The notes under the pieces are model-generated. The model was not told where the DNA came from. It worked only from the letters and a program-made list of their open reading frames with translations, and did not search any database. A stretch of 64,000 bases of DNA, taken from positions 186,001 to 250,000 of the forward strand of contig NZ_QGHC01000004.1 in assembly GCF_003148905.1 (NCBI RefSeq). The letters run 5' to 3'. This stretch comes from Fulvimonas soli. Lineage in GTDB: Bacteria > Pseudomonadota > Gammaproteobacteria > Xanthomonadales > Rhodanobacteraceae. Of this stretch, positions 1 to 64,000 are shown piece by piece. Each line of letters begins with the position of its first letter. Positions within the stretch are counted from its first letter, which is position 1. Position numbers and translations under genes: made by a program.

Positions 1-14
1 ACGGCGCGGCGCCT

Positions 15-680
15 TCACCGCGCCATCGCGCGGTGCCGGTAGATCGCGTAGCCCAGCCCGACCAGGCCGGTGAGCGCGGCCGGCGCCAGCAGCACCCGCT
101 CCTGCAGCCAGGCGAAGCCGACCGCGCCGGCGGTCGCGCCGATGATGAAGTTGGTCGCCACCAGCAGGCAGACGTGGATGCGCAGCATGTCCACCTCCAG
201 CCCGCGCAGGCGCTGGCCGAGGTAGATGCCCAGGTCGGTGAAGATGCCGGACAGGTGGGTGGTGCGGAAGGTGGCGCCGCTGTAGGTGCTGACCATCGCG
301 TTCTGCAGGCCGCAGGCCGCCGAGGCGAGGTAAAGCCCGAGGTCGCGGCCGTCGTGGATCAGCGGCGTGGCGGCGAACAGCAGCGCCGACTCGATCATCA
401 GCACCACGCCGTAGCGGCGGCCCAGCTGCAGCGTGCGCTGCTGCACGATGAAGCCGCTGGCCACCGCGCCGGCGAGGAAGGAGGCGATCGCCAGCGCCCA
501 GTGCACGATCTCGCCGGGGTCCAGGCGCGAGAGCGCGATGCCGAGCTCGGTGCTGGTGCCGGTGAGGTGGGTGATCGGCTGGTGGCGGAAGCACAGGTAG
601 CCGACGGCGTTGATGCTGCCGGCGATGAACGCCAGCAGGCCTCCGCCGATCCAGGCCCAGCGCGGTAGTTGGCGCAGCAT
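15..680 (-). CDS. DUF1275 (YoaK-like) membrane protein
   Basis: A 221-residue integral membrane protein of the DUF1275/YoaK family. The sequence shows about six hydrophobic segments and the family-type N-terminal stretch AGSINAVGYL followed by a conserved TGTSTELG turn near residue 40. The length is normal for the family. Members are often described as possible permeases, but no substrate is established, so none is assigned. The ATG at 680 lies ten bases after the lolA stop, which suggests cotranscription with lolA. Nothing in the sequence ties it to lipoprotein transport; the pairing may only be positional. The family call is firm, the function is unknown. Confidence 0.85.
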   Translation of the reverse strand: MLRQLPRWAWIGGGLLAFIAGSINAVGYLCFRHQPITHLTGTSTELGIALSRLDPGEIVHWALAIASFLAGAVASGFIVQQRTLQLGRRYGVVLMIESALLFAATPLIHDGRDLGLYLASAACGLQNAMVSTYSGATFRTTHLSGIFTDLGIYLGQRLRGLEVDMLRIHVCLLVATNFIIGATAGAVGFAWLQERVLLAPAALTGLVGLGYAIYRHRAMAR

Positions 681-690
681 GCGCGGGGCT

Positions 691-1347
691 TCAGTCCTTC
701 AGCGGCCGGGTGGTGATCACCGGCAGGTCGCCGATCACGTCGGCGCCCTTGGGCGGGGTGAACTCGAAGGTGCCGGGCGGCACCGGCGCGTTGCGCTGCC
801 AGCCGGAGAAGCGGATGTCGGTGACCGCGCCGAGCTGGTCGCGGAAGCTCATCCGCGCCAGGCCGTGCTCGTCGAAGCCGAGGTCGGCGTAGTCGAACTG
901 CGGGTCCTTGGCGGTGGAGGTCAGGCGCAGCCACAGCAGGCCGTCGCGCTCGCCCTGCTCGGTCACCTTGAAGTCGCGGTCGAGCTGCCTGAGGTCGGTG
1001 ATCACGGTGAGCGGGCTGTGCGCCTCCTCGGTGCTCTGCACGCGCACGGTGACCTGCTCCAGCTCGGGGTCGTACAGCCACACGCGGCTGCCGTCGGCGA
1101 CGATGGTCTGCCTGTACGGCGCGGTGGTCTCCCAGCGGAACTGCCGCGGCGCCTCCAGCGCCAGCGTGCCGGAGCTGGTCTTGGGCGCCTGCCCCTCGCC
1201 GCCGCTCAGGGTCTGGGTGAAGCGGCCGGTGAGCGAGTGCAGGCCGCCGGCGAAGGCGTCCAGCCGCGCGCGCGCGGTGTCGGCGGCCCGGGCCGGGCCG
1301 GCCAGCGGCAGCAGGAATGCGGCGGCGATGAGGAGGAGGCGTTTCAT
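691..1347 (-). CDS. lolA: outer-membrane lipoprotein carrier protein LolA
   Basis: Periplasmic chaperone that takes lipoproteins from the LolCDE ABC transporter and hands them to LolB at the outer membrane. The 218-residue product starts with a Sec signal peptide (MKRLLLIAAAFLLPLAGPAR, cleavage near ARA-A at about residue 22). The mature part begins with the LolA-type helix ending in GRFTQTLSG, followed by the FRWETTAPYRQTIVADGSRV strand pair typical of the fold. The ATG at 1347 is chosen because it opens the signal peptide; the frame stays open for 129 codons upstream, but that stretch is repeat DNA. ftsK lies upstream on the same strand, and ftsK-lolA order is common in gammaproteobacteria. 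Confidence 0.95.
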   Translation of the reverse strand: MKRLLLIAAAFLLPLAGPARAADTARARLDAFAGGLHSLTGRFTQTLSGGEGQAPKTSSGTLALEAPRQFRWETTAPYRQTIVADGSRVWLYDPELEQVTVRVQSTEEAHSPLTVITDLRQLDRDFKVTEQGERDGLLWLRLTSTAKDPQFDYADLGFDEHGLARMSFRDQLGAVTDIRFSGWQRNAPVPPGTFEFTPPKGADVIGDLPVITTRPLKD

Positions 1348-1420
1348 GGAGGCCCTGTGCGGGGTGCGGTTGGCGCATTGTAAGCGGGAAGGCTTAACCG
1401 GGCGCCGACCCGCGCGCTTT

Positions 1421-1764
1421 TGCTCCTTCTCTCCTGCGGGAAGAAGAGTGGGATGAGGGGGCGGTGCTTGCGGGAGCGCGCAACGGGTCGGGGCCAACAA
1501 GCGGATACTGCGGCGAGCCATGGCCCCTCGCCCCGGCCCTCGCCCCGGCGGGGAGAGGGAGCAAAGCATTCGACCCTTCCGCGCGCTTTCCTGCCCCTTC
1601 TCCCCTGCGGGGAGAAGGTTGGGATGAGGGGGCGGTCTTGCGGAAGCGCCGCGATGGATCGGGGCCAGCAGGCAGGTACTGCGGCGAGCCCCGCCCCCCG
1701 CCCCGGGGGGGAGAGGGCGCAAAGCGAGGGCCACTCCCTTCTCCCCGAGGAGTGGGAGAAGGCG
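1421..1764. repeat. imperfect tandem repeat of palindromic elements
   Basis: The 418-base gap between lolA and ftsK holds no gene. It is filled by CCCCTTCTCCCC...GGGGAGAAGG-type palindromes in alternating orientation. Two units of roughly 170 bases are recognisable: one starts near 1428, the next near 1598, and a third begins and stops near 1738-1764. They share the strings GGGATGAGGGGGCGG and GATACTGCGGCGAGCC (GGTACTGCGGCGAGCC in the second unit) in the same order. Related single copies occur near 6517, 6662, 20705 and 23230. This looks like a dispersed REP/BIME-like family. Confidence 0.8.
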
Positions 1765-1765
1765 G

Positions 1766-4093
1766 TCAGCCCTTCGGCGGCGGCGGGGCCAGCACCTCGC
1801 GGTTGCCGTTGTGCTGGGGCGCGCTGACCACGCCGTCGGCCTCCATCTGCTCGATCAGCCGCGCGGCGCGGTTGTAGCCGATGCGCAGGTGGCGCTGCAC
1901 GCCGGAGATCGAGGCGCGCCGCGTCTGCGTGACGATCGCCACCGCCTTGTCGTACAGCTGCGCGTCGGCGTCGCCGCCCTCCTCGCCCTCCTGCGGCAGG
2001 CCGGCGTCGTTGATGAACTTGCCGTCGGCGGTGGCCTGCACCTCCTCCAGCACGCCCTCGATGTACTGCGGCGAGCCCTGCGCCTTCAGCCAGGCCACCA
2101 CGTTGTGCACCTCGTGGTCGTCCACGAAGGCGCCGTGCACGCGCTCGGGCGTGGCGGTGCCCGGCGGCAGGTACAGCATGTCGCCGTGGCCGAGCAGCGT
2201 CTCCGCGCCGGACTGGTCGAGGATGGTGCGCGAGTCGATCTTGCTGGACACCTGGAAGGCGATGCGGGTGGGGATGTTGGCCTTGATCAGGCCGGTGATC
2301 ACGTCCACCGACGGGCGCTGCGTGGCCAGCACCAGGTGCACGCCGGCGGCGCGCGCCTTCTGCGCCAGGCGGGCGATCAGCTCCTCCACCTTCTTGCCGA
2401 CGATCATCATCATGTCGGCGAACTCGTCGATGATCACGACGATGTAGGGCAAGGGCTCCAGCGGCTCGGCGGCCAGGTTGGGCATCTCGGGGTTGGGCCG
2501 GAACAGCGGGTCAAGCAGCGGCTGGCCGGCGTTCTCGGCGTCCTTCACCTTCTTGTTGAAGCCGGACAGGTTGCGCACGCCCACCGCGGCCATCAGCTTG
2601 TAGCGGCGCTCCATCTCCGCCACGCACCAGCGCAGCGCGTTGGCCGCCTCCTTCATGTCGGTGACCACCGGCGCCAGCAGGTGCGGGATGCCCTCGTACA
2701 CCGACAGCTCCAGCATCTTCGGGTCGATCATGATCATCCGCACGTCCTTGGGGCTGGCCTTGTACAGCAGGCTCAGCACCATGGCGTTGACCGCCACCGA
2801 CTTGCCCGAGCCGGTGGTGCCGGCCACCAGCAGGTGCGGCATCTTGGCCAGGTCCGCCACCACCGGGCGGCCGCCGATGTCCTTGCCCAGCGCCAGCGTG
2901 AGCGGCGACTTCATCTGGTCGTACTTGTCCGAGCGCAGGATCTCGGACAGGTAGACGATCTGCTTCCTGGCGTTGGGGATCTCCAGGCCGATCACGTTCT
3001 TGCCGGGGATCACGTCGACCACGCGCACGCTCACCACCGACAACCCGCGCGCGATGTCCTTGTCCAGGCTGGACACCTGCGAGCCGCGCACGCCGGCGGC
3101 GGGCTCCAGCTCGAAGCGGGTGATCACCGGGCCGGGGTAGACGCCCACCACCTTGGCCTCGATGCGGAAGTCCTTGAGCTTGAGCTCGACCTGGCGCGAG
3201 AGCACCTCCAGCGTCTCCTCCGAGTAGCCCGGGCCCTGCTCCGGCGCCTCGTCCAGCAGCGACAGCGGCGGCAGCTCGCCCGGCTGCGAGGCGCCGGTGA
3301 ACAGCGGGATCTGCGTCTCCACCCGGGCGCGCTCGCTCTTGGCCACCGGCGCCGCCGGCGCCTCGATGCGCACCGGCTCGCGCCTGGCCTGCTTCACCGC
3401 CTCGGTCTTCTTGACCACCTCGCGCTCGGCGCGGGCCTGCTGCGCGATGAGCACCTCCGGCGCCTTGCGCAGCTTGCCGCGCAGCCAGCCGAACAGCGCC
3501 AGCGTGGCCTGGCCGGTCCAGTCCATCACCTTGAACCAGGACAGCCCGGTGGCCAGCGTCACCGCCACCAGGAACAGCGCCAGCAGCAGCAGCGGCGCGC
3601 CGGTGGGCCCGAACGCGCGCAGCAGCGCGCCGCCCACCCACTGCCCGATGATGCCGCCCACGCCCTGCGGCAGCACCGGCGTGCCGTTGAAGTTGAGGTA
3701 GAGCAGCGCCGGCGCGGTGATGAAGAAGAACACGAAGCCGATCAGCCGCAGCGACGGCTCCCACGGGTGCACGCTGCGCTCGCCGTGCTGGCGCAGCACC
3801 TGCACGCCCAGCAGCAGGAGCAGCAGCGGGAAGCAGTAGGACACCAGCCCGAAGATGTAGCGCAGCAGGTTGGCGATGTCGGCGCCCACCGCGCCGCCGA
3901 AGTTGCGCGCGTGCTCGGCCGTGCCGACGTGGCCCCAGCTCGGGTCCTGGTCGTTGTAGCTGAGCAGGCACACCAGCAGGTACAGGGCCAGCGGCAGCAG
4001 CAGCAGCGCGCCGGCCTCGCGCAGGCGGCGCTTGAGCTCCTCGCTCAGCCCCACTTTCTCTTTTTCTTTCTTGACGTTCGCGCTGCGCGCCAC
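1766..4093 (-). CDS. ftsK: DNA translocase FtsK
   Basis: Septum-anchored hexameric motor that pumps chromosomal DNA during division and activates XerCD at dif. The 775-residue product has a four-helix N-terminal membrane domain (about residues 25-190), a short linker, the RecA-like motor with Walker A TTGSGKS (Lys near 431) and Walker [12 protein letters not shown], and a C-terminal winged-helix gamma domain ([10 protein letters not shown] to the end) that reads KOPS sequences. The linker is short, as in many Lysobacterales. The frame is open further upstream, but that part is Arg-rich without hydrophobic segments; the GTG at 4093 has AGGAAG nine bases before it. A second GTG at 4054 is possible. 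lolA follows 418 bases downstream. Confidence 0.95.
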
Positions 4094-4209
4094 CGGGTTG
4101 GGCTTCCTACGGATGATCGGTCCAAGTCTACACAGCCGCTCCACCGTCCAGAAGGCTCGCCGCGCACGCTTCCCGGCAGGGCCGCGGCGCCGGAAACGGC
4201 GCGGGCGCC

Positions 4210-4239
4210 GCCGGCCCTGCCGCATCGGGCAGGACCGGC
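4210..4239 (-). terminator. hairpin after ald
   Basis: An inverted repeat, GCCGG-C-CCTGCC / GGCAGG-A-CCGGC with a six-base loop, lies between the end of ald and the start of ftsK. It has 11 base pairs and one mismatch. No T tract follows on the minus strand, so it may be a Rho-assisted or imperfect terminator for ald, or only an RNA-stabilising hairpin. Confidence 0.35.
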
Positions 4240-4276
4240 GACGCCCGCGCACGGGCCCGTCGCTGGGCGGCCGGGC

Positions 4277-5341
4277 TCAGGCCATGCCCTGCAGGGCCGG
4301 ATGCACCAGCTTGCCGCCGTCGACGTTGATGCCCTTCTTCAGCGGCTCGAAGTCGCGCCACTCGGCGCCGGCGGCCAGGCGCTGCACGTAGGGCAGGATC
4401 GCGGCGGAGATCGCCAGCGAGGAGGTCTGCGGCACCGCGCCGGGCATGTTGGTCACGCAGAAGTGGGTGACGCCGTGCACCTCGTAGGTCGGCTCCTTCC
4501 AGGTGGTCGGGCGCGAGGTCTCGAAGCAGCCGCCCTGGTCGATCGAGATGTCCACCAGCACGCTGCCCTTCTCCATCGTCCTGACCATCTCCTCGGTGAC
4601 CACGCGCGGGGCCTTGGCGCTGGGGATCAGCACGGCGCCCACCACGATGTCGGCGTCGCGCACCTCCTCGGCCACGCTGGACTCGTAGGCGTACAGCGCG
4701 GTGACGTTGGGGCCCAGCGCCATCATCTCGGCCAGGCGGTCCTGGCGCTTGTCGAACACCACCACGTTGGCGCCCGCCGCCGCGGCCAGCGCGGCGGCGT
4801 TGCCGCCCGCGGCGCCGGCGCCCAGCACCACCACCTTGCCGCGCGGCGTGGAGGCCATGCCGCCCAGCAGCTTGCCCTTGCCGCCCTGCGGGCGGTGCAG
4901 CAGCGTGGTGCCGATCTGGGTGGCGATGCGGCCGGCGATCACCGACATCGGCAGCAGCAGCGGCAGGCCGCCGTTCTCCTCCACCGACTCGAACGCCACG
5001 CCGGTCAGGCCGATGTCGAGCAGCGACCTGGTCAGCGCCGGCTCGGCGGCCAGGTGCAGGTAGCAGAACAGCAGGTGGTGCTTCTTCAGCAGGGCGAGGT
5101 CGCCGGCGATCGGCTCCTTCACCTTGACGATCAGCTCGCCGGCCTCGTACAGCGCGGCGGCGTCCGGCACGATCTTCACGCCGACCTTGGCGTAGGCCTC
5201 GTCGGCGAAGCCGCTCTTCTCGCCGGCGCCGGACTGGATGAACACCTCGTGGCCGCGGCGGACCAGGTCGGCGGCGGCGGCGGGGACGAGGGCGACACGA
5301 CCTTCGAGGGTCTTGGTTTCAGAGGGGATACCGATGCGCAT
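4277..5341 (-). CDS. ald: alanine dehydrogenase
   Basis: Catalyses the NAD-dependent interconversion of L-alanine with pyruvate and ammonia. The 354-residue product begins with the family signature [20 protein letters not shown], has the [13 protein letters not shown] segment, and carries the Rossmann loop [20 protein letters not shown]. The glycine-rich [14 protein letters not shown] stretch near the C terminus is also typical. The length is slightly below the usual 360-372. The ATG at 5341 has AGGA six bases upstream. It is divergent from trxB across 206 bases that contain two short perfect inverted repeats (GCCACGG/CCGTGGC and CGAAG/CTTCG). No Lrp-type regulator gene is adjacent. Confidence 0.95.
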
Positions 5342-5502
5342 GGAGAGTCCTGTGTGCTTCAAGCAAAAGCCACGGGGTCGCCGTGGCCGGTGGTGAAATC
5401 CGCTGCTCCTTGAATCGTGCCGTGCGGTTCCCCATCCTTCCGGGTCAGCCTCCCCTTCCCCCGGTTTCCAGGTCGCGGCGAAGAAACCTTCGCGCGGGGT
5501 GA

Positions 5503-6507
<1,005 letters not shown>

Positions 6508-6516
6508 CCCGTTTTT

Positions 6517-6684
6517 CCCTCTCCCCCCGAGGGGAGAGGGCTAGGGTGAAGGGCCAACCTAGCCCCGACGCTCGGCTCGGCTTGGGATGACGATCTTCCG
6601 CTTCGAGATTCTTACCACGACACGTCCGGGTGATGCGGCAGGACCGGCCCCCCACCCCCGACCCTCTCCCCGGAGGGGAGAGGG
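6517..6684. repeat. two palindromic repeats in opposite orientation
   Basis: Two copies of the CCCTCTCCCC/GGGGAGAGGG palindrome lie between trxB and the COG3146 gene, at 6517-6540 (loop CCGA) and 6662-6684 (loop GGA). Their flanks are related but inverted: CTAGGGTGAAGGGCC follows the first, and the complement of a similar G-rich string precedes the second. Such an inverted pair is the usual BIME arrangement. The first copy, preceded by TTTTT, could also act as a 3' stabilising hairpin for trxB mRNA. Confidence 0.75.
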
Positions 6685-6723
6685 AACCGGCATGCGACTG
6701 GATGGCAATGGCATGATCGACCC

Positions 6724-7854
6724 GTGATCGAAGCCCGCTTCCACGACCGCATCGCCGACATCGCCGCGCCCGACTGGGACGCGCTGCGGCCGGACGACAA
6801 CCCCTTCCTCGCGCACGCCTTCCTGCACGCGCTGGAACGCGACGGCTGCATCCGCGAGGACTGGGGCTGGCAGCCGCATCACCTGGGCCTGTACGAGCGC
6901 GGCCGCCTGGTCGCCGCCGCGCCGCTGTACCTCAAGGGCAACTCGCACGGCGAGTTCGTGTTCGACTGGAGCTGGGCCAGCGCCTGGGAGCGCGCCGGCG
7001 GCGACTACTACCCCAAGCTGCTCAACGCGGTGCCCTACTCGCCGGTGACCGGCCCTCGCCTGCTCGCCGGCGAGGGCGCGCACGCCCCGCTGCTGCGCCG
7101 CGCGCTGGCGCAGGCGATGCGCGCGGAGGCCGAGCGCCACGGCCTGTCCTCGGTGCACGCCAACTTCCTGCCCGAGGCGGAGACGGCGACCTTCGACGGC
7201 GACTGGCTGGCGCGCTCGGACGTGCAGTTCCACTGGCCCAACCGCGGCTACCGCGACTTCGACGGTTTCCTCGCCACGCTCAGCCACAAGAAGCGCAAGA
7301 ACATCCGCCACGAGCGCGCGCAGGTCGCCGCCAGCGGCCTCGCCGTGGAAATGCGCGCCGGCGCCGCGCTCCCGGCGGACGAGTGGCGCGCGGTGCACGC
7401 GCTCTACGCATCGACCTTCGACGCCAAGGGCAACCATGCGGCGCTGACGCCACGCTTCTTCGCCGGCCTGCGCGCCTTCGGCGACGCCGTGCAGGTGGCG
7501 CTGGCGCGCGACGGCGGACGCATCGTGGCGATGGCGCTGTTCCTGCGCAGCCGCACGACGCTGTACGGGCGCTACTGGGGTGCCGCCGTCGAGGTGCCCG
7601 GCCTGCACTTCGAGCTGTGCTACTACCGCGGCATCGAGTACGCCATCGCCGAGGGCCTGGAGCGCTTCGAGCCCGGCGCGCAGGGCGAGCACAAGCTGGC
7701 GCGCGGCTTCCTGCCGGTGCGCACGCATTCGCGGCACTTCATCGCCGACCCGCGCTTCCGCGACGCCGTGCGCGCCGCGCTTGCGCGCGAGGCGCTGGCC
7801 GTCGACGCTTACCTGGACGACCTGGCCACGCACTCGCCCTACGCCCAGCGATGA
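6724..7854 (+). CDS. GNAT-fold acyltransferase, COG3146 family
   Basis: A 376-residue protein of the COG3146 (FemAB-like GNAT) family, sometimes labelled peptidoglycan-biosynthesis-like. It has the family motifs FLAHAFLHALE near residue 30, the FDWSWASAWERAGG segment, the basic LSHKKRKNIRHERAQV stretch near residue 190, and the C-terminal FEPGAQGEHKLARGF motif. The reaction is not established. A GTG at 6724 is taken as the start because a conserved N terminus begins there. Its stop overlaps the ATG of aat by four bases (ATGA), so the two genes are likely translationally coupled. That coupling hints at a role near protein or cell-wall aminoacyl transfer, but this is inference only. Confidence 0.85.
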   Translation: MIEARFHDRIADIAAPDWDALRPDDNPFLAHAFLHALERDGCIREDWGWQPHHLGLYERGRLVAAAPLYLKGNSHGEFVFDWSWASAWERAGGDYYPKLLNAVPYSPVTGPRLLAGEGAHAPLLRRALAQAMRAEAERHGLSSVHANFLPEAETATFDGDWLARSDVQFHWPNRGYRDFDGFLATLSHKKRKNIRHERAQVAASGLAVEMRAGAALPADEWRAVHALYASTFDAKGNHAALTPRFFAGLRAFGDAVQVALARDGGRIVAMALFLRSRTTLYGRYWGAAVEVPGLHFELCYYRGIEYAIAEGLERFEPGAQGEHKLARGFLPVRTHSRHFIADPRFRDAVRAALAREALAVDAYLDDLATHSPYAQR

Positions 7855-8591
7855 TCCGCCTGCCCCTGCTCCGCGACGACGCGCCCGAGGCGTTCCCCGA
7901 TCCGGCGCGGGCGCTGGCCGAGCCCAACGGCCTGCTCGCCTTCGGCGGCGACCTCTCGCCGCGCCGCCTGCTCGCCGCCTACCGGCAGGGCATCTTCCCG
8001 TGGTTCAACGAAGGCGAGCCGATCCTGTGGTGGTCGCCCGACCCGCGCTGCGTCTTCCTCACCGCGCGCCTGCGGCCCAACCGCAGCCTGCGCCGCCAGC
8101 TGCGCGGCAAGGACTGGACGGTCACCGTGGACCGCGCCTTCCGCGCCGTGATGGAAGCCTGCGCCGCGCCGCGGCCGGGCCAGCGCGGCACCTGGATCGG
8201 CCCGGCGATGATCGAGGCCTACGCCGCCCTGCACGCGCAGGGCCACGCGCACAGCGTGGAAGTATGGGCCGGCGCGCGCCTGGTCGGCGGCATCTACGGC
8301 GTGGCGGTGGGCCGGCTGTTCTGCGGCGAATCGATGTTCAGCGCCGAGAGCGGCGGCTCCAAGCTGGCACTGTGCGCGCTGGCGCGGCGGCTGCGCGGCT
8401 GGGGCTTCCCGCTGATCGACGCGCAGGTGGGCAATCCGCACCTGCTGGCCCTCGGCGCGGTGGAAATCCCGCGCGGCGCCTTCCTCGCCCAGGCCCGGGC
8501 GCTGGCCGACCAGCCCTGCGACGATGTGCCCTGGCATGGCGCCGCGCCGCTGCACGCTGCCGAGCTGCTGCGGCAAGACGCCACCGCCTGA
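7851..8591 (+). CDS. aat: leucyl/phenylalanyl-tRNA-protein transferase
   Basis: N-end-rule enzyme that moves Leu or Phe from charged tRNA onto proteins with N-terminal Lys or Arg, marking them for ClpAP through ClpS. The 246-residue product has the family hallmarks GLLAFGGDLSPRRLLAAYRQ, GIFPWFNEGEPILWWSPDPR, GTWIGPAMIEAYAALHAQGH, SVEVW, FCGESMF and FPLIDAQV, all in the usual order. Its length is typical. It overlaps the upstream acyltransferase gene by four bases and ends 117 bases before a convergent reductase gene. Confidence 0.96.
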   Translation: MIRLPLLRDDAPEAFPDPARALAEPNGLLAFGGDLSPRRLLAAYRQGIFPWFNEGEPILWWSPDPRCVFLTARLRPNRSLRRQLRGKDWTVTVDRAFRAVMEACAAPRPGQRGTWIGPAMIEAYAALHAQGHAHSVEVWAGARLVGGIYGVAVGRLFCGESMFSAESGGSKLALCALARRLRGWGFPLIDAQVGNPHLLALGAVEIPRGAFLAQARALADQPCDDVPWHGAAPLHAAELLRQDATA

Positions 8592-8708
8592 AGAAAAACG
8601 CACGACCGCTGCGCACGAGTGCGAACTGAGCTGCATCGGGCCGAGGCCGCCGCGTCCGCCGGCATCGCGCGGGTCGGCGGCGCATGGCATCCATCCGGAG
8701 CGCCGGGT

Positions 8709-9587
8709 TCAGGTGGCGGCAACCGCCTGCTCGACGGTCTGGCGCCAAGGGGTCGTCGGGCGGCCGATCAACGCGCTCAGCTGGCGGCCGTTGTCCTCCA
8801 GTCCACCCGTCGAGGCGGCGGCGTCCGAGTCCGCGACAAGTTCCGCCACGTCCTCGGGAAGCCCCATGCCGACAAGGGCGCCCTTGAAGTCCGCCTTGGG
8901 CATGTCCTTGTAGACGACCGGCCGGCCGGAGGCCGCCGCGATCGCGGCGGCGAGGTCGGCCAGGGTGTAGCTCTCGTCGCCGGCCAATTCATAGACGCGC
9001 CCCGCATGACCATCGGTCGTCAACACGACGGCGGCCGCCTCGGCGAAGTCCGCGCGCGTCGCGGTCGAGAAACGGCCCTCGCCCGCGCTGCCGAGCACCG
9101 CCCCATATTGCAGCGCTGGCGGGACGGAGGCCAGGTGGTTCTCCGTATACCACCCATGCCGGAGCAGCACGATCGGGAGGCCGGACGCCTTCAGGAGCGC
9201 TTCGGTCCGCCGGTGTTCCTCGCCGAGGCCGAGGGGCGAGGCGTCGGCATGGAGCAGGCTCGTATAGGCGAGCAGGCCGACACCTGCGGCCTTCGCGGCC
9301 TCGATGGCATTCCCGTGCTGGGCAGTGCGGCCGCCCATCGCGCTCGACGAGATCAGCAGCAGCCGATCGATGCCCTCGAAGGCCGCCGACAGGGTGTCGG
9401 GCCGCGTGTAGTCGGCAACGCGGACCTCGACGCCTTGCGCGGCGAACTGCCTGGCGACGTCGTGACGGGTCGAGCGGACGCCCGCCACGATGCTGCCCGC
9501 CGGAACCCGCTTGAGGAGTTCGCGGATCACGAGGCGTCCGAGCCCGCCGGTCGAACCGGTGACGAACAGTCGACTGGAATCCGCCAT
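8709..9587 (-). CDS. NmrA-like NAD(P)-dependent reductase (QOR2 type)
   Basis: A 292-residue atypical short-chain dehydrogenase. The N terminus has the Rossmann motif FVTGSTGGLGRLVIRELL (residues 8-25); a central GWYTENH tract and the ELAGDESYTLADLAAAI region match the QOR2/YtfG group of NADPH:quinone reductases and related NmrA-fold proteins. The substrate cannot be read from the sequence. The start has GAGGAAAT upstream. It lies 24 bases after a VOC gene on the same strand, probably one transcript divergent from the MarR gene at 10052. Codon choice is less GC3-biased than in the flanking genes, suggesting transfer. Confidence 0.8.
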   Translation of the reverse strand: MADSSRLFVTGSTGGLGRLVIRELLKRVPAGSIVAGVRSTRHDVARQFAAQGVEVRVADYTRPDTLSAAFEGIDRLLLISSSAMGGRTAQHGNAIEAAKAAGVGLLAYTSLLHADASPLGLGEEHRRTEALLKASGLPIVLLRHGWYTENHLASVPPALQYGAVLGSAGEGRFSTATRADFAEAAAVVLTTDGHAGRVYELAGDESYTLADLAAAIAAASGRPVVYKDMPKADFKGALVGMGLPEDVAELVADSDAAASTGGLEDNGRQLSALIGRPTTPWRQTVEQAVAAT

Positions 9588-9611
9588 CTTGATTTCCTCG
9601 GGTCGCCGTGC

Positions 9612-9983
9612 TCAGGACTTCTCGACCGTATGGGGGGTGATCGTGTAGCCGAACGGGTCGCGGAACGCGAAGTAGCGGCCGAACGGCCCGTCCTTCGGCG
9701 CGAAGACGATGTGCGCCCCGTGCCGGACGAGATGGTCATGCAGCGCGTCGGCGTCATCGCAGCCGAACCAGATGGCGATGCCCTCGCCCAGTTCGTCCGT
9801 TCCCTTGAGTTCGACCAATGGGGTGCGGACGGCGAACGGGATGGGCCTGGTATCGAACACGACGGCGCCGGGGGGACTCTTGTCGGCGGCCTTCAGCCCG
9901 ACGACTTCGGTGTAGAAGGTACGTGCGGCATCGAGGTCTTCAACTTGAATGCCGATGAAATCGGGTCCGATCAGATGGGGCAT
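9612..9983 (-). CDS. VOC family protein (glyoxalase/bleomycin-resistance fold)
   Basis: A 123-residue single-unit VOC protein with paired beta-alpha-beta-beta-beta modules. Visible family features are IQVEDLDAARTFYTEVVGLK at about residues 12-31 and the C-terminal YFAFRDPFGYTITPH, where metal-type ligands usually sit. Members range from glyoxalases and dioxygenases to antibiotic-binding proteins, so the substrate is unknown. The ATG at 9983 has AAGGAA eight bases upstream; an open frame extends to 10112, but it crosses the divergent promoter. It is the first gene after the MarR operator and is followed by the NmrA-like reductase, so the pair is the likely regulon of that MarR. Confidence 0.82.
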   Translation of the reverse strand: MPHLIGPDFIGIQVEDLDAARTFYTEVVGLKAADKSPPGAVVFDTRPIPFAVRTPLVELKGTDELGEGIAIWFGCDDADALHDHLVRHGAHIVFAPKDGPFGRYFAFRDPFGYTITPHTVEKS

Positions 9984-10018
9984 GACTGGGTTTCCTTTCG
10001 TTGGGCAAGGCGATAGTG

Positions 10019-10052
10019 TCAGTGTGCTGATACTTATATAAGGACCCTGATA
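10019..10052. promoter_or_regulatory. candidate MarR operator and divergent promoter
   Basis: The short space between the MarR gene and the VOC gene holds an imperfect palindrome TCAG-TGTG-CTGA (10019-10030), an AT-rich TATATAA (10035-10041) and a second CTGATA (10047-10052) touching the MarR start. The CTGATA half-sites at 10028 and 10047 are 19 bases apart. MarR proteins usually bind such palindromes over their own promoter. The assignment is inferred from symmetry and position. Confidence 0.5.
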
Positions 10053-10501
10053 TGTCAAGCGGCGGGACCCACCCGAAGATGAGCGATCCGTACGCGACGA
10101 TCGGCTATGCATTGAAGCTGGCCCAGCAGGCGCTGCGCACCCGTCTGGACTCCGGACTGCGGGAGATCGGGCTGACTACACCCCAGTACGCGGTCCTCAC
10201 CTATCTGAGGGAGGAGGCAGGAGCCTCGAACGCCGCGCTCGCGCGCCGGGCTTTTGTGACCCCGCAGACGATGCAGGCCATCCTGGTCGCTCTCGAGCGC
10301 GCAGGCTTCATTTCGCGGACGCCCCATCCTGAACACGGGCGCGTCCAAAGGACCGAGCTGACGACGAAAGGCCGTGACGTACTGGAATCGGCCTCCGGGA
10401 TCGTGGCCAGTGCGGAAGCGCGCCTGCGGGCCGCTTCCGCCCCTCTCGATCCGCAGACGGTCGCTGCCGTACTAGCAAGGTTTGCGGAAGCGCTCCGTTG
10501 A
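10052..10501 (+). CDS. MarR family transcriptional regulator
   Basis: A 149-residue winged-helix repressor of the MarR family. The HTH covers roughly residues 45-95, with TTPQYAVLTYLREEAG before it and ALARRAFVTPQTMQAILVAL as the recognition segment; the wing ISRTPHPEHGRVQRTELT follows. The ATG at 10052 is preceded by AAGGA seven bases away; a second ATG at 10079 is also possible. It is transcribed away from the VOC/reductase pair across a 68-base gap with palindromic half-sites, the standard layout for a ligand-released repressor of an adjacent detoxification operon. The inducing ligand is unknown. Base use is less GC-rich than the surrounding core genes. Confidence 0.88.
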   Translation: MSSGGTHPKMSDPYATIGYALKLAQQALRTRLDSGLREIGLTTPQYAVLTYLREEAGASNAALARRAFVTPQTMQAILVALERAGFISRTPHPEHGRVQRTELTTKGRDVLESASGIVASAEARLRAASAPLDPQTVAAVLARFAEALR

Positions 10502-10838
10502 GCGACGGACGACCACCTGCAACCACTTCACTGGCGCGAAAGGGATGCCTCAGGCCATGGATGCGGCCGGTTTGACTAGCCCCTCGAGAGAGCACTGGCA
10601 ATCAGTGGCAGATGTCCGCGAATCTGCTCGTGATATCGATCCTTACCTTCTTCGCTGAGGTTGCCCGTAAGGTGCTGCAATCTGTCGACCCCAGCGTTCG
10701 ACCAACCTTGCCTTGCCGGGACAACCGGGCTTCCATTTTCCTGACCGATGCCTTCGCTGTGCTTGCCGCACTGCCAATGGCACATCGCCCATGTTCGATG
10801 TGCGCCAGCCGCTCCGCGGACCGCGCGCTTCCACGGCT
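10502..10838. other. gene-free stretch, less GC-rich
   Basis: These 337 bases separate the MarR gene from the end of ispG. Short open frames exist on both strands (for example plus-strand 10612-10875, 87 codons), but none has a convincing ribosome-binding site or recognisable protein. The base composition resembles the MarR module rather than ispG, so this may be residual flank of a transferred segment. No terminator or RNA gene is recognised. Confidence 0.5.
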
Positions 10839-12095
10839 TCAGCCGGCGCGACTGGCGTACTTGCGGCTGACGTAGTCGTCCAGGATGCCGACGAACTCGC
10901 TGGCGATGTTGTCGCCGCGCAGGGTCACCGCCTTCTCGCCGTCGATGAACACCGGCGCGGACGGCGCCTCGCCGTTGCCGGGCAGCGAGATGCCGATGTT
11001 GGCGTGCTTGGATTCGCCCGGCCCGTTCACCACGCAGCCCATCACCGCCAGGGTGAGGTTCTCCACGCCGTCGTACTTCACGCGCCACTCGGGCATCTTC
11101 GCCCGCACGTGCTCCTGCACCGTCTTGGCCAGCTCCTGGAAGAAGGTGCTGGTGGTGCGGCCGCAGCCCGGGCAGGCGGTGACCAGCGGGGTGAAGGCGC
11201 GCAGGCCCATGGTCTGCAGCAGCTCCTGCGCCACGACCACCTCGGCGGTGCGCGACTGCCCCGGCTCGGGCGTGAGCGAGATGCGGATGGTGTCGCCGAT
11301 GCCCTCCTGCAGCAGCACCGCCAGCGCCGCGCTGGAGGCGGTGATGCCCTTGGAGCCCATGCCGGCCTCGGTGAGGCCCAGGTGCAGCGCGTAGTCGCAG
11401 CGCCCGGCCAGGTCGCGGTACACCGCGATCAGCTCCTGCACGCCGGAGACCTTGCACGAGAGGATGATGCGGTCGCGCGGCAGGCCGATCTCCTCGGCCC
11501 TCGCCGCCGAGTCCAGCGCCGAGCGGATCAGCGCCTCGCGCGCCACGTGGGCGGCGTCCCATGGCTCGGCGCGCCTGGCGTTCTCGTCCATCAGCGTGGC
11601 GACCATCGCCTGGTCCAGCGAACCCCAGTTGGCGCCGATGCGCACCGGCTTGCCGAACTGGATGGCCTTCTCGATGATCGCGGCGAACTGGCCGTCCTTC
11701 TTCTTGCCGAAGCCGACGTTGCCGGGGTTGATGCGGTACTTGGCCAGCGCCTCGGCGCAGGCGGGCTCGGACTCCAGCAGCTGGTGGCCGTTGTAGTGGA
11801 AGTCGCCGACGATCGGCACCTCCACGCCCATCATCGCCAGCCGCTCGGCGATGCGCGGCACCGCCGCGGCGGCGGCCGGCGTGTTCACCGTGATGCGCAC
11901 CAGCTCGGAGCCGGCGCGGGCCAGCTCGGCGATCTGCCTGGCCGTGCTGGCCGGGTCCTCGGTGTCGGTGTTGGTCATCGACTGCACGACGACCGGCGCG
12001 CCGCCGCCCACCGTCACCTTGCCGATCCTCACGCCCACGCTCGGGCGGCGCGGCGCGGGCGCCGCCTCGCGCGGCTGCCGGGATGTCTCGCTCAT
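10839..12095 (-). CDS. ispG: 4-hydroxy-3-methylbut-2-enyl diphosphate synthase
   Basis: Iron-sulfur enzyme converting methylerythritol cyclodiphosphate to HMBPP in the MEP isoprenoid pathway. The 418-residue product has the N-terminal [19 protein letters not shown] motif of the TIM barrel, the [12 protein letters not shown] and [12 protein letters not shown] loops, and the C-terminal cluster ligands CPGCGRTT plus [11 protein letters not shown]. The ATG at 12095 (MSETSRQ) is chosen over the in-frame codon at 12110. It appears monocistronic. Length and motifs are as expected for the gammaproteobacterial enzyme. Confidence 0.97.
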
Positions 12096-12189
12096 GCCGA
12101 AACCACACAAAAACCAGGCCGCAGGACTGCGGCGAATGTCGCCAAGGATAGCCGATCGCCCTTGCGCCGACGTGACCGCCCGCTGTCGC

Positions 12190-14133
<1,944 letters not shown>

Positions 14134-14207
14134 GCGCCGATCATGGCAGAAGCCTTCGCCGCAGCGCATCTACGGCATCGTCGCAGGCATGCCCTACACT
14201 CCCCGGC

Positions 14208-15641
<1,434 letters not shown>

Positions 15642-15708
15642 GCGCCTGTCCACGCTTCCCCCATGTTCCACCAGAAGCCGTCTGCGCCGCGGCCTGACGG
15701 GAGCAGCG

Positions 15709-15735
15709 CATCGCGGCCGGAGGCCGCTTCCACGA
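15709..15735. repeat. GCGGCCGGAGGCCGC palindromic repeat
   Basis: One copy of the second dispersed repeat family, core ATCGCGGCCGGAGGCCGCTT, followed by CCAC. It sits in the 270-base gap between the cardiolipin synthase gene and xseA. Other copies are at 17841, 41753 and, as an inverted pair, 49918. The rest of this gap shows no gene; its right end contains the xseA promoter. Confidence 0.75.
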
Positions 15736-15874
15736 GGGTGGAGGGGTGCCGCCATCCGGGGGCATGAGGCCGGCGGCCCGAGGCCGATGGAGCCGTCGCG
15801 GCGGAAGGCCGCCCCCGCCCTCGGCCCGCAGCGGCGGGAGGCGAGAAAGTTCTTTCACAGGCACCGGCAAGCGC

Positions 15875-15902
15875 TTGTTCTCCAAGCAGCCCGTGCTAGG
15901 CT
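15875..15902 (+). promoter_or_regulatory. sigma-70-like promoter for xseA
   Basis: TTGTTC (15875-15880) and TAGGCT (15897-15902) are separated by 16 bases, with TG two bases before the -10 (extended type). The predicted start site falls only a few bases before the xseA ATG at 15912, so the message would be nearly leaderless. This is read from sequence only. Confidence 0.4.
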
Positions 15903-15911
15903 CGACGGTCC

Positions 15912-17270
15912 ATGCAGACGCCCGGCGACAACGCGCCCCCGCGCCACATCCTCACCCCCAGCACGCTCAACCGGCTGGTGCGTGGGCTGCTGGAGGACGC
16001 GCTGCCGCTGGTGTGGGTGGAGGGCGAGCTGTCCAACGTCTCGCGGCCGGCCTCGGGGCACCTGTACTTCACCCTGAAGGACAGCGCCGCGCAGGTGCGC
16101 TGCGCGATGTTCAAGCCCAGGAGCAGCTGGCTGCGCTTCCGGCCCGCCGACGGCATGCAGGTGCTGGTGCGCGCCCGCGTCGGCCTGTACGAGCCACGCG
16201 GCGAGTTCCAGCTGGTGGCCGAGCACATGGAGCCGGCCGGCGAGGGCGCGCTGCGCCGGCAGTTCGAGGAGCTGAAGGCCAGGCTCGACACCGAGGGCCT
16301 GTTCGATCCCGCGCGCAAGCGTCCCCTGCCCCGCTACGTGCGCCGCCTCGGCGTGATCACCTCGGCCACCGGCGCCGCGGTGCGCGACGTGCTGAGCGTG
16401 CTGGCGCGGCGCTGGCCGCTGGTGGAGGTGGAGGTGCTGCCGGTGCCGGTGCAGGGCCGCGAGGCGCCGCCGGCGATCGTGGCGATGCTGCGCAAGGCCG
16501 CCGCCTGCGGCCGCTACGACGCGCTGCTGCTGACCCGCGGCGGCGGCTCGCTGGAGGACCTGATGGCCTTCAACGACGAGGCGGTCGCGCGCGCCGTGGC
16601 CGCCAGCGCGGTGCCGGTGGTGTGCGCGGTGGGCCACGAGATCGACTTCTCCATCGCCGACTTCGCCGCCGACCTGCGCGCGCCCACGCCCTCGGCGGCG
16701 GCCGAGCTGCTGGTGCCCGACGCGGCCGCCGTGGAGCGCCACCTGCGCCAGCTGGAACAGCAGCTCCGCTCGCTCGAGCAACGCCGCCTGCAATCGCTGG
16801 CGCAGCGGCTCGACCATCTGCAGGCGCGCCTGCAGTCGCAGCGCCCGCAGGCGCGGCTGGCGCGCGACGCCCTGCGGCTGGAACAGCTCGAACGCCGCCT
16901 GCTGGCCGCGGCGCGCGAGGCGCTGCGGCAGCGCCTCGCGCGGCTGGACCGGCTGCAGGCGCGCCTGCTCGCGCAGCATCCCCGCCCCGGCCTGCAGCCG
17001 CTGCGCCGCCGGCTCGACGCCGACGCGCGCGCGCTGCGGCAGGCGATCATCCGCCGGCTGGAACGCGAGCGGCTGACCCTGCGCCAGGCGGCGCGCGCGC
17101 TGCACGCGGTCAGCCCGCTGGCCACGCTGGAGCGCGGCTACGCCATCCTGTTCGACGCGGACGGCCGCGTGGTGCGCTCGGTGCGCGGCGTCGAGGCCGG
17201 CGAGCCGCTGCGCGCGCGGCTGGCCGACGGCGAGCTGCCGCTGCGCGTGCGCGACGCCGCCGGCGACTGA
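15912..17270 (+). CDS. xseA: exodeoxyribonuclease VII large subunit
   Basis: Large subunit of the single-strand-specific exonuclease VII, which works with multiple copies of XseB. The 452-residue product starts with an OB-fold domain (LPLVWVEGELSNVSRPASGH, YFTLKDSAAQVRCAMF), then the catalytic region with VITSATGAAVRDVLSVLARR, LLTRGGGSLEDLMAFNDEAVA and VVCAVGHEIDFSIADFAAD, and a long C-terminal coiled coil rich in Leu, Gln and Arg (about 275-395). The C-terminal LERGYAILFDADGRVVRSV is conserved. No xseB is adjacent. It is convergent with the beta-lactamase gene, 13 bases apart. Confidence 0.96.
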   Translation: MQTPGDNAPPRHILTPSTLNRLVRGLLEDALPLVWVEGELSNVSRPASGHLYFTLKDSAAQVRCAMFKPRSSWLRFRPADGMQVLVRARVGLYEPRGEFQLVAEHMEPAGEGALRRQFEELKARLDTEGLFDPARKRPLPRYVRRLGVITSATGAAVRDVLSVLARRWPLVEVEVLPVPVQGREAPPAIVAMLRKAAACGRYDALLLTRGGGSLEDLMAFNDEAVARAVAASAVPVVCAVGHEIDFSIADFAADLRAPTPSAAAELLVPDAAAVERHLRQLEQQLRSLEQRRLQSLAQRLDHLQARLQSQRPQARLARDALRLEQLERRLLAAAREALRQRLARLDRLQARLLAQHPRPGLQPLRRRLDADARALRQAIIRRLERERLTLRQAARALHAVSPLATLERGYAILFDADGRVVRSVRGVEAGEPLRARLADGELPLRVRDAAGD

Positions 17271-17283
17271 GCGCGGTCGCGGT

Positions 17284-18228
17284 CTACTTCCTGCCGCGGT
17301 CCGCCGCGCGCTCCTTGGCCAGCCGCGCGTCCAGCATGGCTTGCATCTTCGCGGCATAGCGGCGGCAGGCGGAGCCATCGACGAGCGGGTCCGGCCGCGC
17401 GCCGCGCGCATGCGCCGCCGCGCGCGCCAGCAGGTCGCTGGCTTCCGGGTGCGGGGTCATCAGCACGTCGCAGGGCAGCGCCGCCAGCGTCGCCAGGCTG
17501 CGGCGGAACGCGGCCACGCGCTGCGGATGCGCCGGGTCGCCGTAGCGGTAGCGGTCGCCGGCGAAGGCCGAGAGGCTGTCGGCATAGACCATGGACAGGC
17601 AGCGTCCGTCCTCGCACGAGCGCCAGGTCCAGGTGGCGGCGCCGGGCGTGTGGCCGGGAGTGTCGTGTTCCGTCAGCACGAGTTCGCCCACGCGCACCGT
17701 GCCGCCGTCCGCCACCGCGCGCGCGGCCGGGACGGGCGGATAGTGCGGGATCTCGCCGTATTGCGGGTCGTCCGGATCGTCGCCGCCGGCACGCAGCGCG
17801 CGGGCGCCGGCGGTGCTGGCGTAGACGGTGGCTCCGGGCTCATGGCTATCGCGGCCGGAGGCCGCTCCCACGGAGGTCGCTCCGGCGGCGGTGTCGCGGG
17901 CCAGCGCGGCGATCGCGCCGGCGTGGTCGACGTGCGCGTGCGAGTTGAGGATGGCGCGCACGTCGTGCAGCCGGAAGCCGAGCGCGCGGATGTTCGCCTC
18001 CACCAGCGGCGCGTTCTCCGGCAGCGTGCCGTCGATCAGCACGTGGCCCTGCGGCGAGGTGACCAGGATGGCGCCGAGCCCCCGCGTGCCCACGTACCAA
18101 GTGTTGCCGTAGATGCGGAACGGCCGCTGCGGCGCGGTCCAGGCGGGATTCGCGTGGGGACCGGCCGCCATCGCGGCGCTGGAAGCGACGGCCAGCAGGA
18201 GGATGGCGAGGCAATGCCCGAGGCGCAT
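17284..18228 (-). CDS. subclass B3 metallo-beta-lactamase-like protein
   Basis: A 314-residue secreted zinc hydrolase. A Sec signal peptide (cleavage near AMA-A, about residue 21) is followed by the metallo-beta-lactamase fold. Metal ligands are visible: NSHAHVDHAG (His97, His99, Asp101, His102), His193 in PGHTPG and His260 in TPHPEASD. The context of each matches subclass B3 enzymes such as L1, including YADSLS and LPCDVLMTPHP. Residues about 114-131, between the first ligand cluster and the next strand, are extra and are encoded by a dispersed palindromic repeat (see the repeat at 17841). It could hydrolyse beta-lactams or be a related lactonase-type enzyme; activity is not shown. The next gene upstream on the same strand is a GNAT gene, 67 bases away. 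Confidence 0.85.
   Translation of the reverse strand: MRLGHCLAILLLAVASSAAMAAGPHANPAWTAPQRPFRIYGNTWYVGTRGLGAILVTSPQGHVLIDGTLPENAPLVEANIRALGFRLHDVRAILNSHAHVDHAGAIAALARDTAAGATSVGAASGRDSHEPGATVYASTAGARALRAGGDDPDDPQYGEIPHYPPVPAARAVADGGTVRVGELVLTEHDTPGHTPGAATWTWRSCEDGRCLSMVYADSLSAFAGDRYRYGDPAHPQRVAAFRRSLATLAALPCDVLMTPHPEASDLLARAAAHARGARPDPLVDGSACRRYAAKMQAMLDARLAKERAADRGRK
17841..17884. repeat. palindromic repeat inserted in frame in the beta-lactamase gene
   Basis: A copy of the GCGGCCGGAGGCCGC repeat, with its usual ATCGCGGCCGGAGGCCGCTC core and CCAC flank, lies inside the coding frame. On the coding strand it is read as GATSVGAASGRDSHEP, the peptide this repeat would encode in that frame. It adds about 18 residues between HxHxDH and the following beta strand. 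The reading frame is kept and no stop is introduced. Confidence 0.85.
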
Positions 18229-18295
18229 GGTCGGCTCCGTGGAGGAAAGGGGTTTGCCCAGGCTGCCACCCGCCCCGGCAAGCGGGCTGGCCGCG

Positions 18296-18766
18296 CTATG
18301 GCGCGATGCTGGCAGGCGGGGCCAGCGCCTTGGCATACACGTGCTGGGTCTTGCGCCGCTCGTAGCCGAGCCGCAGGTAGAACGGATGCGACAGCTCGCG
18401 CGCCACGCTGGAGCGCACGGTGATCGTCGCGGCGCCCTGCCCGCGCGCCCAGGCCTCGGCGTCCTCCACCAGCCGCCGCCCCACGCCGCGGCCGCGCGCG
18501 GCCGCGTCCACCACCAGGCCGGCAATCTCGAAGCGCTCGCCCGACTCCAACGTGCAGCGCCGCTCCACGTCGATCCAGCCGGCGAGCCGGCCATCGTCCG
18601 CGGCGACGCGGATGCGGTGCGCCGGGTCGCGCAGCAGCACCTGCAGGCGCGCGGCCATCTCGCCGGCCGGCGTGGGATAGCCGAGCTCGCCGGCCAGGCG
18701 GGCGAGCCCGCCCGCATCGTCCATCGTCGCTTCGCGCAGGATCACGTCATGCCTCCATCGTCCCAT
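18296..18766 (-). CDS. GNAT family N-acetyltransferase
   Basis: A 156-residue single-domain GNAT enzyme. The acetyl-CoA pyrophosphate loop is clear: GLVVDAAARGRGVGRRLVED, with R-G-R-G-V-G. The N terminus VILREATMDDAGGLARLAGE and the C-terminal HPFYLRLGYERRKTQHVY are also typical of the fold. The substrate is unknown. Two starts are possible, ATG 18766 and GTG 18745; the GTG would begin at the more conserved ILREAT segment. The frame continues open upstream but is not conserved in character. It sits between csaA and the beta-lactamase gene on the same strand. Confidence 0.85.
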   Translation of the reverse strand: MGRWRHDVILREATMDDAGGLARLAGELGYPTPAGEMAARLQVLLRDPAHRIRVAADDGRLAGWIDVERRCTLESGERFEIAGLVVDAAARGRGVGRRLVEDAEAWARGQGAATITVRSSVARELSHPFYLRLGYERRKTQHVYAKALAPPASIAP

Positions 18767-18930
18767 CCGCGGGATCACCCAAGGGTAGCGGCGCGGCCTG
18801 GAACCGCGCGGGCCGGCGCCGGGCGAAGCGCGGACGCATCGCGCCAGACCGCGCCTCCCTCGGCCACGAAGGGAAAGCGGGCGGAAACGCCCCTCCGGCC
18901 TTCCGGGCAGGCACGGCGACCGTGCGGCCC

Positions 18931-19284
18931 TCAGGCCAGCCGCGTGCCGTTCGGCACCGCGCGCTCGGTGGTGGTGACGACCACGCCCTCCGGCGTGGGG
19001 AAGCCGGTGAGCAGGAACTGCGAGCGGAACGGGCCGATCTGCTTCTCCGGGAAATTGATCACGCCGACGATCTGCCGGCCGAGCAGGTCCTCCGCCCGGT
19101 ACAGCGCGGCGATCTGCGCGCTGGTCTTCTTCTCGCCGTAGGGGCCGAAGTCGGCCCACACCTTCCACGCCGGCTTGCGCGCCTCGGGGAACGGTTCCAC
19201 CCGCGTCACCGTGCCGGCCACGATCAGCACCTTCTCGAAGTCCGCCCAGGCGATCTCGCCCGGCGTCGAAGCCGTTTCGCTCAT
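18931..19284 (-). CDS. csaA: CsaA-type tRNA-binding protein
   Basis: A 117-residue OB-fold protein of the CsaA/Trbp111 tRNA-binding group. The family core is obvious: [60 protein letters not shown] and [17 protein letters not shown]. In other bacteria CsaA dimers bind tRNA and have been linked to chaperone-like effects on secretion. The ATG at 19284 overlaps the stop of the upstream FAD oxidoreductase gene by four bases (ATGA), so the two are translationally coupled. No functional reason for that pairing is evident from the sequence. Confidence 0.92.
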
Positions 19285-20567
19285 CCTTCCAGTCTCGTCT
19301 TCAGCCAGTCGTCGAAGCCGGCGCGCCAGTAGCTGGCCTGCGCGGCGAGGAAACCCAGCGGCCGCCAGGTGCGCTGCAGGCCGTAGTCGGCGAATTGCCG
19401 CCAGCCCCCGTCGCCCGCGGCGATCGCCGCGGCGAGCAGCTCGCCCGCCGCGCAGGTGGAGCTGAGCCCGTGGCCGCCGAAGGCCTGCGCCCACCACAGC
19501 CCGTGGCCGTCGCCGCCGAGCTGCGGCATCTGGTGGCGCGCGTAGCTCATCAGGCCCGACCAGGCGTGCTCGACGCGCACGCCCTCCAGCTGCGGGAACA
19601 CCCTGAGCAGGTCGCGCAGCAGCAGCCGCTGCACCGCGCGCGGCGGGCGGTCCAGCACGCTGATGCGGCCGCCCCACAGCAGCCGCGTGTCGGGCAGCGG
19701 GCGGTAGTAGTCGAAGGCGAAGCGGGTGTCGTAGACCGCGGCGCGCGTGGCCAGGCATTCCTCCAGCCGGTCGCCCAGCGGCTCGGTGGCCATCACGTAG
19801 GTGGCGACGGGCAGGATCGCGCGGTCGATGCGCCGCTCCAGCCCGGCCAGGTAGCCGCCGCAGGCCAGCACCACCTGTTCGGCCAGCACCTCGCCTTCCG
19901 CCGTGCGCACGCGCCACTGCGCGCCGGTCCGCTCCAGGCGCTGCGCGCCGCTGCCCTCGTGGATGCGCACGCCCAGCGCGGAGGCCGCGCCGGCCAGGCC
20001 GATCGCGTAGTTGAGCGGGTGCAGGTGCAGCGCGTCGCGCTCGTACAGGCCGTCGTGGTAGCGCGCGCTGCGCACCAGGCCGCGCAGCGCGCTTTCCGGC
20101 AGCCATTCCCACTCCACGCCGTAGCGCTCGGCCAGCAGCTGCTGGCGCGCGCGCAGCACGCGCGGGTCGCGGAACCAGTTGGCCCAGATCACGCCGGCGT
20201 CCACCGCGTCGCAGGCGATGCGGTAGTCGGCAATGCGCCGGCGGATGCGCGCCACGCCGTCCAGGGTGAGCCGGAACAGCGCGCGGGCGCGCGCCTCGCC
20301 GAGCCGGTCGAGCAATGCCTGCTCGCCCAGCGAGTAGCCGGCGAACACGAAGCCGCCGTTGCGCCCGGAGGCGCCGAAGCCGATCCGCTCGCGCTCCAGC
20401 AGCACCACGTCGCGCACGCCGCGCTCGGCCAGGCCCAGCGCGGTGTTGAGCCCGGCGTAACCGCCGCCCACCACCGCCACGCGCGCCTCGTGCCGCCCGC
20501 TCAGCGGCGCGTAGGGCACGTAGGGCGCGGCGGTGGCGCGGTAGTAGGAGACGGCGGCGGGCGGCAT
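19281..20567 (-). CDS. FAD-dependent amine/amino-acid oxidase (DAO family)
   Basis: A 428-residue FAD oxidoreductase of the DAO superfamily, close in layout to gamma-glutamylputrescine oxidase and related PuuB-type enzymes. The N-terminal tail SYYRATA and the dinucleotide loop [20 protein letters not shown] are followed by [14 protein letters not shown], a hallmark of this subgroup, and a C-terminal [20 protein letters not shown] flavin contact. The substrate is likely a primary or secondary amine but cannot be fixed. The ATG at 20567 begins at the conserved tail; the frame runs open further into repeat DNA. It is followed by, and overlaps, csaA. Confidence 0.85.
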
Positions 20568-20704
20568 CGTCGCGGACGGTTCCGGTGGACGAGACGCGGG
20601 AGCATAGCGCAGGCGTGCGGTGGGGCTGCCATGACTTGGGGCATGACGGGCGTCGTGGCGTTTAGGGGAAGGACGGCACCATGGAAGGGCTGGGCGAGCC
20701 CCGG

Positions 20705-20744
20705 GCCCCTCACCCCGGCCCTCTCCACGGAGGGGAGAGGGAGT
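20705..20744. repeat. CCTCACCCCGGCCCTCTCC palindromic repeat
   Basis: A copy of the first repeat family: CCCCTCACCCCGG then CCCTCTCC-ACGGA-GGGGAGAGGG. It lies between the 3' end of pbpC and the start of the FAD-oxidase gene. A near-identical copy in the same orientation is at 23230-23271, just upstream of pbpC. Confidence 0.75.
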
Positions 20745-20789
20745 CAAGCGCTGCCGCCGCCCAGGGAGAGAGGGAACAAGGCTCGCGGG

Positions 20790-23180
20790 CTAGTCGACCA
20801 GGGTCAGCGACAGCGGACGCTGGTCGCTGCGGCCGTGGTCGTCCACCACGCGCACGGTGTAGCTGCCCGCCGTCTGCGGCTGCCAGAACAGCGCCTGGCC
20901 CGGTGCGCTGCTGCCGAGGTAGGCGTCGTCCACGAACCAGTACAGCGTGTGCGCGTCGGCGTCGCTGGTGGCGCTGAAGGCGATGCGCTCCTGGCCGAGC
21001 TGCTTCAGGCGCATCGCGTAGGTGCTGCCGCGCAGCGGCGAGGTGATCCGCGGCGGGTCGCCGTCGGAGCGGCCGGCGCCGGCGCAGGCCGGGTTGGACG
21101 GCGGCTGCCGGCGCGGGATGCCGGCCTGGGCGAACACGCGCTGCAGGTCCGAGGACCAGAACTCGTACACCTCCACGTGCGTGCGCCTGCCCTCGTAGGG
21201 CGGGCAGGCCGGCAACCCGGTGGCGTCGTCGATCACCACCGGGCGGTGCACGTTGCTCACCCGGATCGGCGACTTGCCGGGGATGAACCAGGTCCAGCCC
21301 TTCTGCGGGCACCACTGGTCGGGCAGCTCGCCGCTGGCCAGGCAGACCTGCACGCGCTTCAGGTTCGGCGGCATGCGCCGCACCGGCTCGGCGAGGTCGG
21401 CGTGCTCGGCGCGCAGCGCGTCGACGATGGCGAAGAACAGCGGCGCGGCCGCGTCCACGCCGACGAAGGCGGGATTGCCGCTGCCGTCGAAGTTGCCCAC
21501 CCACACCACCAGCACGTAGGGGCCGAACGCGCCGGCGGTCCAGGCGTCGCGGAAGCCCCACGAGGTGCCGGTCTTCCAGTACACCGGCAGGCGCGCGGGC
21601 TGCCCCAGCACCGGCGCGTCGGGGCGCGGGTTCTGCCGCAGCATGTCCATCACCATGAAGCTCGCCTCCTCGCTCAACAGGCGCGTGCCCGGCGGCTGCG
21701 GATCGGCGGCGAGCAAGCGCAGCGGCTTCAGCGCGCCGCGGTTGGCGAGCATGGCGTACAGCCCGCCCAGCTCCTGCATGGTCACCTCGCCGCCGCCCAG
21801 CACCAGGGCCAGGCCGTAGTGGCGCTCGCTGGCCAGGCGGCCGACGCCGGCGTCGCGCAGGAACTGGTAGAAGCTCGGCTGCGCCAGCTGCGAGGCCACC
21901 CATACGGCGGGGATGTTGCGGCTGCGGATCAGCGCCTCGGTGGCGGTGACCGGCCCCAGGAAATGCCCGTCGAAGTTCTCCGGCTGGTACGGGCCGAAGG
22001 CGGTGGGCACGTCGCGCAGCACGGTCTGCGGGTGCAGCACGCCTTGGTCGAAGCCGAGCGCGTAGATGAAGGGCTTGAGGGTGGAGCCCGGCGAGCGCTT
22101 GGCGGCAGTGCCGTTGACCTGGCCCTGGATCTCCGCATCGAAGTAGTCGGCCGAGCCGACCAGCGCCTTGACGCCCATGTCGCGCACGTCGATCAGCAGC
22201 GCCGCCGCGTTGCGGATGCCGCGCGCGTCGTTGCGCCGCACGTACTGGCGCAGCTGGCGCTCCAGGCTGTGCTGCAGGTCGAGGTCCAGCGTGGTGTCGA
22301 TCCGCGCGCCGCCGTCGTCGCCGGCCAGCCGCCGCGCGGCGAGGACCTGCTCCACCGCGTGCGGCGCCTCGAACGGCAGCTGCGACAACGGCCTGAGCGC
22401 CAGCGGCAGGCGGAACAGCGGCGCCCACGCGGCGTCCCGCGGATGGCGGCGCAGCCAGCGCGCGTAGAGGCGGTTGCGCGCCTCGGCCAAAGGCGGGTTG
22501 ATCACGCCCTGCCGCGGCGCGCGCAGGCGGCGCGAGGGGTCCTGCGGCACCACCGCCAGGGTCAGCGCCTCCGGCAGGGTGAGCGCCGCGGCCGGCTTGC
22601 CGAAGTAGGCCAGGCTGGCCGCCGCCACGCCCTCGACGTTGCCGCCGTAGGGCGCGGCGTTGAGGTAGGCCTCCAGGATCGCGTCCTTGGAGTAGCACAG
22701 CTCCAGCTGCAGCGCCCGCGCGATCTGGCGCAGCTTGCCCAGTGGCGTGCGCGTGTCCAGCCGCCACAGCAGGCGCGCCAGCTGCATGCTGACGGTGGAG
22801 CCGCCCTGCGGGTGGCCGTGGCGCACGTAGGTGACCCAGGCGCCGCGCAGCAGGCCGTAGGGATTGACGCCGGGATGCCAGCGGTACCAGCGGTCCTCGT
22901 GCAGCAGCACGCCTCCCACCAGCGGCGGCGCGACGTCCTTGAGCGGCACCCACAGGCGGTAGCGGCCGTCGCTGGCCAGGGTGAGGCGCAGCAGGCGGCC
23001 GCGGTCGTCGTAGACGGCGGTGGAAGACGGCAGCCATGCCTTGAGCGGCGGGTGCGGCCACAGCCGGCAGCCCAGCAGCACGGCGGCCAGCAGGGCGAGG
23101 CCCACCAGCCCGTTCTGCCAGCGGTGCAGCCAGCGGGCCAGCGTGTGGCCGAGCGGCTTCAGGCGGGCTTGGAGGTTCAC
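20790..23180 (-). CDS. pbpC: penicillin-binding protein 1C
   Basis: Bifunctional class A PBP with glycosyltransferase and transpeptidase-like domains. The 796-residue product has one membrane segment (about residues 23-38), the glycosyltransferase motifs LLHEDRWYRWHPGVNP (Glu95) and GGSTVSMQLARL, the transpeptidase SPGSTLKPFIYALG (SxxK), SRN in IRSRNIPAVW, and WKTGTSWGFRDAW (KTG). A C-terminal beta-rich BiPBP_C domain completes it. The start is a GTG at 23180. It lies 104 bases downstream of the alpha-2-macroglobulin gene on the same strand, an association known in many proteobacteria. It is bracketed by two same-orientation palindromic repeats. Confidence 0.95.
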   Translation of the reverse strand: MNLQARLKPLGHTLARWLHRWQNGLVGLALLAAVLLGCRLWPHPPLKAWLPSSTAVYDDRGRLLRLTLASDGRYRLWVPLKDVAPPLVGGVLLHEDRWYRWHPGVNPYGLLRGAWVTYVRHGHPQGGSTVSMQLARLLWRLDTRTPLGKLRQIARALQLELCYSKDAILEAYLNAAPYGGNVEGVAAASLAYFGKPAAALTLPEALTLAVVPQDPSRRLRAPRQGVINPPLAEARNRLYARWLRRHPRDAAWAPLFRLPLALRPLSQLPFEAPHAVEQVLAARRLAGDDGGARIDTTLDLDLQHSLERQLRQYVRRNDARGIRNAAALLIDVRDMGVKALVGSADYFDAEIQGQVNGTAAKRSPGSTLKPFIYALGFDQGVLHPQTVLRDVPTAFGPYQPENFDGHFLGPVTATEALIRSRNIPAVWVASQLAQPSFYQFLRDAGVGRLASERHYGLALVLGGGEVTMQELGGLYAMLANRGALKPLRLLAADPQPPGTRLLSEEASFMVMDMLRQNPRPDAPVLGQPARLPVYWKTGTSWGFRDAWTAGAFGPYVLVVWVGNFDGSGNPAFVGVDAAAPLFFAIVDALRAEHADLAEPVRRMPPNLKRVQVCLASGELPDQWCPQKGWTWFIPGKSPIRVSNVHRPVVIDDATGLPACPPYEGRRTHVEVYEFWSSDLQRVFAQAGIPRRQPPSNPACAGAGRSDGDPPRITSPLRGSTYAMRLKQLGQERIAFSATSDADAHTLYWFVDDAYLGSSAPGQALFWQPQTAGSYTVRVVDDHGRSDQRPLSLTLVD

Positions 23181-23229
23181 GGCGGGCGGGTAGGTTCAGA
23201 GGCGGCAAATCCGACGCTGCCGCGAGCGC

Positions 23230-23271
23230 CGGCCCCTCACCCCGGCCCTCTCCCCGGCGGGGAGAGGGAGT
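23230..23271. repeat. CCTCACCCCGGCCCTCTCC palindromic repeat
   Basis: A copy of the first repeat family, CCCCTCACCCCGG then CCCTCTCCCC-GGC-GGGGAGAGGG, in the gap between the alpha-2-macroglobulin and pbpC genes. It matches the 20705 copy in orientation and almost in full sequence. As RNA it would fold into a stable hairpin between the two cistrons. Confidence 0.75.
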
Positions 23272-23284
23272 GATCGCGTGGAGA

Positions 23285-26200
23285 TCATGGTTTGTCGGTG
23301 ACGGTGAGCGTGCCGCCGCCGGCGGAGCGGGCCTGCACGCGGCGGTCGTACAGCGATTCGCCGTAGGCCGGTGGCACCGCGTAGCGGCCCGCGTTGGTGG
23401 CCTTGATGCGGTAGACGAACTCGCGCACGTCCGGGGTGGCGGTGCCGTAGATCACCACGCGGTCCTCGCGGATGTCCGCGTACTCGGGCCGCCAGCTGGA
23501 ACTGTCCAGGCCGATCGGCGAGCGCCAGGCCGAGGCGGCCACTTCGCTGTCGCCGCCCTGGTCGCGGTCGCCGCTGCCGTCGTCCTGGTGGTCGGTCACC
23601 GGCGGCGGCGGTTCGATCACCGGCTCGAAGCCGCCCGGCAGCAGGTCCACGATCGCCACGTTGCCGACGCCCTGGTCGCCGGTGGCGCGGATCTTCACGT
23701 GCACGTCGATCTCCTCGCCCAGCGCGATCCGGTCCAGCGGCTTGCCGTCCGTATCGGTGTACTCGCGCACGATCTCGATGCCCTCGGCGATCGCCTTGGC
23801 GGGCGCGTCGCGGTCGTAGCCGCCCTGGCTGGCCACCCACCAGGCCGGCAGGTCGCTGCCGTTGGTGAAGCGCAGCCGCGCCGCCGCGGGACTCCAGCTG
23901 CCGGCCTGCACCAGCCCCCCCTGCGGCGCCGCGAACGGCCTGACGCTGCCGTCCGCGTGCACCTCGCCGATGCCGAGCTTGTCCAGCCCCGGCGCCGCGT
24001 CGGCGCCATAGGCGTCCAGCGCCAGCAGGGTCATCGCCGAGGACAGCGTGTTGTACCAGCCGTGCGAGAGCGGCTCGACGATGTTCTCCAGCGCCCGCGG
24101 CGGCAGCGCCTTGGCGCGCTCCGGGAAGTGCCTGGCGAGCAGGTACAGCACGCTGGCGTCGCGGATCAGCGGGTCGTAGTAGTAGCCGTAGTCGTAGTCG
24201 CCCACCGCGCTGCGTCGGAGCAGCTTCTCCGGGCCGGCGATCAGCCGCGCGGCCTCGCGGTCCTGCTTGAGCAGCTGGTAGGAGGCCGCCAGCCAGGCGG
24301 CGGCCAGGTCGTCCGGCCACTGCTTCGGGTAGGCCTCCTGCAGGCGCTTCTGCACCGCGGCCAGGTCGTTGGTGGTGACGTTGCCCTGGCGGGTCAGCAG
24401 GTACACCGCGTAGGCGCGCTCGCGCAGGCCCTGCAGCGAGTCCACGCTGCCGTCGGCGGCGAGCTGGCGCAGGTAGCGGTCGCCGGCGTCGAGCATGTCC
24501 TTCGGCACGTCCATGCCGCGCTCGCGCGCCTCCAGCAGGAAGTGCACGACGTAGGCCGAGACGAACGGCTCGCTGTCCGGCGTGGCCGTCCACAGCCCGA
24601 AGCCGCCCTGCCCGTTCTGGCGGCTGCGCAGCACGTCCAGGCTGCGCGAGAGCAGCTCGGCGTTGCCGACCTTCCTGTCGCCGAAGGCCGGCTGCAGCGC
24701 GTGCTGGAACAGCGGTACCTGCGGCCAGCGCGACAGCACCAGCCGCGGCATCGCCATGCTCACCAGCTGCTCGCTGCAGTAGTTCTGGAAGTTCACCAGG
24801 TAGCTGGCCAGGCCCTGCAGCAGCACCGCCGGCAGCGGGGACACCGCCGCCTCGCGCGAGGCGTAGGCGTCGTAGAGCTTGCGCAGGCCCGGCAGGTCGG
24901 CCTTGCCGCCGGCGTCCACGCGGCCCACGTCCACCTGGGCGCGGTAGGGCGAGGCCGGGCGCACCGACAGGTCCACGCTCTGCCGCGCCGACTTGCCGCC
25001 GTAGCCGGCGACGAAGCTGAGGCTGCCGGAGCCGAGCTGGTCGGTGGCCCTGACGCGGAAACGCACCACGCCCTCGCGCATCTCGCCCAGATCGAGCGTC
25101 TGCGTGGCGGCGCCCAGCACCTGCAATTGCGGGCCGGTGGCCAGCTTCACGCTCACCGGCACCGCCTTGCCGCCCAGCCCGGCGAGGTTGTTGGCCACGC
25201 CCACGCTGACCTCGGCCTCGTCGCCCGGCGCCAGCGTGGCCGGCACGTTGGGCGACAGCACGAAGTCGCCGCGCACGGTGGTGGCGCCCTCCCAGGTGCC
25301 GACCTGCTGCGGCGACACCGCCACCGCCATCACGCGCAGCCTGCCGTTGAAGTAGTCGGGCACCGCGTAGTCGAGGTCCTTCTCGCCGTCCACGTCGACG
25401 ATGCCGGACCAGTAGGCCACCGGCTTGTCGCGCTTGCGCTTGAACGGGTTGAGCTGGCGGCCGATCGCCGCGTCGGCGTCGCCGCCCGGCGCGGCCATCG
25501 CCATCAGCTTGGCGAAGTCAGGCAGCACCAGGTCGAGGATCTGCGAAGTGCCGACCTCCAGCATGCGCTTGCGGAAGAAGAACTTCAGCGGGTCGCCCAG
25601 CTTGTAGCGCGCCACCTGCAGGATGCCCTCGTCCACCGCGAACACCACCGCCCGGGTCGGCCTGGCGGCACGGAGTTTGAAGGTGACCGTCTCGCCCGGC
25701 CTGACCAGCGCCGGCGCATCCACCGTCACCGCGTTGCGGCGCGCGTCCAGGTCCACCGAGAACGGCACCACGCCGTAGCTCAGCGGGCTCATGAAGACCT
25801 CGTCGGAGGACGGGTCGCGCACGAACTGCACGTTGACGTAGCCGTTGCCCTCGAAGTCCGCCGGCACGGTGATGTGCTGCACCGAGGCGGTGGTGTCGGC
25901 GTGGAACCAGGCGTGCGCGTAGACCTTGTCGCGCTCCAGGGTGATCAGGCCGCTGCCGGCGTAGGGCGCGCGCACGTCGATGGCGATGCGCTCGCCCGGC
26001 GCGTAGTCGCTCTTGTCCAGGTGCAGCTGCAGCTCCGCGTTGCGGTCCAGCGAGCGCGCGAGGTTGGCCGCGCCCGCCACCGAGTAGTCCACCCGGTTGA
26101 CCTCGGTGCGGTCGGCGCGGCGGATCACCAGCGCGTAGTCGCCCGGCTTGTCGGTGGGCAGCGGGTAGTCCGTGCCGCCGGCCGCGATGTTCAGCGGCTG

Positions 26201-29200
26201 CTCGCTCACCTGGATCTCCTTGAGCCTGGACTCGTACTTGTAGACGCCGGAGGGCTGCTTGGTGAGCACGGAGACGTAGCGCCGCTCGACCAGCTGCGCG
26301 CGCAGGCCGTCCAGCGCGATCGACCTGGCCCGCGGGTCCACCGCCACCAGCCGCACCGCGCGCGTCGCGCCGCGGCTCACGTAGTCCAGGCCGTCGGCGG
26401 CCTTGTAGCCGACCAGCCAGTCGTTGGCGGACACCAGGGTCTGCGCCGCGGCCGCCACGCTGCGGCCGCCCTCGGCCTCGTGCACCTTGGCCAGGAAGTA
26501 CAGCTGGTAGGTGGCGTCGGCGTACTTCTTCAGGTCCAGCGCGAACTCGGCGTGGCCCTGGTCGTCGGTCCTGGCATCCTCCAGCGTCTCCTCGTAGCCC
26601 TCCTTGGCGCGGCGCACGTCGTAGAAGTGGTAGTCGGGCCAGCTATGGAAGGCGGGCCAGGCCGGGCGCAGGGTGAGCGCGCCCTCCACGCGGCGGCCGG
26701 CGGCCGGCGTGCCGAACAGGTTCTGCGCGTCCACCAGCGCCTTGAGCTGGTCGGGCTTGACCCAGCCCTCGGGCAGCTGCGGCGAGAGCTTCGCCGCGAC
26801 CTTCATGCGGTCGGGCAGGAACTCCTTCACCTGCACCGTGGTGCTGCCGATCTGCGCGCCGGGCCGGCCGTCCTTGACGATGTACAGGTTCACCGTCCAG
26901 GTGCCGGTGGGCGCGGCCTCGGCCGGCGCGTAGGCCAGCTCGCCGAAGCCGGCCTCGTCCATGCTCAGCGGCACGCGCCTGGCGGTGACGCCGCGCGGGT
27001 CGACGATCTCCGCCTGCAGCGGGATGCCGGCCACGCTGCGCGTCCAGCTCGCGGCGCGCACGATCAGGCCGATGTGGAAGGTGTCGCCGGGCCGGTAGAT
27101 GCCGCGGTCGGAGAACAGGTAGCCGGACAGCTGGCCCTGGTTCACCGCGTTGCGCTCGCCGCCGATGTCGAAGCGCGAGAAGTCGAGCTGGCGGTCGTAG
27201 GCGCCGATCGGCAGGAACGACAGGTCGCCGTCCTTCTGCACCACGTACATCACCGGCTTCTTGTCGCGCTCCAGGCCCTTGAAGGTGGGGAAACGCACCA
27301 CGCCGTCGGCGCCGGTGGACTGGGTGAACAGGACCTGCCCGTTGAGCGCGTAGACCGCGACGCTGGCGCCGGCCACCGGCTGGCCGCCGTGGATGGACTG
27401 CACGAACACGTCCTGGCTGCCGTCCAGCGCGCGCTTGACGATCAGGCCGAGGTCGGTGACCACCACCAGGCGGGTGTCCTGCGGGACGTCACCGCCGTCG
27501 CCCGCATCGTCGCCGCCGGCCTCGTCGCCCTCGCCGCTTGCGGCTTCGTCGTAGCTGCCGGGCTCGGCCTCGTCGGCGGGCGGCGGCGCGGCATAGCCCT
27601 GCCCGGCCTCGTCCTGCGCCTTGGCGGCGGCCTTCGCCTTGCGCGCCTCGGCCTTGGGATCGTAGGCGGACAGGTGCAGCAGGAACACGCCGCGTCTGCC
27701 GTCCTTGAGGTACTGCGAGAGGTCGACGCCCTCGTAGTGCGCCTTGCCCGGCTCGCCGGCCGGGAACGCGACCTTCTGCTCGAAGCGCTCGACGATGTGA
27801 TCCTCGCCGAAATTCCACGGCAGCGAGGGACGCGCGTAGCTGCCCTGGTTGAGGCTGGCCAGGTGCTGCAGCTGGTCGGGCAGCACGCGGCCGATGGCGA
27901 GCCTCATGCCCGGCAGGTTGCGCGCCACCACCGAGACGCGCCGGTCGCCGCTCAGCGGCAGCAGCGCGCCGTCGGCCATGAAGCGCAGCAGCTTCGGGTA
28001 GTCCGGCACGGTGAAGGTTTCCACGCGCGGCCGGCCCATCATGTAGCCGCCGAAGGACTTCAGCCCGCGCTCCACCCGCACGTAGATCCGCTGGCCCGGC
28101 TCGGCGCGGTACTTGAAGCTCTGCAGCTCGGCGAAGTCGTTCTCGGTGGGCACCACGTCCAGCGCCAGCGGGGTGGACTGGCGCAGGACCGCCTCGCCGA
28201 CCTCCGAACCGCCCCAGGCGTAGGGCGGCGCGTCCTCGTCCTGCGCGACGCCGGGCTTGCGTCTGGGCAGCACCCAGGCGCGCACCAGGCCGGCCACGTC
28301 GCCGTCGCGCACGGCGCCGTTGAAATGCAGCACCAGCACCTGCTCCGGCTCGTACCTGTCGTTGTCGACCAGGGTGGGGCTGATCTCGTCCAGCGCCAGG
28401 CTGTAAAGGCCGGGCACGCGCACCCGGCTCTCGATCGCCTCGTCCGTGCCGTCGCCGCCGCGCGCGCTGCGCACGCCCTTGTCCAGCCGGAACTGCACCG
28501 CGCCGTCGTCGCGCGGCAGGTCCAGCGGCTGCGAGTGCACCCAGGCGTTGAGCTTGTAGGGATCGTAGGTGACGCTGAACTTGAGCTCCGGCCCGCGCGT
28601 GCCGTCGCGCTGCAGCAGCGCCAGCGACACCCGCTTCTCGAACTGCGCCGGGTCCACCGGGTAGTTGAAGCGGACCTGCACGATGGTCTTCCTGGCGGCC
28701 GGATCCTGCGGGTCCTGGTAGAACTCGCCGCTGCCGAGACGGGCCTCGAACGGCCGGGTGTCGAAGGCGAAGCGATCGTCGGCCATCCGCACGTGCGGCG
28801 CGAACACCCTGGGCACGTCGAAGCGCACCTCGAAGTGCCGGCCCACCGGCCAGTCCTCGGCCGGCTGGAAGCGCAGCAGGCGGTCGCCCACCCAGCGCCA
28901 TTCGCCCTTCACCGCCGGCTGCATCACGATGCCCTCCGGCACCGGCTTGCCGACCCGCGCGAGCGGCGCGGCGGAACCCGAGAAGCGCACGTCCAGCGGA
29001 GGAAAGCTGATGGTCTGCGCGGTGTAGTCGGTGATCGCCGGCGCCTTGGCCTCGAAGTTCACCCGCTCCGGCTCGGGCGGCTTCGGGCGGTGCTGGTACC
29101 ACTGCCAGCCGAACCAGCCGCCGACGGCCAGCAGCACGGCGGCCGCCGTGCCGCCGGCGAAATGCAGGGGCCGCCGCCGCGCGGCGGCCGCCGTGGCCGG

Positions 29201-29323
29201 CATCCAGGCCGGCGCCGACCAATGCAGCTCGCCCAGCAGCGGGCGCAGCAGCCAGCCGATCCCGGTCAGCAGTCCGCGCACCAGGCGCACCGGCAGCAGA
29301 AGCAGAAACCGCAGCAGATCCAT
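23285..29323 (-). CDS. bacterial alpha-2-macroglobulin (YfhM-like)
   Basis: A very large protease-trapping protein of 2,012 residues. After an amphipathic N terminus there is one membrane segment (about residues 56-72), then repeated macroglobulin domains, an acidic low-complexity stretch near 600-625, the A2M region (MEVGTSQILDLVLPDF onwards) and the complement-like helical domain with the thioester motif CSEQ (Cys1516). Known YfhM-type proteins use CxEQ to attach covalently to attacking proteases in the periplasm and are encoded next to pbpC, as here. The ATG at 29323 is preferred because GGAAGG lies just upstream; an ATG at 29347 is also open. It lies 192 bases after galU's stop region, so probably has its own promoter. 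Confidence 0.93.
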   Translation of the reverse strand: MDLLRFLLLLPVRLVRGLLTGIGWLLRPLLGELHWSAPAWMPATAAAARRRPLHFAGGTAAAVLLAVGGWFGWQWYQHRPKPPEPERVNFEAKAPAITDYTAQTISFPPLDVRFSGSAAPLARVGKPVPEGIVMQPAVKGEWRWVGDRLLRFQPAEDWPVGRHFEVRFDVPRVFAPHVRMADDRFAFDTRPFEARLGSGEFYQDPQDPAARKTIVQVRFNYPVDPAQFEKRVSLALLQRDGTRGPELKFSVTYDPYKLNAWVHSQPLDLPRDDGAVQFRLDKGVRSARGGDGTDEAIESRVRVPGLYSLALDEISPTLVDNDRYEPEQVLVLHFNGAVRDGDVAGLVRAWVLPRRKPGVAQDEDAPPYAWGGSEVGEAVLRQSTPLALDVVPTENDFAELQSFKYRAEPGQRIYVRVERGLKSFGGYMMGRPRVETFTVPDYPKLLRFMADGALLPLSGDRRVSVVARNLPGMRLAIGRVLPDQLQHLASLNQGSYARPSLPWNFGEDHIVERFEQKVAFPAGEPGKAHYEGVDLSQYLKDGRRGVFLLHLSAYDPKAEARKAKAAAKAQDEAGQGYAAPPPADEAEPGSYDEAASGEGDEAGGDDAGDGGDVPQDTRLVVVTDLGLIVKRALDGSQDVFVQSIHGGQPVAGASVAVYALNGQVLFTQSTGADGVVRFPTFKGLERDKKPVMYVVQKDGDLSFLPIGAYDRQLDFSRFDIGGERNAVNQGQLSGYLFSDRGIYRPGDTFHIGLIVRAASWTRSVAGIPLQAEIVDPRGVTARRVPLSMDEAGFGELAYAPAEAAPTGTWTVNLYIVKDGRPGAQIGSTTVQVKEFLPDRMKVAAKLSPQLPEGWVKPDQLKALVDAQNLFGTPAAGRRVEGALTLRPAWPAFHSWPDYHFYDVRRAKEGYEETLEDARTDDQGHAEFALDLKKYADATYQLYFLAKVHEAEGGRSVAAAAQTLVSANDWLVGYKAADGLDYVSRGATRAVRLVAVDPRARSIALDGLRAQLVERRYVSVLTKQPSGVYKYESRLKEIQVSEQPLNIAAGGTDYPLPTDKPGDYALVIRRADRTEVNRVDYSVAGAANLARSLDRNAELQLHLDKSDYAPGERIAIDVRAPYAGSGLITLERDKVYAHAWFHADTTASVQHITVPADFEGNGYVNVQFVRDPSSDEVFMSPLSYGVVPFSVDLDARRNAVTVDAPALVRPGETVTFKLRAARPTRAVVFAVDEGILQVARYKLGDPLKFFFRKRMLEVGTSQILDLVLPDFAKLMAMAAPGGDADAAIGRQLNPFKRKRDKPVAYWSGIVDVDGEKDLDYAVPDYFNGRLRVMAVAVSPQQVGTWEGATTVRGDFVLSPNVPATLAPGDEAEVSVGVANNLAGLGGKAVPVSVKLATGPQLQVLGAATQTLDLGEMREGVVRFRVRATDQLGSGSLSFVAGYGGKSARQSVDLSVRPASPYRAQVDVGRVDAGGKADLPGLRKLYDAYASREAAVSPLPAVLLQGLASYLVNFQNYCSEQLVSMAMPRLVLSRWPQVPLFQHALQPAFGDRKVGNAELLSRSLDVLRSRQNGQGGFGLWTATPDSEPFVSAYVVHFLLEARERGMDVPKDMLDAGDRYLRQLAADGSVDSLQGLRERAYAVYLLTRQGNVTTNDLAAVQKRLQEAYPKQWPDDLAAAWLAASYQLLKQDREAARLIAGPEKLLRRSAVGDYDYGYYYDPLIRDASVLYLLARHFPERAKALPPRALENIVEPLSHGWYNTLSSAMTLLALDAYGADAAPGLDKLGIGEVHADGSVRPFAAPQGGLVQAGSWSPAAARLRFTNGSDLPAWWVASQGGYDRDAPAKAIAEGIEIVREYTDTDGKPLDRIALGEEIDVHVKIRATGDQGVGNVAIVDLLPGGFEPVIEPPPPVTDHQDDGSGDRDQGGDSEVAASAWRSPIGLDSSSWRPEYADIREDRVVIYGTATPDVREFVYRIKATNAGRYAVPPAYGESLYDRRVQARSAGGGTLTVTDKP

Positions 29324-29515
29324 AAAGCCTTCCCGTGCTTGTTCCATGGAGCCGGCCCGGCCGGCGGCTACAGTCGCGCGCAGCCGGCCGCCAGGCGGCG
29401 GCCGGACGGCGCGTATCGGTGTTGCTCTCCCCTACTCATCCTGCCGCCCGCAGATGGCAGGGAACGGCGCGGATTCTGGCATGTTGCCGCCCGCCGTGCG
29501 GACGGCGCGGGCTTT

Positions 29516-30388
<873 letters not shown>

Positions 30389-32284
30389 TTACTTCTCTCC
30401 ATGTTCGGTACGGCGGATGGAAACCACGTTGTCCGGCTGCGCCCCGTCGCTCCAGCGGAACGAGGGCAGCAGGCTGGACACGCAGCGGCGCAGCTCGTCC
30501 TCGTCGAAGGCGCCCGCGGCCTCGGCGGCCCTGGCCAGCATGGCCTGCAGCAGCTCCCACGACACCTCGCGGTGCTGCGCCAGGAAGATCTTGGCGTGCG
30601 CCGTGGCGATGTAGTTCTCCAGCGGGTGGAACAGCTCCTCGAACAGCTTCTCGCCGGAGCGCAGGCCGGTGTAGACGATCGGGATCTCGGTGCCCGGCTT
30701 CTTGCCGGCCAGGCGGATCATCTGCTCGGCGAGGTCGCGGATCTTCACCGGCTCGCCCATGTCCAGCGCGAAGATCTCGCCGCCCTTGCCCAGGCTGGCC
30801 GCCTGCAGGATCAGCTGGCAGGCCTCCGGGATGGTCATGAAGTAGCGCGAGATCTCCGGGTGGGTGATGGTCACCGGGCCGCCGTCGCGGATCTGCTGGC
30901 GGAACAGCGGCACCACCGAGCCGGCCGAGTCGAGCACGTTGCCGAAGCGCACGGTGAGGTAGCGCGTGTCCGAGCGCGCGTTGAGGTTCTGGCAGTAGAT
31001 CTCCGCCACGCGCTTGCAGGCGCCCATCACGTTGGTGGGGTTGACCGCCTTGTCGGTGGAGATCAGCACGAAGCACTCGGCACCGTACTCGCCGGCCAGG
31101 TCGGCCATCGTGCGCGTGGCCAGCACGTTGTTGCGGAAGGCGCTGCGCAGCTGGTTCTGCAGCATCGGCACATGCTTGTAGGCCGCGGCGTGGAACACCA
31201 CCTGCGGCTTCGACTCGGCGAACACGCGGCGCATCGCGACCGGGTCGCCCGCGTCGGCCAGCACGCTTTCCAGCACCAGCTCCGGGTAGCCGGCGCGAAG
31301 CTCCTGGGTGATCCGGTAGAGGTTGTACTCGCTGTGCTCGACGATGATCAGCGTCTGCGCGCCGAGCCGGCAGACCTGCCGGCACAGCTCCGAGCCGATC
31401 GAGCCGCCGCCGCCGGTGACCAGCACGCGGCGCCCGGTGAGCGTCTCGCGGATCGAGGTCCAGTCCAGCTCCACCGCGTCGCGGCCGAGCAGGTCCTCGA
31501 TCGCGACCTCCTTGATCTCGTTGAACTGCGCGCGCCCCGCCACGACGTCCTCCAGCCGCGGGACGGTGCGGTAGGGCAGCCCGGTGCCGTCGCACAGCTC
31601 GACCACCCGGCGCATCTCGGCGGCCGAGGCCGACGGCAGCGCGATCAGCAGCATGTCCACCGCGGCCTCGCGCACGATCTCCGGCAGCTGCTCGATCCGC
31701 CCGAGCACGGGATGGCCGTTGATGCTGGCGCCGCGCAGGCCCGCGCGGTCGTCGACGAAGCCCACCACGCTGTAGCGGCCGTCGTGGCGCAGGTCGCGCG
31801 ACAGCGTCTCGCCGGCCCGGTCGGCCCCCACGATCAGCACGCGCCGCACCTGCCCCGACTGGAACATGTCCAGCCGGCTGTCCTTCCAGAAGCGGTACGC
31901 CAGCCGGGGAACGCCCAGCAGCACGGCCAGCAGCACCACGTACAGCGGCAGCACCGAGCGCGGCACCCCTTCCAGGCGGTTGTACAGGAACAGCAGCGGG
32001 CCGATCACCAGCGCGCCGCCGACCGAGGCGCGGAAGATGTTCCACAGGTCCGGCAGGCTGGCGAAACGCCACACGCCGCGGTACAGGCCGGTCCAGGTGA
32101 ACATCAGCCCCTGCACCAGCAGCACGATGGGGAATTCCAGCAGCCCGAAGTGCTCCACCTCGTCGGGCCTGACCGTGTAGCGCAGCATCTTGGCCAGCCA
32201 CCAGGCCAGCGCCGCCATCAGCAGGTCGTGCACCACCACCGCGGTGCGCGGCGGGATGAAGCCGATGAGCCTACGCAGCGACAC
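30389..32284 (-). CDS. nucleoside-diphosphate-sugar 4,6-dehydratase (WbpM/CapD type)
   Basis: A 631-residue membrane-bound dehydratase/epimerase for UDP-HexNAc, as in WbpM, FlaA1/PglF-like and CapD proteins. About four N-terminal membrane segments (residues 1-120) precede a first nucleotide-binding domain (VRRVLIVGADRAGETLSRDL) and a second, catalytic one with VLVTGGGGSIGSELCRQ, HAAAYKHVPMLQ, LISTDKAVNPTNVMGACKR and the C-terminal YTGLRSGEKLFEEL. Large WbpM-type members replace the SDR Tyr with Met, and the VMGACK sequence here fits that. The start is a GTG at 32284, overlapping the glycosyltransferase stop by 14 bases. Role: making a deoxy-amino sugar nucleotide, probably for O-antigen. Confidence 0.9.
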   Translation of the reverse strand: MSLRRLIGFIPPRTAVVVHDLLMAALAWWLAKMLRYTVRPDEVEHFGLLEFPIVLLVQGLMFTWTGLYRGVWRFASLPDLWNIFRASVGGALVIGPLLFLYNRLEGVPRSVLPLYVVLLAVLLGVPRLAYRFWKDSRLDMFQSGQVRRVLIVGADRAGETLSRDLRHDGRYSVVGFVDDRAGLRGASINGHPVLGRIEQLPEIVREAAVDMLLIALPSASAAEMRRVVELCDGTGLPYRTVPRLEDVVAGRAQFNEIKEVAIEDLLGRDAVELDWTSIRETLTGRRVLVTGGGGSIGSELCRQVCRLGAQTLIIVEHSEYNLYRITQELRAGYPELVLESVLADAGDPVAMRRVFAESKPQVVFHAAAYKHVPMLQNQLRSAFRNNVLATRTMADLAGEYGAECFVLISTDKAVNPTNVMGACKRVAEIYCQNLNARSDTRYLTVRFGNVLDSAGSVVPLFRQQIRDGGPVTITHPEISRYFMTIPEACQLILQAASLGKGGEIFALDMGEPVKIRDLAEQMIRLAGKKPGTEIPIVYTGLRSGEKLFEELFHPLENYIATAHAKIFLAQHREVSWELLQAMLARAAEAAGAFDEDELRRCVSSLLPSFRWSDGAQPDNVVSIRRTEHGEK

Positions 32285-33296
32285 GGCGCCCTCCGTCGCG
32301 GCCGCGCCGCAGCAGGAACCGCCTGCCCAGGCACCAGGCCGCGGCCGCCAGCGCGTAGGCGGCCGCGCAGGCCGGCAGGGCCATGGCCGGCCGCGCCGTT
32401 CCCCATGCCGCCAGCGGGGCGGCCACAAGCAAATTCCAGACCGTGTACAAATCCGCACTCCTTGCATGCGTGTTGCCGCATCTCACCAGCCACTGGTAGA
32501 GATGCTCGCGGTGGGCCGCATACCAGCGCTTGCCCCGCAGCATGCGGCTGGACAGTGTCAGGCCGGCATCCGTAACGAAGGCGGAACAGAGCGCGAGTGC
32601 GGGCCACAGCAGGACGGGTTGCGTCCGCCAGAGCATCGCGGCATAGCCGAAGACTAGCAGGCCGATGCTGCCGCTACCCACGTCTCCCATGAAGATGCGG
32701 GCCGGCGAGCGGTTGTAGCACCAGAAGCCCAGGCAGGCGGCGGCCAGGCAGGCCGCGAAGGCCGCCAGCGCCGGGGCGCCGGCGACCCAGGCCAGCACGG
32801 CCAGCCCCGCCCCGACGAACATGCCCTGCTGCGCCAGCAGCCCGTCGATGCCGTCCATGAAGTTGTGCAGGTTGATGCTCCAGGCGCCCGCCAGCACCAG
32901 CACCGGCAGCCAGAGGAGGCCGCCCGCGCCGCCCAGCAGCGCGAGCGAGAACAGGGCCGTGGCCGCCAGCTGCGCCGCCAGGCGCGGCAGCACGCCCAGC
33001 GGGCGGTGGTCGTCCCACCAGCCCGCCGCCGCCACCAGCGCCAGGGCCGCCAGCAGGGCCGCCACGGTCCCGGGGCCTTGCGCGCCCGGCAGCGTCCATC
33101 CGGCCCCCGCCATGGTCAGGGCGCAGGCCACGACCACCCCGATGCCGCCGCCGCGCGGCGTGGCGACCCGGTGGGAGCGGCGCTGCCCCGGCTGGTCGAG
33201 CATGCCGCGGCGATGCGCGTAGGCGATCGCCAGGCGCACCAGCAGCCACGCCAGCGCGAAGGCCAGCAGCGGCCAGGCAAGGACGGTCACCGGCAT
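32271..33296 (-). CDS. WecA/WbpL-like glycosyl-1-phosphate transferase
   Basis: A 341-residue polyprenyl-phosphate sugar-1-phosphate transferase of glycosyltransferase family 4 (MraY/WecA). It has about ten hydrophobic segments, an early GMLDQPGQRRSHRVATPRGG motif, NLHNFMDGIDGL (catalytic Asp region), IFMGDVGSGSIG and AHREHLYQWL. These match WbpL/WbcO-type enzymes that start O-antigen or related glycans on undecaprenyl phosphate. The ATG at 33296 is preferred over 33332. The 3' third (about 32420-32560) is distinctly less GC-rich than its neighbours, suggesting recombination there. It lies between lapB and the dehydratase gene. Confidence 0.88.
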   Translation of the reverse strand: MPVTVLAWPLLAFALAWLLVRLAIAYAHRRGMLDQPGQRRSHRVATPRGGGIGVVVACALTMAGAGWTLPGAQGPGTVAALLAALALVAAAGWWDDHRPLGVLPRLAAQLAATALFSLALLGGAGGLLWLPVLVLAGAWSINLHNFMDGIDGLLAQQGMFVGAGLAVLAWVAGAPALAAFAACLAAACLGFWCYNRSPARIFMGDVGSGSIGLLVFGYAAMLWRTQPVLLWPALALCSAFVTDAGLTLSSRMLRGKRWYAAHREHLYQWLVRCGNTHARSADLYTVWNLLVAAPLAAWGTARPAMALPACAAAYALAAAAWCLGRRFLLRRGRDGGRRVAA

Positions 33297-33312
33297 GCCG
33301 GGCGCCACCGCC

Positions 33313-34485
33313 TCATTCGTTGGCCACGCCATGGATCGGGCGGATCGTGCTCCAGCTCTTGCAGCTGGGGCACTGCCAGTGGTGCGCCTTGGCGCCGAAG
33401 CCGCAGCGGCTGCAGCGGTACATCGCCTGGCCCTCGAGCAGCTTGCGGGTGAGGTCGCGCAGGATCAGGAAATTCTCGCGCGCCTCCCCTTCCACCTTGT
33501 CCATGGTGGCGTCGATCAGCGCCATCAGCCCGCGCACCGACGGCCGCTGGCGCAGCTGCGAGGTGAGGAAGTCGATCGCCGTGCGCTCGCCGTCGCGCTG
33601 CCCGTACAGGTGCGTCAGCGCCAGCACCGGCGAGATGCCGTGGTAGCGCGTGAGGATGTCCTGCAGGAAGCGCTCGGCGCGCTCCATCTGGTGCGAACGC
33701 GCGTAGCTGTGCAGCAGCGGCGGCAGGATCTCCGGCACGAAGGCGATGTCGGCCGCCACCGCCTGCTCGTAGGCCTCGACCGCCTCGGCGTGCTCGCCGT
33801 CCTCGGCGTGCAGGCGGCCGGTGATCATGAAGGCGCGCACGCAGTCGGGCTGGCACTCGAAGGCCTGGCGCAGGTAGTCGCGCGCCTCGGCGTGCGCGCC
33901 GTGCTGGCGCGCGCGTTCGGCCAGCTCGCAGTAGAACTGCGCGATCATCGGCGACTCCGGCTCGCCGGTCATCGCCTCCAGCCGGCGCGCGTGCTCGATC
34001 GCCTTGTGCCAGTCGCGCTCGTGCTGGTAGATCGACACCAGGTGGCGCAGCGCCGAGGGCGCGTGCGCGTTCATCGCCACCAGGTCGGAGAACAGCGTCT
34101 CGGCGCGGTCGAGCAGGCCGGCGCGCATGTAGTCCTCGCCCAGTTCCAGCAGCGCCACCGTCTTCATGGCGTCGGTGAGGCCGGGGCGCGAGACCAGGTG
34201 CTGGTGCACGCGGATCGCCCGGTCCACCTCGCCGCGGCGGCGGAACAGGTTGCCGAGCGCGAGATGGGTCTCCACCGTGTCGCGGTTGTACTCGGCGAGC
34301 TTGAGGAACACCTCGATCGCCTTGTCCTGCTCCTCGTTGAGCAGGTAGTTGAGGCCGCGGAAGTAGTCCGACGACAGCTCGCTGACCCGCATGCCCGAGC
34401 GGTGGGCGGCCGCGCGGCGGGCGGTGAGCCAGCCGCTCACGAACGCCGCCGGGATCAGCAGCACCAGCACATACACGATGCTCAT
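33313..34485 (-). CDS. lapB: lipopolysaccharide assembly protein LapB
   Basis: Inner-membrane TPR protein that in E. coli guides FtsH degradation of LpxC and helps coordinate LPS synthesis. The 390-residue product has one N-terminal membrane helix (residues 3-21), about nine TPR units through residue 350, and a C-terminal rubredoxin-like zinc module CSRCGFGAKAHHWQCPSCKS (two CxxC pairs). Start and end match the family. It overlaps lapA by four bases upstream and is followed by the glycosyl-phosphotransferase gene 16 bases after its stop, tying LPS control to polysaccharide initiation in one transcript. Confidence 0.95.
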   Translation of the reverse strand: MSIVYVLVLLIPAAFVSGWLTARRAAAHRSGMRVSELSSDYFRGLNYLLNEEQDKAIEVFLKLAEYNRDTVETHLALGNLFRRRGEVDRAIRVHQHLVSRPGLTDAMKTVALLELGEDYMRAGLLDRAETLFSDLVAMNAHAPSALRHLVSIYQHERDWHKAIEHARRLEAMTGEPESPMIAQFYCELAERARQHGAHAEARDYLRQAFECQPDCVRAFMITGRLHAEDGEHAEAVEAYEQAVAADIAFVPEILPPLLHSYARSHQMERAERFLQDILTRYHGISPVLALTHLYGQRDGERTAIDFLTSQLRQRPSVRGLMALIDATMDKVEGEARENFLILRDLTRKLLEGQAMYRCSRCGFGAKAHHWQCPSCKSWSTIRPIHGVANE

Positions 34486-34745
34486 GAATGGGCCGGCGTC
34501 CTGGCGACGGCGCCGCTACGGCGCTCCTTGCCACGCCGGCGGCGGTGCTGCCACTGCACGCCCAGCCACGCGGTCAGGCCGCCCAGCAGCCAGCCGACGA
34601 CCAGCGCAACCAGCAGGGCCGCCCCCTTGGGCCATTCGATCCGGGCGAGGCCGAGGTCGTAGCTCACCAGATCGGCGTTGAGCGCGCCGATCGCCACGCC
34701 GGCGGCCGCGGACAGCAACAGAACGAGCAAGGCTAGCAATCGCAT
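34482..34745 (-). CDS. lapA: lipopolysaccharide assembly protein LapA domain protein
   Basis: An 87-residue inner-membrane protein with two hydrophobic segments (about residues 2-21 and 40-63) and a basic C-terminal tail, the DUF1049/LapA layout. The conserved NADLVSYDL turn lies between the helices. In E. coli LapA is encoded directly before LapB and associates with it. Here the two reading frames overlap by four bases. A strong terminator separates it from ihfB, so lapA likely has its own promoter in the 77-base remainder of the gap; no clear -10/-35 pair was identified. Confidence 0.88.
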   Translation of the reverse strand: MRLLALLVLLLSAAAGVAIGALNADLVSYDLGLARIEWPKGAALLVALVVGWLLGGLTAWLGVQWQHRRRRGKERRSGAVARTPAHS

Positions 34746-34821
34746 GGAACGGACTTTACCCGAAGCCGCCGGGCAGGCACAGGCACGGCGCCGTCGACGC
34801 GGCCGTCCGGCGCCCGGACAT

Positions 34822-34853
34822 GAAAAAGGCAGGACCGGCTCGCGCCGCCTGCC
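34822..34853 (-). terminator. intrinsic terminator after ihfB
   Basis: On the minus strand GGCAGG-CGGC-GCGA-GCCG-GT-CCTGCC is followed by TTTTTC. The stem is ten base pairs with a two-base bulge, capped by a GNRA tetraloop. It ends the rpsA-ihfB transcript before lapA. Confidence 0.85.
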
Positions 34854-34882
34854 CCCGGCTGGAGGAAAAAACGCGGGGCCGC

Positions 34883-35182
34883 TCAGGCCGGCGGATTCCC
34901 CGCGGACTGGTTGACCCGCTCCCGCAGCTCCTTGCCCGGCTTGAAGTGCGGCACGTGCTTGCCGGGCAGCGCCACCGCCTCGCCGGTCTTGGGGTTGCGC
35001 CCCATCCGCGGCGGACGGTAGTGCAGCGCGAAGCTGCCGAACCCGCGCACCTCGATGCGCTCGCCGTTGGCCAGCGCGTGGCTCATCTGCTCGATCACGC
35101 TCTTGACCGCAAGCTCGACATCGCCAAACGCGAGATGGGTCTGGCGCCGCGCCAGTGCCTCGATCAGTTCGGATTTTGTCAT
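34883..35182 (-). CDS. ihfB: integration host factor subunit beta
   Basis: DNA-bending subunit that pairs with IhfA and acts in recombination, transcription and replication. The 99-residue product is collinear with HU/IHF proteins: [19 protein letters not shown], the beta-arm [20 protein letters not shown] with the intercalating Pro in RNPKTGE, and [15 protein letters not shown]. The C-terminal tail NQSAGNPPA is ordinary for beta subunits. It lies 73 bases after rpsA on the same strand, the conserved proteobacterial rpsA-ihfB order, with a perfect hairpin in the gap and a strong terminator after it. Confidence 0.97.
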
Positions 35183-35210
35183 GGGTCCCCTATGTCCGTG
35201 ACGTGGAGTG

Positions 35211-35234
35211 GCGGGACGGCTCGCGCCGTCCCGC
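35211..35234 (-). other. perfect hairpin between rpsA and ihfB
   Basis: GCGGGACGGC-GCGA-GCCGTCCCGC on the minus strand: ten base pairs, no mismatch, GNRA loop. No T tract follows, so it is more likely an mRNA processing or stabilising element that sets rpsA/ihfB ratios than a full terminator. Confidence 0.6.
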
Positions 35235-35255
35235 TTCCATCTTTGCGACCGCGGA

Positions 35256-36932
35256 TCAGTCGGCCTTGTTGAGCTGTTCCTTCAGCAGGGCGCCGAGCTT
35301 GGTGGTGGCGCCGCCGCCGGCGGAACCGTACTCGGCCATGGCGTCCTGCAGGTCGGCCTCGTCCTTGGCGCGGATCGACAGCGAGAGCTGGCGGCCCTTG
35401 CGGTCCATGCCGGTGAACTTGGCCTCGACCTTGTCGCCCACCTTCAGGTGCTGGGTGGCGTCGTCGATGCGCTCCTTGGCGATGTCGTTGGCGCGGATGT
35501 AGCCCTCGACGCCGTCGCCCAGGTCGACCACCGCGCCCTTGGCGTCCACTTCCTTCACCGTGCCGCTGACGATGCTGCCGCGCGGATGGTTGGCCATGAA
35601 CTGGCCGAACGGGTCCTGCTCCATCTGCTTGATGCCGAGGCTGATGCGCTCGCGCTCCGGATCGACGGCCAGCACCACCGCCTCGATCTCGTCGCCCTTC
35701 TTGAAGTTGCGCACCAGGTCCTCGCCGGAGGCCTGCCAGGAGATGTCCGACAGGTGCACCAGGCCGTCGATGCCGCCTTCCAGGCCGATGAAGATGCCGA
35801 AGTCGGTGATCGACTTGATCTGGCCGGAGACCTTGTCGCCCTTCTTGTGCATGGCGGCGAAGGCTTCCCACGGGTTGGAGCGGGTCTGCTTGATGCCCAG
35901 CGAGATGCGGCGGCGCTCCTCGTCCACGTCCAGCACCATGACCTCGGTCTCGTCGCCGACCTGCACCACCTTGGCCGGGTTGACGTTCTTGTTGGTCCAG
36001 TCCATCTCGGAGACGTGCACCAGGCCCTCGACGCCCGGCTCGATCTCGACGAAGCAGCCGTAGTCGGTGACGTTGGAGACCTTGCCGAACAGGCGGCTGC
36101 CCACCGGGTAGCGGCGGGAGATGTTGACCCACGGGTCGTCGCCCAGCTGCTTGAGGCCCAGGCTGACGCGGTTGCGCTCGCGGTCGTACTTGAGCACGCG
36201 CACTTCCAGCTCGTCGCCGACGTTGACCACCTCGGACGGATGGCGCACGCGCTTCCACGCCATGTCGGTGATGTGCAGCAGGCCGTCGATGCCACCCAGG
36301 TCCACGAACGCGCCGTAGTCGGTGAGGTTCTTGACCGTGCCCTTGACCACCGCGCCCTCGGTCAGGCGCTCCAGCAGCTTCTCGCGCTCCTCGGAGAACT
36401 CGGTCTCGACGACGGCGCGGCGGCTGACCACCACGTTGTTGCGCTTGCGGTCCAGCTTGATGATCTTGAACTCGAGGTCCTTGCCCTCGAGGTACACCGG
36501 GTCGCGCACCGGGCGCACGTCGACCAGCGAGCCCGGCAGGAACGCGCGGACGTCCTTGATGTCGACGGTGAAGCCGCCCTTGACCTTGCCGGAGATCTTG
36601 CCGGTGATGGTCTCTTCCTTGTCGAAGGCCTGCTCGAGGTCGTCCCACACCATCGAACGCTTGGCCTTCTCGCGGGAGAGCTTGGTCTCGCCGAAGCCGT
36701 CTTCCAGCGCGTCGAGGGCCACCTTCACCTCGTCGCCCACCTGCACTTCCAGCGTGCCGTCCTCGTTCTTGAACTGCTCGATCGGGACGATGCCCTCGCT
36801 CTTCAGGCCGGCGTTGATGACCACCACATCGTTGCGGATCTCCACCACGATGCCGGTGACGATGGCGCCCGGCTTGAGCTTGGCGATGGCCTGCTGGCTC
36901 TGTTCAAACAGCTCGGCAAAACTTTCAGTCAT
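35256..36932 (-). CDS. rpsA: 30S ribosomal protein S1
   Basis: RNA-binding ribosomal protein that brings structured mRNAs to the 30S subunit. The 558-residue product has six S1 OB-fold repeats; the canonical [20 protein letters not shown] and [20 protein letters not shown] units are evident, and the last two repeats are more divergent as usual. The length equals the gammaproteobacterial norm of about 557-560. The ATG at 36932 ([12 protein letters not shown]) is chosen over the open frame to 36986. The 183-base gap behind cmk contains several GC-rich hairpins and could hold its autoregulatory leader, though no specific S1 site is identified. Confidence 0.97.
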
Positions 36933-37115
36933 GTTGATTCCAGAAATGAGAAAAGGCCGCCGCCCGTGCGCGCCGTCGGATGTCATGCGCAGGGACGATC
37001 AGGCCCACCGGTTGTGGGTGCCGCAGGCCCGGTGCGCGAAGCGCCGGTCCGTTGCCACCGTTGACCAAGACCCCCGCCGCGGCGGAGGCGCCTAAAGGCC
37101 GCGCACGGCCCCTTG

Positions 37116-37796
37116 TCAGGGACGCACGACGGCCAAAACCTTCGCGACCACGTCCGCGATGGGCATGCCGGTGGAATCCACCAGCAGCGCATCCTCGGCC
37201 GGTTTCAGCGGCGCGACCGCCCGCGACGCATCGCGTTCGTCCCGCGCCTCGATTTCCCGCTGAAGAGTGCCGAGTGTAACGCCAAGCCCCTTTTCCTTCA
37301 ACTGTTTATAGCGCCTTTTCGCCCGCTCGGCGGCGCTGGCGGTGAGGAACACCTTGTATGGGGCATCGGGGAAGATCACCGTGCCCATGTCGCGCCCGTC
37401 CGCCACCAGCCCGGGCGGCTTGCGGAACGACAGCTGCAAATCCACCAGCGCCTGGCGCACCGACGGGATCGAGGCGATCGCCGAGGCCGCCGCGCCGGCC
37501 GTCTCGGTGCGCAGCTCGTCGGTGGCGTCGTGGCCGTTGACCAGGATGCGGGTGTCGGCGCCGTCCGCGCTGGGCTGGAAACGGATCTTCACCGACTGCG
37601 CGCAGCGGGTCACCGCGTCGCCGTCGGACAGGTCCAGCCCCTCCATGCCGGCGGCGTAGCCCACCGCCCGGTACAGCGCGCCCGAGTCCAGCAGCCGCCA
37701 GCCCAGCTGCTCGGCCACCAGCCGGCTGACCGTGCCCTTGCCCGACCCCGAAGGTCCGTCGATGGTCAGCACGGGGACGGACGAGGCTCGGCTCAT
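37116..37796 (-). CDS. cmk: cytidylate kinase
   Basis: Phosphorylates CMP and dCMP with ATP. The 226-residue product has the P-loop [18 protein letters not shown] at residues 11-28, [15 protein letters not shown], the CMP-binding [15 protein letters not shown] with the DGRDMGT core, and [15 protein letters not shown] near the C terminus. It precedes rpsA on the same strand, the conserved cmk-rpsA-ihfB order. Divergent from the acyl-CoA-binding protein gene. Confidence 0.97.
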
Positions 37797-37906
37797 GGGG
37801 AATTCCTGGTGGTGCGGGACGAATGCGCCAGTCTAGCGCGTTGACCCTCCCGGGGGCGCGTGCTATCAAGCCGCACCGCTTTTCCGCAGGCCAGCGCCAC
37901 CCGCCC

Positions 37907-38164
37907 ATGAACGATCTTCGCCGCGAGTTCGACCAGGCCGCCGAGGACGTCAAGCAGCTGGCCCGCCGCCCGGACAACGACACCCTGCTGCGCCTGTACG
38001 CGCTCTACAAGCAGGCCACCGAGGGCGACATCCACGCGGACCAGCCCGGCTTCTTCGACTTCGTCGGCACCGCCAAGCACGAAGCCTGGAACCAGCTGCG
38101 CGGCCTCGGCGCGGAGGAGGCGATGCGCCGCTACGTCGCGCTGGTGCGGCAGCTGCTCGCCTGA
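37907..38164 (+). CDS. acyl-CoA-binding protein
   Basis: An 85-residue four-helix acyl-CoA-binding protein (ACBP), which buffers long-chain acyl-CoA in the cytosol. It carries the family signature LLRLYALYKQATEGD with the Tyr and Lys that contact the CoA adenine and phosphate, and the AKHEAWNQLRGL helix. The ATG at 37907 gives the normal ACBP length; the frame is open to 37823 without conserved residues. ACBPs are less widespread in bacteria than in eukaryotes but are regular in this order. It lies upstream of a 2,4-dienoyl-CoA reductase-like gene on the same strand, which fits a fatty-acid context. Confidence 0.92.
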   Translation: MNDLRREFDQAAEDVKQLARRPDNDTLLRLYALYKQATEGDIHADQPGFFDFVGTAKHEAWNQLRGLGAEEAMRRYVALVRQLLA

Positions 38165-38238
38165 TCCGCCGGCCCACGCCGTTCTCCCGACCGCCCGCGC
38201 ATCCGGCATCGCCGCCGGACGCGCGCGCGCCCGCTTGA

Positions 38239-40311
<2,073 letters not shown>

Positions 40312-40495
40312 GCGGCGGCGCCCGCCGCGGCTTGCGCAGGGAAGCGGAAACGAAAGCGCCCCGCGAACGACGCGTCGGTATCGGCTCGGGGGGGAGATAG
40401 CCGGATACCGCGGGGATAGCGTCGCTGCGGGGCGAGGGTCACCGCCACCTGGGGGAGGGGTAGTGGCGGGACGGGGATAGATTATGATCGACCGG

Positions 40496-40524
40496 GTATC
40501 CAATCCAATATATATTTTGGATAC
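40496..40524. promoter_or_regulatory. candidate LysR autoregulatory site
   Basis: A perfect inverted repeat GTATCCAA (40496-40503) / TTGGATAC (40517-40524) with 13 bases between lies 20 bases before the LysR start, inside a markedly AT-rich stretch. A weaker ATAC...GTAT pair follows. LysR-type regulators bind dyads of T-N11-A character near their own promoters, so this is a likely operator. Confidence 0.55.
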
Positions 40525-40544
40525 TTCTTATTTGATATTCGTAT

Positions 40545-41456
40545 ATGTTCGATTTCCGCCAGTTGCGCTACTTCGTGGCGGTTGCCGAGGAACTGAGCTT
40601 CACCCGGGCCGCCCAGCGCCTGCACATCTCGCAGCCGCCGCTTTCGCAGCAGATCCAGGCGCTCGAGCAGGACCTGGGCGTGCGCCTGTTCCAGCGCGAC
40701 CGGCGCAACGTGGCGCTGACCGAGCCGGGCCGGGTGATGCTCGAGCAGGCCCGCCAGATCCTGGCCAAGGCCGACGAGGCGCGCGCGCAGGTGAACGAGG
40801 CGGCCGCCGGCTTCAGCGGCCACCTCAAGCTCGCCTATACGGTATCGGTCTCCTTCCACCGCGCCCTGCCCCAGACCCTGCTGCGCTTCGGCCAGCGCGT
40901 GCCCAGGGTGCGCATGCAGCTGCACGAGATGTATTCCGAGGCGCAGTTCGACGCGCTGCGCAGCGGCCAGATCGACGTCGGCTTCGTCCGCGCCGAGCCG
41001 CGGCACGGGGCCGACGTGCGCGCCCTGCGGCTGGACGTGATCGACTACGAGCCGCTGCTGCTCGCCCTGCCCTCCGGGCACCGGCTGGCGGGGCGCGACA
41101 GCCTGGAGCTGGGCGAGGTGGCCGGCGAGAGCTTCGTGATCCAGCCGCGCGAGCTGGCCTCCAACCTGCACGACCGCCTGCTGCAGCTGGCCGCCAAGGC
41201 GGACTTCCACCCGACGATCCGCCTGCAGGCGCAGCAGATCAACGGCCTGATCGCGCTGGTCGCCGCCGGCATGGGCCTGGCGCTGGTGCCGGCCAGCATG
41301 CGCGCGGTGCAGCTGGGCGGCGTCAGCTACGTCTCGCTGGAGGACCCCGACGCCTACCTGCTGCTCGCCGTCGCCAGCCGCCGCGACAATCCCTCGCCGG
41401 CGCTGGCCAAATTCCTGGACATCGTCACCGGCGCCGACGACGGCGCGGACTTGTGA
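40545..41456 (+). CDS. LysR family transcriptional regulator
   Basis: A 303-residue LysR-type regulator. The N-terminal winged HTH (LRYFVAVAEELSFTRAAQRL, HISQPPLSQQIQALEQDLGV, RLFQRDRRNVALTEPG) is followed by a linker helix and a substrate-binding domain (about 92-295) of the aromatic-degradation/CbnR-BenM type in appearance. No divergent target operon is present: the gene upstream runs in the same direction. It may regulate fadH, itself or distant genes. The AT-rich promoter with a clear dyad is unlike the rest of the window. The start lacks an obvious Shine-Dalgarno sequence. Confidence 0.9.
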   Translation: MFDFRQLRYFVAVAEELSFTRAAQRLHISQPPLSQQIQALEQDLGVRLFQRDRRNVALTEPGRVMLEQARQILAKADEARAQVNEAAAGFSGHLKLAYTVSVSFHRALPQTLLRFGQRVPRVRMQLHEMYSEAQFDALRSGQIDVGFVRAEPRHGADVRALRLDVIDYEPLLLALPSGHRLAGRDSLELGEVAGESFVIQPRELASNLHDRLLQLAAKADFHPTIRLQAQQINGLIALVAAGMGLALVPASMRAVQLGGVSYVSLEDPDAYLLLAVASRRDNPSPALAKFLDIVTGADDGADL

Positions 41457-41479
41457 ACGGGCCGGCGAGCCGCTACACT
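41451..41479 (+). promoter_or_regulatory. sigma-70 promoter for rpmJ
   Basis: TTGTGA (41451-41456) and TACACT (41474-41479) with a 17-base spacer. The -35 overlaps the LysR stop codon. The start site would lie about 35 bases before rpmJ. No Zur-like palindrome was seen in it. Confidence 0.7.
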
Positions 41480-41519
41480 TACGCGCTTGTATTTCTTCGA
41501 TTAGTTCCAGGAGCTGGCC

Positions 41520-41645
41520 GTGAAGGTGCTTTCCTCTTTGAAGTCCGCCAAGCAGCGGCACCGTGACTGCAAGGTTGTGCGCCGTCGCGGCAAGGTATTC
41601 GTGATCTGCAAGAGCAACCCGCGTTTCAAGGCCCGTCAGCGCTGA
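41520..41645 (+). CDS. rpmJ: 50S ribosomal protein L36, zinc-independent type
   Basis: A 41-residue L36 protein starting at a GTG, with AGGAG seven bases upstream. The conserved features are [20 protein letters not shown] and the tail SNPRFKARQ. The zinc-binding form has a CxxC...C...H ribbon; here only Cys17 and Cys30 remain, so this is the C-minus (YkgO-type) paralogue. In many gammaproteobacteria that form is a zinc-starvation spare; in Lysobacterales it often appears as a stand-alone gene, as here, with its own sigma-70 promoter and a strong terminator. Too short for most gene callers but unmistakable. Confidence 0.95.
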
Positions 41646-41670
41646 GCCTCAGCCGCGACGAGCGAAACGG

Positions 41671-41697
41671 AAAGGGCCGCGCGAGCGGCCCTTTTTG
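41671..41697 (+). terminator. intrinsic terminator after rpmJ
   Basis: AAAGGGCCGC-GCGA-GCGGCCCTTT followed by TTG: a perfect ten-base-pair stem with a GNRA loop and a T run beginning inside the stem. It lies 26 bases after the rpmJ stop. Confidence 0.92.
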
Positions 41698-41752
41698 TTG
41701 TCCGGCGTTTTCCTTCGGCAGGGGAGCGCCTTGGCCCGATGGGATGGGAAGG

Positions 41753-41806
41753 CATCGCGGCCGGAGGCCGCTCCCACAGGCTTGCCGCGACCTTGTGGCC
41801 GCGATG
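41753..41806. repeat. GCGGCCGGAGGCCGC repeat with long-range dyad
   Basis: A copy of the second repeat family in the 213-base gap between rpmJ and greA. Here the unit is closed by its own complement: CATCGCGGCC (41753-41762) pairs with GGCCGCGATG (41797-41806), with the short inner palindrome and CCACAGGCTTGCCGCGACC between. The outer arms are perfect over ten bases. Confidence 0.75.
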
Positions 41807-41858
41807 GACCTGCTCGGCGCGAGAAGCCGCCGGCTCCCGCAATTGCCGCGCCCTACCC

Positions 41859-42331
41859 CTACTCGTAGCGCACGCCCGTGATCTCGTAGCGCTTGACGCC
41901 ATTGGGCGCCCTGAACTCGAAGCTGTCGCCCTCGCTCCTGCCGATCAGCGCGCGCGCGATCGGCGAGGACACCGCGATCAGCCGCTTCTTGATGTCGGCC
42001 TCCAGGTCGCCCACGATCTGGTAGGTCACCGCCTCGCCGGTGTCCTCGTCCTCCAGGTCCACGGTGGCGCCGAACACCACCTTGCTGCCGGCGGATAGGC
42101 GCGACACGTCGATCACCTCGGCGGTGGACAGCGCGGCCTCCAGCTCGGCGATGCGGCCCTCGATGAAGCTCTGCTGCTCGCGCGCGGCGTGGTACTCGGC
42201 GTTCTCCTTCAGGTCGCCGTGCGCGCGCGCCTCGGCGATCGCCGCGATGATGCGCGGCCGCTCGACCGACTTGAGGCGTTCCAGCTCGGCGCGCAGGCGC
42301 TCCGAACCGGCCTTGGTGATGGGGGCGCGAC

Positions 42332-42335
<4 letters not shown>
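41859..42335 (-). CDS. greA: transcription elongation factor GreA
   Basis: Rescues backtracked RNA polymerase by stimulating transcript cleavage. The 158-residue product has the N-terminal coiled coil with the acidic tip region [20 protein letters not shown] (residues about 37-56), which holds the Asp and Glu that act in the polymerase channel, and the C-terminal FKBP-like domain with [18 protein letters not shown]. The ATG at 42335 overlaps the carB stop by four bases. The carA-carB-greA order is conserved in this order of bacteria. Confidence 0.97.
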
Positions 42336-45551
<3,216 letters not shown>

Positions 45552-45559
<8 letters not shown>

Positions 45560-46688
45560 GCGTGCGGGCCTCCTGCATCAGGGCGGCGAAACGGTCGAAC
45601 AGGTAGCCGATGTCGTGCGGCCCCGGGCTGGCCTCCGGATGGCCCTGGAAGCAGAACGCCGGGCGGTCGGTCAGCGCGAAGCCCTGCAGCGAGCCGTCGA
45701 ACAGCGAGGTGTGGGTCACCCGCGCGTTGGCCGGCAGCGTGGCCGGGTCCACCGCGAAGCCGTGGTTCTGGCTGGTGATCAGCACGCGGCCGTCGTCCAG
45801 GTCCTTCACCGGGTGGTTGGCGCCGTGGTGGCCGAACTTCATCTTCAGCGTCCTGGCGCCCAGCGCCAGGCCCATGATCTGGTGGCCCAGGCAGATGCCG
45901 AACAGCGGCACCTTGGCGTCCAGGAAGGCGCGCGCGGCCTCGACCGCGTAGCCGCAGGCCGCCGGGTCGCCGGGGCCGTTGGAGAGGAACACGCCGTCCG
46001 GCCGCATCGCCAGCACGTCGGCGGCGGGCGTCTGCGCGGGCACCACGGTGATCTCGCAGCCCTGCTCGGCGAGCAGGCGCAGGATGTTGCGCTTCACGCC
46101 GTAGTCGTAGGCCACCACCTTGAAGCGCCTGGCCGGCTGGCGGAAGGCGGTGCGGTCGAGGTCGTAGACGCCCTCGTTCCAGGGGTACGGCGCGGCGACG
46201 CTGACCTCCCTGGCCAGGTCCATGCCGTTCAGGCCGGGGAAGGCGCGCGCCTTGGCCAGCGCGGCCTCGGCGTCGATCCCCTCGCCGACGGCGATGCAGC
46301 CGTTCTGCGCGCCCTTGTCGCGCAGGATGCGGGTCAACCGGCGCGTGTCGATGCCGGCGATCGCCACGATGCCGTGGCGTCCGAGGTAATCGGGCAGGCT
46401 TTCCGTGCTGCGCCAGTTGCTGGGCCGGCGCGGTACGTCGCGCACGATCAGGCCGGCCGCATGCACGCGGTCGGACTCGGCGTCCTCGGCGTTGACGCCG
46501 GTGTTGCCGATGTGCGGATAGGTCAGGGTGACGATCTGACGGGCGTAGGAAGGATCGGTGAGGATCTCCTGGTAGCCCGTCATCGCCGTGTTGAAGACCA
46601 CCTCGCCGACGGTTTCGCCGGCCGCGCCCACGGCGTAGCCGTGGAACACGCTGCCGTCTTCGAGGGCAAGCAGAGCGGGAATGGGCAT
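45552..46688 (-). CDS. carA: carbamoyl-phosphate synthase small subunit
   Basis: Glutamine amidotransferase subunit that supplies ammonia to CarB. The 378-residue product has the N-terminal CPSase domain ([45 protein letters not shown]) and a class I amidotransferase domain with the nucleophile in [18 protein letters not shown] and the partner His/Glu in [14 protein letters not shown]. The ATG at 46688 is preferred; the frame stays open to 46955, but that part has no conserved character and contains a strong hairpin. It overlaps carB by eight bases. Confidence 0.97.
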
Positions 46689-46710
46689 GGAGGCCGCCTT
46701 TGGGTGCAGC

Positions 46711-46748
46711 AAGGTCCGCAAGCCGCGCTTGGCAGGCTTGTGGACCTT
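46711..46748 (-). promoter_or_regulatory. strong hairpin in the carA leader
   Basis: A 14-base inverted repeat, AAGGTCCACAAGCC / GGCTTGCGGACCTT on the minus strand with one A-C mismatch and a ten-base loop, lies 22 to 60 bases upstream of the carA ATG. It falls in the 5' untranslated region. No T tract follows, so it is not a standard terminator. A role in pyrimidine- or arginine-dependent control is possible but unproven. Confidence 0.5.
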
Positions 46749-46905
46749 GGGTCGAGGAAAAGTCTTGGGCGGGACGAAATGATAGGCGCGCGGGGGGCTT
46801 CCTGTCCACCGATGCGAGGTAAACGAGGCGCTGCATTCAGCGTTCCAAACGCACGTCGCCGGGTTAGACTCGCGCAGCCAGCCGTCAGCCGTGAACCGCC
46901 AGCCC

Positions 46906-47601
46906 ATGAACAACGCCGCCCTGCTCGACCCCGCCCGCCTCGACCGTGCGGACACCGAGGTCCGGCTGGAGCCGTTCCCGTTCCTGGTGGCGCACGGCCA
47001 GCTGCCGGACGAGGCGCGTGCCGCCCTGGAGCAGGACTTCCCGCGCTACAGCAGCGCCGGCTTCTTCCCCTACGATCCGGCCGACTGCGGCCCCTCGGTG
47101 AACGCGCTGGTCGAGCAGCTCACCACGCCGGCCTTCGCCGACGCGATCGGCCGGCGCCTGGGCATCGACAACCTCGGCCGGTACCCGACCCTGGTCACCC
47201 TGTGCCGCTTCCTCAACAAGCGCCACGGCACCATCCACACCGACAGCCGCTCGAAGGTGGCCACCGCCCTGCTCTACCTCAACACGCAGTGGCCCGACAC
47301 CAGCGACGGCTGCCTGCGCTTCCTGAGCCGGATCGACGACATCGACGCGCTGGTCGCCCCCGAGCTCAAGCCGCTGTACGGCGAGTTCGCCGTGTTCAAG
47401 CGCTGCGACAACTCCTTCCACGGCCACCTGCCCTACGAGGGCGAGCGCCGGGTGATCCAGGTGGCCTGGCTCACCAGCGAGGAGGAGAAGCTGCGCAAGA
47501 CCAAGCGCGGCAACTTCTCGCGCGCCTTCAAGAAGCTCTTCGGCAAGCTGGACACCCGGCTCGGCGCCGGCCGCGACCGCAACGCCTCGCACCGGGACTG
47601 A
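46906..47601 (+). CDS. 2OG-Fe(II) oxygenase
   Basis: A 231-residue 2-oxoglutarate/iron dioxygenase of the prolyl-hydroxylase-like type. The double-stranded beta-helix is visible, with the iron ligands HTD in [12 protein letters not shown] (about residues 108-110) and a distal His in [13 protein letters not shown]; the Arg in ERRVIQVAW is placed to bind 2-oxoglutarate. The substrate is unknown; a hydroxylated residue or small molecule are both possible. The ATG at 46906 is preferred over a GTG at 46891. It is divergent from carA and convergent with the cation exchanger, nine bases apart. Confidence 0.85.
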
Positions 47602-47614
47602 GCGCGGCGCTCAG
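47598..47614. terminator. palindrome spanning both stop codons
   Basis: CTGAGCGC-G-GCGCTCAG: perfect eight-base arms that contain the TGA of the oxygenase gene on one strand and the TGA of the exchanger gene on the other. It may act as a compact bidirectional transcript end, although there is no T tract on either side. Confidence 0.4.
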
Positions 47615-48627
47615 CGCGCGAAGTGCCAGGCCACGAACGCCGCGAAGGCGACGTACAGCAGGCCCACCGGCACCAGCCGGCGCGCGTCCACCCCGCCGCG
47701 CCGGAACAGCCGCCAGAGGAAGACGATCGCCAGCGTGGTGACCGCGCCGGCCGCGACCAGCGGCGCGTCGAACAGCCAGGGCGTGGCGAACAGGCCGAGC
47801 GCGCTGGGGATGGTGGCCTGGATCATCATCGCGCCGGAGATGTTCGCCAGCGCCAGGCGCTCCTTGCCCTGGCGCACCCAGATCAGCGCGTTGACCGTCT
47901 CCGGCAGCTCGGTGGCCACCGGGCTCAGCAGCAGCGCGACCAGGTGCGGCGACAGGCGCAGCGCATGGCCGATGGCCTCCAGCTGCGCCACGAAGACGTG
48001 CGAGGCCAGCGCGATCACGCCCAGCGCCAGCGCGGCCTGCAGCAGCACCAGCGAGAGCCGCGGGTCGGCCGCGCGCGGCTGCAGCTTCAGCGGTTCGAGC
48101 TCCTCCTCCTCGGGGGCGGTGTCGCTGTCGCGCAGCTCGCGCCAGACGTACAGCGCGTAGGCCGCCAGGAACAGCACGCCCAGCCACGGCTTGAGCGCGA
48201 ACGCCACCAGGCCGAGCGCGCACTTGGCCACGAAGATCGCCAGGAACCAGAACTGGTCGCGCGCCAGGCGCCGGTGGTCGACCGCGAGCCGGCAGTCGTC
48301 GCGCCGCTGCCGGCGGCGCACCTGCCACAGCGCCAGCCCGACCACCGCGTAGGCGATGGTGGCCAGCACCAGCGGGCCGCCCAGCGCGGCGCCCACGCCG
48401 ATGTCGCGCTGCCGGCCCGTCTTGCCGAGCACCACCGCGACGAAGGTCACCGCGCTCTCCGGCAGCGCGGTGCCGAACGCCGCCAGCACCGTGCCCACCG
48501 CGGTGGCGCCCAGCTCGAACTTTCGGCCCAGCCATTCGATGCCGTTGACGAAGTACTCGCAGGCGAAGTAGATCGCGCCCGCAGAAAGCAGGAACAGCAG
48601 GACGACGGAAAGCATCGCGGTATCCAT
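47611..48627 (-). CDS. CaCA-family cation exchanger, probable Mn2+/Ca2+ exporter
   Basis: A 338-residue inner-membrane antiporter of the Ca2+/cation family. Two inverted five-helix repeats carry the alpha motifs: GTVLAAFGTALPESAVTFVA near residue 50 and LLLSPVATELPETVNALIWV near residue 245, with the acidic residues that bind cations; an acidic loop DSDTAPEEEELEP separates the halves. By sequence alone it could move Ca2+, Na+ or Mn2+. The upstream leader is a yybP-ykoY element, which senses Mn2+ in known cases and controls Mn2+ export, so Mn2+ is the likely substrate. Starts at 48627 and 48615 are both possible; neither has a strong ribosome-binding site. Confidence 0.88.
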   Translation of the reverse strand: MDTAMLSVVLLFLLSAGAIYFACEYFVNGIEWLGRKFELGATAVGTVLAAFGTALPESAVTFVAVVLGKTGRQRDIGVGAALGGPLVLATIAYAVVGLALWQVRRRQRRDDCRLAVDHRRLARDQFWFLAIFVAKCALGLVAFALKPWLGVLFLAAYALYVWRELRDSDTAPEEEELEPLKLQPRAADPRLSLVLLQAALALGVIALASHVFVAQLEAIGHALRLSPHLVALLLSPVATELPETVNALIWVRQGKERLALANISGAMMIQATIPSALGLFATPWLFDAPLVAAGAVTTLAIVFLWRLFRRGGVDARRLVPVGLLYVAFAAFVAWHFAR

Positions 48628-48656
48628 GACCGGGCGGGCGCGAAACCGATGGCGCA

Positions 48657-48846
48657 ACGACGCCGCCCGCCCGGCCGGGTGAGCACGTCGTGGCCAAAGG
48701 TCTCGCCGGACCGCTGCGCACCGCCGGGCAGTGCGACCGGCCATCCGCGCCATGGGGCGAAACCCCAAGTCTGTTGACGCGGATTCCTCGCGGATGGAAG
48801 CGGCGCTTCCCGGGAGCGAGGATGGCTACTCCCCGATGACAACGGC
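48657..48846 (-). promoter_or_regulatory. yybP-ykoY (Mn2+) riboswitch
   Basis: The leader of the exchanger gene holds the conserved parts of this riboswitch in order on the minus strand: GGGGAGTAGCC (from 48834), an ATCCGCG/CGCGGAT stem enclosing GTCAACA (48778-48772) and a GGGG-TTTCG-CCCC hairpin, and GGCGAGACCTTTGGCC (48707-48692). The GGGGAGTAGC and GCGAGACC loops form the metal pocket in known members. Outer stem: CGTTGT (48844-48839) with ACGACG (48691-48686). The same ACGACG can instead pair with CGTCGT (48662-48657), which gives a plausible switch. Recognition rests on remembered consensus, not a covariance search. Confidence 0.88.
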
Positions 48847-48915
48847 GCGCCATGCTAGCGGCAACCGCCGCGCAGCGGCAAGCCGGACCGGCCGCGCCGG
48901 GACGGCCGCGAAGAC

Positions 48916-49719
48916 TCAGCCGCCGGCGATCCGCTCCGCCAGCATGGCATCCAGCGCGTAGGCCCCGGCGGACTTGCCGGCGAGCCAGTGCGCCGCCTCG
49001 ATCGCGCCGCGCGCGAAGATCGAGCGGTCGGTCGCGCGGTGGCCCAGCTCGACGCGCTCGCCCTGCCCCAGCAGCAGCGCGGTGTGCTCGCCCACCACGT
49101 CGCCGCCGCGCACCACCGCGAAGCCGATGGCGCCGGGCTCGCGCGGGCCGGTCTGCCCCTCCCGCGCGTACACGCCCGCGCGCGCCAGCGTGGTGCCGCG
49201 TGCCGCGGCGGCGGCCTCGCCGAGCAGCAGGGCCGTGCCGGAAGGCGCGTCCACCTTGCGGCCGTGGTGCGCCTCGACGATCTCCAGGTCCCAGTCGCGC
49301 AGCACCGCGGCGGCCTCGCGCAACAGGCGGGCCAGCACCGCCACGCCGAGGCTGAAGTTGGCCGAGCGCAACAGGGGGATGGCGCGGCCGGCCGCCTCCA
49401 GGCGCCGCAGCATGGCGGCGTCCAGCCCGGTGGTGCCGACCACCAGCGCCACCCCGCGCGCCTCGCAGTGCGCGAGCGCCTCGGCGAGCCCGGCCGGGCT
49501 GCTGAAGTCGATCGCCACGTCCAGCGCGCCGGCCTGCGACCAGTCGTGCGAGTAGCGCACGGTGCTGCCGGGGGCGACCGGCGCGCCCATCTCCGGCGCA
49601 TCCGGCGCGGTCAGCGCGGCGGCCAGCTCGAAGCGGCGGTCGCGCCGCAGCAGCTCGACCAGCAGCCGCCCCATGCGGCCGGTGGCGCCATTGACGGCAA
49701 CGCGGACGGGACGGCTCAT
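48916..49719 (-). CDS. dapB: 4-hydroxy-tetrahydrodipicolinate reductase
   Basis: NAD(P)H-dependent step of lysine and diaminopimelate synthesis. The 267-residue product has the Rossmann loop VAVNGATGRMGRLLVELLRR, the substrate motif EIVEAHHGRKVDAPSGTAL (His-His and Lys with SGT), and the C-terminal HRATDRSIFARGAIEAAHWL. The ATG at 49719 is chosen over 49764. It lies downstream of dnaJ, as in related genomes, but 267 bases away across an inverted repeat pair. Confidence 0.96.
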   Translation of the reverse strand: MSRPVRVAVNGATGRMGRLLVELLRRDRRFELAAALTAPDAPEMGAPVAPGSTVRYSHDWSQAGALDVAIDFSSPAGLAEALAHCEARGVALVVGTTGLDAAMLRRLEAAGRAIPLLRSANFSLGVAVLARLLREAAAVLRDWDLEIVEAHHGRKVDAPSGTALLLGEAAAAARGTTLARAGVYAREGQTGPREPGAIGFAVVRGGDVVGEHTALLLGQGERVELGHRATDRSIFARGAIEAAHWLAGKSAGAYALDAMLAERIAGG

Positions 49720-49917
49720 GGACGATGCTCCAACGGGGGACGAAAGCGCCGATGATGCCAGCACCCGGCGCCGTTCACCTAGGCGGCGCCCGCAGCCCGT
49801 TCACGATTTCCGCGCGCCCTGCGCCGGGAGCCGTGCGCGAGCGGGCAAGGAAGGGCGAAAGCGTGGACGCCGGTTCACGGCGGCGCGGCGTGGCAAGAGT
49901 GGCGGGAGGATCCGGAC

Positions 49918-49983
49918 ATCGCGGCCGGAGGCCGCTCCCACAAGGCTTGCGAGGCTCATGCGGGAGCGGCCTCCGGCCGCGAT
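49918..49983. repeat. inverted pair of GCGGCCGGAGGCCGC repeats
   Basis: Two copies face each other, with perfect 22-base arms (49918-49939 and 49962-49983) around a 22-base centre that includes CACAAGGCTTGCGAGGCTC. It starts three bases after the dnaJ stop on the minus strand. As RNA this would be the most stable hairpin in the window. The remaining part of the dapB-dnaJ gap (49720-49917) shows nothing else. Confidence 0.85.
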
Positions 49984-49986
49984 CGA

Positions 49987-51111
49987 TCAGGACGTGACCC
50001 GCGACCAGAACTGCTTGACGCCGTCGACCCAGTTCTTGGCGCGCGGCATGTGCCGCTCCGCCTCGCCCTCGGCGAAGGTCGCCTCCAGCTGTTCCAGCAG
50101 CTCGCGCTGCTGGCGGGTCAGCCGCACCGGCGTCTCCACCACCACGCGGCAGATCAGGTCGCCGACGCGGCCGCTGCGCACCGACTTCACGCCGCGGCCG
50201 CGCAGGCGGAACTGCTGCCCGGTCTGGGTCTCGGGCGGGATGCTGACCGCCACCTCGCCGTCCAGCGTCGGCACGGCGAGCTCCGCGCCCAGCGCGGCCT
50301 GCGAGAAGCGGATCGGCACCTCGCAATAGAGGTCGTTGCCGTCGCGCTGGAAGATCGCGTGCTCGCGCACACGCACCTCCACGTAGAGGTCGCCCGCCTC
50401 GGCGCCCGCCGGGCCGGCCTCGCCCTGCCCGGCCAGGCGGATGCGGTCGCCGTTGTCCACGCCGGCGGGGATCTTCACCGACAGCGTGCGGGTGTCCTCC
50501 AGCCGGCCCTCGCCGTGGCAGGCCTTGCACGGCTTCTCGATCACCTGGCCGGCGCCGCCGCAGTGCGGGCAGGCCTGCTGGATCGAGAAGATGCCGTTCT
50601 GCATGCGCACGCGGCCGTGGCCGTGGCAGGTGCGGCAGGTGACCGTCCGGCCGTCGGCCGAGCCGGTGCCGTTGCAGTGGTGGCAGTTGACCTGGGTGGG
50701 GATCTCGATCTTGCGCTCGACCCCGAACACCGCCTCCTCCAGGTCCAGCTCCAGGATGTAGCGCAGGTCGGCGCCGCGCCGCGGCCGGCCGCGGCCGCCG
50801 CCCATGCCGAAGATGTCGCCGAAGATGTCCCCGAAGATGTCGCCCACGTCGGCAAAGCCGGCCCCGCCGTGGCCGCCCATGCCGTGCTCGAAGGCGGCAT
50901 GGCCGTGCTGGTCGTACAGCGCCCGCTTCTGCGGGTCGGAAAGCACCTCGTAGGCCTCCTTGGCCTCCTTGAACTTCTCCTGCGCGTGCGGATCGTCGGG
51001 ACAACGGTCCGGGTGGTACTTCATCGCCAGCCGGCGGAAGGACTTCTTCAGTTCGGCCTCGGTGACCGTGCGCTCGACGCCGAGGACTTCGTAGTAGTCA
51101 CGCTTGCTCAT
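49987..51111 (-). CDS. dnaJ: chaperone protein DnaJ
   Basis: Hsp40 co-chaperone that loads substrates on DnaK and stimulates its ATPase. The 374-residue product has the J domain with [10 protein letters not shown] (HPD at about 33-35), a G/F region rich in GGHGGAGF and [18 protein letters not shown], four zinc repeats ([32 protein letters not shown]) and a C-terminal substrate domain. The ATG at 51111 is used; a GTG one codon earlier is unnecessary. It follows dnaK after 130 bases containing a strong hairpin. Confidence 0.97.
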
Positions 51112-51173
51112 CACTGCATCCGGATACGGACCCCTCGCACGAACCGCTGCCGATCCATGCCCCCTTCATGAAA

Positions 51174-51209
51174 CAGCCCGCGCCAGGGGACATGCCGAGG
51201 CGCGGGCTG
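51174..51209 (-). terminator. hairpin between dnaK and dnaJ
   Basis: CAGCCCGCGCC / GGCGCGGGCTG on the minus strand with a 14-base loop, followed by TTTC. The eleven-base-pair stem has no mismatch. It is either a partial terminator that lowers dnaJ relative to dnaK, or a 3' end protector for dnaK mRNA. Confidence 0.6.
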
Positions 51210-51241
51210 CAGATCGGATCGACAGCGCCGATCGCCGTATC

Positions 51242-53155
<1,914 letters not shown>

Positions 53156-53205
53156 GTGAGTGCTCCGAAATCTCTTATGCGGCCCCGCGGCCGCGACTGG
53201 CTTCC

Positions 53206-53233
53206 AGATGGGGTCCTGGCCCGGCGATTCAAT
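53206..53233 (-). promoter_or_regulatory. sigma-32-like promoter of dnaK
   Basis: On the minus strand TTGAAT (53232-53227) and CCCCATCT (53213-53206) are separated by 13 bases. The -10 fits the heat-shock consensus CCCCATnT fully, and the -35 keeps TTGAA of CTTGAAA. It lies about 50 bases before the dnaK ATG, inside the grpE-dnaK gap. Confidence 0.75.
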
Positions 53234-53269
53234 GCCGGCGCGGCCCCGCGTGCGTTGCGTCGTGCGTCT

Positions 53270-53806
53270 TCAGTCCTTGGCCACCGCCACCAGCGCCGGC
53301 CGCAGCAGGCGCTCGTTCAGCACGTAGCCCTTCTGCAGCACGCTGACGACCGTGCCCGGCGCCTGCCCCGGCGCCTCGACCATGCTCACCGCGTGGTGCC
53401 GCTCCGGATCGAGCGGCTGGCCCAGCGGGTCGATCTGCACCAGGCCGTTGCTCTCGCCCACCTTGAGCAGCGACTTCAGGGTGAGCGCCAGGCCCTCGCG
53501 CACCGCGGCGGCGTCGCCGCCCTCGCTCTGCAGGCCCATCTCCAGGCCGTCGTACACCGGCAGCAGGTCGTTCAGCAGCTTCTCGTTGGCGAAGCGGCGG
53601 GCCTGCTCCAGGTCGCGGTGCAGGCGGCGGCGCTGGTTCTCCAGCTCGGCCTTCTCGCGCAGCACGGTCTCGCGCAGCTCGGCGTTGCTCGCCTCCAGCT
53701 CGGCCACGCGGGCCTTCAGGCGCTCCAGCTCGCCGGACCCGTCCGGCTGCTGCTCCGGCTGTCCCTGCGCTGCCGCACCGGGCGATTGCGGTTCGTTGTT
53801 CTGCAT
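53270..53806 (-). CDS. grpE: nucleotide exchange factor GrpE
   Basis: Releases ADP from DnaK. The 178-residue product has a disordered Gln/Pro-rich start, a long coiled coil (about residues 28-75, LERLKARVAELEASNAELRE), the FANEKLLNDLLPVYDGLEMG segment of the helical bundle, and the C-terminal beta wing with HHAVSMVEAPGQAPGTVVSV and GYVLNERLLRPALVAVAK. It lies between hrcA and dnaK, as in related genomes. A terminator-like hairpin after hrcA suggests partly separate expression. Confidence 0.96.
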   Translation of the reverse strand: MQNNEPQSPGAAAQGQPEQQPDGSGELERLKARVAELEASNAELRETVLREKAELENQRRRLHRDLEQARRFANEKLLNDLLPVYDGLEMGLQSEGGDAAAVREGLALTLKSLLKVGESNGLVQIDPLGQPLDPERHHAVSMVEAPGQAPGTVVSVLQKGYVLNERLLRPALVAVAKD

Positions 53807-53857
53807 GCATCCACTCCAACAAGCAAACGGGCCGGCCGGCCGCCAGGCCGCCCGACG

Positions 53858-53884
53858 AAAAAAGCCATGCGGGGGAAATCCCGC
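53858..53884 (-). terminator. possible terminator after hrcA
   Basis: On the minus strand GCGGG-ATTTCC-CCCGC, then ATGGC and TTTTTT. The stem is short (five base pairs, extendable with mismatches), but the T run is good. It lies just after the hrcA stop, before grpE. Confidence 0.5.
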
Positions 53885-53896
53885 CTCCCGCGGGCG

Positions 53897-54958
53897 TTAT
53901 TGGGCCGTCGCGGCGCGATTCAAGGCATCGCTGAGCAGGCCGGCGGTGGCCTGCACCACCGGGATCACCCGCTCGTAGGCCATCCGGGTCGGCCCGATCA
54001 CCCCGACCGCGCCGAGCAGGCGACCCTGCGCGCCGTAGCTGGCGGTCACCACGCTGCAGCCGTCCAGCGCGGCGAAGCCGGACTCCTCGCCGATGAACAG
54101 CCGCACGCCGGGCGCCCGCGCGCAGACCTCCATCAGCTGCAGCAGCTCGTTCTTCTTCTGGAACGCATCGAACAGCTCGCGCAGGCGCTCCAGGTCGGCC
54201 AGCTCGGCGTAGCCCATCAGGTTGGTCTGGCCGCTCACCAGCACGTCCTCGCCCTGCCCCCGCGGGGCGAACGAGGCCGCCGCCAGCTCCATCGCGCTGG
54301 CCAGCATGCGGTTGAGCTCGCTGCCCGCCTCGCGCAGCTCGCGCAGCAGGTGGGCGCGGATGTCGTCCACGCGCAGGCCGACGAAGTGGGCGTTGATGTA
54401 GTTGGCCGCCTGCTCCAGCCCGCGCGCGTCGGGCGGCCGCGCCAGCTGCACGACGCGGTTCTGCACCTGGCTGTCGGAGAACACCAGGATCACCAGCACG
54501 CGCGACTCCGGCAGCGGCACGAAGTCGATGTGGCGCAGCGGGAAGTCGGCCTGCCGCGGCACCGTCACCACGCCGGCGAAGCGGGTCACCGCCGACAGCA
54601 GCGCCGAGGCGTTGCCGAGCAGGTCGCGCACGGTGGTCGGGCCCGGCGGCAGCTCGCGCTTGAGCCGGGCCATCTCCTCGCGCGGCAGCGGCTGCAGCTC
54701 GATCAGGCTGTCGACGAACAGGCGCAGCCCGCGCGGCGTCGGCACGCGGCCGGCCGAGGTGTGCGGCGAGGCGACCAGGCCGGCCTCCTCGAGGTCGGCC
54801 ATGATGTTGCGGATCGTGGCCGGGCTCACGTCCAGGCCGGAGGAGCGCGACAGCGTGCGCGAGCCCACCGGCTCGCCGTCGGCCAGGTACTGCGAGATCA
54901 GCGTGCGCAGCAGGCGTCGGGCGCGGGCGTCGAGGTTGTGGCCGTCGAGATGGGGCAT
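53897..54958 (-). CDS. hrcA: heat-inducible transcription repressor HrcA
   Basis: Repressor that binds CIRCE elements and is kept active by GroEL. The 353-residue product has the N-terminal winged HTH (ISQYLADGEPVGSRTLSRSS, LDVSPATIRNIMADLEEAGL) followed by HTSAGRVPTPRGLRLFVDSL, and a C-terminal GAF-like domain with GVIGPTRMAYERVIPVVQAT at the end. The ATG at 54958 is preferred; the frame continues to 55093 without conservation. No CIRCE dyad (TTAGCACTC/GAGTGCTAA) is visible near hrcA, grpE or dnaK, so its operator is probably at groESL elsewhere. Divergent from recN. Confidence 0.96.
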   Translation of the reverse strand: MPHLDGHNLDARARRLLRTLISQYLADGEPVGSRTLSRSSGLDVSPATIRNIMADLEEAGLVASPHTSAGRVPTPRGLRLFVDSLIELQPLPREEMARLKRELPPGPTTVRDLLGNASALLSAVTRFAGVVTVPRQADFPLRHIDFVPLPESRVLVILVFSDSQVQNRVVQLARPPDARGLEQAANYINAHFVGLRVDDIRAHLLRELREAGSELNRMLASAMELAAASFAPRGQGEDVLVSGQTNLMGYAELADLERLRELFDAFQKKNELLQLMEVCARAPGVRLFIGEESGFAALDGCSVVTASYGAQGRLLGAVGVIGPTRMAYERVIPVVQATAGLLSDALNRAATAQ

Positions 54959-54987
54959 GCGCTGTGGCAATCCGTGGGACGACAAAG

Positions 54988-55015
54988 AAATAAGGTCTGC
55001 CGCGGCGCTTTGCAA
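54988..55015 (-). promoter_or_regulatory. sigma-32-like promoter of hrcA
   Basis: On the minus strand TTGCAAA (55015-55009) and CCTTATTT (54995-54988) are separated by 13 bases, the same spacing as at dnaK. The -10 matches six of eight positions of CCCCATnT. It lies about 30 bases before the hrcA ATG. Confidence 0.55.
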
Positions 55016-55085
55016 CAACCGCGGGGCCCTGCCGCGCCGGCCGGCCCTGCCCTTACAATCGGCCGATCCCACACGCGCTCCGGAC

Positions 55086-56759
55086 ATGCTCACGTCGCTC
55101 TACGTTCGCCATTTCGCCGTCGTCGAGGAAGCCGAGGTCGCCTTCGGGCCGGGCATGACCGTGGTGAGCGGCGAGACCGGCGCCGGCAAGTCGCTGCTGG
55201 TGGACGCGCTGCTGCTGCTGGCCGGCGCCCGCGCCGACAGCGGCATGGTGCGCGAGGGCTGCGACCGCGCCGAGCTGGCCGCCGAGTTCGACCTCGCCGG
55301 GCTGCCCGAGGCGCGCGCCTGGCTGGAGCGCGAGGCGCTGGACGAGGACGGCGCCTGCCAGCTGCGCCGGGTGATCCGCGCCGAGGGCAGCTCGCGCGCC
55401 TGGATCAACGGCCGGCCCGCCAACGCCAGCCAGCTCGGCGAGCTGGCCTCGCTGCTGGTGGAGATCCATGGTCAGCACGAGCACCAGGCCCTGCTCTCGC
55501 GCGCCCACCAGCTGGCCCTGCTGGACGCCTACGCCGGCCACGAGGCGCTCGCCGGGCAGGTGCGCGCGCTGGCGGCGCAGTGGCGCGAGCTGGGCGCGCG
55601 CATCCGCAAGCTCGGCGGCGGCGAGGACCGCGAGCAGCGGCTGGAGCTGCTGCGCCACGAGCTGGCCGAACTGGAGCAATGGGCGCTGCCGCCCGCCGCG
55701 CTGGCCGAGCTGGAGGCCAGCCACAAGCGGCTGGCCAACGCCGGCCGGCTCGCCGAGGGCGTCGCCGGCGTGGCCGAGCTGATCGACGGCGACGGCGACT
55801 TCGCCCTGCGCCGCGCGCTGGGCCGCGCGCAGGCCGAGCTGGCCAGGCTGGCCGCGCTCGACGAGCGCCTCAACGGGATGGTCGAGCTGCTCGACAGCGC
55901 GGCGATCCAGCTCGGCGAGGCCAGCGACGGTCTGCAGCGCTACGCGCAGGACGTCGACCTGGACCCCGAGCGCTACGCCGAGGTCGACGCCCATCTCGCC
56001 CGCCTGCACGAGCTGGCCCGCCGCCACCGCCTGCCCGCCGCCGAGCTGACCGACAGGCTGGCCGCCCTGCGCGCCGAGCTGGAGGAACTGGAAGGCGCCG
56101 GCGCCACCCTCGCCGGCCTGCAAGCCGAGCGCGACCGCCTGCGGCGCGAGTACGACCAGGCCGCCGCGGCGCTCGGCGCCTCGCGCCGGGCCGCCGCGCA
56201 GCGGCTGGGCGCGGAGGTCGGCGCGCTGATGGGCGAGCTCGGCATGCCCGGCGGCCGGCTGCTGGTCGAGCTCGAGCCCGCCGGGGACGACGAGCCCGAC
56301 GCCCAGGGCCGCGAGCGCTGCGAGCTGCTGGTCAGCGCCAACCCCGGCCAGCCGCCGCGGCCGCTGCGCAAGGTGGCCTCCGGCGGCGAGCTGGCGCGCA
56401 TCAGCCTGGCCATCGAGGTGGCCGCGCTGGGCAAGGACAGCGTGGGCACCATGGTCTTCGACGAGGTCGACAGCGGCATCGGCGGCGCCGTGGCCGAGGT
56501 GGTCGGCCAGAAACTGCGCGCGCTGGGCGCCCAGCGCCAGGTGCTCTGCGTGACCCACCTGCCGCAGGTCGCCGCGCAGGGGCACGCACACCTGAAGGTG
56601 AGCAAGCGCAGCGAGGACGGGGTCACCCGCACCTGCATCGAGACGCTGTCCGCGGAGGGGCGCCGCGACGAGCTGGCGCGCATGCTCGGCGGCGTGGAGA
56701 TCACCCGCGAGACGAAGGCGCACGCCAAGCAGATGCTGGAGCGCGCCCAGACCGGCTGA
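55086..56759 (+). CDS. recN: DNA repair protein RecN
   Basis: SMC-like ATPase acting in double-strand-break repair. The 557-residue product starts MLTSLYVRHFAVVEEAEVAF, with Walker A VVSGETGAGKSLLVDALLLL at about 27-46, the DGACQLRRVIRAEGSSRAWI and LVEIHGQHEHQALL segments, a central Leu/Ala/Glu-rich coiled coil (about 160-380), the ABC signature KVASGGELARISLAIEVAAL and Walker B GTMVFDEVDSGIGG. Length is typical. No LexA box is obvious upstream. It is divergent from hrcA and convergent with the response-regulator gene. Confidence 0.96.
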   Translation: MLTSLYVRHFAVVEEAEVAFGPGMTVVSGETGAGKSLLVDALLLLAGARADSGMVREGCDRAELAAEFDLAGLPEARAWLEREALDEDGACQLRRVIRAEGSSRAWINGRPANASQLGELASLLVEIHGQHEHQALLSRAHQLALLDAYAGHEALAGQVRALAAQWRELGARIRKLGGGEDREQRLELLRHELAELEQWALPPAALAELEASHKRLANAGRLAEGVAGVAELIDGDGDFALRRALGRAQAELARLAALDERLNGMVELLDSAAIQLGEASDGLQRYAQDVDLDPERYAEVDAHLARLHELARRHRLPAAELTDRLAALRAELEELEGAGATLAGLQAERDRLRREYDQAAAALGASRRAAAQRLGAEVGALMGELGMPGGRLLVELEPAGDDEPDAQGRERCELLVSANPGQPPRPLRKVASGGELARISLAIEVAALGKDSVGTMVFDEVDSGIGGAVAEVVGQKLRALGAQRQVLCVTHLPQVAAQGHAHLKVSKRSEDGVTRTCIETLSAEGRRDELARMLGGVEITRETKAHAKQMLERAQTG

Positions 56760-56775
56760 GCCGCGGCGTCAGCCG
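56753..56775. terminator. palindrome spanning both stop codons
   Basis: CGGCTGA-GCCGCGGCG-TCAGCCG. The seven-base arms contain the TGA of recN on one strand and the TGA of the response-regulator gene on the other. It is a hairpin of the same design as those between the oxygenase and exchanger genes and, less fully, bamE and rnfH. Confidence 0.45.
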
Positions 56776-57407
56776 TGACCGTGCGGCAGCAGGCCGCGCT
56801 CGGTGGCCATGCGGTACAGGTCCAGCTCCGAGCCGGCGCCGAGCTTGCTCATCAGGCTGGCGCGGTGGATGTAGATGGTCTTCTGGCCCACGCCGAGCTC
56901 GGCCGCCACCTGCTTGGGCGCCCGCCCGGCCGCCAGCAGCAGGAACACCTCGCGCTCGCGCGCGGTGAGCCGGCTGACCGGGTCCAGCGCCTCGCTGGGC
57001 CGCTCGGCGCGGCGCTGGCGCAGGTCCGAGCTCAGGTAGTTCCCGCCCACCATCACCGCGCGCAGGCCGGCCACCAGTTCCTCCGGCGCCACGCCCTTGG
57101 TCACGTAGCCGCTGGCGCCGCGGCGCAGCGCCTCGGAGACGTAGGGTTCGCCGTCGTGCATGCTCAGCACCACGATGCGGGTGGAGGGCGAGACGCTGCG
57201 CAGGTGCTCGATCAGCGGCAGGCCACTGCCGTCCGGCAGGGACAGGTCCAGCGCCACCAGGTCCGGGCGGTGCTGGTTGATCACCTCAACCGCGTCGTCC
57301 GCGCAGCGGCACTCGGCGATCACCTCCAGGTCCGGCTCCATCTCGATCAGGCGCTTGAAGCCCTCGCGGACGATCGCGTGGTCATCGACGAGAACGATGC
57401 TGTACAT
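56769..57407 (-). CDS. NarL/UhpA-family response regulator
   Basis: A 212-residue two-component regulator. The receiver domain (1-120) has the acidic pair LVDDH (Asp8-Asp9), phospho-acceptor Asp54 in LVALDLSLPDG and the Lys in GYVTKG. The output domain is a LuxR-type HTH (about 148-205): LTAREREVFLLLAAGRAPKQ then VAAELGVGQKTIYIHRASLM. The ATG at 57407 is the natural receiver start. It is divergent from the MASE1-type histidine kinase gene with 64 bases between; they almost surely form a pair. Target genes and signal are not visible nearby. Confidence 0.92.
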   Translation of the reverse strand: MYSIVLVDDHAIVREGFKRLIEMEPDLEVIAECRCADDAVEVINQHRPDLVALDLSLPDGSGLPLIEHLRSVSPSTRIVVLSMHDGEPYVSEALRRGASGYVTKGVAPEELVAGLRAVMVGGNYLSSDLRQRRAERPSEALDPVSRLTAREREVFLLLAAGRAPKQVAAELGVGQKTIYIHRASLMSKLGAGSELDLYRMATERGLLPHGHG

Positions 57408-57471
57408 GCGCAAACCCTGCAGCCCCGTGCCGCCATCGTTGCGGCGAGCATCGCACATGTAACATCCCCGC

Positions 57472-59070
57472 ATGCAATCGAAAAGTCTCGCCCTGCCCGA
57501 CTCCGGCCCCCTGCTGGGCGCCGTCTACGTGCTGCTGTGGGCCGCGCTGCAGCCGACCGAGCAGCCGTACTGGGCGCTGCCGTACGGCCTGCGCTTCGGC
57601 GCCCTGCTGCTCACCCCGGTGCGGCACTGGCCCTGGCTGCTGGGGCTGGAGCTGGCGGCCACCGCGATCATCGACATGCACGCGGGCATGCCGCTGGGCT
57701 GGATGGAGTTCTTCGCCGGCGACCTGCCGACCCCGCTGGTGGTCGCCCTCGGCCTGGGCATCCTGCGCCGCGCCAACCTGCACGCCAGCCTGCGCGACCC
57801 CGAGGACGCCATCCGGCTGCTGCTCTCGGCCGTGCTGGTGGTGGCCGCCAGCACCGCCGTCGACGCCACGGTGCTCTCGCTGATCCACAACGCCACCGCC
57901 TCCAGCGCGATGCTGCAGATGCTCGGCCAGGAGATGCTGGGCGACTACCTGGGCATCCTCCTGGTGACGCCGCTGCTGGTCATGCTGCTGCGCGCGCGCC
58001 CGGGCCGGAAGACCCTGGCCGCGCTGGTGATGGACGGCATGCTGGTGATGCTGCCGGCCATCGCCATGCTGTTGATGCTGTCGCGCCACGCCGACCCGCA
58101 GCCGCAGTTCGCGCGGGTGCTGTCGCTGGCGCCGGTGCTGTTCTTCGCCTTCCGCCACGGCTGGCGCGGCGCCTGCCTGTCGATGCTGGTCTCCAGCGTG
58201 GCGATGGCGCTGGCCGACCGGCATGGCGGCGGCCAGCCGCCCGGCGCGGCCGGCTACCTGTTCCTCGCCGTCGCCGGCACCGGCGCGCTGATGCTCGGCT
58301 CGGCCAGCGACGCCCTGCGCCGCAGCAGCGAGCGCGTGGCCGAGCAGAACGCCTACCTGGGCGCGGTGAACCGCCGCCTGGACCAGCTGGCTCGGCAGCT
58401 GCGCCAGGCCGCCCGCGGCAACCTGCAGGCGGAGGAAAGCCAGCGCCGGCACATGGCCGCCGAGCTGCACGACGAGCTGGGGCAGAACATCACCGCGATC
58501 CAGACGCACGTGAAGCTGGCGCAGTCGCGCCTGCGCGAGGCCGGCCTGGAGGACATCAGCATCTCGATCAACACCATCCTCGGCCACATGCGCCGCGCCC
58601 TGCACCGCCTGCTGGACGACCTGCGGCCCGCGGTGCTCGACGAGTTCGGCCTGCTGCGCGCGCTGGACGAGGGCCCGATCCGCGACCTGCTCAACACCGC
58701 CGGCATCGACTACGTCACCGAGCTGCACGGCGACCCGCGCCTGCTCGACGAGGACACCCGCACCGCGATCTACCGCCTGGTGCAGGAAAGCGCCACCAAC
58801 GCGGTCAAGCACGCCCAGGCCAGCGAGTTCCGCCTGCGCCTGCGCATCGGCGAGCGCCACGGCACGGCGCTGGCATTGCTGGACATCCGCGACGACGGCG
58901 TGGGCCTGCCCGACCGCCTGCCCCGCGGCGGCCGCGGCCTGCAGGGCATGCGCGACCGGGTCACCTCGCTGGGCGGGCTGTTCCGGCTGCGCCCCGACCG
59001 CCAGGGCGTGCACCTGCGCATCCTGCTGCGCAGCAGCAATGCCAGTACGGATATCGGCCGGCTGGCATAG
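57472..59070 (+). CDS. MASE1-type sensor histidine kinase (UhpB-like)
   Basis: A 532-residue membrane histidine kinase. Residues 1-290 hold about eight hydrophobic segments resembling the MASE1 sensor domain. A short coiled coil leads to a HisKA_3 dimerisation helix with the phospho-acceptor His333 in MAAELHDELGQNITAIQTHV, then a HATPase domain with VQESATNAVKHA (N box) and DIRDDGVGLPDRLPRGGRGL (G boxes). This class pairs with NarL-type regulators, as the divergent neighbour is. The signal is unknown. The pair lies between recN and fur, where related genomes often have no such genes, so it may be a lineage-specific insertion. Confidence 0.9.
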   Translation: MQSKSLALPDSGPLLGAVYVLLWAALQPTEQPYWALPYGLRFGALLLTPVRHWPWLLGLELAATAIIDMHAGMPLGWMEFFAGDLPTPLVVALGLGILRRANLHASLRDPEDAIRLLLSAVLVVAASTAVDATVLSLIHNATASSAMLQMLGQEMLGDYLGILLVTPLLVMLLRARPGRKTLAALVMDGMLVMLPAIAMLLMLSRHADPQPQFARVLSLAPVLFFAFRHGWRGACLSMLVSSVAMALADRHGGGQPPGAAGYLFLAVAGTGALMLGSASDALRRSSERVAEQNAYLGAVNRRLDQLARQLRQAARGNLQAEESQRRHMAAELHDELGQNITAIQTHVKLAQSRLREAGLEDISISINTILGHMRRALHRLLDDLRPAVLDEFGLLRALDEGPIRDLLNTAGIDYVTELHGDPRLLDEDTRTAIYRLVQESATNAVKHAQASEFRLRLRIGERHGTALALLDIRDDGVGLPDRLPRGGRGLQGMRDRVTSLGGLFRLRPDRQGVHLRILLRSSNASTDIGRLA

Positions 59071-59112
59071 GAATTTTTCCAATACCACCCCTGTGAAAGC
59101 CCCGTTAGCATC

Positions 59113-59306
59113 CTCCCATCGATGTGGGGGAGCCATCACCGCAAGGTGATGAGCCAGGTCCGCCGTGGGGACGGTGGACCTGAAGGACGGCAGGAAGCCG
59201 TTCCACCGGCCCTCGACGCAAGGGGCAGCGAGCAATTCGCCCAGCCGAAGCGTCGTGGCAACCGGGTCAGCCGTGGGTGGACAGGAGTCCTCCCGCGGCT
59301 TTTTTC
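59113..59306 (+). ncRNA. structured RNA of unknown family with terminator
   Basis: The 288-base gap between the kinase gene and fur folds into ordered hairpins on the plus strand: CTCCC/GGGAG at 59113; CATCACC-GCAA-GGTGATG (59134-59151, GNRA loop); an 11-bp AGGTCCGCCGT-GGGG-ACGGTGGACCT (59156-59181); GGACGGC/GCCGTTCC (59185-59204); and a long-range CGACGC/GCGTCG (59214-59219 with 59250-59255) enclosing GCGA/TCGC. It ends in an excellent intrinsic terminator: AGCCGTGGGTGGAC-AGGA-GTCCTCCCGCGGCT then TTTTTC (59269-59306). No plus-strand gene follows until bamE, so it is not a simple leader. It resembles no RNA family I can name. The promoter is not clear; it may be processed from the kinase mRNA. 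Confidence 0.6.
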
Positions 59307-59358
59307 TTTCCGGGCCCGATCCCGCGCCGCTGGCGGAGCGCCCCGCCCGCGCGGCCGG

Positions 59359-59763
59359 CTACTTGCGCTTGGGCCGCACGTAGAGCACCAGGCTGTGGTC
59401 CTCGATCACGTAGCCGTGGCGCGCGGCGATCTCCTGCTGCAGGCGCTCGATCTCCTCGCTGACGAACTCGATCACCTTTCCGCTGTCCACATCGATCATG
59501 TGGTCGTGGTGCTTGCCCCGATCGAGTTCGTATACGGCCTGGCCGCCCTCGAAGTTGTGCTTGACCAGGATGCCGGCCGCCTCGAACTGGGTCAGCACGC
59601 GGTACACGGTGGCCAGCCCGATGTCCTCCTGGCTCGCGAGCAGGCGCTTGTAGACGTCCTCGGCGGTGAGGTGGCGAACCTCCTCGAAGATCTGCAGGAT
59701 GCGCATGCGCGGATGGGTGACCTTGAGGCCGGCCCGGCGCAGTTCTTGGGTTTCCTGTTCCAT
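59359..59763 (-). CDS. fur: ferric uptake regulator Fur
   Basis: Iron-sensing repressor. The 134-residue product has the winged helix (LRRAGLKVTHPRMRILQIFE, DIGLATVYRVLTQFEAAGIL) and the metal-binding dimer domain with KHHDHMIDVDSGKVIEF, which keeps the HHDH ligands. The CxxC structural zinc site of E. coli Fur is absent (IDVDS in place of ICLDC), as in Pseudomonas-type Fur. The ATG at 59763 is preferred over the open frame to 59877. It is divergent from bamE, the conserved fur/bamE arrangement. Confidence 0.96.
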   Translation of the reverse strand: MEQETQELRRAGLKVTHPRMRILQIFEEVRHLTAEDVYKRLLASQEDIGLATVYRVLTQFEAAGILVKHNFEGGQAVYELDRGKHHDHMIDVDSGKVIEFVSEEIERLQQEIAARHGYVIEDHSLVLYVRPKRK

Positions 59764-59842
59764 GAGCTCACTCCCCGCACGACGGCGCTGCCAAGCGCTT
59801 AGTGTATCATCCGACACCTTCACGATCCGGACGCCAACACGC

Positions 59843-60286
59843 ATGCAAAAGCTGATCCGCACGCTGGGTTCCGCCACGCTGGCCTTCGCGCTGGCCGGCT
59901 GCCACCTGGTCTATGTTCCCGACGTGCACCAGGGCAATCTGATGGACAAGAAGGCCGTGGACCAGCTCAAGCCGGGCATGACCAAGCGCCAGGTGCTGGT
60001 GCTGCTGGGCTCGCCCTCGGTCGCCACGCCGTTCGACCAGGACCGCTGGGACTACGTCTCCACCCAGCAGCATCGCGGCGGCCCGATCCAGATCCGCACC
60101 TTCAGCCTCACCTTCAACAACGACACCCTGGTGCGCACCGAGGGCGACTTCTTCGCGCAGGACCCGGAGCAGCTGCTCAAGGTCAGCCAGAAGTACCGCG
60201 CCAACTACCCGGTGGACGAGACCAAGGGCGACAAGAGCACCTCCGGCAACGACTCCGGCGGCGACAGCGGGGACGGCAAGCCCTGA
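59843..60286 (+). CDS. bamE: outer membrane protein assembly factor BamE
   Basis: Lipoprotein of the BAM complex that inserts beta-barrels in the outer membrane. The 147-residue product has a lipoprotein signal (MQKLIRTLGSATLAFALAGC, lipidated Cys20), the conserved YVPDVHQGN segment just after, and the SmpA/OmlA core KPGMTKRQVLVLLGSPSVAT with RWDYVSTQQ. The Gly/Ser/Asp-rich tail after residue 120 is longer than in E. coli. It is divergent from fur and convergent with rnfH, eight bases apart. Confidence 0.95.
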   Translation: MQKLIRTLGSATLAFALAGCHLVYVPDVHQGNLMDKKAVDQLKPGMTKRQVLVLLGSPSVATPFDQDRWDYVSTQQHRGGPIQIRTFSLTFNNDTLVRTEGDFFAQDPEQLLKVSQKYRANYPVDETKGDKSTSGNDSGGDSGDGKP

Positions 60287-60294
60287 AGCGGCGC

Positions 60295-60564
60295 TCAGCG
60301 GGAGGCGCGCTGCCGGCGCGCTTCCTTCGGGTCGCGCAGCAGCGGCCGGTAGATCTCCACGCGATCGCCGTCGCGCAGCACGTGGTCGGCCGCCACCCGC
60401 CTGGCGAAGATGCCCAGTGGCGGCGCCCCGGCCGGATCGCCGGCCCAGCCGGCGAGCGCCACGGCCTGCCCGGCGGTGGTTCCCCCGGGCACTTCCAGCC
60501 GGCGCACGTGCTGCTCCCCCGGCAGGGCCAGCACCACCTCGACCCGGATCAGCGGCTCAGCCAT
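60295..60564 (-). CDS. rnfH: RnfH family protein (UPF0125)
   Basis: An 89-residue ubiquitin-like beta-grasp protein. The family pattern is visible: RVEVVLALPGEQHVRRLEVP, PLGIFARRVAADHVLRDGDR and VEIYRPLLRDPKEARRQR. The function is not established; the gene is regularly paired with ratA in gammaproteobacteria, and here its start overlaps the ratA stop by eight bases. Confidence 0.92.
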   Translation of the reverse strand: MAEPLIRVEVVLALPGEQHVRRLEVPGGTTAGQAVALAGWAGDPAGAPPLGIFARRVAADHVLRDGDRVEIYRPLLRDPKEARRQRASR

Positions 60565-60985
60565 AGACGCGCTCGGCGGCCTTGCCGAAATCCTCCACCA
60601 TGCGGCTGGCCAGCCCCTGGAACCCCAGCCGCAGCGCCCCGGCCGCCAGCCCGGTGTACTCGAAATCGAGCGAGAACACGATCTTGCAGCCATGCGCGCC
60701 CAGCGGCAGGAACTCCCACAGCCCTTCCAGGTGGCGGAACGGCCCCTCCACCAGGCTCATGCGCAGGCGCTGCGGCGGCTCGGCGGCGTTGCGGGTGGTG
60801 AAGCTCTGCCGCAGGCCGGCGAACTTGAGATCCAGCCGCGCCACCAGCACATCGCCGTGACGCTCCAGCACCTGCGCGGCGGCACACCAGCCGAAGCGCT
60901 TTGGGTATGCTTCGACATCGTTGACCAGCTCGAACATCTGCGCCGGCGTGTAGCGCACCAACGCACTGCGGCGAATTTCGATCAC
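60557..60985 (-). CDS. ratA: START-domain protein RatA
   Basis: A 142-residue SRPBCC/START-like protein of the RatA/CoQ10-binding (YfjG) family. The N-terminal [20 protein letters not shown], then [12 protein letters not shown] and the C-terminal [19 protein letters not shown] are typical. In E. coli RatA has been reported to block 70S assembly, while relatives bind coenzyme Q; the role here is undecided. The start is a GTG at 60985 where the conserved sequence begins. Divergent from smpB, 77 bases apart; the ratA/rnfH/smpB neighbourhood is widely conserved. Confidence 0.92.
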
Positions 60986-61062
60986 GCGGGTTTTCCATTC
61001 ATCCAGGCGGCGGCCCGCGGCGGCCGTGCCTGCGCCGGGCCAAGGCCCGAAGTTTAGCGGAC

Positions 61063-61554
61063 ATGGCAAAAGCGAAGGACAAGGACAAGCAGGGCGGCGG
61101 CACCATCGCGCTCAACAAGCGCGCGCGCCACGAGTTCCACATCGACCGCCGCTTCGAGGCGGGCATCGAGCTGCAGGGCTGGGAGGTCAAGGCGCTGCGC
61201 GCCGGGCGGATCAACTTCGGCGACAGCTACGCGATCGTCAGCAAGGGCGAGATCTACCTGTTCGGCGCCTCCATCCCGCCGCTGATCAGCGCCTCCACCC
61301 ACGTGGTCGCCGAGGACCGCCGCACGCGCAAGCTGCTGCTGCACCGCGAGGAGATCGACCAGCTGATCGGCGCGATCGAGCGCAAGGGCTACACGCTGGT
61401 GCCGGTTGCGATGTACTGGAAGGGCAACAAGGTCAAGGTCGAGATCGGCCTGGCGCGTGGCAAGCAGGCCCACGACAAGCGCGAGAGCGAGAAGGAGCGC
61501 GACTGGCAGCGCGAGAAGCAGCGCGCCCTGCGCTCGCACAACCGCGCCGCCTGA
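61063..61554 (+). CDS. smpB: SsrA-binding protein SmpB
   Basis: Partner of tmRNA in rescuing stalled ribosomes. The 163-residue product has [20 protein letters not shown], then [40 protein letters not shown], and [20 protein letters not shown], followed by the basic, disordered C-terminal tail that enters the mRNA channel ([18 protein letters not shown]). The ATG at 61063 is the natural start. The ssrA promoter overlaps its end, and ssrA follows 59 bases later. Confidence 0.97.
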
Positions 61555-61557
61555 GCA

Positions 61558-61587
61558 TTGAAGCCCGGCCGGCCGGCCCCATATACT
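61558..61587 (+). promoter_or_regulatory. sigma-70 promoter of ssrA
   Basis: TTGAAG (61558-61563) and TATACT (61582-61587) with an 18-base spacer. The start site would lie about 20 bases before the mature tmRNA 5' end, leaving a short leader for RNase P to remove. Confidence 0.8.
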
Positions 61588-61613
61588 CCACCGACTGACC
61601 AGCTCTTTTCCCC

Positions 61614-61966
<353 letters not shown>

Positions 61967-61970
61967 GTTC

Positions 61971-62008
61971 CATCGACAGAATAGCACTAACCTGCTGTTC
62001 TGTCGATG
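61971..62008. other. 38-base inverted repeat at the island edge
   Basis: CATCGACAGAA-T-AGCA-CTAACC-TGCT-G-TTCTGTCGATG: sixteen positions per arm with only a T/G opposite each other and a six-base loop. It lies five bases after ssrA. It may be a transcript end for pre-tmRNA, or an accessory site for the recombinase or excisionase. Confidence 0.8.
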
Positions 62009-62022
62009 ATTTTGGTGCTTTT

Positions 62023-62049
62023 GGTCGATGGCAAATCGACCCCTTTTTT
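62023..62049 (+). terminator. intrinsic terminator between ssrA and the integrase
   Basis: GGTCGAT-GGCAA-ATCGACC, then CC and TTTTTT. A perfect seven-base-pair stem with a T run. It would stop transcription from the ssrA promoter before the integrase gene. Confidence 0.85.
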
Positions 62050-62060
62050 GGTTCCAGACA

Positions 62061-62082
62061 GGTATCAAAAAAGGTATCAAAA
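62061..62082 (+). repeat. tandem GGTATCAAAA repeat before the integrase start
   Basis: GGTATCAAAA occurs at 62061-62070 and again at 62073-62082, 12 bases apart, ending at the integrase GTG. The AAGG inside serves as the ribosome-binding site. The two copies may also be arm-type binding sites for the recombinase or an autorepressor. Confidence 0.6.
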
Positions 62083-63624
62083 GTGCCCAAGCCGCTCCTG
62101 TTGCGCCGCCCGTCGGGGTTCTACGTCCGTTTCTACGTGCCCGCCCGTTGGCGGGCCTCCCTGGGCCTGGGGCGCTACCTGGTGCGCAGCCTGGCCGGCT
62201 TCGATGCCGACAGTGCAAGGCTGGAAGCCGCTCGCCTCGGCTATGCTCTGGGCCAGTGGTTCAGTGCAGCGAAACAGGGGGCGGGCGTGTCGTTCACGAA
62301 AAGCAAGGATGAGCTGGACGACTACCTGCGCAGCCTTCGGCGTCTGGAAGTGACCACGCCTGAGGGTTACCACTTCAAGACAGACGGCAGCGAACACGAA
62401 GCCCGCGAACTGCGCCACATGCTGGCCGATCTACGCGCCAATCGCGCTGCCCAAAGTTACGCGGTTGCACCACCGCCCCCAGCACCGGAATCATCTAAAC
62501 CGCTGCTGTCCGAACGCATCGATTTGTTCCTCACCCAGTTCAAGGCAAGGAAGGTCTCCGCCGGCAACGTGCTGGACACGGCCTACACGTTGCGCTTGCT
62601 GTTGGGCTTGGTCGGTGACAAACCGCTGGCCGAGGTGGCCGCGCCTGACATGGACATCCTCATGGATGCCTTGGCGAACCTGCCACCCAATGCCAGCAAA
62701 GATCGTGTGTTGCGGGATTTGTCCCCGCAAGAAGTCATCGCCAAGGCCAAACGCGAAGGCATCGAACCGATTGCGTTTCGGACACGGGAGAAACATCTGG
62801 ATCGCCTGCGGGCCTTCTTCAACTGGGCGATTGAGCGCGAAGACATCAAGCGCAACCCGGCGGCATCGCTTCATTTCCTCAGCCGAGAGCAAGAGGAAAC
62901 CCGCGATCGTCGTGCGTTCACCCCCGAAGAACTGGCCATCATCTTCGATCCCGACCGCCGTGCCGAACACTGCACCACGCCGGCTCAGTGGTGGTGCCCG
63001 CTGGTGGCTTTGTTCACTGGCGCGCGCGTGGCTGAGGTGGCTTTGCTGCGGGTGAGTGACCTGGTGCAGGTTGATGGCGCTTACGGCTTTCAGTTTCACT
63101 GGAAGGTCAAGAACGCCAACTCCCGGCGGTTCGTGCCACTCCACATTGAGTTGCTGCGCGTCGGTATCACCGAATACCGGCGTTTGGTGGAACAAGCGCT
63201 TGGCCCAGAAGCGCCACTGTTTCCATCACTGTCCGCCGATCCCGTGGACGCCCTGGGCGATTGGTTCAATCGCACCTACCTGCGCAAGGTGTGTGGCCTG
63301 ACGGATCCCAAACTGGTCTATTACTGCTTCCGGCATACCTTCGCCACGCTGGCCGACCGGGCGGGCATCATCGACGCGCGCATCGCCGAAATCACCGGCC
63401 ACAGCGCACGCGGTTCCATCCTGCGCTGGCACTACATCGACCCCGGCACGGTGCGGCAGAAGTGTGAGACCCTGCGGGCTGTGCAGCCCTCCATGCCTCC
63501 ATCCGCGCATTATCCCAAGGCGCTGTTTGTGGATTACTTGAACACCTATCCCAAGGCGTTGAAGCGGGCGCGGTCGATGGCGGCCAAGCGTGTGGCGAAG
63601 AAACAGAAACCCGCCAAGGGATGA
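62083..63624 (+). CDS. int: tyrosine recombinase (integrase)
   Basis: A 513-residue site-specific recombinase with an N-terminal DUF6538-like arm domain (VPKPLLLRRPSGFYVRFYVP), a SAM-like core-binding region (about 155-260), and the catalytic domain from about 290. Catalytic features: Arg in LFTGARVAEVALL, Lys in FHWKVKNANSRRFVPLH, the RHTF box in YYCFRHTFATLADRAG, ITGHSARGSILRWHYIDP with the nucleophilic Tyr. The first His of HxxR is Tyr here (YCFR). The GTG at 62083 has AAGG upstream; an in-frame open stretch reaches back through ssrA but cannot be coding. Codon use is less GC3-biased than the host genes. Confidence 0.92.
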   Translation: MPKPLLLRRPSGFYVRFYVPARWRASLGLGRYLVRSLAGFDADSARLEAARLGYALGQWFSAAKQGAGVSFTKSKDELDDYLRSLRRLEVTTPEGYHFKTDGSEHEARELRHMLADLRANRAAQSYAVAPPPPAPESSKPLLSERIDLFLTQFKARKVSAGNVLDTAYTLRLLLGLVGDKPLAEVAAPDMDILMDALANLPPNASKDRVLRDLSPQEVIAKAKREGIEPIAFRTREKHLDRLRAFFNWAIEREDIKRNPAASLHFLSREQEETRDRRAFTPEELAIIFDPDRRAEHCTTPAQWWCPLVALFTGARVAEVALLRVSDLVQVDGAYGFQFHWKVKNANSRRFVPLHIELLRVGITEYRRLVEQALGPEAPLFPSLSADPVDALGDWFNRTYLRKVCGLTDPKLVYYCFRHTFATLADRAGIIDARIAEITGHSARGSILRWHYIDPGTVRQKCETLRAVQPSMPPSAHYPKALFVDYLNTYPKALKRARSMAAKRVAKKQKPAKG

Positions 63625-64000
63625 GGCACCGGGCGTGGCATTGCCACGCCGCGCATGTGGTGAAACGGGCGGCGTCAGCCGCCCCATGAGCGCTTTTGGG
63701 CTCGGCTTTTGCTCTGGCCTTTCCGGGGTGGGTGGCGGGGAATGCGGATGAAAGGCGCAACCCTGGCGGGGCGCCGCCTCCTAAGCGCCCTTCGTTTGCC
63801 TACTCCCACCAACCCTCGTTTGCCCACCGTATCCGCTGCGCGGTTGCGCGCCTCATCGGGGGAAACCCCCGAACCCCGTGGGGGTGGAACCGCCACCCCC
63901 ACACCCCCCGTCGCTCCGCCTTCGCGCGCGGGGCGCGCTCCGGCTCCGCGCAAACTCCGTGAGCGCTTGCTGGGGCCAGAGGCCCAGCGCTCCCGGCGGG
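63625..64000. other. hairpin-rich island DNA without clear genes
   Basis: No convincing reading frame is present in these 376 bases. Visible hairpins: GGCGTGGCA-T-TGCCACGCC (63632-63650) and GGGCGGC-GTCA-GCCGCCC (63667-63684), which could terminate int; CGGGGG-AAA-CCCCCG (63857-63871); and GTGGGGGTGG-AACCG-CCACCCCCAC (63878-63902). CGTTTGCC occurs at 63793 and 63823 in related settings. The last two hairpins, spaced closely, resemble sequences often seen near mobilisation or transfer regions, but this is an impression only. Confidence 0.6.

What the first reader, a model, noticed from the sequence alone, without database searches (positions are those of the whole stretch)
17841..17884. A dispersed palindromic repeat inserted in frame within a beta-lactamase gene
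The beta-lactamase reads about 18 extra residues (GATSVGAASGRDSHEP and neighbours) between HxHxDH and the next strand. The DNA is a copy of the same repeat found intergenically at 15709, 41753 and 49918. The frame is kept and all metal ligands remain. Repeats of this type seldom sit inside genes; this is a natural loop insertion into an enzyme fold.
Basis: partly seen in the sequence, partly recalled or inferred. Interest (0 to 1): 0.72.

Follow-up and report, generated by a model that had tools for sequence, protein, structure and literature searches.

The report
Dispersed palindrome spliced into beta-lactamase gene
A short repeated DNA palindrome that normally sits between genes has landed inside an antibiotic-degrading enzyme's gene without breaking its reading frame, adding what looks like a floppy 18-residue surface loop; such in-gene palindromes are uncommon but already known in bacteria.

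Summary
The gene (window 17284-18228, minus strand) is a subclass B3 metallo-beta-lactamase with 18 extra residues, 114-131 (17836-17889). Of 108 homologous loci compared, 106 show exactly an 18-residue gap there. The insert holds an exact 23-nt copy of a REP-type palindrome that has 250 copies in this genome (0.00 expected in the window) and, among 96 other genomes of its family, one copy in one. About 30 of the 54 inserted bases are not repeat.

Copies here rarely sit in genes: 4 of 198 examined, in three genes (beta-lactamase, holA, flhF), all in frame. In two related genomes, eight more genes carry related repeats in frame, including recD, metG and bioA. The predicted fold is intact; the insert is a low-confidence loop.

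Best explanation: a mobile REP landed in a surface loop and was tolerated because it is stop-free, keeps the frame and spares the metal site. REPs inside genes are already in print (PMC3733652), so this is a new member of a known kind. No REP transposase was found in this genome.

The parts
17284..18228 (-). Subclass B3 metallo-beta-lactamase gene, 314 aa, with a hydrophobic N-terminal stretch (signal peptide by inspection only)
   Evidence: Translation; NF033105 331 bits; PF00753; model matches Rm3 5iqk, TM 0.93 by target length
17836..17889 (-). In-frame insert of 54 nt, residues 114-131 AAGATSVGAASGRDSHEP; boundaries uncertain by a few bases
   Evidence: Exact 18-residue gap in 106 of 108 other loci and gaps in Rm3, MEM-A1, AIM-1; low-confidence stretch in the model
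17848..17871 (-). REP unit GTGGGAGCGGCCTCCGGCCGCGAT: GTGG head, GA, stem GCGGCC/GGCCGC, loop TCC, tail GAT; reads V-G-A-A-S-G-R-D
   Evidence: Exact 23-nt core match; 250 copies in the genome with up to 3 mismatches, 0 for the reversed control pattern; hairpin
17872..17883 (-). Left extension GGAGCGACCTCC beside the REP, near-copy of the unit's own GGAGCGGCCTCC
   Evidence: Extension plus unit in exact form found only here and in flhF in the whole genome, 2 of 9 places with up to 3 mismatches
15711..15733 (-). Intergenic REP copy, 1 mismatch
   Evidence: between predicted genes ending 15641 and starting 15912
41755..41777 (-). Intergenic REP copy, exact
   Evidence: between predicted genes ending 41456 and starting 41859
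49919..49941 (-). Intergenic REP copy, exact, one half of an inverted pair
   Evidence: between predicted genes ending 49674 and starting 49987
49960..49982 (+). Intergenic REP copy, 1 mismatch, other half of the pair

Best explanation
A repetitive extragenic palindrome (REP) of the Pseudomonas/Xanthomonas class inserted into the coding sequence of a B3 metallo-beta-lactamase, at the turn between the helix that follows HxHxDH and the next strand. The 54-nt insertion is a multiple of three, has no stop codon and lies in a predicted loop, so the enzyme kept its fold and all metal ligands and the allele survived. Shown: the repeat identity, the frame, the missing segment in relatives, the intact ligands and the rarity of genic copies in this genome. 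Predicted: the flexible loop. Inferred: that a transposition-like event brought it, that it is selectively near neutral, and that the enzyme still works.
For: Exact 23-nt repeat core, mean 0.00 expected, 250 genomic copies. 106 of 108 other loci lack exactly 18 residues at this site. At up to 2 mismatches the repeat occurs in 1 of 96 other family genomes searched, as a single copy. The model has mean pLDDT 91.2; the ten-residue blocks 111-120 and 121-130 have 77 and 54, against 90-98 for the other blocks from residue 31 to 310. A like case in holA, where the unit stands in a variable loop, and copies in the variable linker of flhF. Eight further genes in two relatives carry related REPs in frame. 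A 27-nt consensus has no stop in any of six frames.
Against: Thirty of the 54 inserted bases are not repeat core, so a clean one-unit transposition does not account for the whole insert. No REP transposase (Y1_Tnp PF01797 or NF047646) was found in this genome, although PF01797 is found in 67 of 97 family genomes. No same-genus genome appeared among the relatives returned, so the event cannot be dated or seen as a polymorphism. The N-terminal 30 residues of the model also have low confidence (54-69), so low pLDDT alone does not prove a flexible insert. Enzyme activity is untested. An assembly error cannot be excluded without reads.
Confidence: 0.86

Rival explanations
1. The inserted loop has been put to use: it changes substrate range, stability, subunit contacts or export of the enzyme and was kept by selection.
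For: The repeat core is unmutated in the gene. The insert follows the helix that starts just after the zinc-binding motif.
Against: The insert is a low-confidence stretch in the model. REP peptides sit in unrelated proteins with no common function. An unmutated core is equally expected of a recent insertion.
Confidence: 0.1
2. The palindrome acts in the nucleic acid, for example as an mRNA hairpin that tunes translation or decay of the beta-lactamase message.
For: The unit alone folds into a 6-bp hairpin, -11.8 kcal/mol, z = -1.40. Intergenic REPs lie mostly between same-direction (78) or convergent (53) genes, 5 divergent, 3 at stretch edges.
Against: In gene context the local fold is no more stable than shuffles, z = 1.13 for 131 nt and -1.08 for 56 nt. 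The unit lies mid-gene.
Confidence: 0.05
3. The segment is an old loop of the enzyme, or a chance look-alike, not an inserted repeat.
For: Thirty of the 54 bases do not match the repeat.
Against: Exact 23-nt match with mean 0.00 expected. 106 of 108 other loci lack the segment exactly. Two more genes of the genome hold the same unit.
Confidence: 0.02
4. The gene is decaying and the repeat is tolerated because the product is useless, or the insert is an assembly artefact.
For: Draft genome of 44 contigs. No reads available.
Against: Intact frame, six ligands conserved, 331 bits to the B3 model, codon-model score 66. holA, whose product the cell would be expected to need, carries the same unit in frame.
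Confidence: 0.05

Closest known systems
Intragenic GTAG-type REPs (BMC Genomics 2013;14:522, PMC3733652; passages and sections 5, 15 and 17 part 1 read)
   Same: REP units wholly inside ORFs of several species, as singles, dimers or groups; more than half are dimers or groups encoding 20-30 residues; loops or linkers suggested; many in DNA synthesis and repair genes, with X. campestris and X. oryzae recB cited. Here holA and, in a relative, recD fit that trend.
   Different: Its main text has no mention of lactamase, holA, flhF, Rhodanobacter, Dyella or Frateuria; its gene list is a supplement I could not open. The insert here carries about 30 extra bases.
Pseudomonas/Xanthomonas class of REPs with RAYT transposases (BMC Genomics 2010;11:44, PMC2817692; passages read)
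   Same: GT(A/G)G head, GA dinucleotide, palindrome; doublets or clusters in alternating orientation; often more than 100 copies (abstract).
   Different: This stem and loop is not among the REP sequences in the table passages I saw (table shown in part); no RAYT-type gene found in this genome.
Rickettsia palindromic elements (originals of 2000 and 2002 not held; seen only as described in passages of PMC10969869 and PMC3733652)
   Same: Palindromes inserted in frame in unrelated genes, judged compatible with protein structure.
   Different: Described as about 150 bp with an ORF, nearly half of them in genes; here 24-54 nt, and 4 of 198 copies genic.
Subclass B3 metallo-beta-lactamases Rm3, MEM-A1, AIM-1
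   Same: Fold and ligands; 47-49% identity in the structural alignments.
   Different: They lack the 18-residue insert.

Membership tests
GTAG-class REP (Pseudomonas/Xanthomonas type) | GT(A/G)G head followed by unpaired GA dinucleotide | tested here: met
   GTGG-GA in the consensus; 100 of 198 examined copies match the 23-nt core perfectly; class feature from PMC2817692
GTAG-class REP (Pseudomonas/Xanthomonas type) | Palindromic stem-loop with short loop and 3-nt tail | tested here: met
   GCGGCC-TCC-GGCCGC, tail GAT; hairpin; class feature
GTAG-class REP (Pseudomonas/Xanthomonas type) | High copy number and mainly extragenic | tested here: met
   250 copies; 194 of 198 examined not inside predicted genes
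GTAG-class REP (Pseudomonas/Xanthomonas type) | Paired units in opposite orientation | tested here: met
   62 adjacent pairs within 200 nt among the first 143 copies, 57 with heads inside; 55 of 62 are 16-22 nt apart
GTAG-class REP (Pseudomonas/Xanthomonas type) | Resident cognate RAYT transposase (usual companion; not part of the structural definition of the DNA unit) | tested here: not met
   No PF01797 or NF047646 match in the genome; relative G121 with 155 related units also has no PF01797 match
Rickettsia palindromic element-like protein-coding palindrome | In-frame insertion in conserved genes, absent from orthologues | tested here: met
   Beta-lactamase and holA, where 29 of 29 relatives are shorter by 2-7 residues in a naturally variable loop; flhF linker too variable to judge
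Rickettsia palindromic element-like protein-coding palindrome | About 150-bp element with its own ORF | tested here: not met
   Unit is 24 nt, insert 54 nt; so it works like an RPE but is not one
Rickettsia palindromic element-like protein-coding palindrome | A conserved encoded peptide, that is one preferred reading frame | tested here: inconclusive
   Sense unit in the VGAA frame in 8 of 11 genes, p = 0.009 against 1/3, grouped after seeing the data
Subclass B3 metallo-beta-lactamase | B3 model above cut-off, ligands HxHxDH + H + H, B3 fold | tested here: met
Subclass B3 metallo-beta-lactamase | Hydrolyses beta-lactams | not testable with these tools
   needs an enzyme assay

The most novel reading that the evidence does not exclude
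In this bacterial family REPs are a recurrent source of new protein loops: different REP types, amplified separately in different genomes, repeatedly enter conserved enzymes in frame, and the surviving ones are mostly read in the frames that give Ala/Gly/Ser-rich peptides (VGAA..., AAxAAPT), so the DNA element behaves like a frame-tolerant linker donor, here reaching an antibiotic-resistance enzyme fold.
Probability: 0.35. Interest if true: 0.55.

Novelty: new member of a known kind. Interest (0 to 1): 0.34.

Why it matters
It is a clean natural insertion experiment. The state without the segment is known from about a hundred distinct relatives, the donor sequence is known, and the target is an enzyme fold with many solved structures and simple assays. 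It makes testable whether mobile palindromes are neutral loop donors or change enzyme behaviour. With the eleven genes found in three genomes it also offers a way to ask whether frame choice is filtered by the peptide produced. It is not a new kind of system.

Tried and rejected
Target-site duplication: GCCGGAGCGACC and CCCGGAGCCACC flank the unit with 10 of 12 matches, but 72 of 1000 random window sites do as well or better; not claimed. IS200/IS605-type movement is said not to make larger duplications (PMC2817692 passage).

RNA hairpin role: no excess stability in gene context.

Viral origin of the repeat: no exact 24-nt match in the viral contigs (the tool warns that records of this genome or very near ones may be left out).

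A transposase that moves the unit: PF01797 and NF047646 not found in this genome.

Rows set aside and limits: the L360 hit in G056 was treated as a chance match, not a REP, so 14 of 96 rather than 15 of 97 went into the test. The binomial tests treat paired copies as independent, which they are not. The coding fractions used (0.833, 0.861, 0.816) come from the fetched stretches, some of which overlap. The beta-lactamase alignment for folding used 53 of the 70 homologue stretches first offered; L075 was dropped for a stop codon and 16 others were dropped without being tested. The G000 survey read 198 of 250 copies; 52 were not read. In G121 51 of 155 and in G056 97 of 128 pattern matches were read. 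Relatives were aligned at the insert only for the beta-lactamase, holA and flhF, not for the eight genes of G056 and G121; of these rnfB is the weakest (gene score 18, units beyond the Fe-S domain). Gene calls come from a home-made codon-usage gene finder, not a standard one.

Recalled only, no call: that proteins of Lysobacter and relatives often carry VGAASAAT-like stretches; it served as a lead.

Full report
The gene. The minus-strand ORF at 17284-18228 encodes 314 residues. It matches the NCBIfam subclass B3 metallo-beta-lactamase model at 331 bits, above its 240-bit cut-off and split in two stretches, Pfam Lactamase_B, and solved enzymes Rm3, MEM-A1 and AIM-1. Ligands H97, H99, D101, H102, H193 and H260 are in place, all in columns invariant or at least 90% conserved over 54 sequences. 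Relatives found by sequence are mainly Dyella, Frateuria, Rhodanobacter and neighbours, so the window comes from that group; its own genus has no other genome among those returned.

The extra residues. I aligned the protein against 108 other loci (29, 79; 99 distinct aligned sequences). 106 lack exactly 18 residues between HxHxDH plus its helix and the next strand. The other two, 35% and 44% identical, show 9 and 17 gap positions in the counted stretch. One relative reads ...HDT-GATVYAS... where this gene reads ...RDT-AAGATSVGAASGRDSHEP-GATVYAS.... The insert is residues 114-131, window 17836-17889, with a few bases of boundary uncertainty.

The repeat. The insert contains GTGGGAGCGGCCTCCGGCCGCGAT. 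Its 23-nt core occurs 5 times in the window with up to 3 mismatches, against a mean of 0.00 in 100 shuffles. In the whole 3.77-Mb genome it occurs 250 times, against 0 for the reversed control. Copies mostly form inverted pairs: 62 adjacent pairs within 200 nt among the first 143 copies read, 57 with the GTGG heads inside, 55 of them 16-22 nt apart counting all 62. Of the 139 non-genic copies in that set, 78 lie between same-direction genes, 53 between convergent genes, 5 between divergent genes and 3 at stretch edges.

What kind of repeat. GTGG head, GA dinucleotide, palindrome and a 3-nt tail are the features given for REPs of Pseudomonas and Xanthomonas (PMC2817692, passages) and for GTAG-1/2 families (PMC3733652, sections). 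The sequence itself is almost private to this genome. Of 97 genomes of the family searched with up to 2 mismatches, only this one (244 copies) and one relative (1 copy) match. Related units with other stems or loops are patchy in the family, for example 155 in G121 and 128 in G056.

How often it is in genes. I read 198 of the 250 copies with their surroundings and called genes with a codon-usage model trained on the window. Four copies, in three genes, are genic: this beta-lactamase, holA (DNA polymerase III delta) and flhF (names). The coding fraction of the fetched stretches is 0.83, so depletion is extreme. In holA the unit plus three codons stands where the closest relatives have a 4-codon loop, net +7 residues; 29 of 29 relatives are shorter here, by 2 to 7 residues, so this loop varies naturally and part of it may have been replaced rather than interrupted. 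In flhF an inverted pair sits in a linker too variable to define an empty site. In all three genes the sense unit is read V-G-A-A-S-G-R-D. The beta-lactamase and flhF share an extension GGAGCGACCTC before the unit that occurs in exact form at no other place of the genome; I have no explanation for this.

Other genomes. To see whether this is a peculiarity of one genome, I read related repeat units in two relatives. In G121 2 of 51 copies, one pair, lie in recD. In G056 15 of 97 matches are genic; with one set aside as chance, 14 of 96 copies lie in seven genes that score above the cut-off of an NCBIfam model: rnfB/rsxB, metG, icmF, hrpB, a UbiH-family hydroxylase, bioA and murL. So in G056 genic copies are less rare than in the window's genome. 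Relatives were not aligned for these eight genes; in bioA, the hydroxylase and icmF several model matches are split into stretches. In 8 of the 11 genes over three genomes the sense unit is in the VGAA frame (p = 0.009 against one third; 15 of 20 units counting partners, p = 0.00017). The grouping was made after seeing the data and paired units are not independent, so I treat it as a lead.

Structure. AlphaFold2 with 54 sequences gives mean pLDDT 91.2, pTM 0.88. Ten-residue blocks 111-120 and 121-130 have pLDDT 77 and 54, against 90-98 for the other blocks from residue 31 to 310; the N-terminal 30 residues are also low, 54-69. Helix 106-121 runs into a loop 122-133 before strand 134-138. The fold matches Rm3 at TM 0.93 by target length. 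The insertion point is at the far end of the helix that starts just after the zinc-binding motif, so I infer, without a measured distance, that it is away from the metals.

Mechanism. Shown: identity of the repeat, frame, missing segment in relatives, intact ligands, rarity in genes of this genome. Inferred: a REP moved here or was captured during repair, brought along or was joined to about 30 other bases, and was kept because it is stop-free in all six frames and fell in a turn. How it moved is open. No Y1 transposase or REP-associated tyrosine transposase was found in this genome, although the Y1 model is found in 67 of 97 family genomes, so the mover may have been lost or be unlike the models. 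G121, also REP-rich, has no Y1 match either. The imperfect flanking direct repeat is not better than chance. An RNA role has no support from folding.

Prior knowledge. REPs inside genes, as singles, dimers or groups, suggested to lie in loops or linkers and often in replication and repair genes, are described in PMC3733652 (passages and sections 5, 15, 17 part 1 read); its main text does not mention lactamase, holA or flhF. Rickettsia elements are described in PMC10969869 (passages); of the original Rickettsia papers I looked one up and it was not held. A search for a REP element or in-frame insertion in a subclass B3 beta-lactamase found no paper with at least 3 of 4 terms, and in a search for intragenic REP terms the 15 listed of 134 papers held nothing closer by title. 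I conclude a new member of a known kind.

Noticed in passing
window 1499-1561, 1657-1719, 6624-6686, 20681-20743, 23208-23270: A second dispersed repeat family around CCCTC..CCCCGG.GGGGAGAGGG, copies 67-84% identical to the reference copy.
   Followed up: no
L182 916-2400 (-) and L030 1059-2090 (-): flhF and holA of the same genome carry the same REP in frame; in holA it stands in a variable loop that is 4 codons long in the closest relatives.
   Followed up: yes
L313, L355, L361, L371, L383, L386, L309 (genome G056) and L328 (G121): In-frame pairs of related REPs inside metG, icmF, hrpB, a UbiH-family gene, bioA, murL, rnfB/rsxB and recD; orthologues not aligned.
   Followed up: partly
whole genome G000, and relative G121: Both carry over 150 REP units but no Y1 transposase match, so what spreads them is unknown.
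   Followed up: partly
window 17872-17883 and L191 1501-1526 (-): The two genic units in the beta-lactamase and flhF share an upstream GGAGCGACCTC extension not seen in exact form elsewhere in the genome.
   Followed up: partly
window 49919-49982: Inverted REP pair that ends 4 nt from the predicted 3' end of the gene at 49987-51111 (minus strand).
   Followed up: no

Follow-up and report, generated by a model that had tools for sequence, protein, structure and literature searches.

Control of a CaCA exchanger by a manganese riboswitch has been described in Bordetella pertussis. Capek and colleagues (2021) reported that the CaCA protein BP3410 is induced by Mn2+, and not by Ca2+, via a yybP-ykoY element, that intact BP3410 lowers cell Mn, and that a 30-nt duplication inactivates it in most B. 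pertussis strains (PMC8546581). In a review, BP3410 stands for the Ca2+:cation exchanger type among the Mn exporters (PMC9936198). The Xanthomonas oryzae riboswitch of solved structure controls yebN (mntP), and A48 is its Mn2+-contacting adenosine (PMC6754395). In E. coli, Rho-dependent termination within the mntP leader is relieved in part by Mn2+ (PMC11647493). The main text of a 2013 RNA regulon survey names no exchanger (PMC3766115). A riboswitch-controlled CaCA Mn2+ exporter is therefore already published since 2021 and not new in kind, which makes the basic claim less surprising, and considering the BP3410 precedent the exchanger of Fulvimonas soli would be a further case of a known type. 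The present analysis adds a covarying switch, a promoter conserved among orthologs and an ion-site signature that departs from the usual CaCA one, and the support for the link between riboswitch and CaCA gene is wider than in the literature found.

The window, that is, the whole stretch of 64,000 nucleotides of F. soli DNA that was analysed, carries the exchanger gene and its leader on the minus strand. The original prediction was that this leader contains a yybP-ykoY element and that the antiporter behind it exports Mn2+. The features of the gene, its putative promoter and the aptamer are the following.

47611..48627, minus strand: CaCA exchanger gene, predicted Mn2+ exporter (338 aa from ATG 48627; 334 aa from the conserved ATG 48615)
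48852..48857, minus strand: -10 box TAGCAT, putatively the riboswitch's own promoter (TANNAT-like, 23 nt before GGGGAGTAG in the window)
48673..48846, minus strand: yybP-ykoY Mn2+ riboswitch aptamer (cmscan; P2 and P3 covary in 78 leaders)
48825..48834, minus strand: L1 metal-site loop, 5′ part, GGGGAGUAGC (conserved in 99/105 ortholog loci)
48699..48707, minus strand: L1, 3′ part, GGCGAGACC (sequence; ortholog loci)
48743..48784, minus strand: P3 stem-loop with L3 (GUCAACA...), with strong two-sided stem changes

The aptamer was identified by cmscan of the window; the match to RF00080 (yybP-ykoY) was significant, with 59.6 bits and an E-value of 3.6e-13 against a gathering score of 45, and it extends from 48846 to 48673 (minus strand) over positions 1-177 of the 177 in the model, so it is full length and above the gathering cut-off. 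All the pieces that the original prediction had named were located: GGGGAGTAGC at 48834-48825, GGCGAGACC at 48707-48699, and GTCAACA at 48778-48772 within the ATCCGCG/CGCGGAT stem, whose arms lie at 48784-48778 and 48749-48743. The leader starts slightly outside the range given, 48657-48846, with the -10 box at 48857-48852. The core of RF00080, formed by L1 (GGGGAGUAGC / GGCGAGACC) and by L3 (GUCAACA in P3), is present, and the P3 stem-loop (48743..48784) holds the counterpart of the X. oryzae A48. Among the 105 ortholog loci fetched, some of them redundant, 99 are preceded by the same motif set at near-constant spacing and six lack an intact set. This recurrence at the same spacing excludes a chance origin of the element. 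In 78 non-redundant leaders P2 and P3 covary and P1.1 is retained. Taking into account its membership in RF00080, the leader RNA is predicted to sense Mn2+.

Upstream of the leader lies dapB, and the convergent gene downstream of the exchanger is a probable 2OG-Fe(II) oxygenase, both assigned from sequence. In the ortholog leaders a TANNAT box stands mostly 21-22 nt ahead of GGGGAGTAG (23 nt in the window), and for 78 of 97 leaders the best-matching -10 has an offset of -21 or -22. A scan of the leader for consensus promoters found none. Because the box keeps a constant distance in most ortholog leaders, the riboswitch probably has its own promoter just 3′ of dapB. The distance from the aptamer end to the exchanger gene is about 46 nt. 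An ATGCT start is conserved across the orthologs and corresponds to ATG 48615, which is thus probably the start of the exchanger rather than ATG 48627. Elsewhere in the window, a REP-like palindrome, GGGAGCGGCCTCCGGCCGCGA, was found at 49919-49982 and also at 15711, 15796, 17849 and 41755; there are six copies with ≤3 mismatches against 0.12 expected, and one inverted pair lies between dnaJ and dapB. A tmRNA gene was detected at 61614-61965 on the plus strand (RF00023, 184.5 bits).

The leader can adopt alternative pairings, formed by these segments.

48833..48840, minus strand: P1.1/P1 helix, 5′ strand GUCAUCGG, which pairs with CCUUUGGC (48700-48693) in the consensus fold of 78 leaders
48684..48700, minus strand: shared strand CCUUUGGCCACGACGUG, either 3′ side of P1.1 or 5′ arm of helix A (helix A covariation)
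48646..48663, minus strand: helix A, 3′ arm GCGUCGUUGCGCCAUCGG, followed by UUU at 48645-48643
48665..48675, minus strand: hairpin B, 5′ arm GCCGGGCGGGC, inside the loop of helix A (covariation, 50 leaders)
48629..48639, minus strand: hairpin B, 3′ arm, ending 13 nt ahead of the conserved ATG

The shared strand, CCUUUGGCC..., has two possible partners, the aptamer's 5′ end (giving P1.1) and a copy of that 5′ strand further downstream (giving helix A): downstream GUUGCGCCAUYGG repeats the aptamer 5′ strand GUUGUCAUYGG, and either one can pair with CCUUUGGCCACGAC. Helix A and hairpin B are mutually exclusive, since the loop of A contains the 5′ arm of B, while the 3′ arm of B is beyond A. In an alignment of 50 sequences, helices A and B together were 97.8% paired and showed two-sided changes at 10 of 24 pairs; the sequences had been aligned without fitting to the structure, but since the structure itself was drawn from them, the paired percentages are biased upward, and it is the two-sided changes that carry weight. 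There were 56 two-sided cells against 15.3 ± 8.0 after shuffling, and slid controls gave ≤13. For hairpin B by itself, 98.7% of cells were paired in the 50 leaders and 5 of its 11 pairs had two-sided changes. For transcripts that stop immediately past A, the computed energies favour helix A over P1.1 by 7.9 ± 2.8 kcal/mol, with A the lower of the two in 91 of 93 leaders; this computed difference is as would be expected if the energy of the ligand must hold the aptamer.

According to the mechanism proposed, without Mn2+ the RNA would fall into helix A, breaking the aptamer, and the gene would be off. Mn2+ would bridge L1 and L3, P1.1 would be held and the 3′ arm of helix A freed; hairpin B would then form and the gene would be on. 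The direction, in which Mn2+ means on, is taken from the known riboswitch class. Several candidates for the output were tried. A scan of the leader for intrinsic terminators found none, and often only 3-4 U follow helix A, which are able to pair with GAGACC; helix A was consequently rejected as an intrinsic terminator and is better named an anti-aptamer helix. Hairpin B was dropped as a terminator because it is not followed by a U-run. The computed accessibility of the ribosome site did not change consistently between the RNA states (mean unpaired probability 0.47 vs 0.46 in 93 leaders), and a simple occlusion of the site was rejected on these means. Intrinsic termination, Rho or translation are possibilities for the OFF state, and Rho is a candidate by analogy with the E. 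coli mntP leader.

Regarding the protein, two PF01699 (Na_Ca_ex) repeats were detected (E 7.3e-30), with two matches also in the search of its own genome. Against TIGR00367, the model of the canonical YrbG-type calcium/sodium antiporter, the exchanger scored 76.4 bits, below the curated cut-off of 179.65; its score was also under the cut-off of the YrbG equivalog, and its alpha motifs differ from the GTSLPE of that type. The predicted structure (pLDDT 77.5) shows a full CaCA fold with inverted repeats. When Foldseek's own matches, and only these, were compared again, the Z-scores were 33.0 for NCLX, 31.4 for NCX1, 29.9 for CAX and 21.3 for NCX_Mj; Ca2+-exchanger chains are at the top, and no Mn2+-transporting CaCA is among the matches listed. 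Of the ion-site residues of NCX_Mj, T50, E54, T209 and E213 have identical counterparts here (T53, E57, T239 and E243), whereas S51, S210 and D240 are replaced by A54, E240 and Q270, as is N81 by L88 if the alignment is gap-free. In 33 aligned proteins, down to 32% identity, E57, E240, E243, M267 and Q270 are invariant, as are the motifs ATE-x-PE and GAM-x-x-Q. The ion-site signature, GTALPE / ATELPE / GAM-x-x-Q, is an altered CaCA one; GTSxPE is retained by the ordinary CaCA paralogs of the order. A re-tuned ion site of this kind fits Mn2+ selectivity, and is no proof of it.

In the F. soli genome one RF00080 element and one CaCA gene were found. A domain search of this genome for MntP (PF02659) and GDT1 (PF01169) gave no match, and an Nramp importer match was cut by the contig end. 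Among 34 Rhodanobacteraceae genomes the exchanger is present in 25, with RF00080 on the same strand 9-123 nt upstream in 24 of them. Where the exchanger is missing, in nine genomes, RF00080 is always present and stands beside MntP (4) or GDT1 (5), and exchanger and MntP occur together in only one genome (G125). This exclusion gives a Fisher p of 1.9e-7, an optimistic value because the genomes are related. In G060, the one remaining genome with the exchanger, the gene is directly after dapB, and no RF00080 was found there even with permissive filters; the locus L013 of this genome and also L128 have the exchanger almost directly after dapB without a riboswitch, possibly by natural loss or by an assembly fault in a MAG.

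Outside the family, orthologs at 66-82% identity (as in Rhodanobacteraceae itself) were found in Acinetobacter, Chromobacterium, Silvimonas, Crenobacter, Ramlibacter and others, and RF00080 is above the cut-off upstream of orthologs in these five genera and in most of the loci tested. It was also possible to see the element upstream, above the cut-off, of orthologs at 53-62% identity in Massilia, Azospirillum, Novosphingobium and Aeromonas, and of a 34%-identical Burkholderia protein; for the Streptomyces ortholog the score was below the cut-off, and for the Legionella ortholog no RF00080 was found. A second CaCA group, of about 29-38% identity, has the same ion-site signature and is mostly without the element. 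In 200 Burkholderiales genomes RF00080 adjoins all 4 close homologs and 4 of the 43 distant homologs; the other 39 distant homologs, and nearly all of those in the class sample, carry the signature without a riboswitch. In that class-wide sample (370 genomes) RF00080 mostly precedes GDT1-like genes, as judged from the translated downstream frame. On these two samples, a link of the entire A1-like protein family to the riboswitch was rejected: as most distant homologs have no riboswitch, a tie to Mn2+ does not hold throughout the family.

Some neighbourhoods outside the family were recorded separately. On a Massilia putida plasmid (L181, 974-2795) the riboswitch and CaCA gene are beside an IS5 transposase and dmeF (Co/Ni efflux), and the unit may travel with metal resistance. 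In a Hydrogenophaga replicon (G289, contig 2, at 152205 and 172457; L219 and L243) two equally scoring RF00080-GDT1 units are separated by about 20 kb, and the first of them adjoins dmeF. In Chromobacterium the exchanger is followed, after about 2.4 kb, by a Mg2+ M-box riboswitch (RF00380, 143.9 bits; L168, 6439-6606).

The analysis gives good support to the prediction that this antiporter exports Mn2+, through the replacement of MntP and GDT1, the riboswitch link in distant taxa and the BP3410 precedent. The main evidence is the swap of unrelated exporters behind one sensor: in its own lineage the exchanger would fill the place that MntP or GDT1 has in relatives, and it would export Mn2+ in exchange for H+ or Na+. 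This has to be weighed against the possibility of a true Ca2+/Na+ or Ca2+/H+ antiporter whose expression simply rises with Mn2+, for instance to adjust Ca2+ or pH under Mn2+ stress. Pfam, NCBIfam and the fold all group it with Ca2+ exchangers, and the central carboxylates E54 and E213 of NCX_Mj are kept as E57 and E243; however, other ion-site positions are changed (S51A, S210E, D240Q), the exchanger takes the place of dedicated Mn2+ exporters behind the same riboswitch, the F. soli genome was found without another exporter of the kinds usual behind RF00080, and BP3410 was induced by Mn, not by Ca, and brought cell Mn down (PMC8546581). We consider a Ca2+ antiporter improbable on this balance.

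Some TerC genes are under yybP-ykoY control, so that Mn2+ might instead be moved to the periplasm mainly for loading exported enzymes, in the manner proposed for TerC proteins, and not for detoxification. TerC proteins have a part in the metalation of exported enzymes (PMC10550928), and terC of V. parahaemolyticus is regulated by yybP-ykoY (PMC13274385). The CaCA fold is nevertheless unrelated to TerC, and deletion of BP3410 led to a simple growth failure on toxic Mn2+ (PMC8546581), which leaves enzyme loading with an even smaller chance than Ca2+ transport. The smallest chance of all is given to an aptamer that has decayed or shifted to another divalent ion: L3 reads ACAGACU here vs ACAUACU in X. 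oryzae, but at this variable position clear orthologs have any of G, C, A or U, GUCAACA is exact and the helices covary. The best explanation as a whole, with a probability of roughly 0.85, would be a Mn2+ riboswitch acting by a helix switch that turns the CaCA gene on with Mn2+ for Mn2+ export.

We suggest, tentatively and with more doubt than confidence, that CaCA proteins with GTALPE/ATELPE/GAM-x-x-Q may form a branch re-tuned from Ca2+ to Mn2+, and that the Rhodanobacteraceae type of three-helix switch (P1.1, A and B) may be undescribed in the literature found. If this is true, ion selectivity in the CaCA superfamily could be read from sequence. Many annotations as 'sodium:calcium antiporter' may be wrong. 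The riboswitch context together with the exchange with MntP or GDT1 would be a practical rule to recognise the Mn2+-exporting branch, and the altered ion site would give a handle on how CaCA proteins choose between Ca2+ and Mn2+.

By comparison with known systems, the closest is BP3410, set beside our locus by its published description: it is likewise a CaCA protein annotated as calcium:cation antiporter and directly under yybP-ykoY, and in F. soli too the element is directly upstream of the CaCA gene. MntP/YebN of X. oryzae and E. coli shares the riboswitch class and the inferred role and is found behind the same leader in 4 of the 34 family genomes, but it belongs to an unrelated family (PF02659). 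GDT1/UPF0016 (MneA, Mnx) shares leader and role, in 5 of the 34, whereas it is of a different family (PF01169), only loosely compared to CaCA. In structure, NCLX matches over the full-length fold (rmsd 2.7 over 312 residues, Z 33.0), and NCX_Mj less closely (rmsd 4.5 over 286 residues, Z 21.3); the two central glutamates of NCX_Mj are kept here, while its S51, S210 and D240 (and N81 if gap-free) are A, E and Q (and L) in the exchanger.

Follow-up and report, generated by a model that had tools for sequence, protein, structure and literature searches.

The structured RNA of about 190 nt that lies between a histidine kinase gene and fur in the genome of Fulvimonas soli raises the question of what such a molecule does and what switches it on (the entire stretch of 64,000 nucleotides that was analyzed is hereinafter called the window). 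In Xanthomonadales, RsmA/CsrA acts as a global regulator; in Xanthomonas no rsmB/csrB homologue has been found, and RsmA has been said to be controlled by a mechanism as yet undiscovered (PMC3937308, PMC7694677). The locus described here, which belongs to the sister family Rhodanobacteraceae, comprises a complete candidate circuit, namely a sensor, a regulator, a DNA site and an RNA, all within 2.6 kb, with one csrA gene located elsewhere. The features of this locus, the modeled RNA fold and analogy with known systems together suggest that the RNA is probably a stand-alone sRNA that is transcribed from its own promoter, is activated by the response regulator and sequesters RsmA/CsrA. If so, the RNA would be CsrB-like, would show no detectable relationship to any known family and would be controlled by a non-Gac regulator, and the conserved regulon of that response regulator may consist of one RNA gene, so that signal, site and output would all be directly testable.

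Structure and conservation of the RNA

The predicted fold of the region 59100-59320 has an energy of -122.9 kcal/mol, compared with -93.6 ± 5.2 kcal/mol for 200 dinucleotide shuffles (z = -5.63), none of which was as stable as the native fold. The following parts can be delineated, alignment A1 being an alignment of 63 sequences:

59118-59305, plus strand: candidate sRNA gene, ~190 nt, structured, ending in an intrinsic terminator
59118-59133, plus strand: 5′ element AUCGAUGUGGGGGAGC, 16 nt, invariant in alignment A1; GGA at 59129-59131
59132-59154, plus strand: hairpin 1 of the predicted fold, with a GCAA (GNRA-type) loop; two-sided changes in 6 of 7 pairs
59155-59182, plus strand: hairpin 2, with a perfect 12-bp stem and the invariant loop region CGUGGGGACG; GGA at 59169-59171; two-sided changes in 8 of 11 pairs
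59185-59203, plus strand: hairpin 3, with the loop AGGAA (CAGGAU in most relatives); GGA at 59193-59195; two-sided changes in 5 of 7 pairs
59206-59265, plus strand: P4, a long-range stem of variable sequence with an apical GCGAGCAAUUCGC hairpin
59269-59305, plus strand: intrinsic terminator (stem-loop 59269-59300) with CAGGAG in the loop and a T6 tail; GGA at 59284-59286; two-sided changes in 6 of 10 pairs

An earlier note on this DNA had described ordered stems, a GNRA loop, a long-range pairing and a terminator, all of which are present in the sequence; the second perfect stem, given there as 11 bp, is indeed perfect but is 12 bp long (59155-59182), and the RNA, which had been placed at 59113-59306, is found there with an inferred 5′ end at about 59118 rather than at 59113. 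The terminator stem-loop is followed by the T run and then by a C. A scan for consensus promoters and terminators yielded nothing at the RNA locus and missed this terminator, probably owing to the mismatch that interrupts its stem. In the minimum-energy folds of single sequences, the bridging stem of P4 has at least 8 pairs in 56 of the 69 relatives.

The fold is well supported by comparative analysis. Two-sided changes are found in 27 of the 40 pairs of the five named helices of alignment A1, a count that takes in only the apical hairpin of the poorly aligned P4, and 97.9% of the alignment cells in these helices are paired, compared with 35-51% for slid controls. These observations bear on the possibility that the locus encodes a short protein, given that a 226-codon open reading frame begins in the window at the AUG at 59122 (AUGUGGGGGAGC...). 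Such a product is extremely improbable: the length of the RNA changes in steps that are not divisible by three, compensatory changes keep the stems, and the ATG is missing in the copies from genera g2, g12 and g25. The length changes and the loss of the ATG led to the rejection of this candidate.

A BLASTN search with the RNA yielded matches in 110 of 197 genomes of the family, a few of which are short and probably due to chance (e.g., those in two genomes of genus g24), and a covariance model finds the RNA family-wide, including diverged copies in g12 and g7. A pattern scan of named genomes located it in Dyella, Rhodanobacter, Luteibacter, Frateuria and Fulvimonas, all members of Rhodanobacteraceae. 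Covariance searches of the other families of the order and of 369 genomes across the class produced no credible match, two marginal 18-bit matches within the order being taken as chance, and no match was found in the plasmid records searched. The gene order kinase - RNA - fur - bamE is common to all 70 loci dissected. A lack of conservation beyond close strains, which the earlier note had named as the observation that would count against its proposal, is thus not what is seen, as the RNA spans some 20 genera. In one relative (L058), the apical part of P4 has been lost and the RNA is reduced to 159 nt, with the GGA loops retained.

The earlier note saw no resemblance to 6S, RNase P, SRP RNA or a riboswitch class that it recognized. 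With Rfam 15, the locus has no match at the gathering thresholds and the models of CsrB, CsrC and RsmX/Y/Z are unmatched; relaxing the E-value to 10 brings up nothing but a match to Methylosinus-1 on the minus strand, attributable to chance. Searches of the available literature turned up no description of this RNA. The proposal that it is an undescribed small regulatory RNA is accordingly supported, for an RNA of the trans-acting type.

The promoter box and the adjacent two-component system

Upstream of the RNA and beyond it lie the following features:

56769-57473, minus strand: gene for a NarL/FixJ (LuxR-type) response regulator (Pfam Response_reg and GerE), divergent from the kinase gene
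57472-59070, plus strand: gene for a UhpB-like MASE1 - HisKA_3 - HATPase_c histidine kinase (Pfam)
59068-59084, plus strand: promoter box TAGGAATTTTTCCAATA (consensus TAGGAAWTTTTCCRATA, a 17-bp dyad), a putative response-regulator site, present upstream of all 69 aligned loci
59106-59111, plus strand: -10-like hexamer TAGCAT within a conserved CGTTASSATC, kept across the loci
59359-59766, minus strand: fur (Pfam FUR), a syntenic neighbor outside the module

The promoter at 59068-59112 does not figure in the earlier note. Transcription would start at about 59118, with the center of the box at about -42. The start of the box precedes AUCGAUG by 49-51 bp in 68 of the 68 scored loci; the 69th carries a variant box, TAGGAATTATTCCGATA, that was read by eye. 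The kinase stop is 48 bp upstream of the RNA on the same strand, so that the kinase transcript may read into it, and the RNA could conceivably have no function of its own, being just a cis element or the structured terminator region at the 3′ end of the kinase mRNA. This is very unlikely, given that the spacing of the box and the -10 element is fixed relative to the RNA and variable relative to the kinase stop (-29 to +88 bp), and that hairpins 1-3 with their GGA loops far exceed a terminator. Control in cis is also unlikely because no plus-strand gene follows closely, as the earlier note had remarked: fur is encoded on the minus strand, and the first plus-strand gene to follow is bamE, with its start at 59843. 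In the window, the TAG stop codon of the kinase (59068-59070) constitutes the first three bases of the box, and this arrangement recurs in about 30 of the 69 loci.

Without mismatches, the box is found in 50 genomes, with exactly one copy in each; all of these are from Rhodanobacteraceae, and an exact match was found in none of about 220 sampled genomes of other families. When one mismatch is allowed, the box is matched 76 times, in 74 of the 117 genomes of the family, compared with a single match for the reversed control; a few of the one-mismatch matches lie elsewhere (G008 C41, G067 C13, G035 and G055). A box that is nearly single-copy per genome is what would be expected if the regulator had a single dedicated target.

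The best NCBIfam models for the response regulator (MctR, UhpA, NarL and GacA) all score below their cut-offs, and the kinase reaches 181 bits against the UhpB model, the cut-off of which is 408. The pair resembles UhpB/UhpA in combining a MASE1-type membrane domain with HisKA_3 and in the UhpA-like regulator, but differs in that both proteins fall below the equivalog cut-offs and in that the only conserved box is located at the sRNA gene. Searches with the box exposed very diverged modules in genera g2, g7, g12 and g25, in which kinase, regulator, box and a diverged RNA are found together beside fur; the kinases of these copies are 49-61% identical, and the regulators of divergent genera are 73-89% identical over the captured parts.

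Kinase, regulator, box and RNA occur either all together or not at all: 20 of the 26 genera possess the unit and 6 lack it. Representatives of the RNA-free genera (g5, g8, g14, g16, g24 and g26), with one or two genomes of each inspected at the fur locus, have no kinase homologue next to fur, and in g8, g24 and g26 (four genomes) recN directly adjoins fur. The suggested connection of the RNA with the adjacent two-component system is therefore strong, resting on the single-copy promoter box and on strict co-inheritance. The other suggestion, a link to iron, finds no support, given that the fur-bamE synteny is observed also in RNA-free genera; a strict search for Fur boxes within the window found none.

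GGA loops and the candidate link to RsmA/CsrA

The RNA resembles CsrB and CsrC of E. coli and RsmX/Y/Z of Pseudomonas in being an intergenic stand-alone sRNA with multiple GGA-loop hairpins and an intrinsic terminator, as well as in the CAGGA(U/A/C)G-type loops, the palindromic upstream box and the LuxR-type regulator as the putative activator. The loop repeats of CsrB read CAGGA(U/A/C)G and the SELEX site is RUACARGGAUGU (PMC7652899), and the GGA pattern in the loops of the RNA looks like that of a CsrA/RsmA site. In contrast to these RNAs, it has no covariance-model similarity to them, is single-copy and carries invariant UGGGG motifs; CsrB has 22 GGAs, whereas this RNA has three loop GGAs and one in the 5′ region.

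The commonest trinucleotide in the predicted hairpin loops is GGA, which is present in 63 of 129 loops, closing pair included, of 21 representatives (15 main-clade genera and six diverged copies), compared with 13.3 ± 3.4 (maximum 22) in 60 dinucleotide-shuffle sets, in a test that treats related sequences as independent. Sequestration of RsmA requires several GGA motifs (PMC2375449), and the RNA carries several, most of them in hairpin loops. The GGA of hairpin 3 is unpaired with a probability near 1 in all 55 scored sequences, and the same holds for the GGA of the terminator loop in 69 of 69. These motifs persist despite divergence of the flanks: hairpin 3 in g4 has CAAGGAU; the terminator loops of g12 keep GGA (ACAAGGAGU, ACAUGGAGU and ACAGGAGU); g25 retains it in the terminator (UCACGGAUCA) and elsewhere (GCAGGAUGC and UCAGGAUGA); and in genus g7 the only predicted loop GGA is that of hairpin 2.

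Several observations temper this picture. In the RNA of the window, only two GGAs are fully loop-borne, those of hairpin 3 and the terminator; for hairpin 2 the prediction is a GGGG tetraloop with a closing U-A pair, and the GGA of the 5′ region is partly paired. G-rich RNA commonly contains GGA, and in single sequences the total count of GGA alone is only mildly above that of the shuffles, which counts against reading this RNA as an RsmA/CsrA sponge. Conservation is most rigid in the G-runs rather than in GGA itself. The genome encodes one CsrA/RsmA (PF02599, 91.5 bits), with L4 and R44.

The analysis shows the structure of the RNA and its conservation, the promoter box and its uniqueness in the genome, the co-inheritance with the two-component pair, the enrichment and persistence of GGA in loops, and the presence of CsrA. 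That the RNA is transcribed, that the regulator binds the box and that RsmA binds the RNA are inferred, as are the signal and the targets, along the following lines. Upon stimulation of the MASE1 kinase, the neighboring response regulator would bind the single-copy box at about -42 and activate transcription of the ~190-nt RNA from its own promoter. The loop GGAs of hairpin 2, hairpin 3 and the terminator, together with the fourth GGA close to the 5′ end, would then allow the RNA to bind and sequester RsmA/CsrA, freeing the RsmA-controlled mRNAs.

The putative driver of this circuit differs from that of the GacS/GacA-driven RNAs: here it is the adjacent MASE1/UhpB-like pair with the box TAGGAAWTTTTCCRATA, and kinase, regulator and RNA are contiguous. 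The adjacent regulator scores 134-135 bits against the GacA/UvrY equivalog, the cut-off of which is 280. The GacA palindromic box is TGTAAGN6CTTACA, and what is conserved upstream of the RNA is TAGGAAWTTTTCCRATA instead. Overall, the RNA looks CsrB/RsmZ-like in its design, matches none of the CsrB and RsmX/Y/Z sequence families, and has a putative two-component driver of a different kind. A regulator closer to GacA/UvrY is encoded outside the window (G000:C4:149861-150490; 218.7 bits, cut-off 280), and comparable matches were obtained in each of the 11 genomes tested, two of which are from a sister family. Given this closer GacA-like regulator, the main route to RsmA could run through another RNA.

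Within the same order, RsmU (sRX061) of Xanthomonas campestris is likewise an RsmA-binding sRNA with 3-4 GGA motifs (PMC7694677), but it is processed from the comEA 3′ UTR, at another locus, and no two-component link has been described for it. Identity of the RNA with RsmU was rejected on account of the different locus and origin.

Possible RNA partners and neighboring elements

The conserved G-runs leave room for a different function, as a base-pairing RNA or sponge. The small RNA sX13 (RF02232), like the RNA described here, is a conserved structured sRNA of the order and occurs in the same genomes; its loops are C-rich and its gene is situated downstream of polA, whereas the present RNA has G-rich loops, and hence could be a partner, not a relative. 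The RNA itself has no RF02232 match, the sX13 of this genome being a separate gene downstream of polA (L259:2768-2887, i.e., G000:C7:74712-74831; 33.1 bits, below the Rfam gathering threshold). Although sX13 has been described as exclusive to Xanthomonadaceae (PMC3771888), matches were found here in 26 of 26 Rhodanobacteraceae genera. Some of the homologues (L295, L298 and L303) have acquired or kept a fourth hairpin, which bears an additional C-rich loop, and in some genomes (G102:C4 and G055:C69) there are two neighboring copies.

In Xanthomonas, sX13 recognizes its targets through C-rich loops, with 4G motifs as the known determinant (PMC3771888). Such 4G motifs are present in the 5′ element and the hairpin-2 loop of the RNA described here. 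The G-runs of the RNA might accordingly form kissing contacts with these loops and relieve the repression of 4G-motif mRNAs, an activity that may coexist with RsmA binding; this seems unlikely, as does the specific assignment of the pairing sites to the 5′ GUGGGGGAG and the hairpin-2 loop GUGGGGA, facing CUCCCC-type loops. The predicted duplexes with the sX13 of the same genome have energies of -12.9 to -15.2 kcal/mol for the 5′ element and of -9.6 to -11.0 kcal/mol for the hairpin-2 loop, each in 14 of 14 genomes, compared with only -0.2 to -5.8 kcal/mol for loops without GGA, and the G-runs are kept in almost every diverged copy, also in g25 copies that have lost the adjacent A. However, any C-run pairs with any G-run, sX13 occurs also where the module is absent, and the longer match of GGGGGAG with CUCCCCC in loop 3 of sX13 is not kept in several module-bearing genomes (GCGCCCCC, GCACCCCC and UUCCCCC). 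Exact 7-mer co-variation between sX13 loop 3 and the 5′ element is not maintained between lineages. Furthermore, pairing with sX13 leaves the CAGGA loops and the retention of GGA unexplained. A combined scheme, in which the RNA couples two networks under a dedicated single-target two-component system by titrating RsmA/CsrA with its GGA loops and sX13 with its G-run loops, is rather unlikely.

The invariance of the 5′ element across 63 sequences, a feature often seen in the seeds of trans-acting sRNAs, also brings to mind a classical trans-acting sRNA in which AUCGAUGUGGGGGAGC serves as the seed for specific mRNAs. In 12 of 14 genomes, however, the RNA gene is the sole site of the exact 12-mer complement, and in the other two there are two extra matches. 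An antisense 5′ seed was rejected because no other site with this complement is conserved, and with shorter seeds left possible by the 12-mer test, we consider such a function quite unlikely. Sequestration of RsmA/CsrA by a stand-alone RNA thus continues to be the reading that we favor.

Two further features of the window lie outside the module. A tmRNA gene (61614-61965) is followed by an integrase-like open reading frame (61933-63624; Phage_integrase, 20 bits, below the cut-off of 27.1), and their proximity suggests an element integrated at ssrA. A manganese (yybP-ykoY) riboswitch is located at 48673-48846 on the minus strand (59.6 bits).
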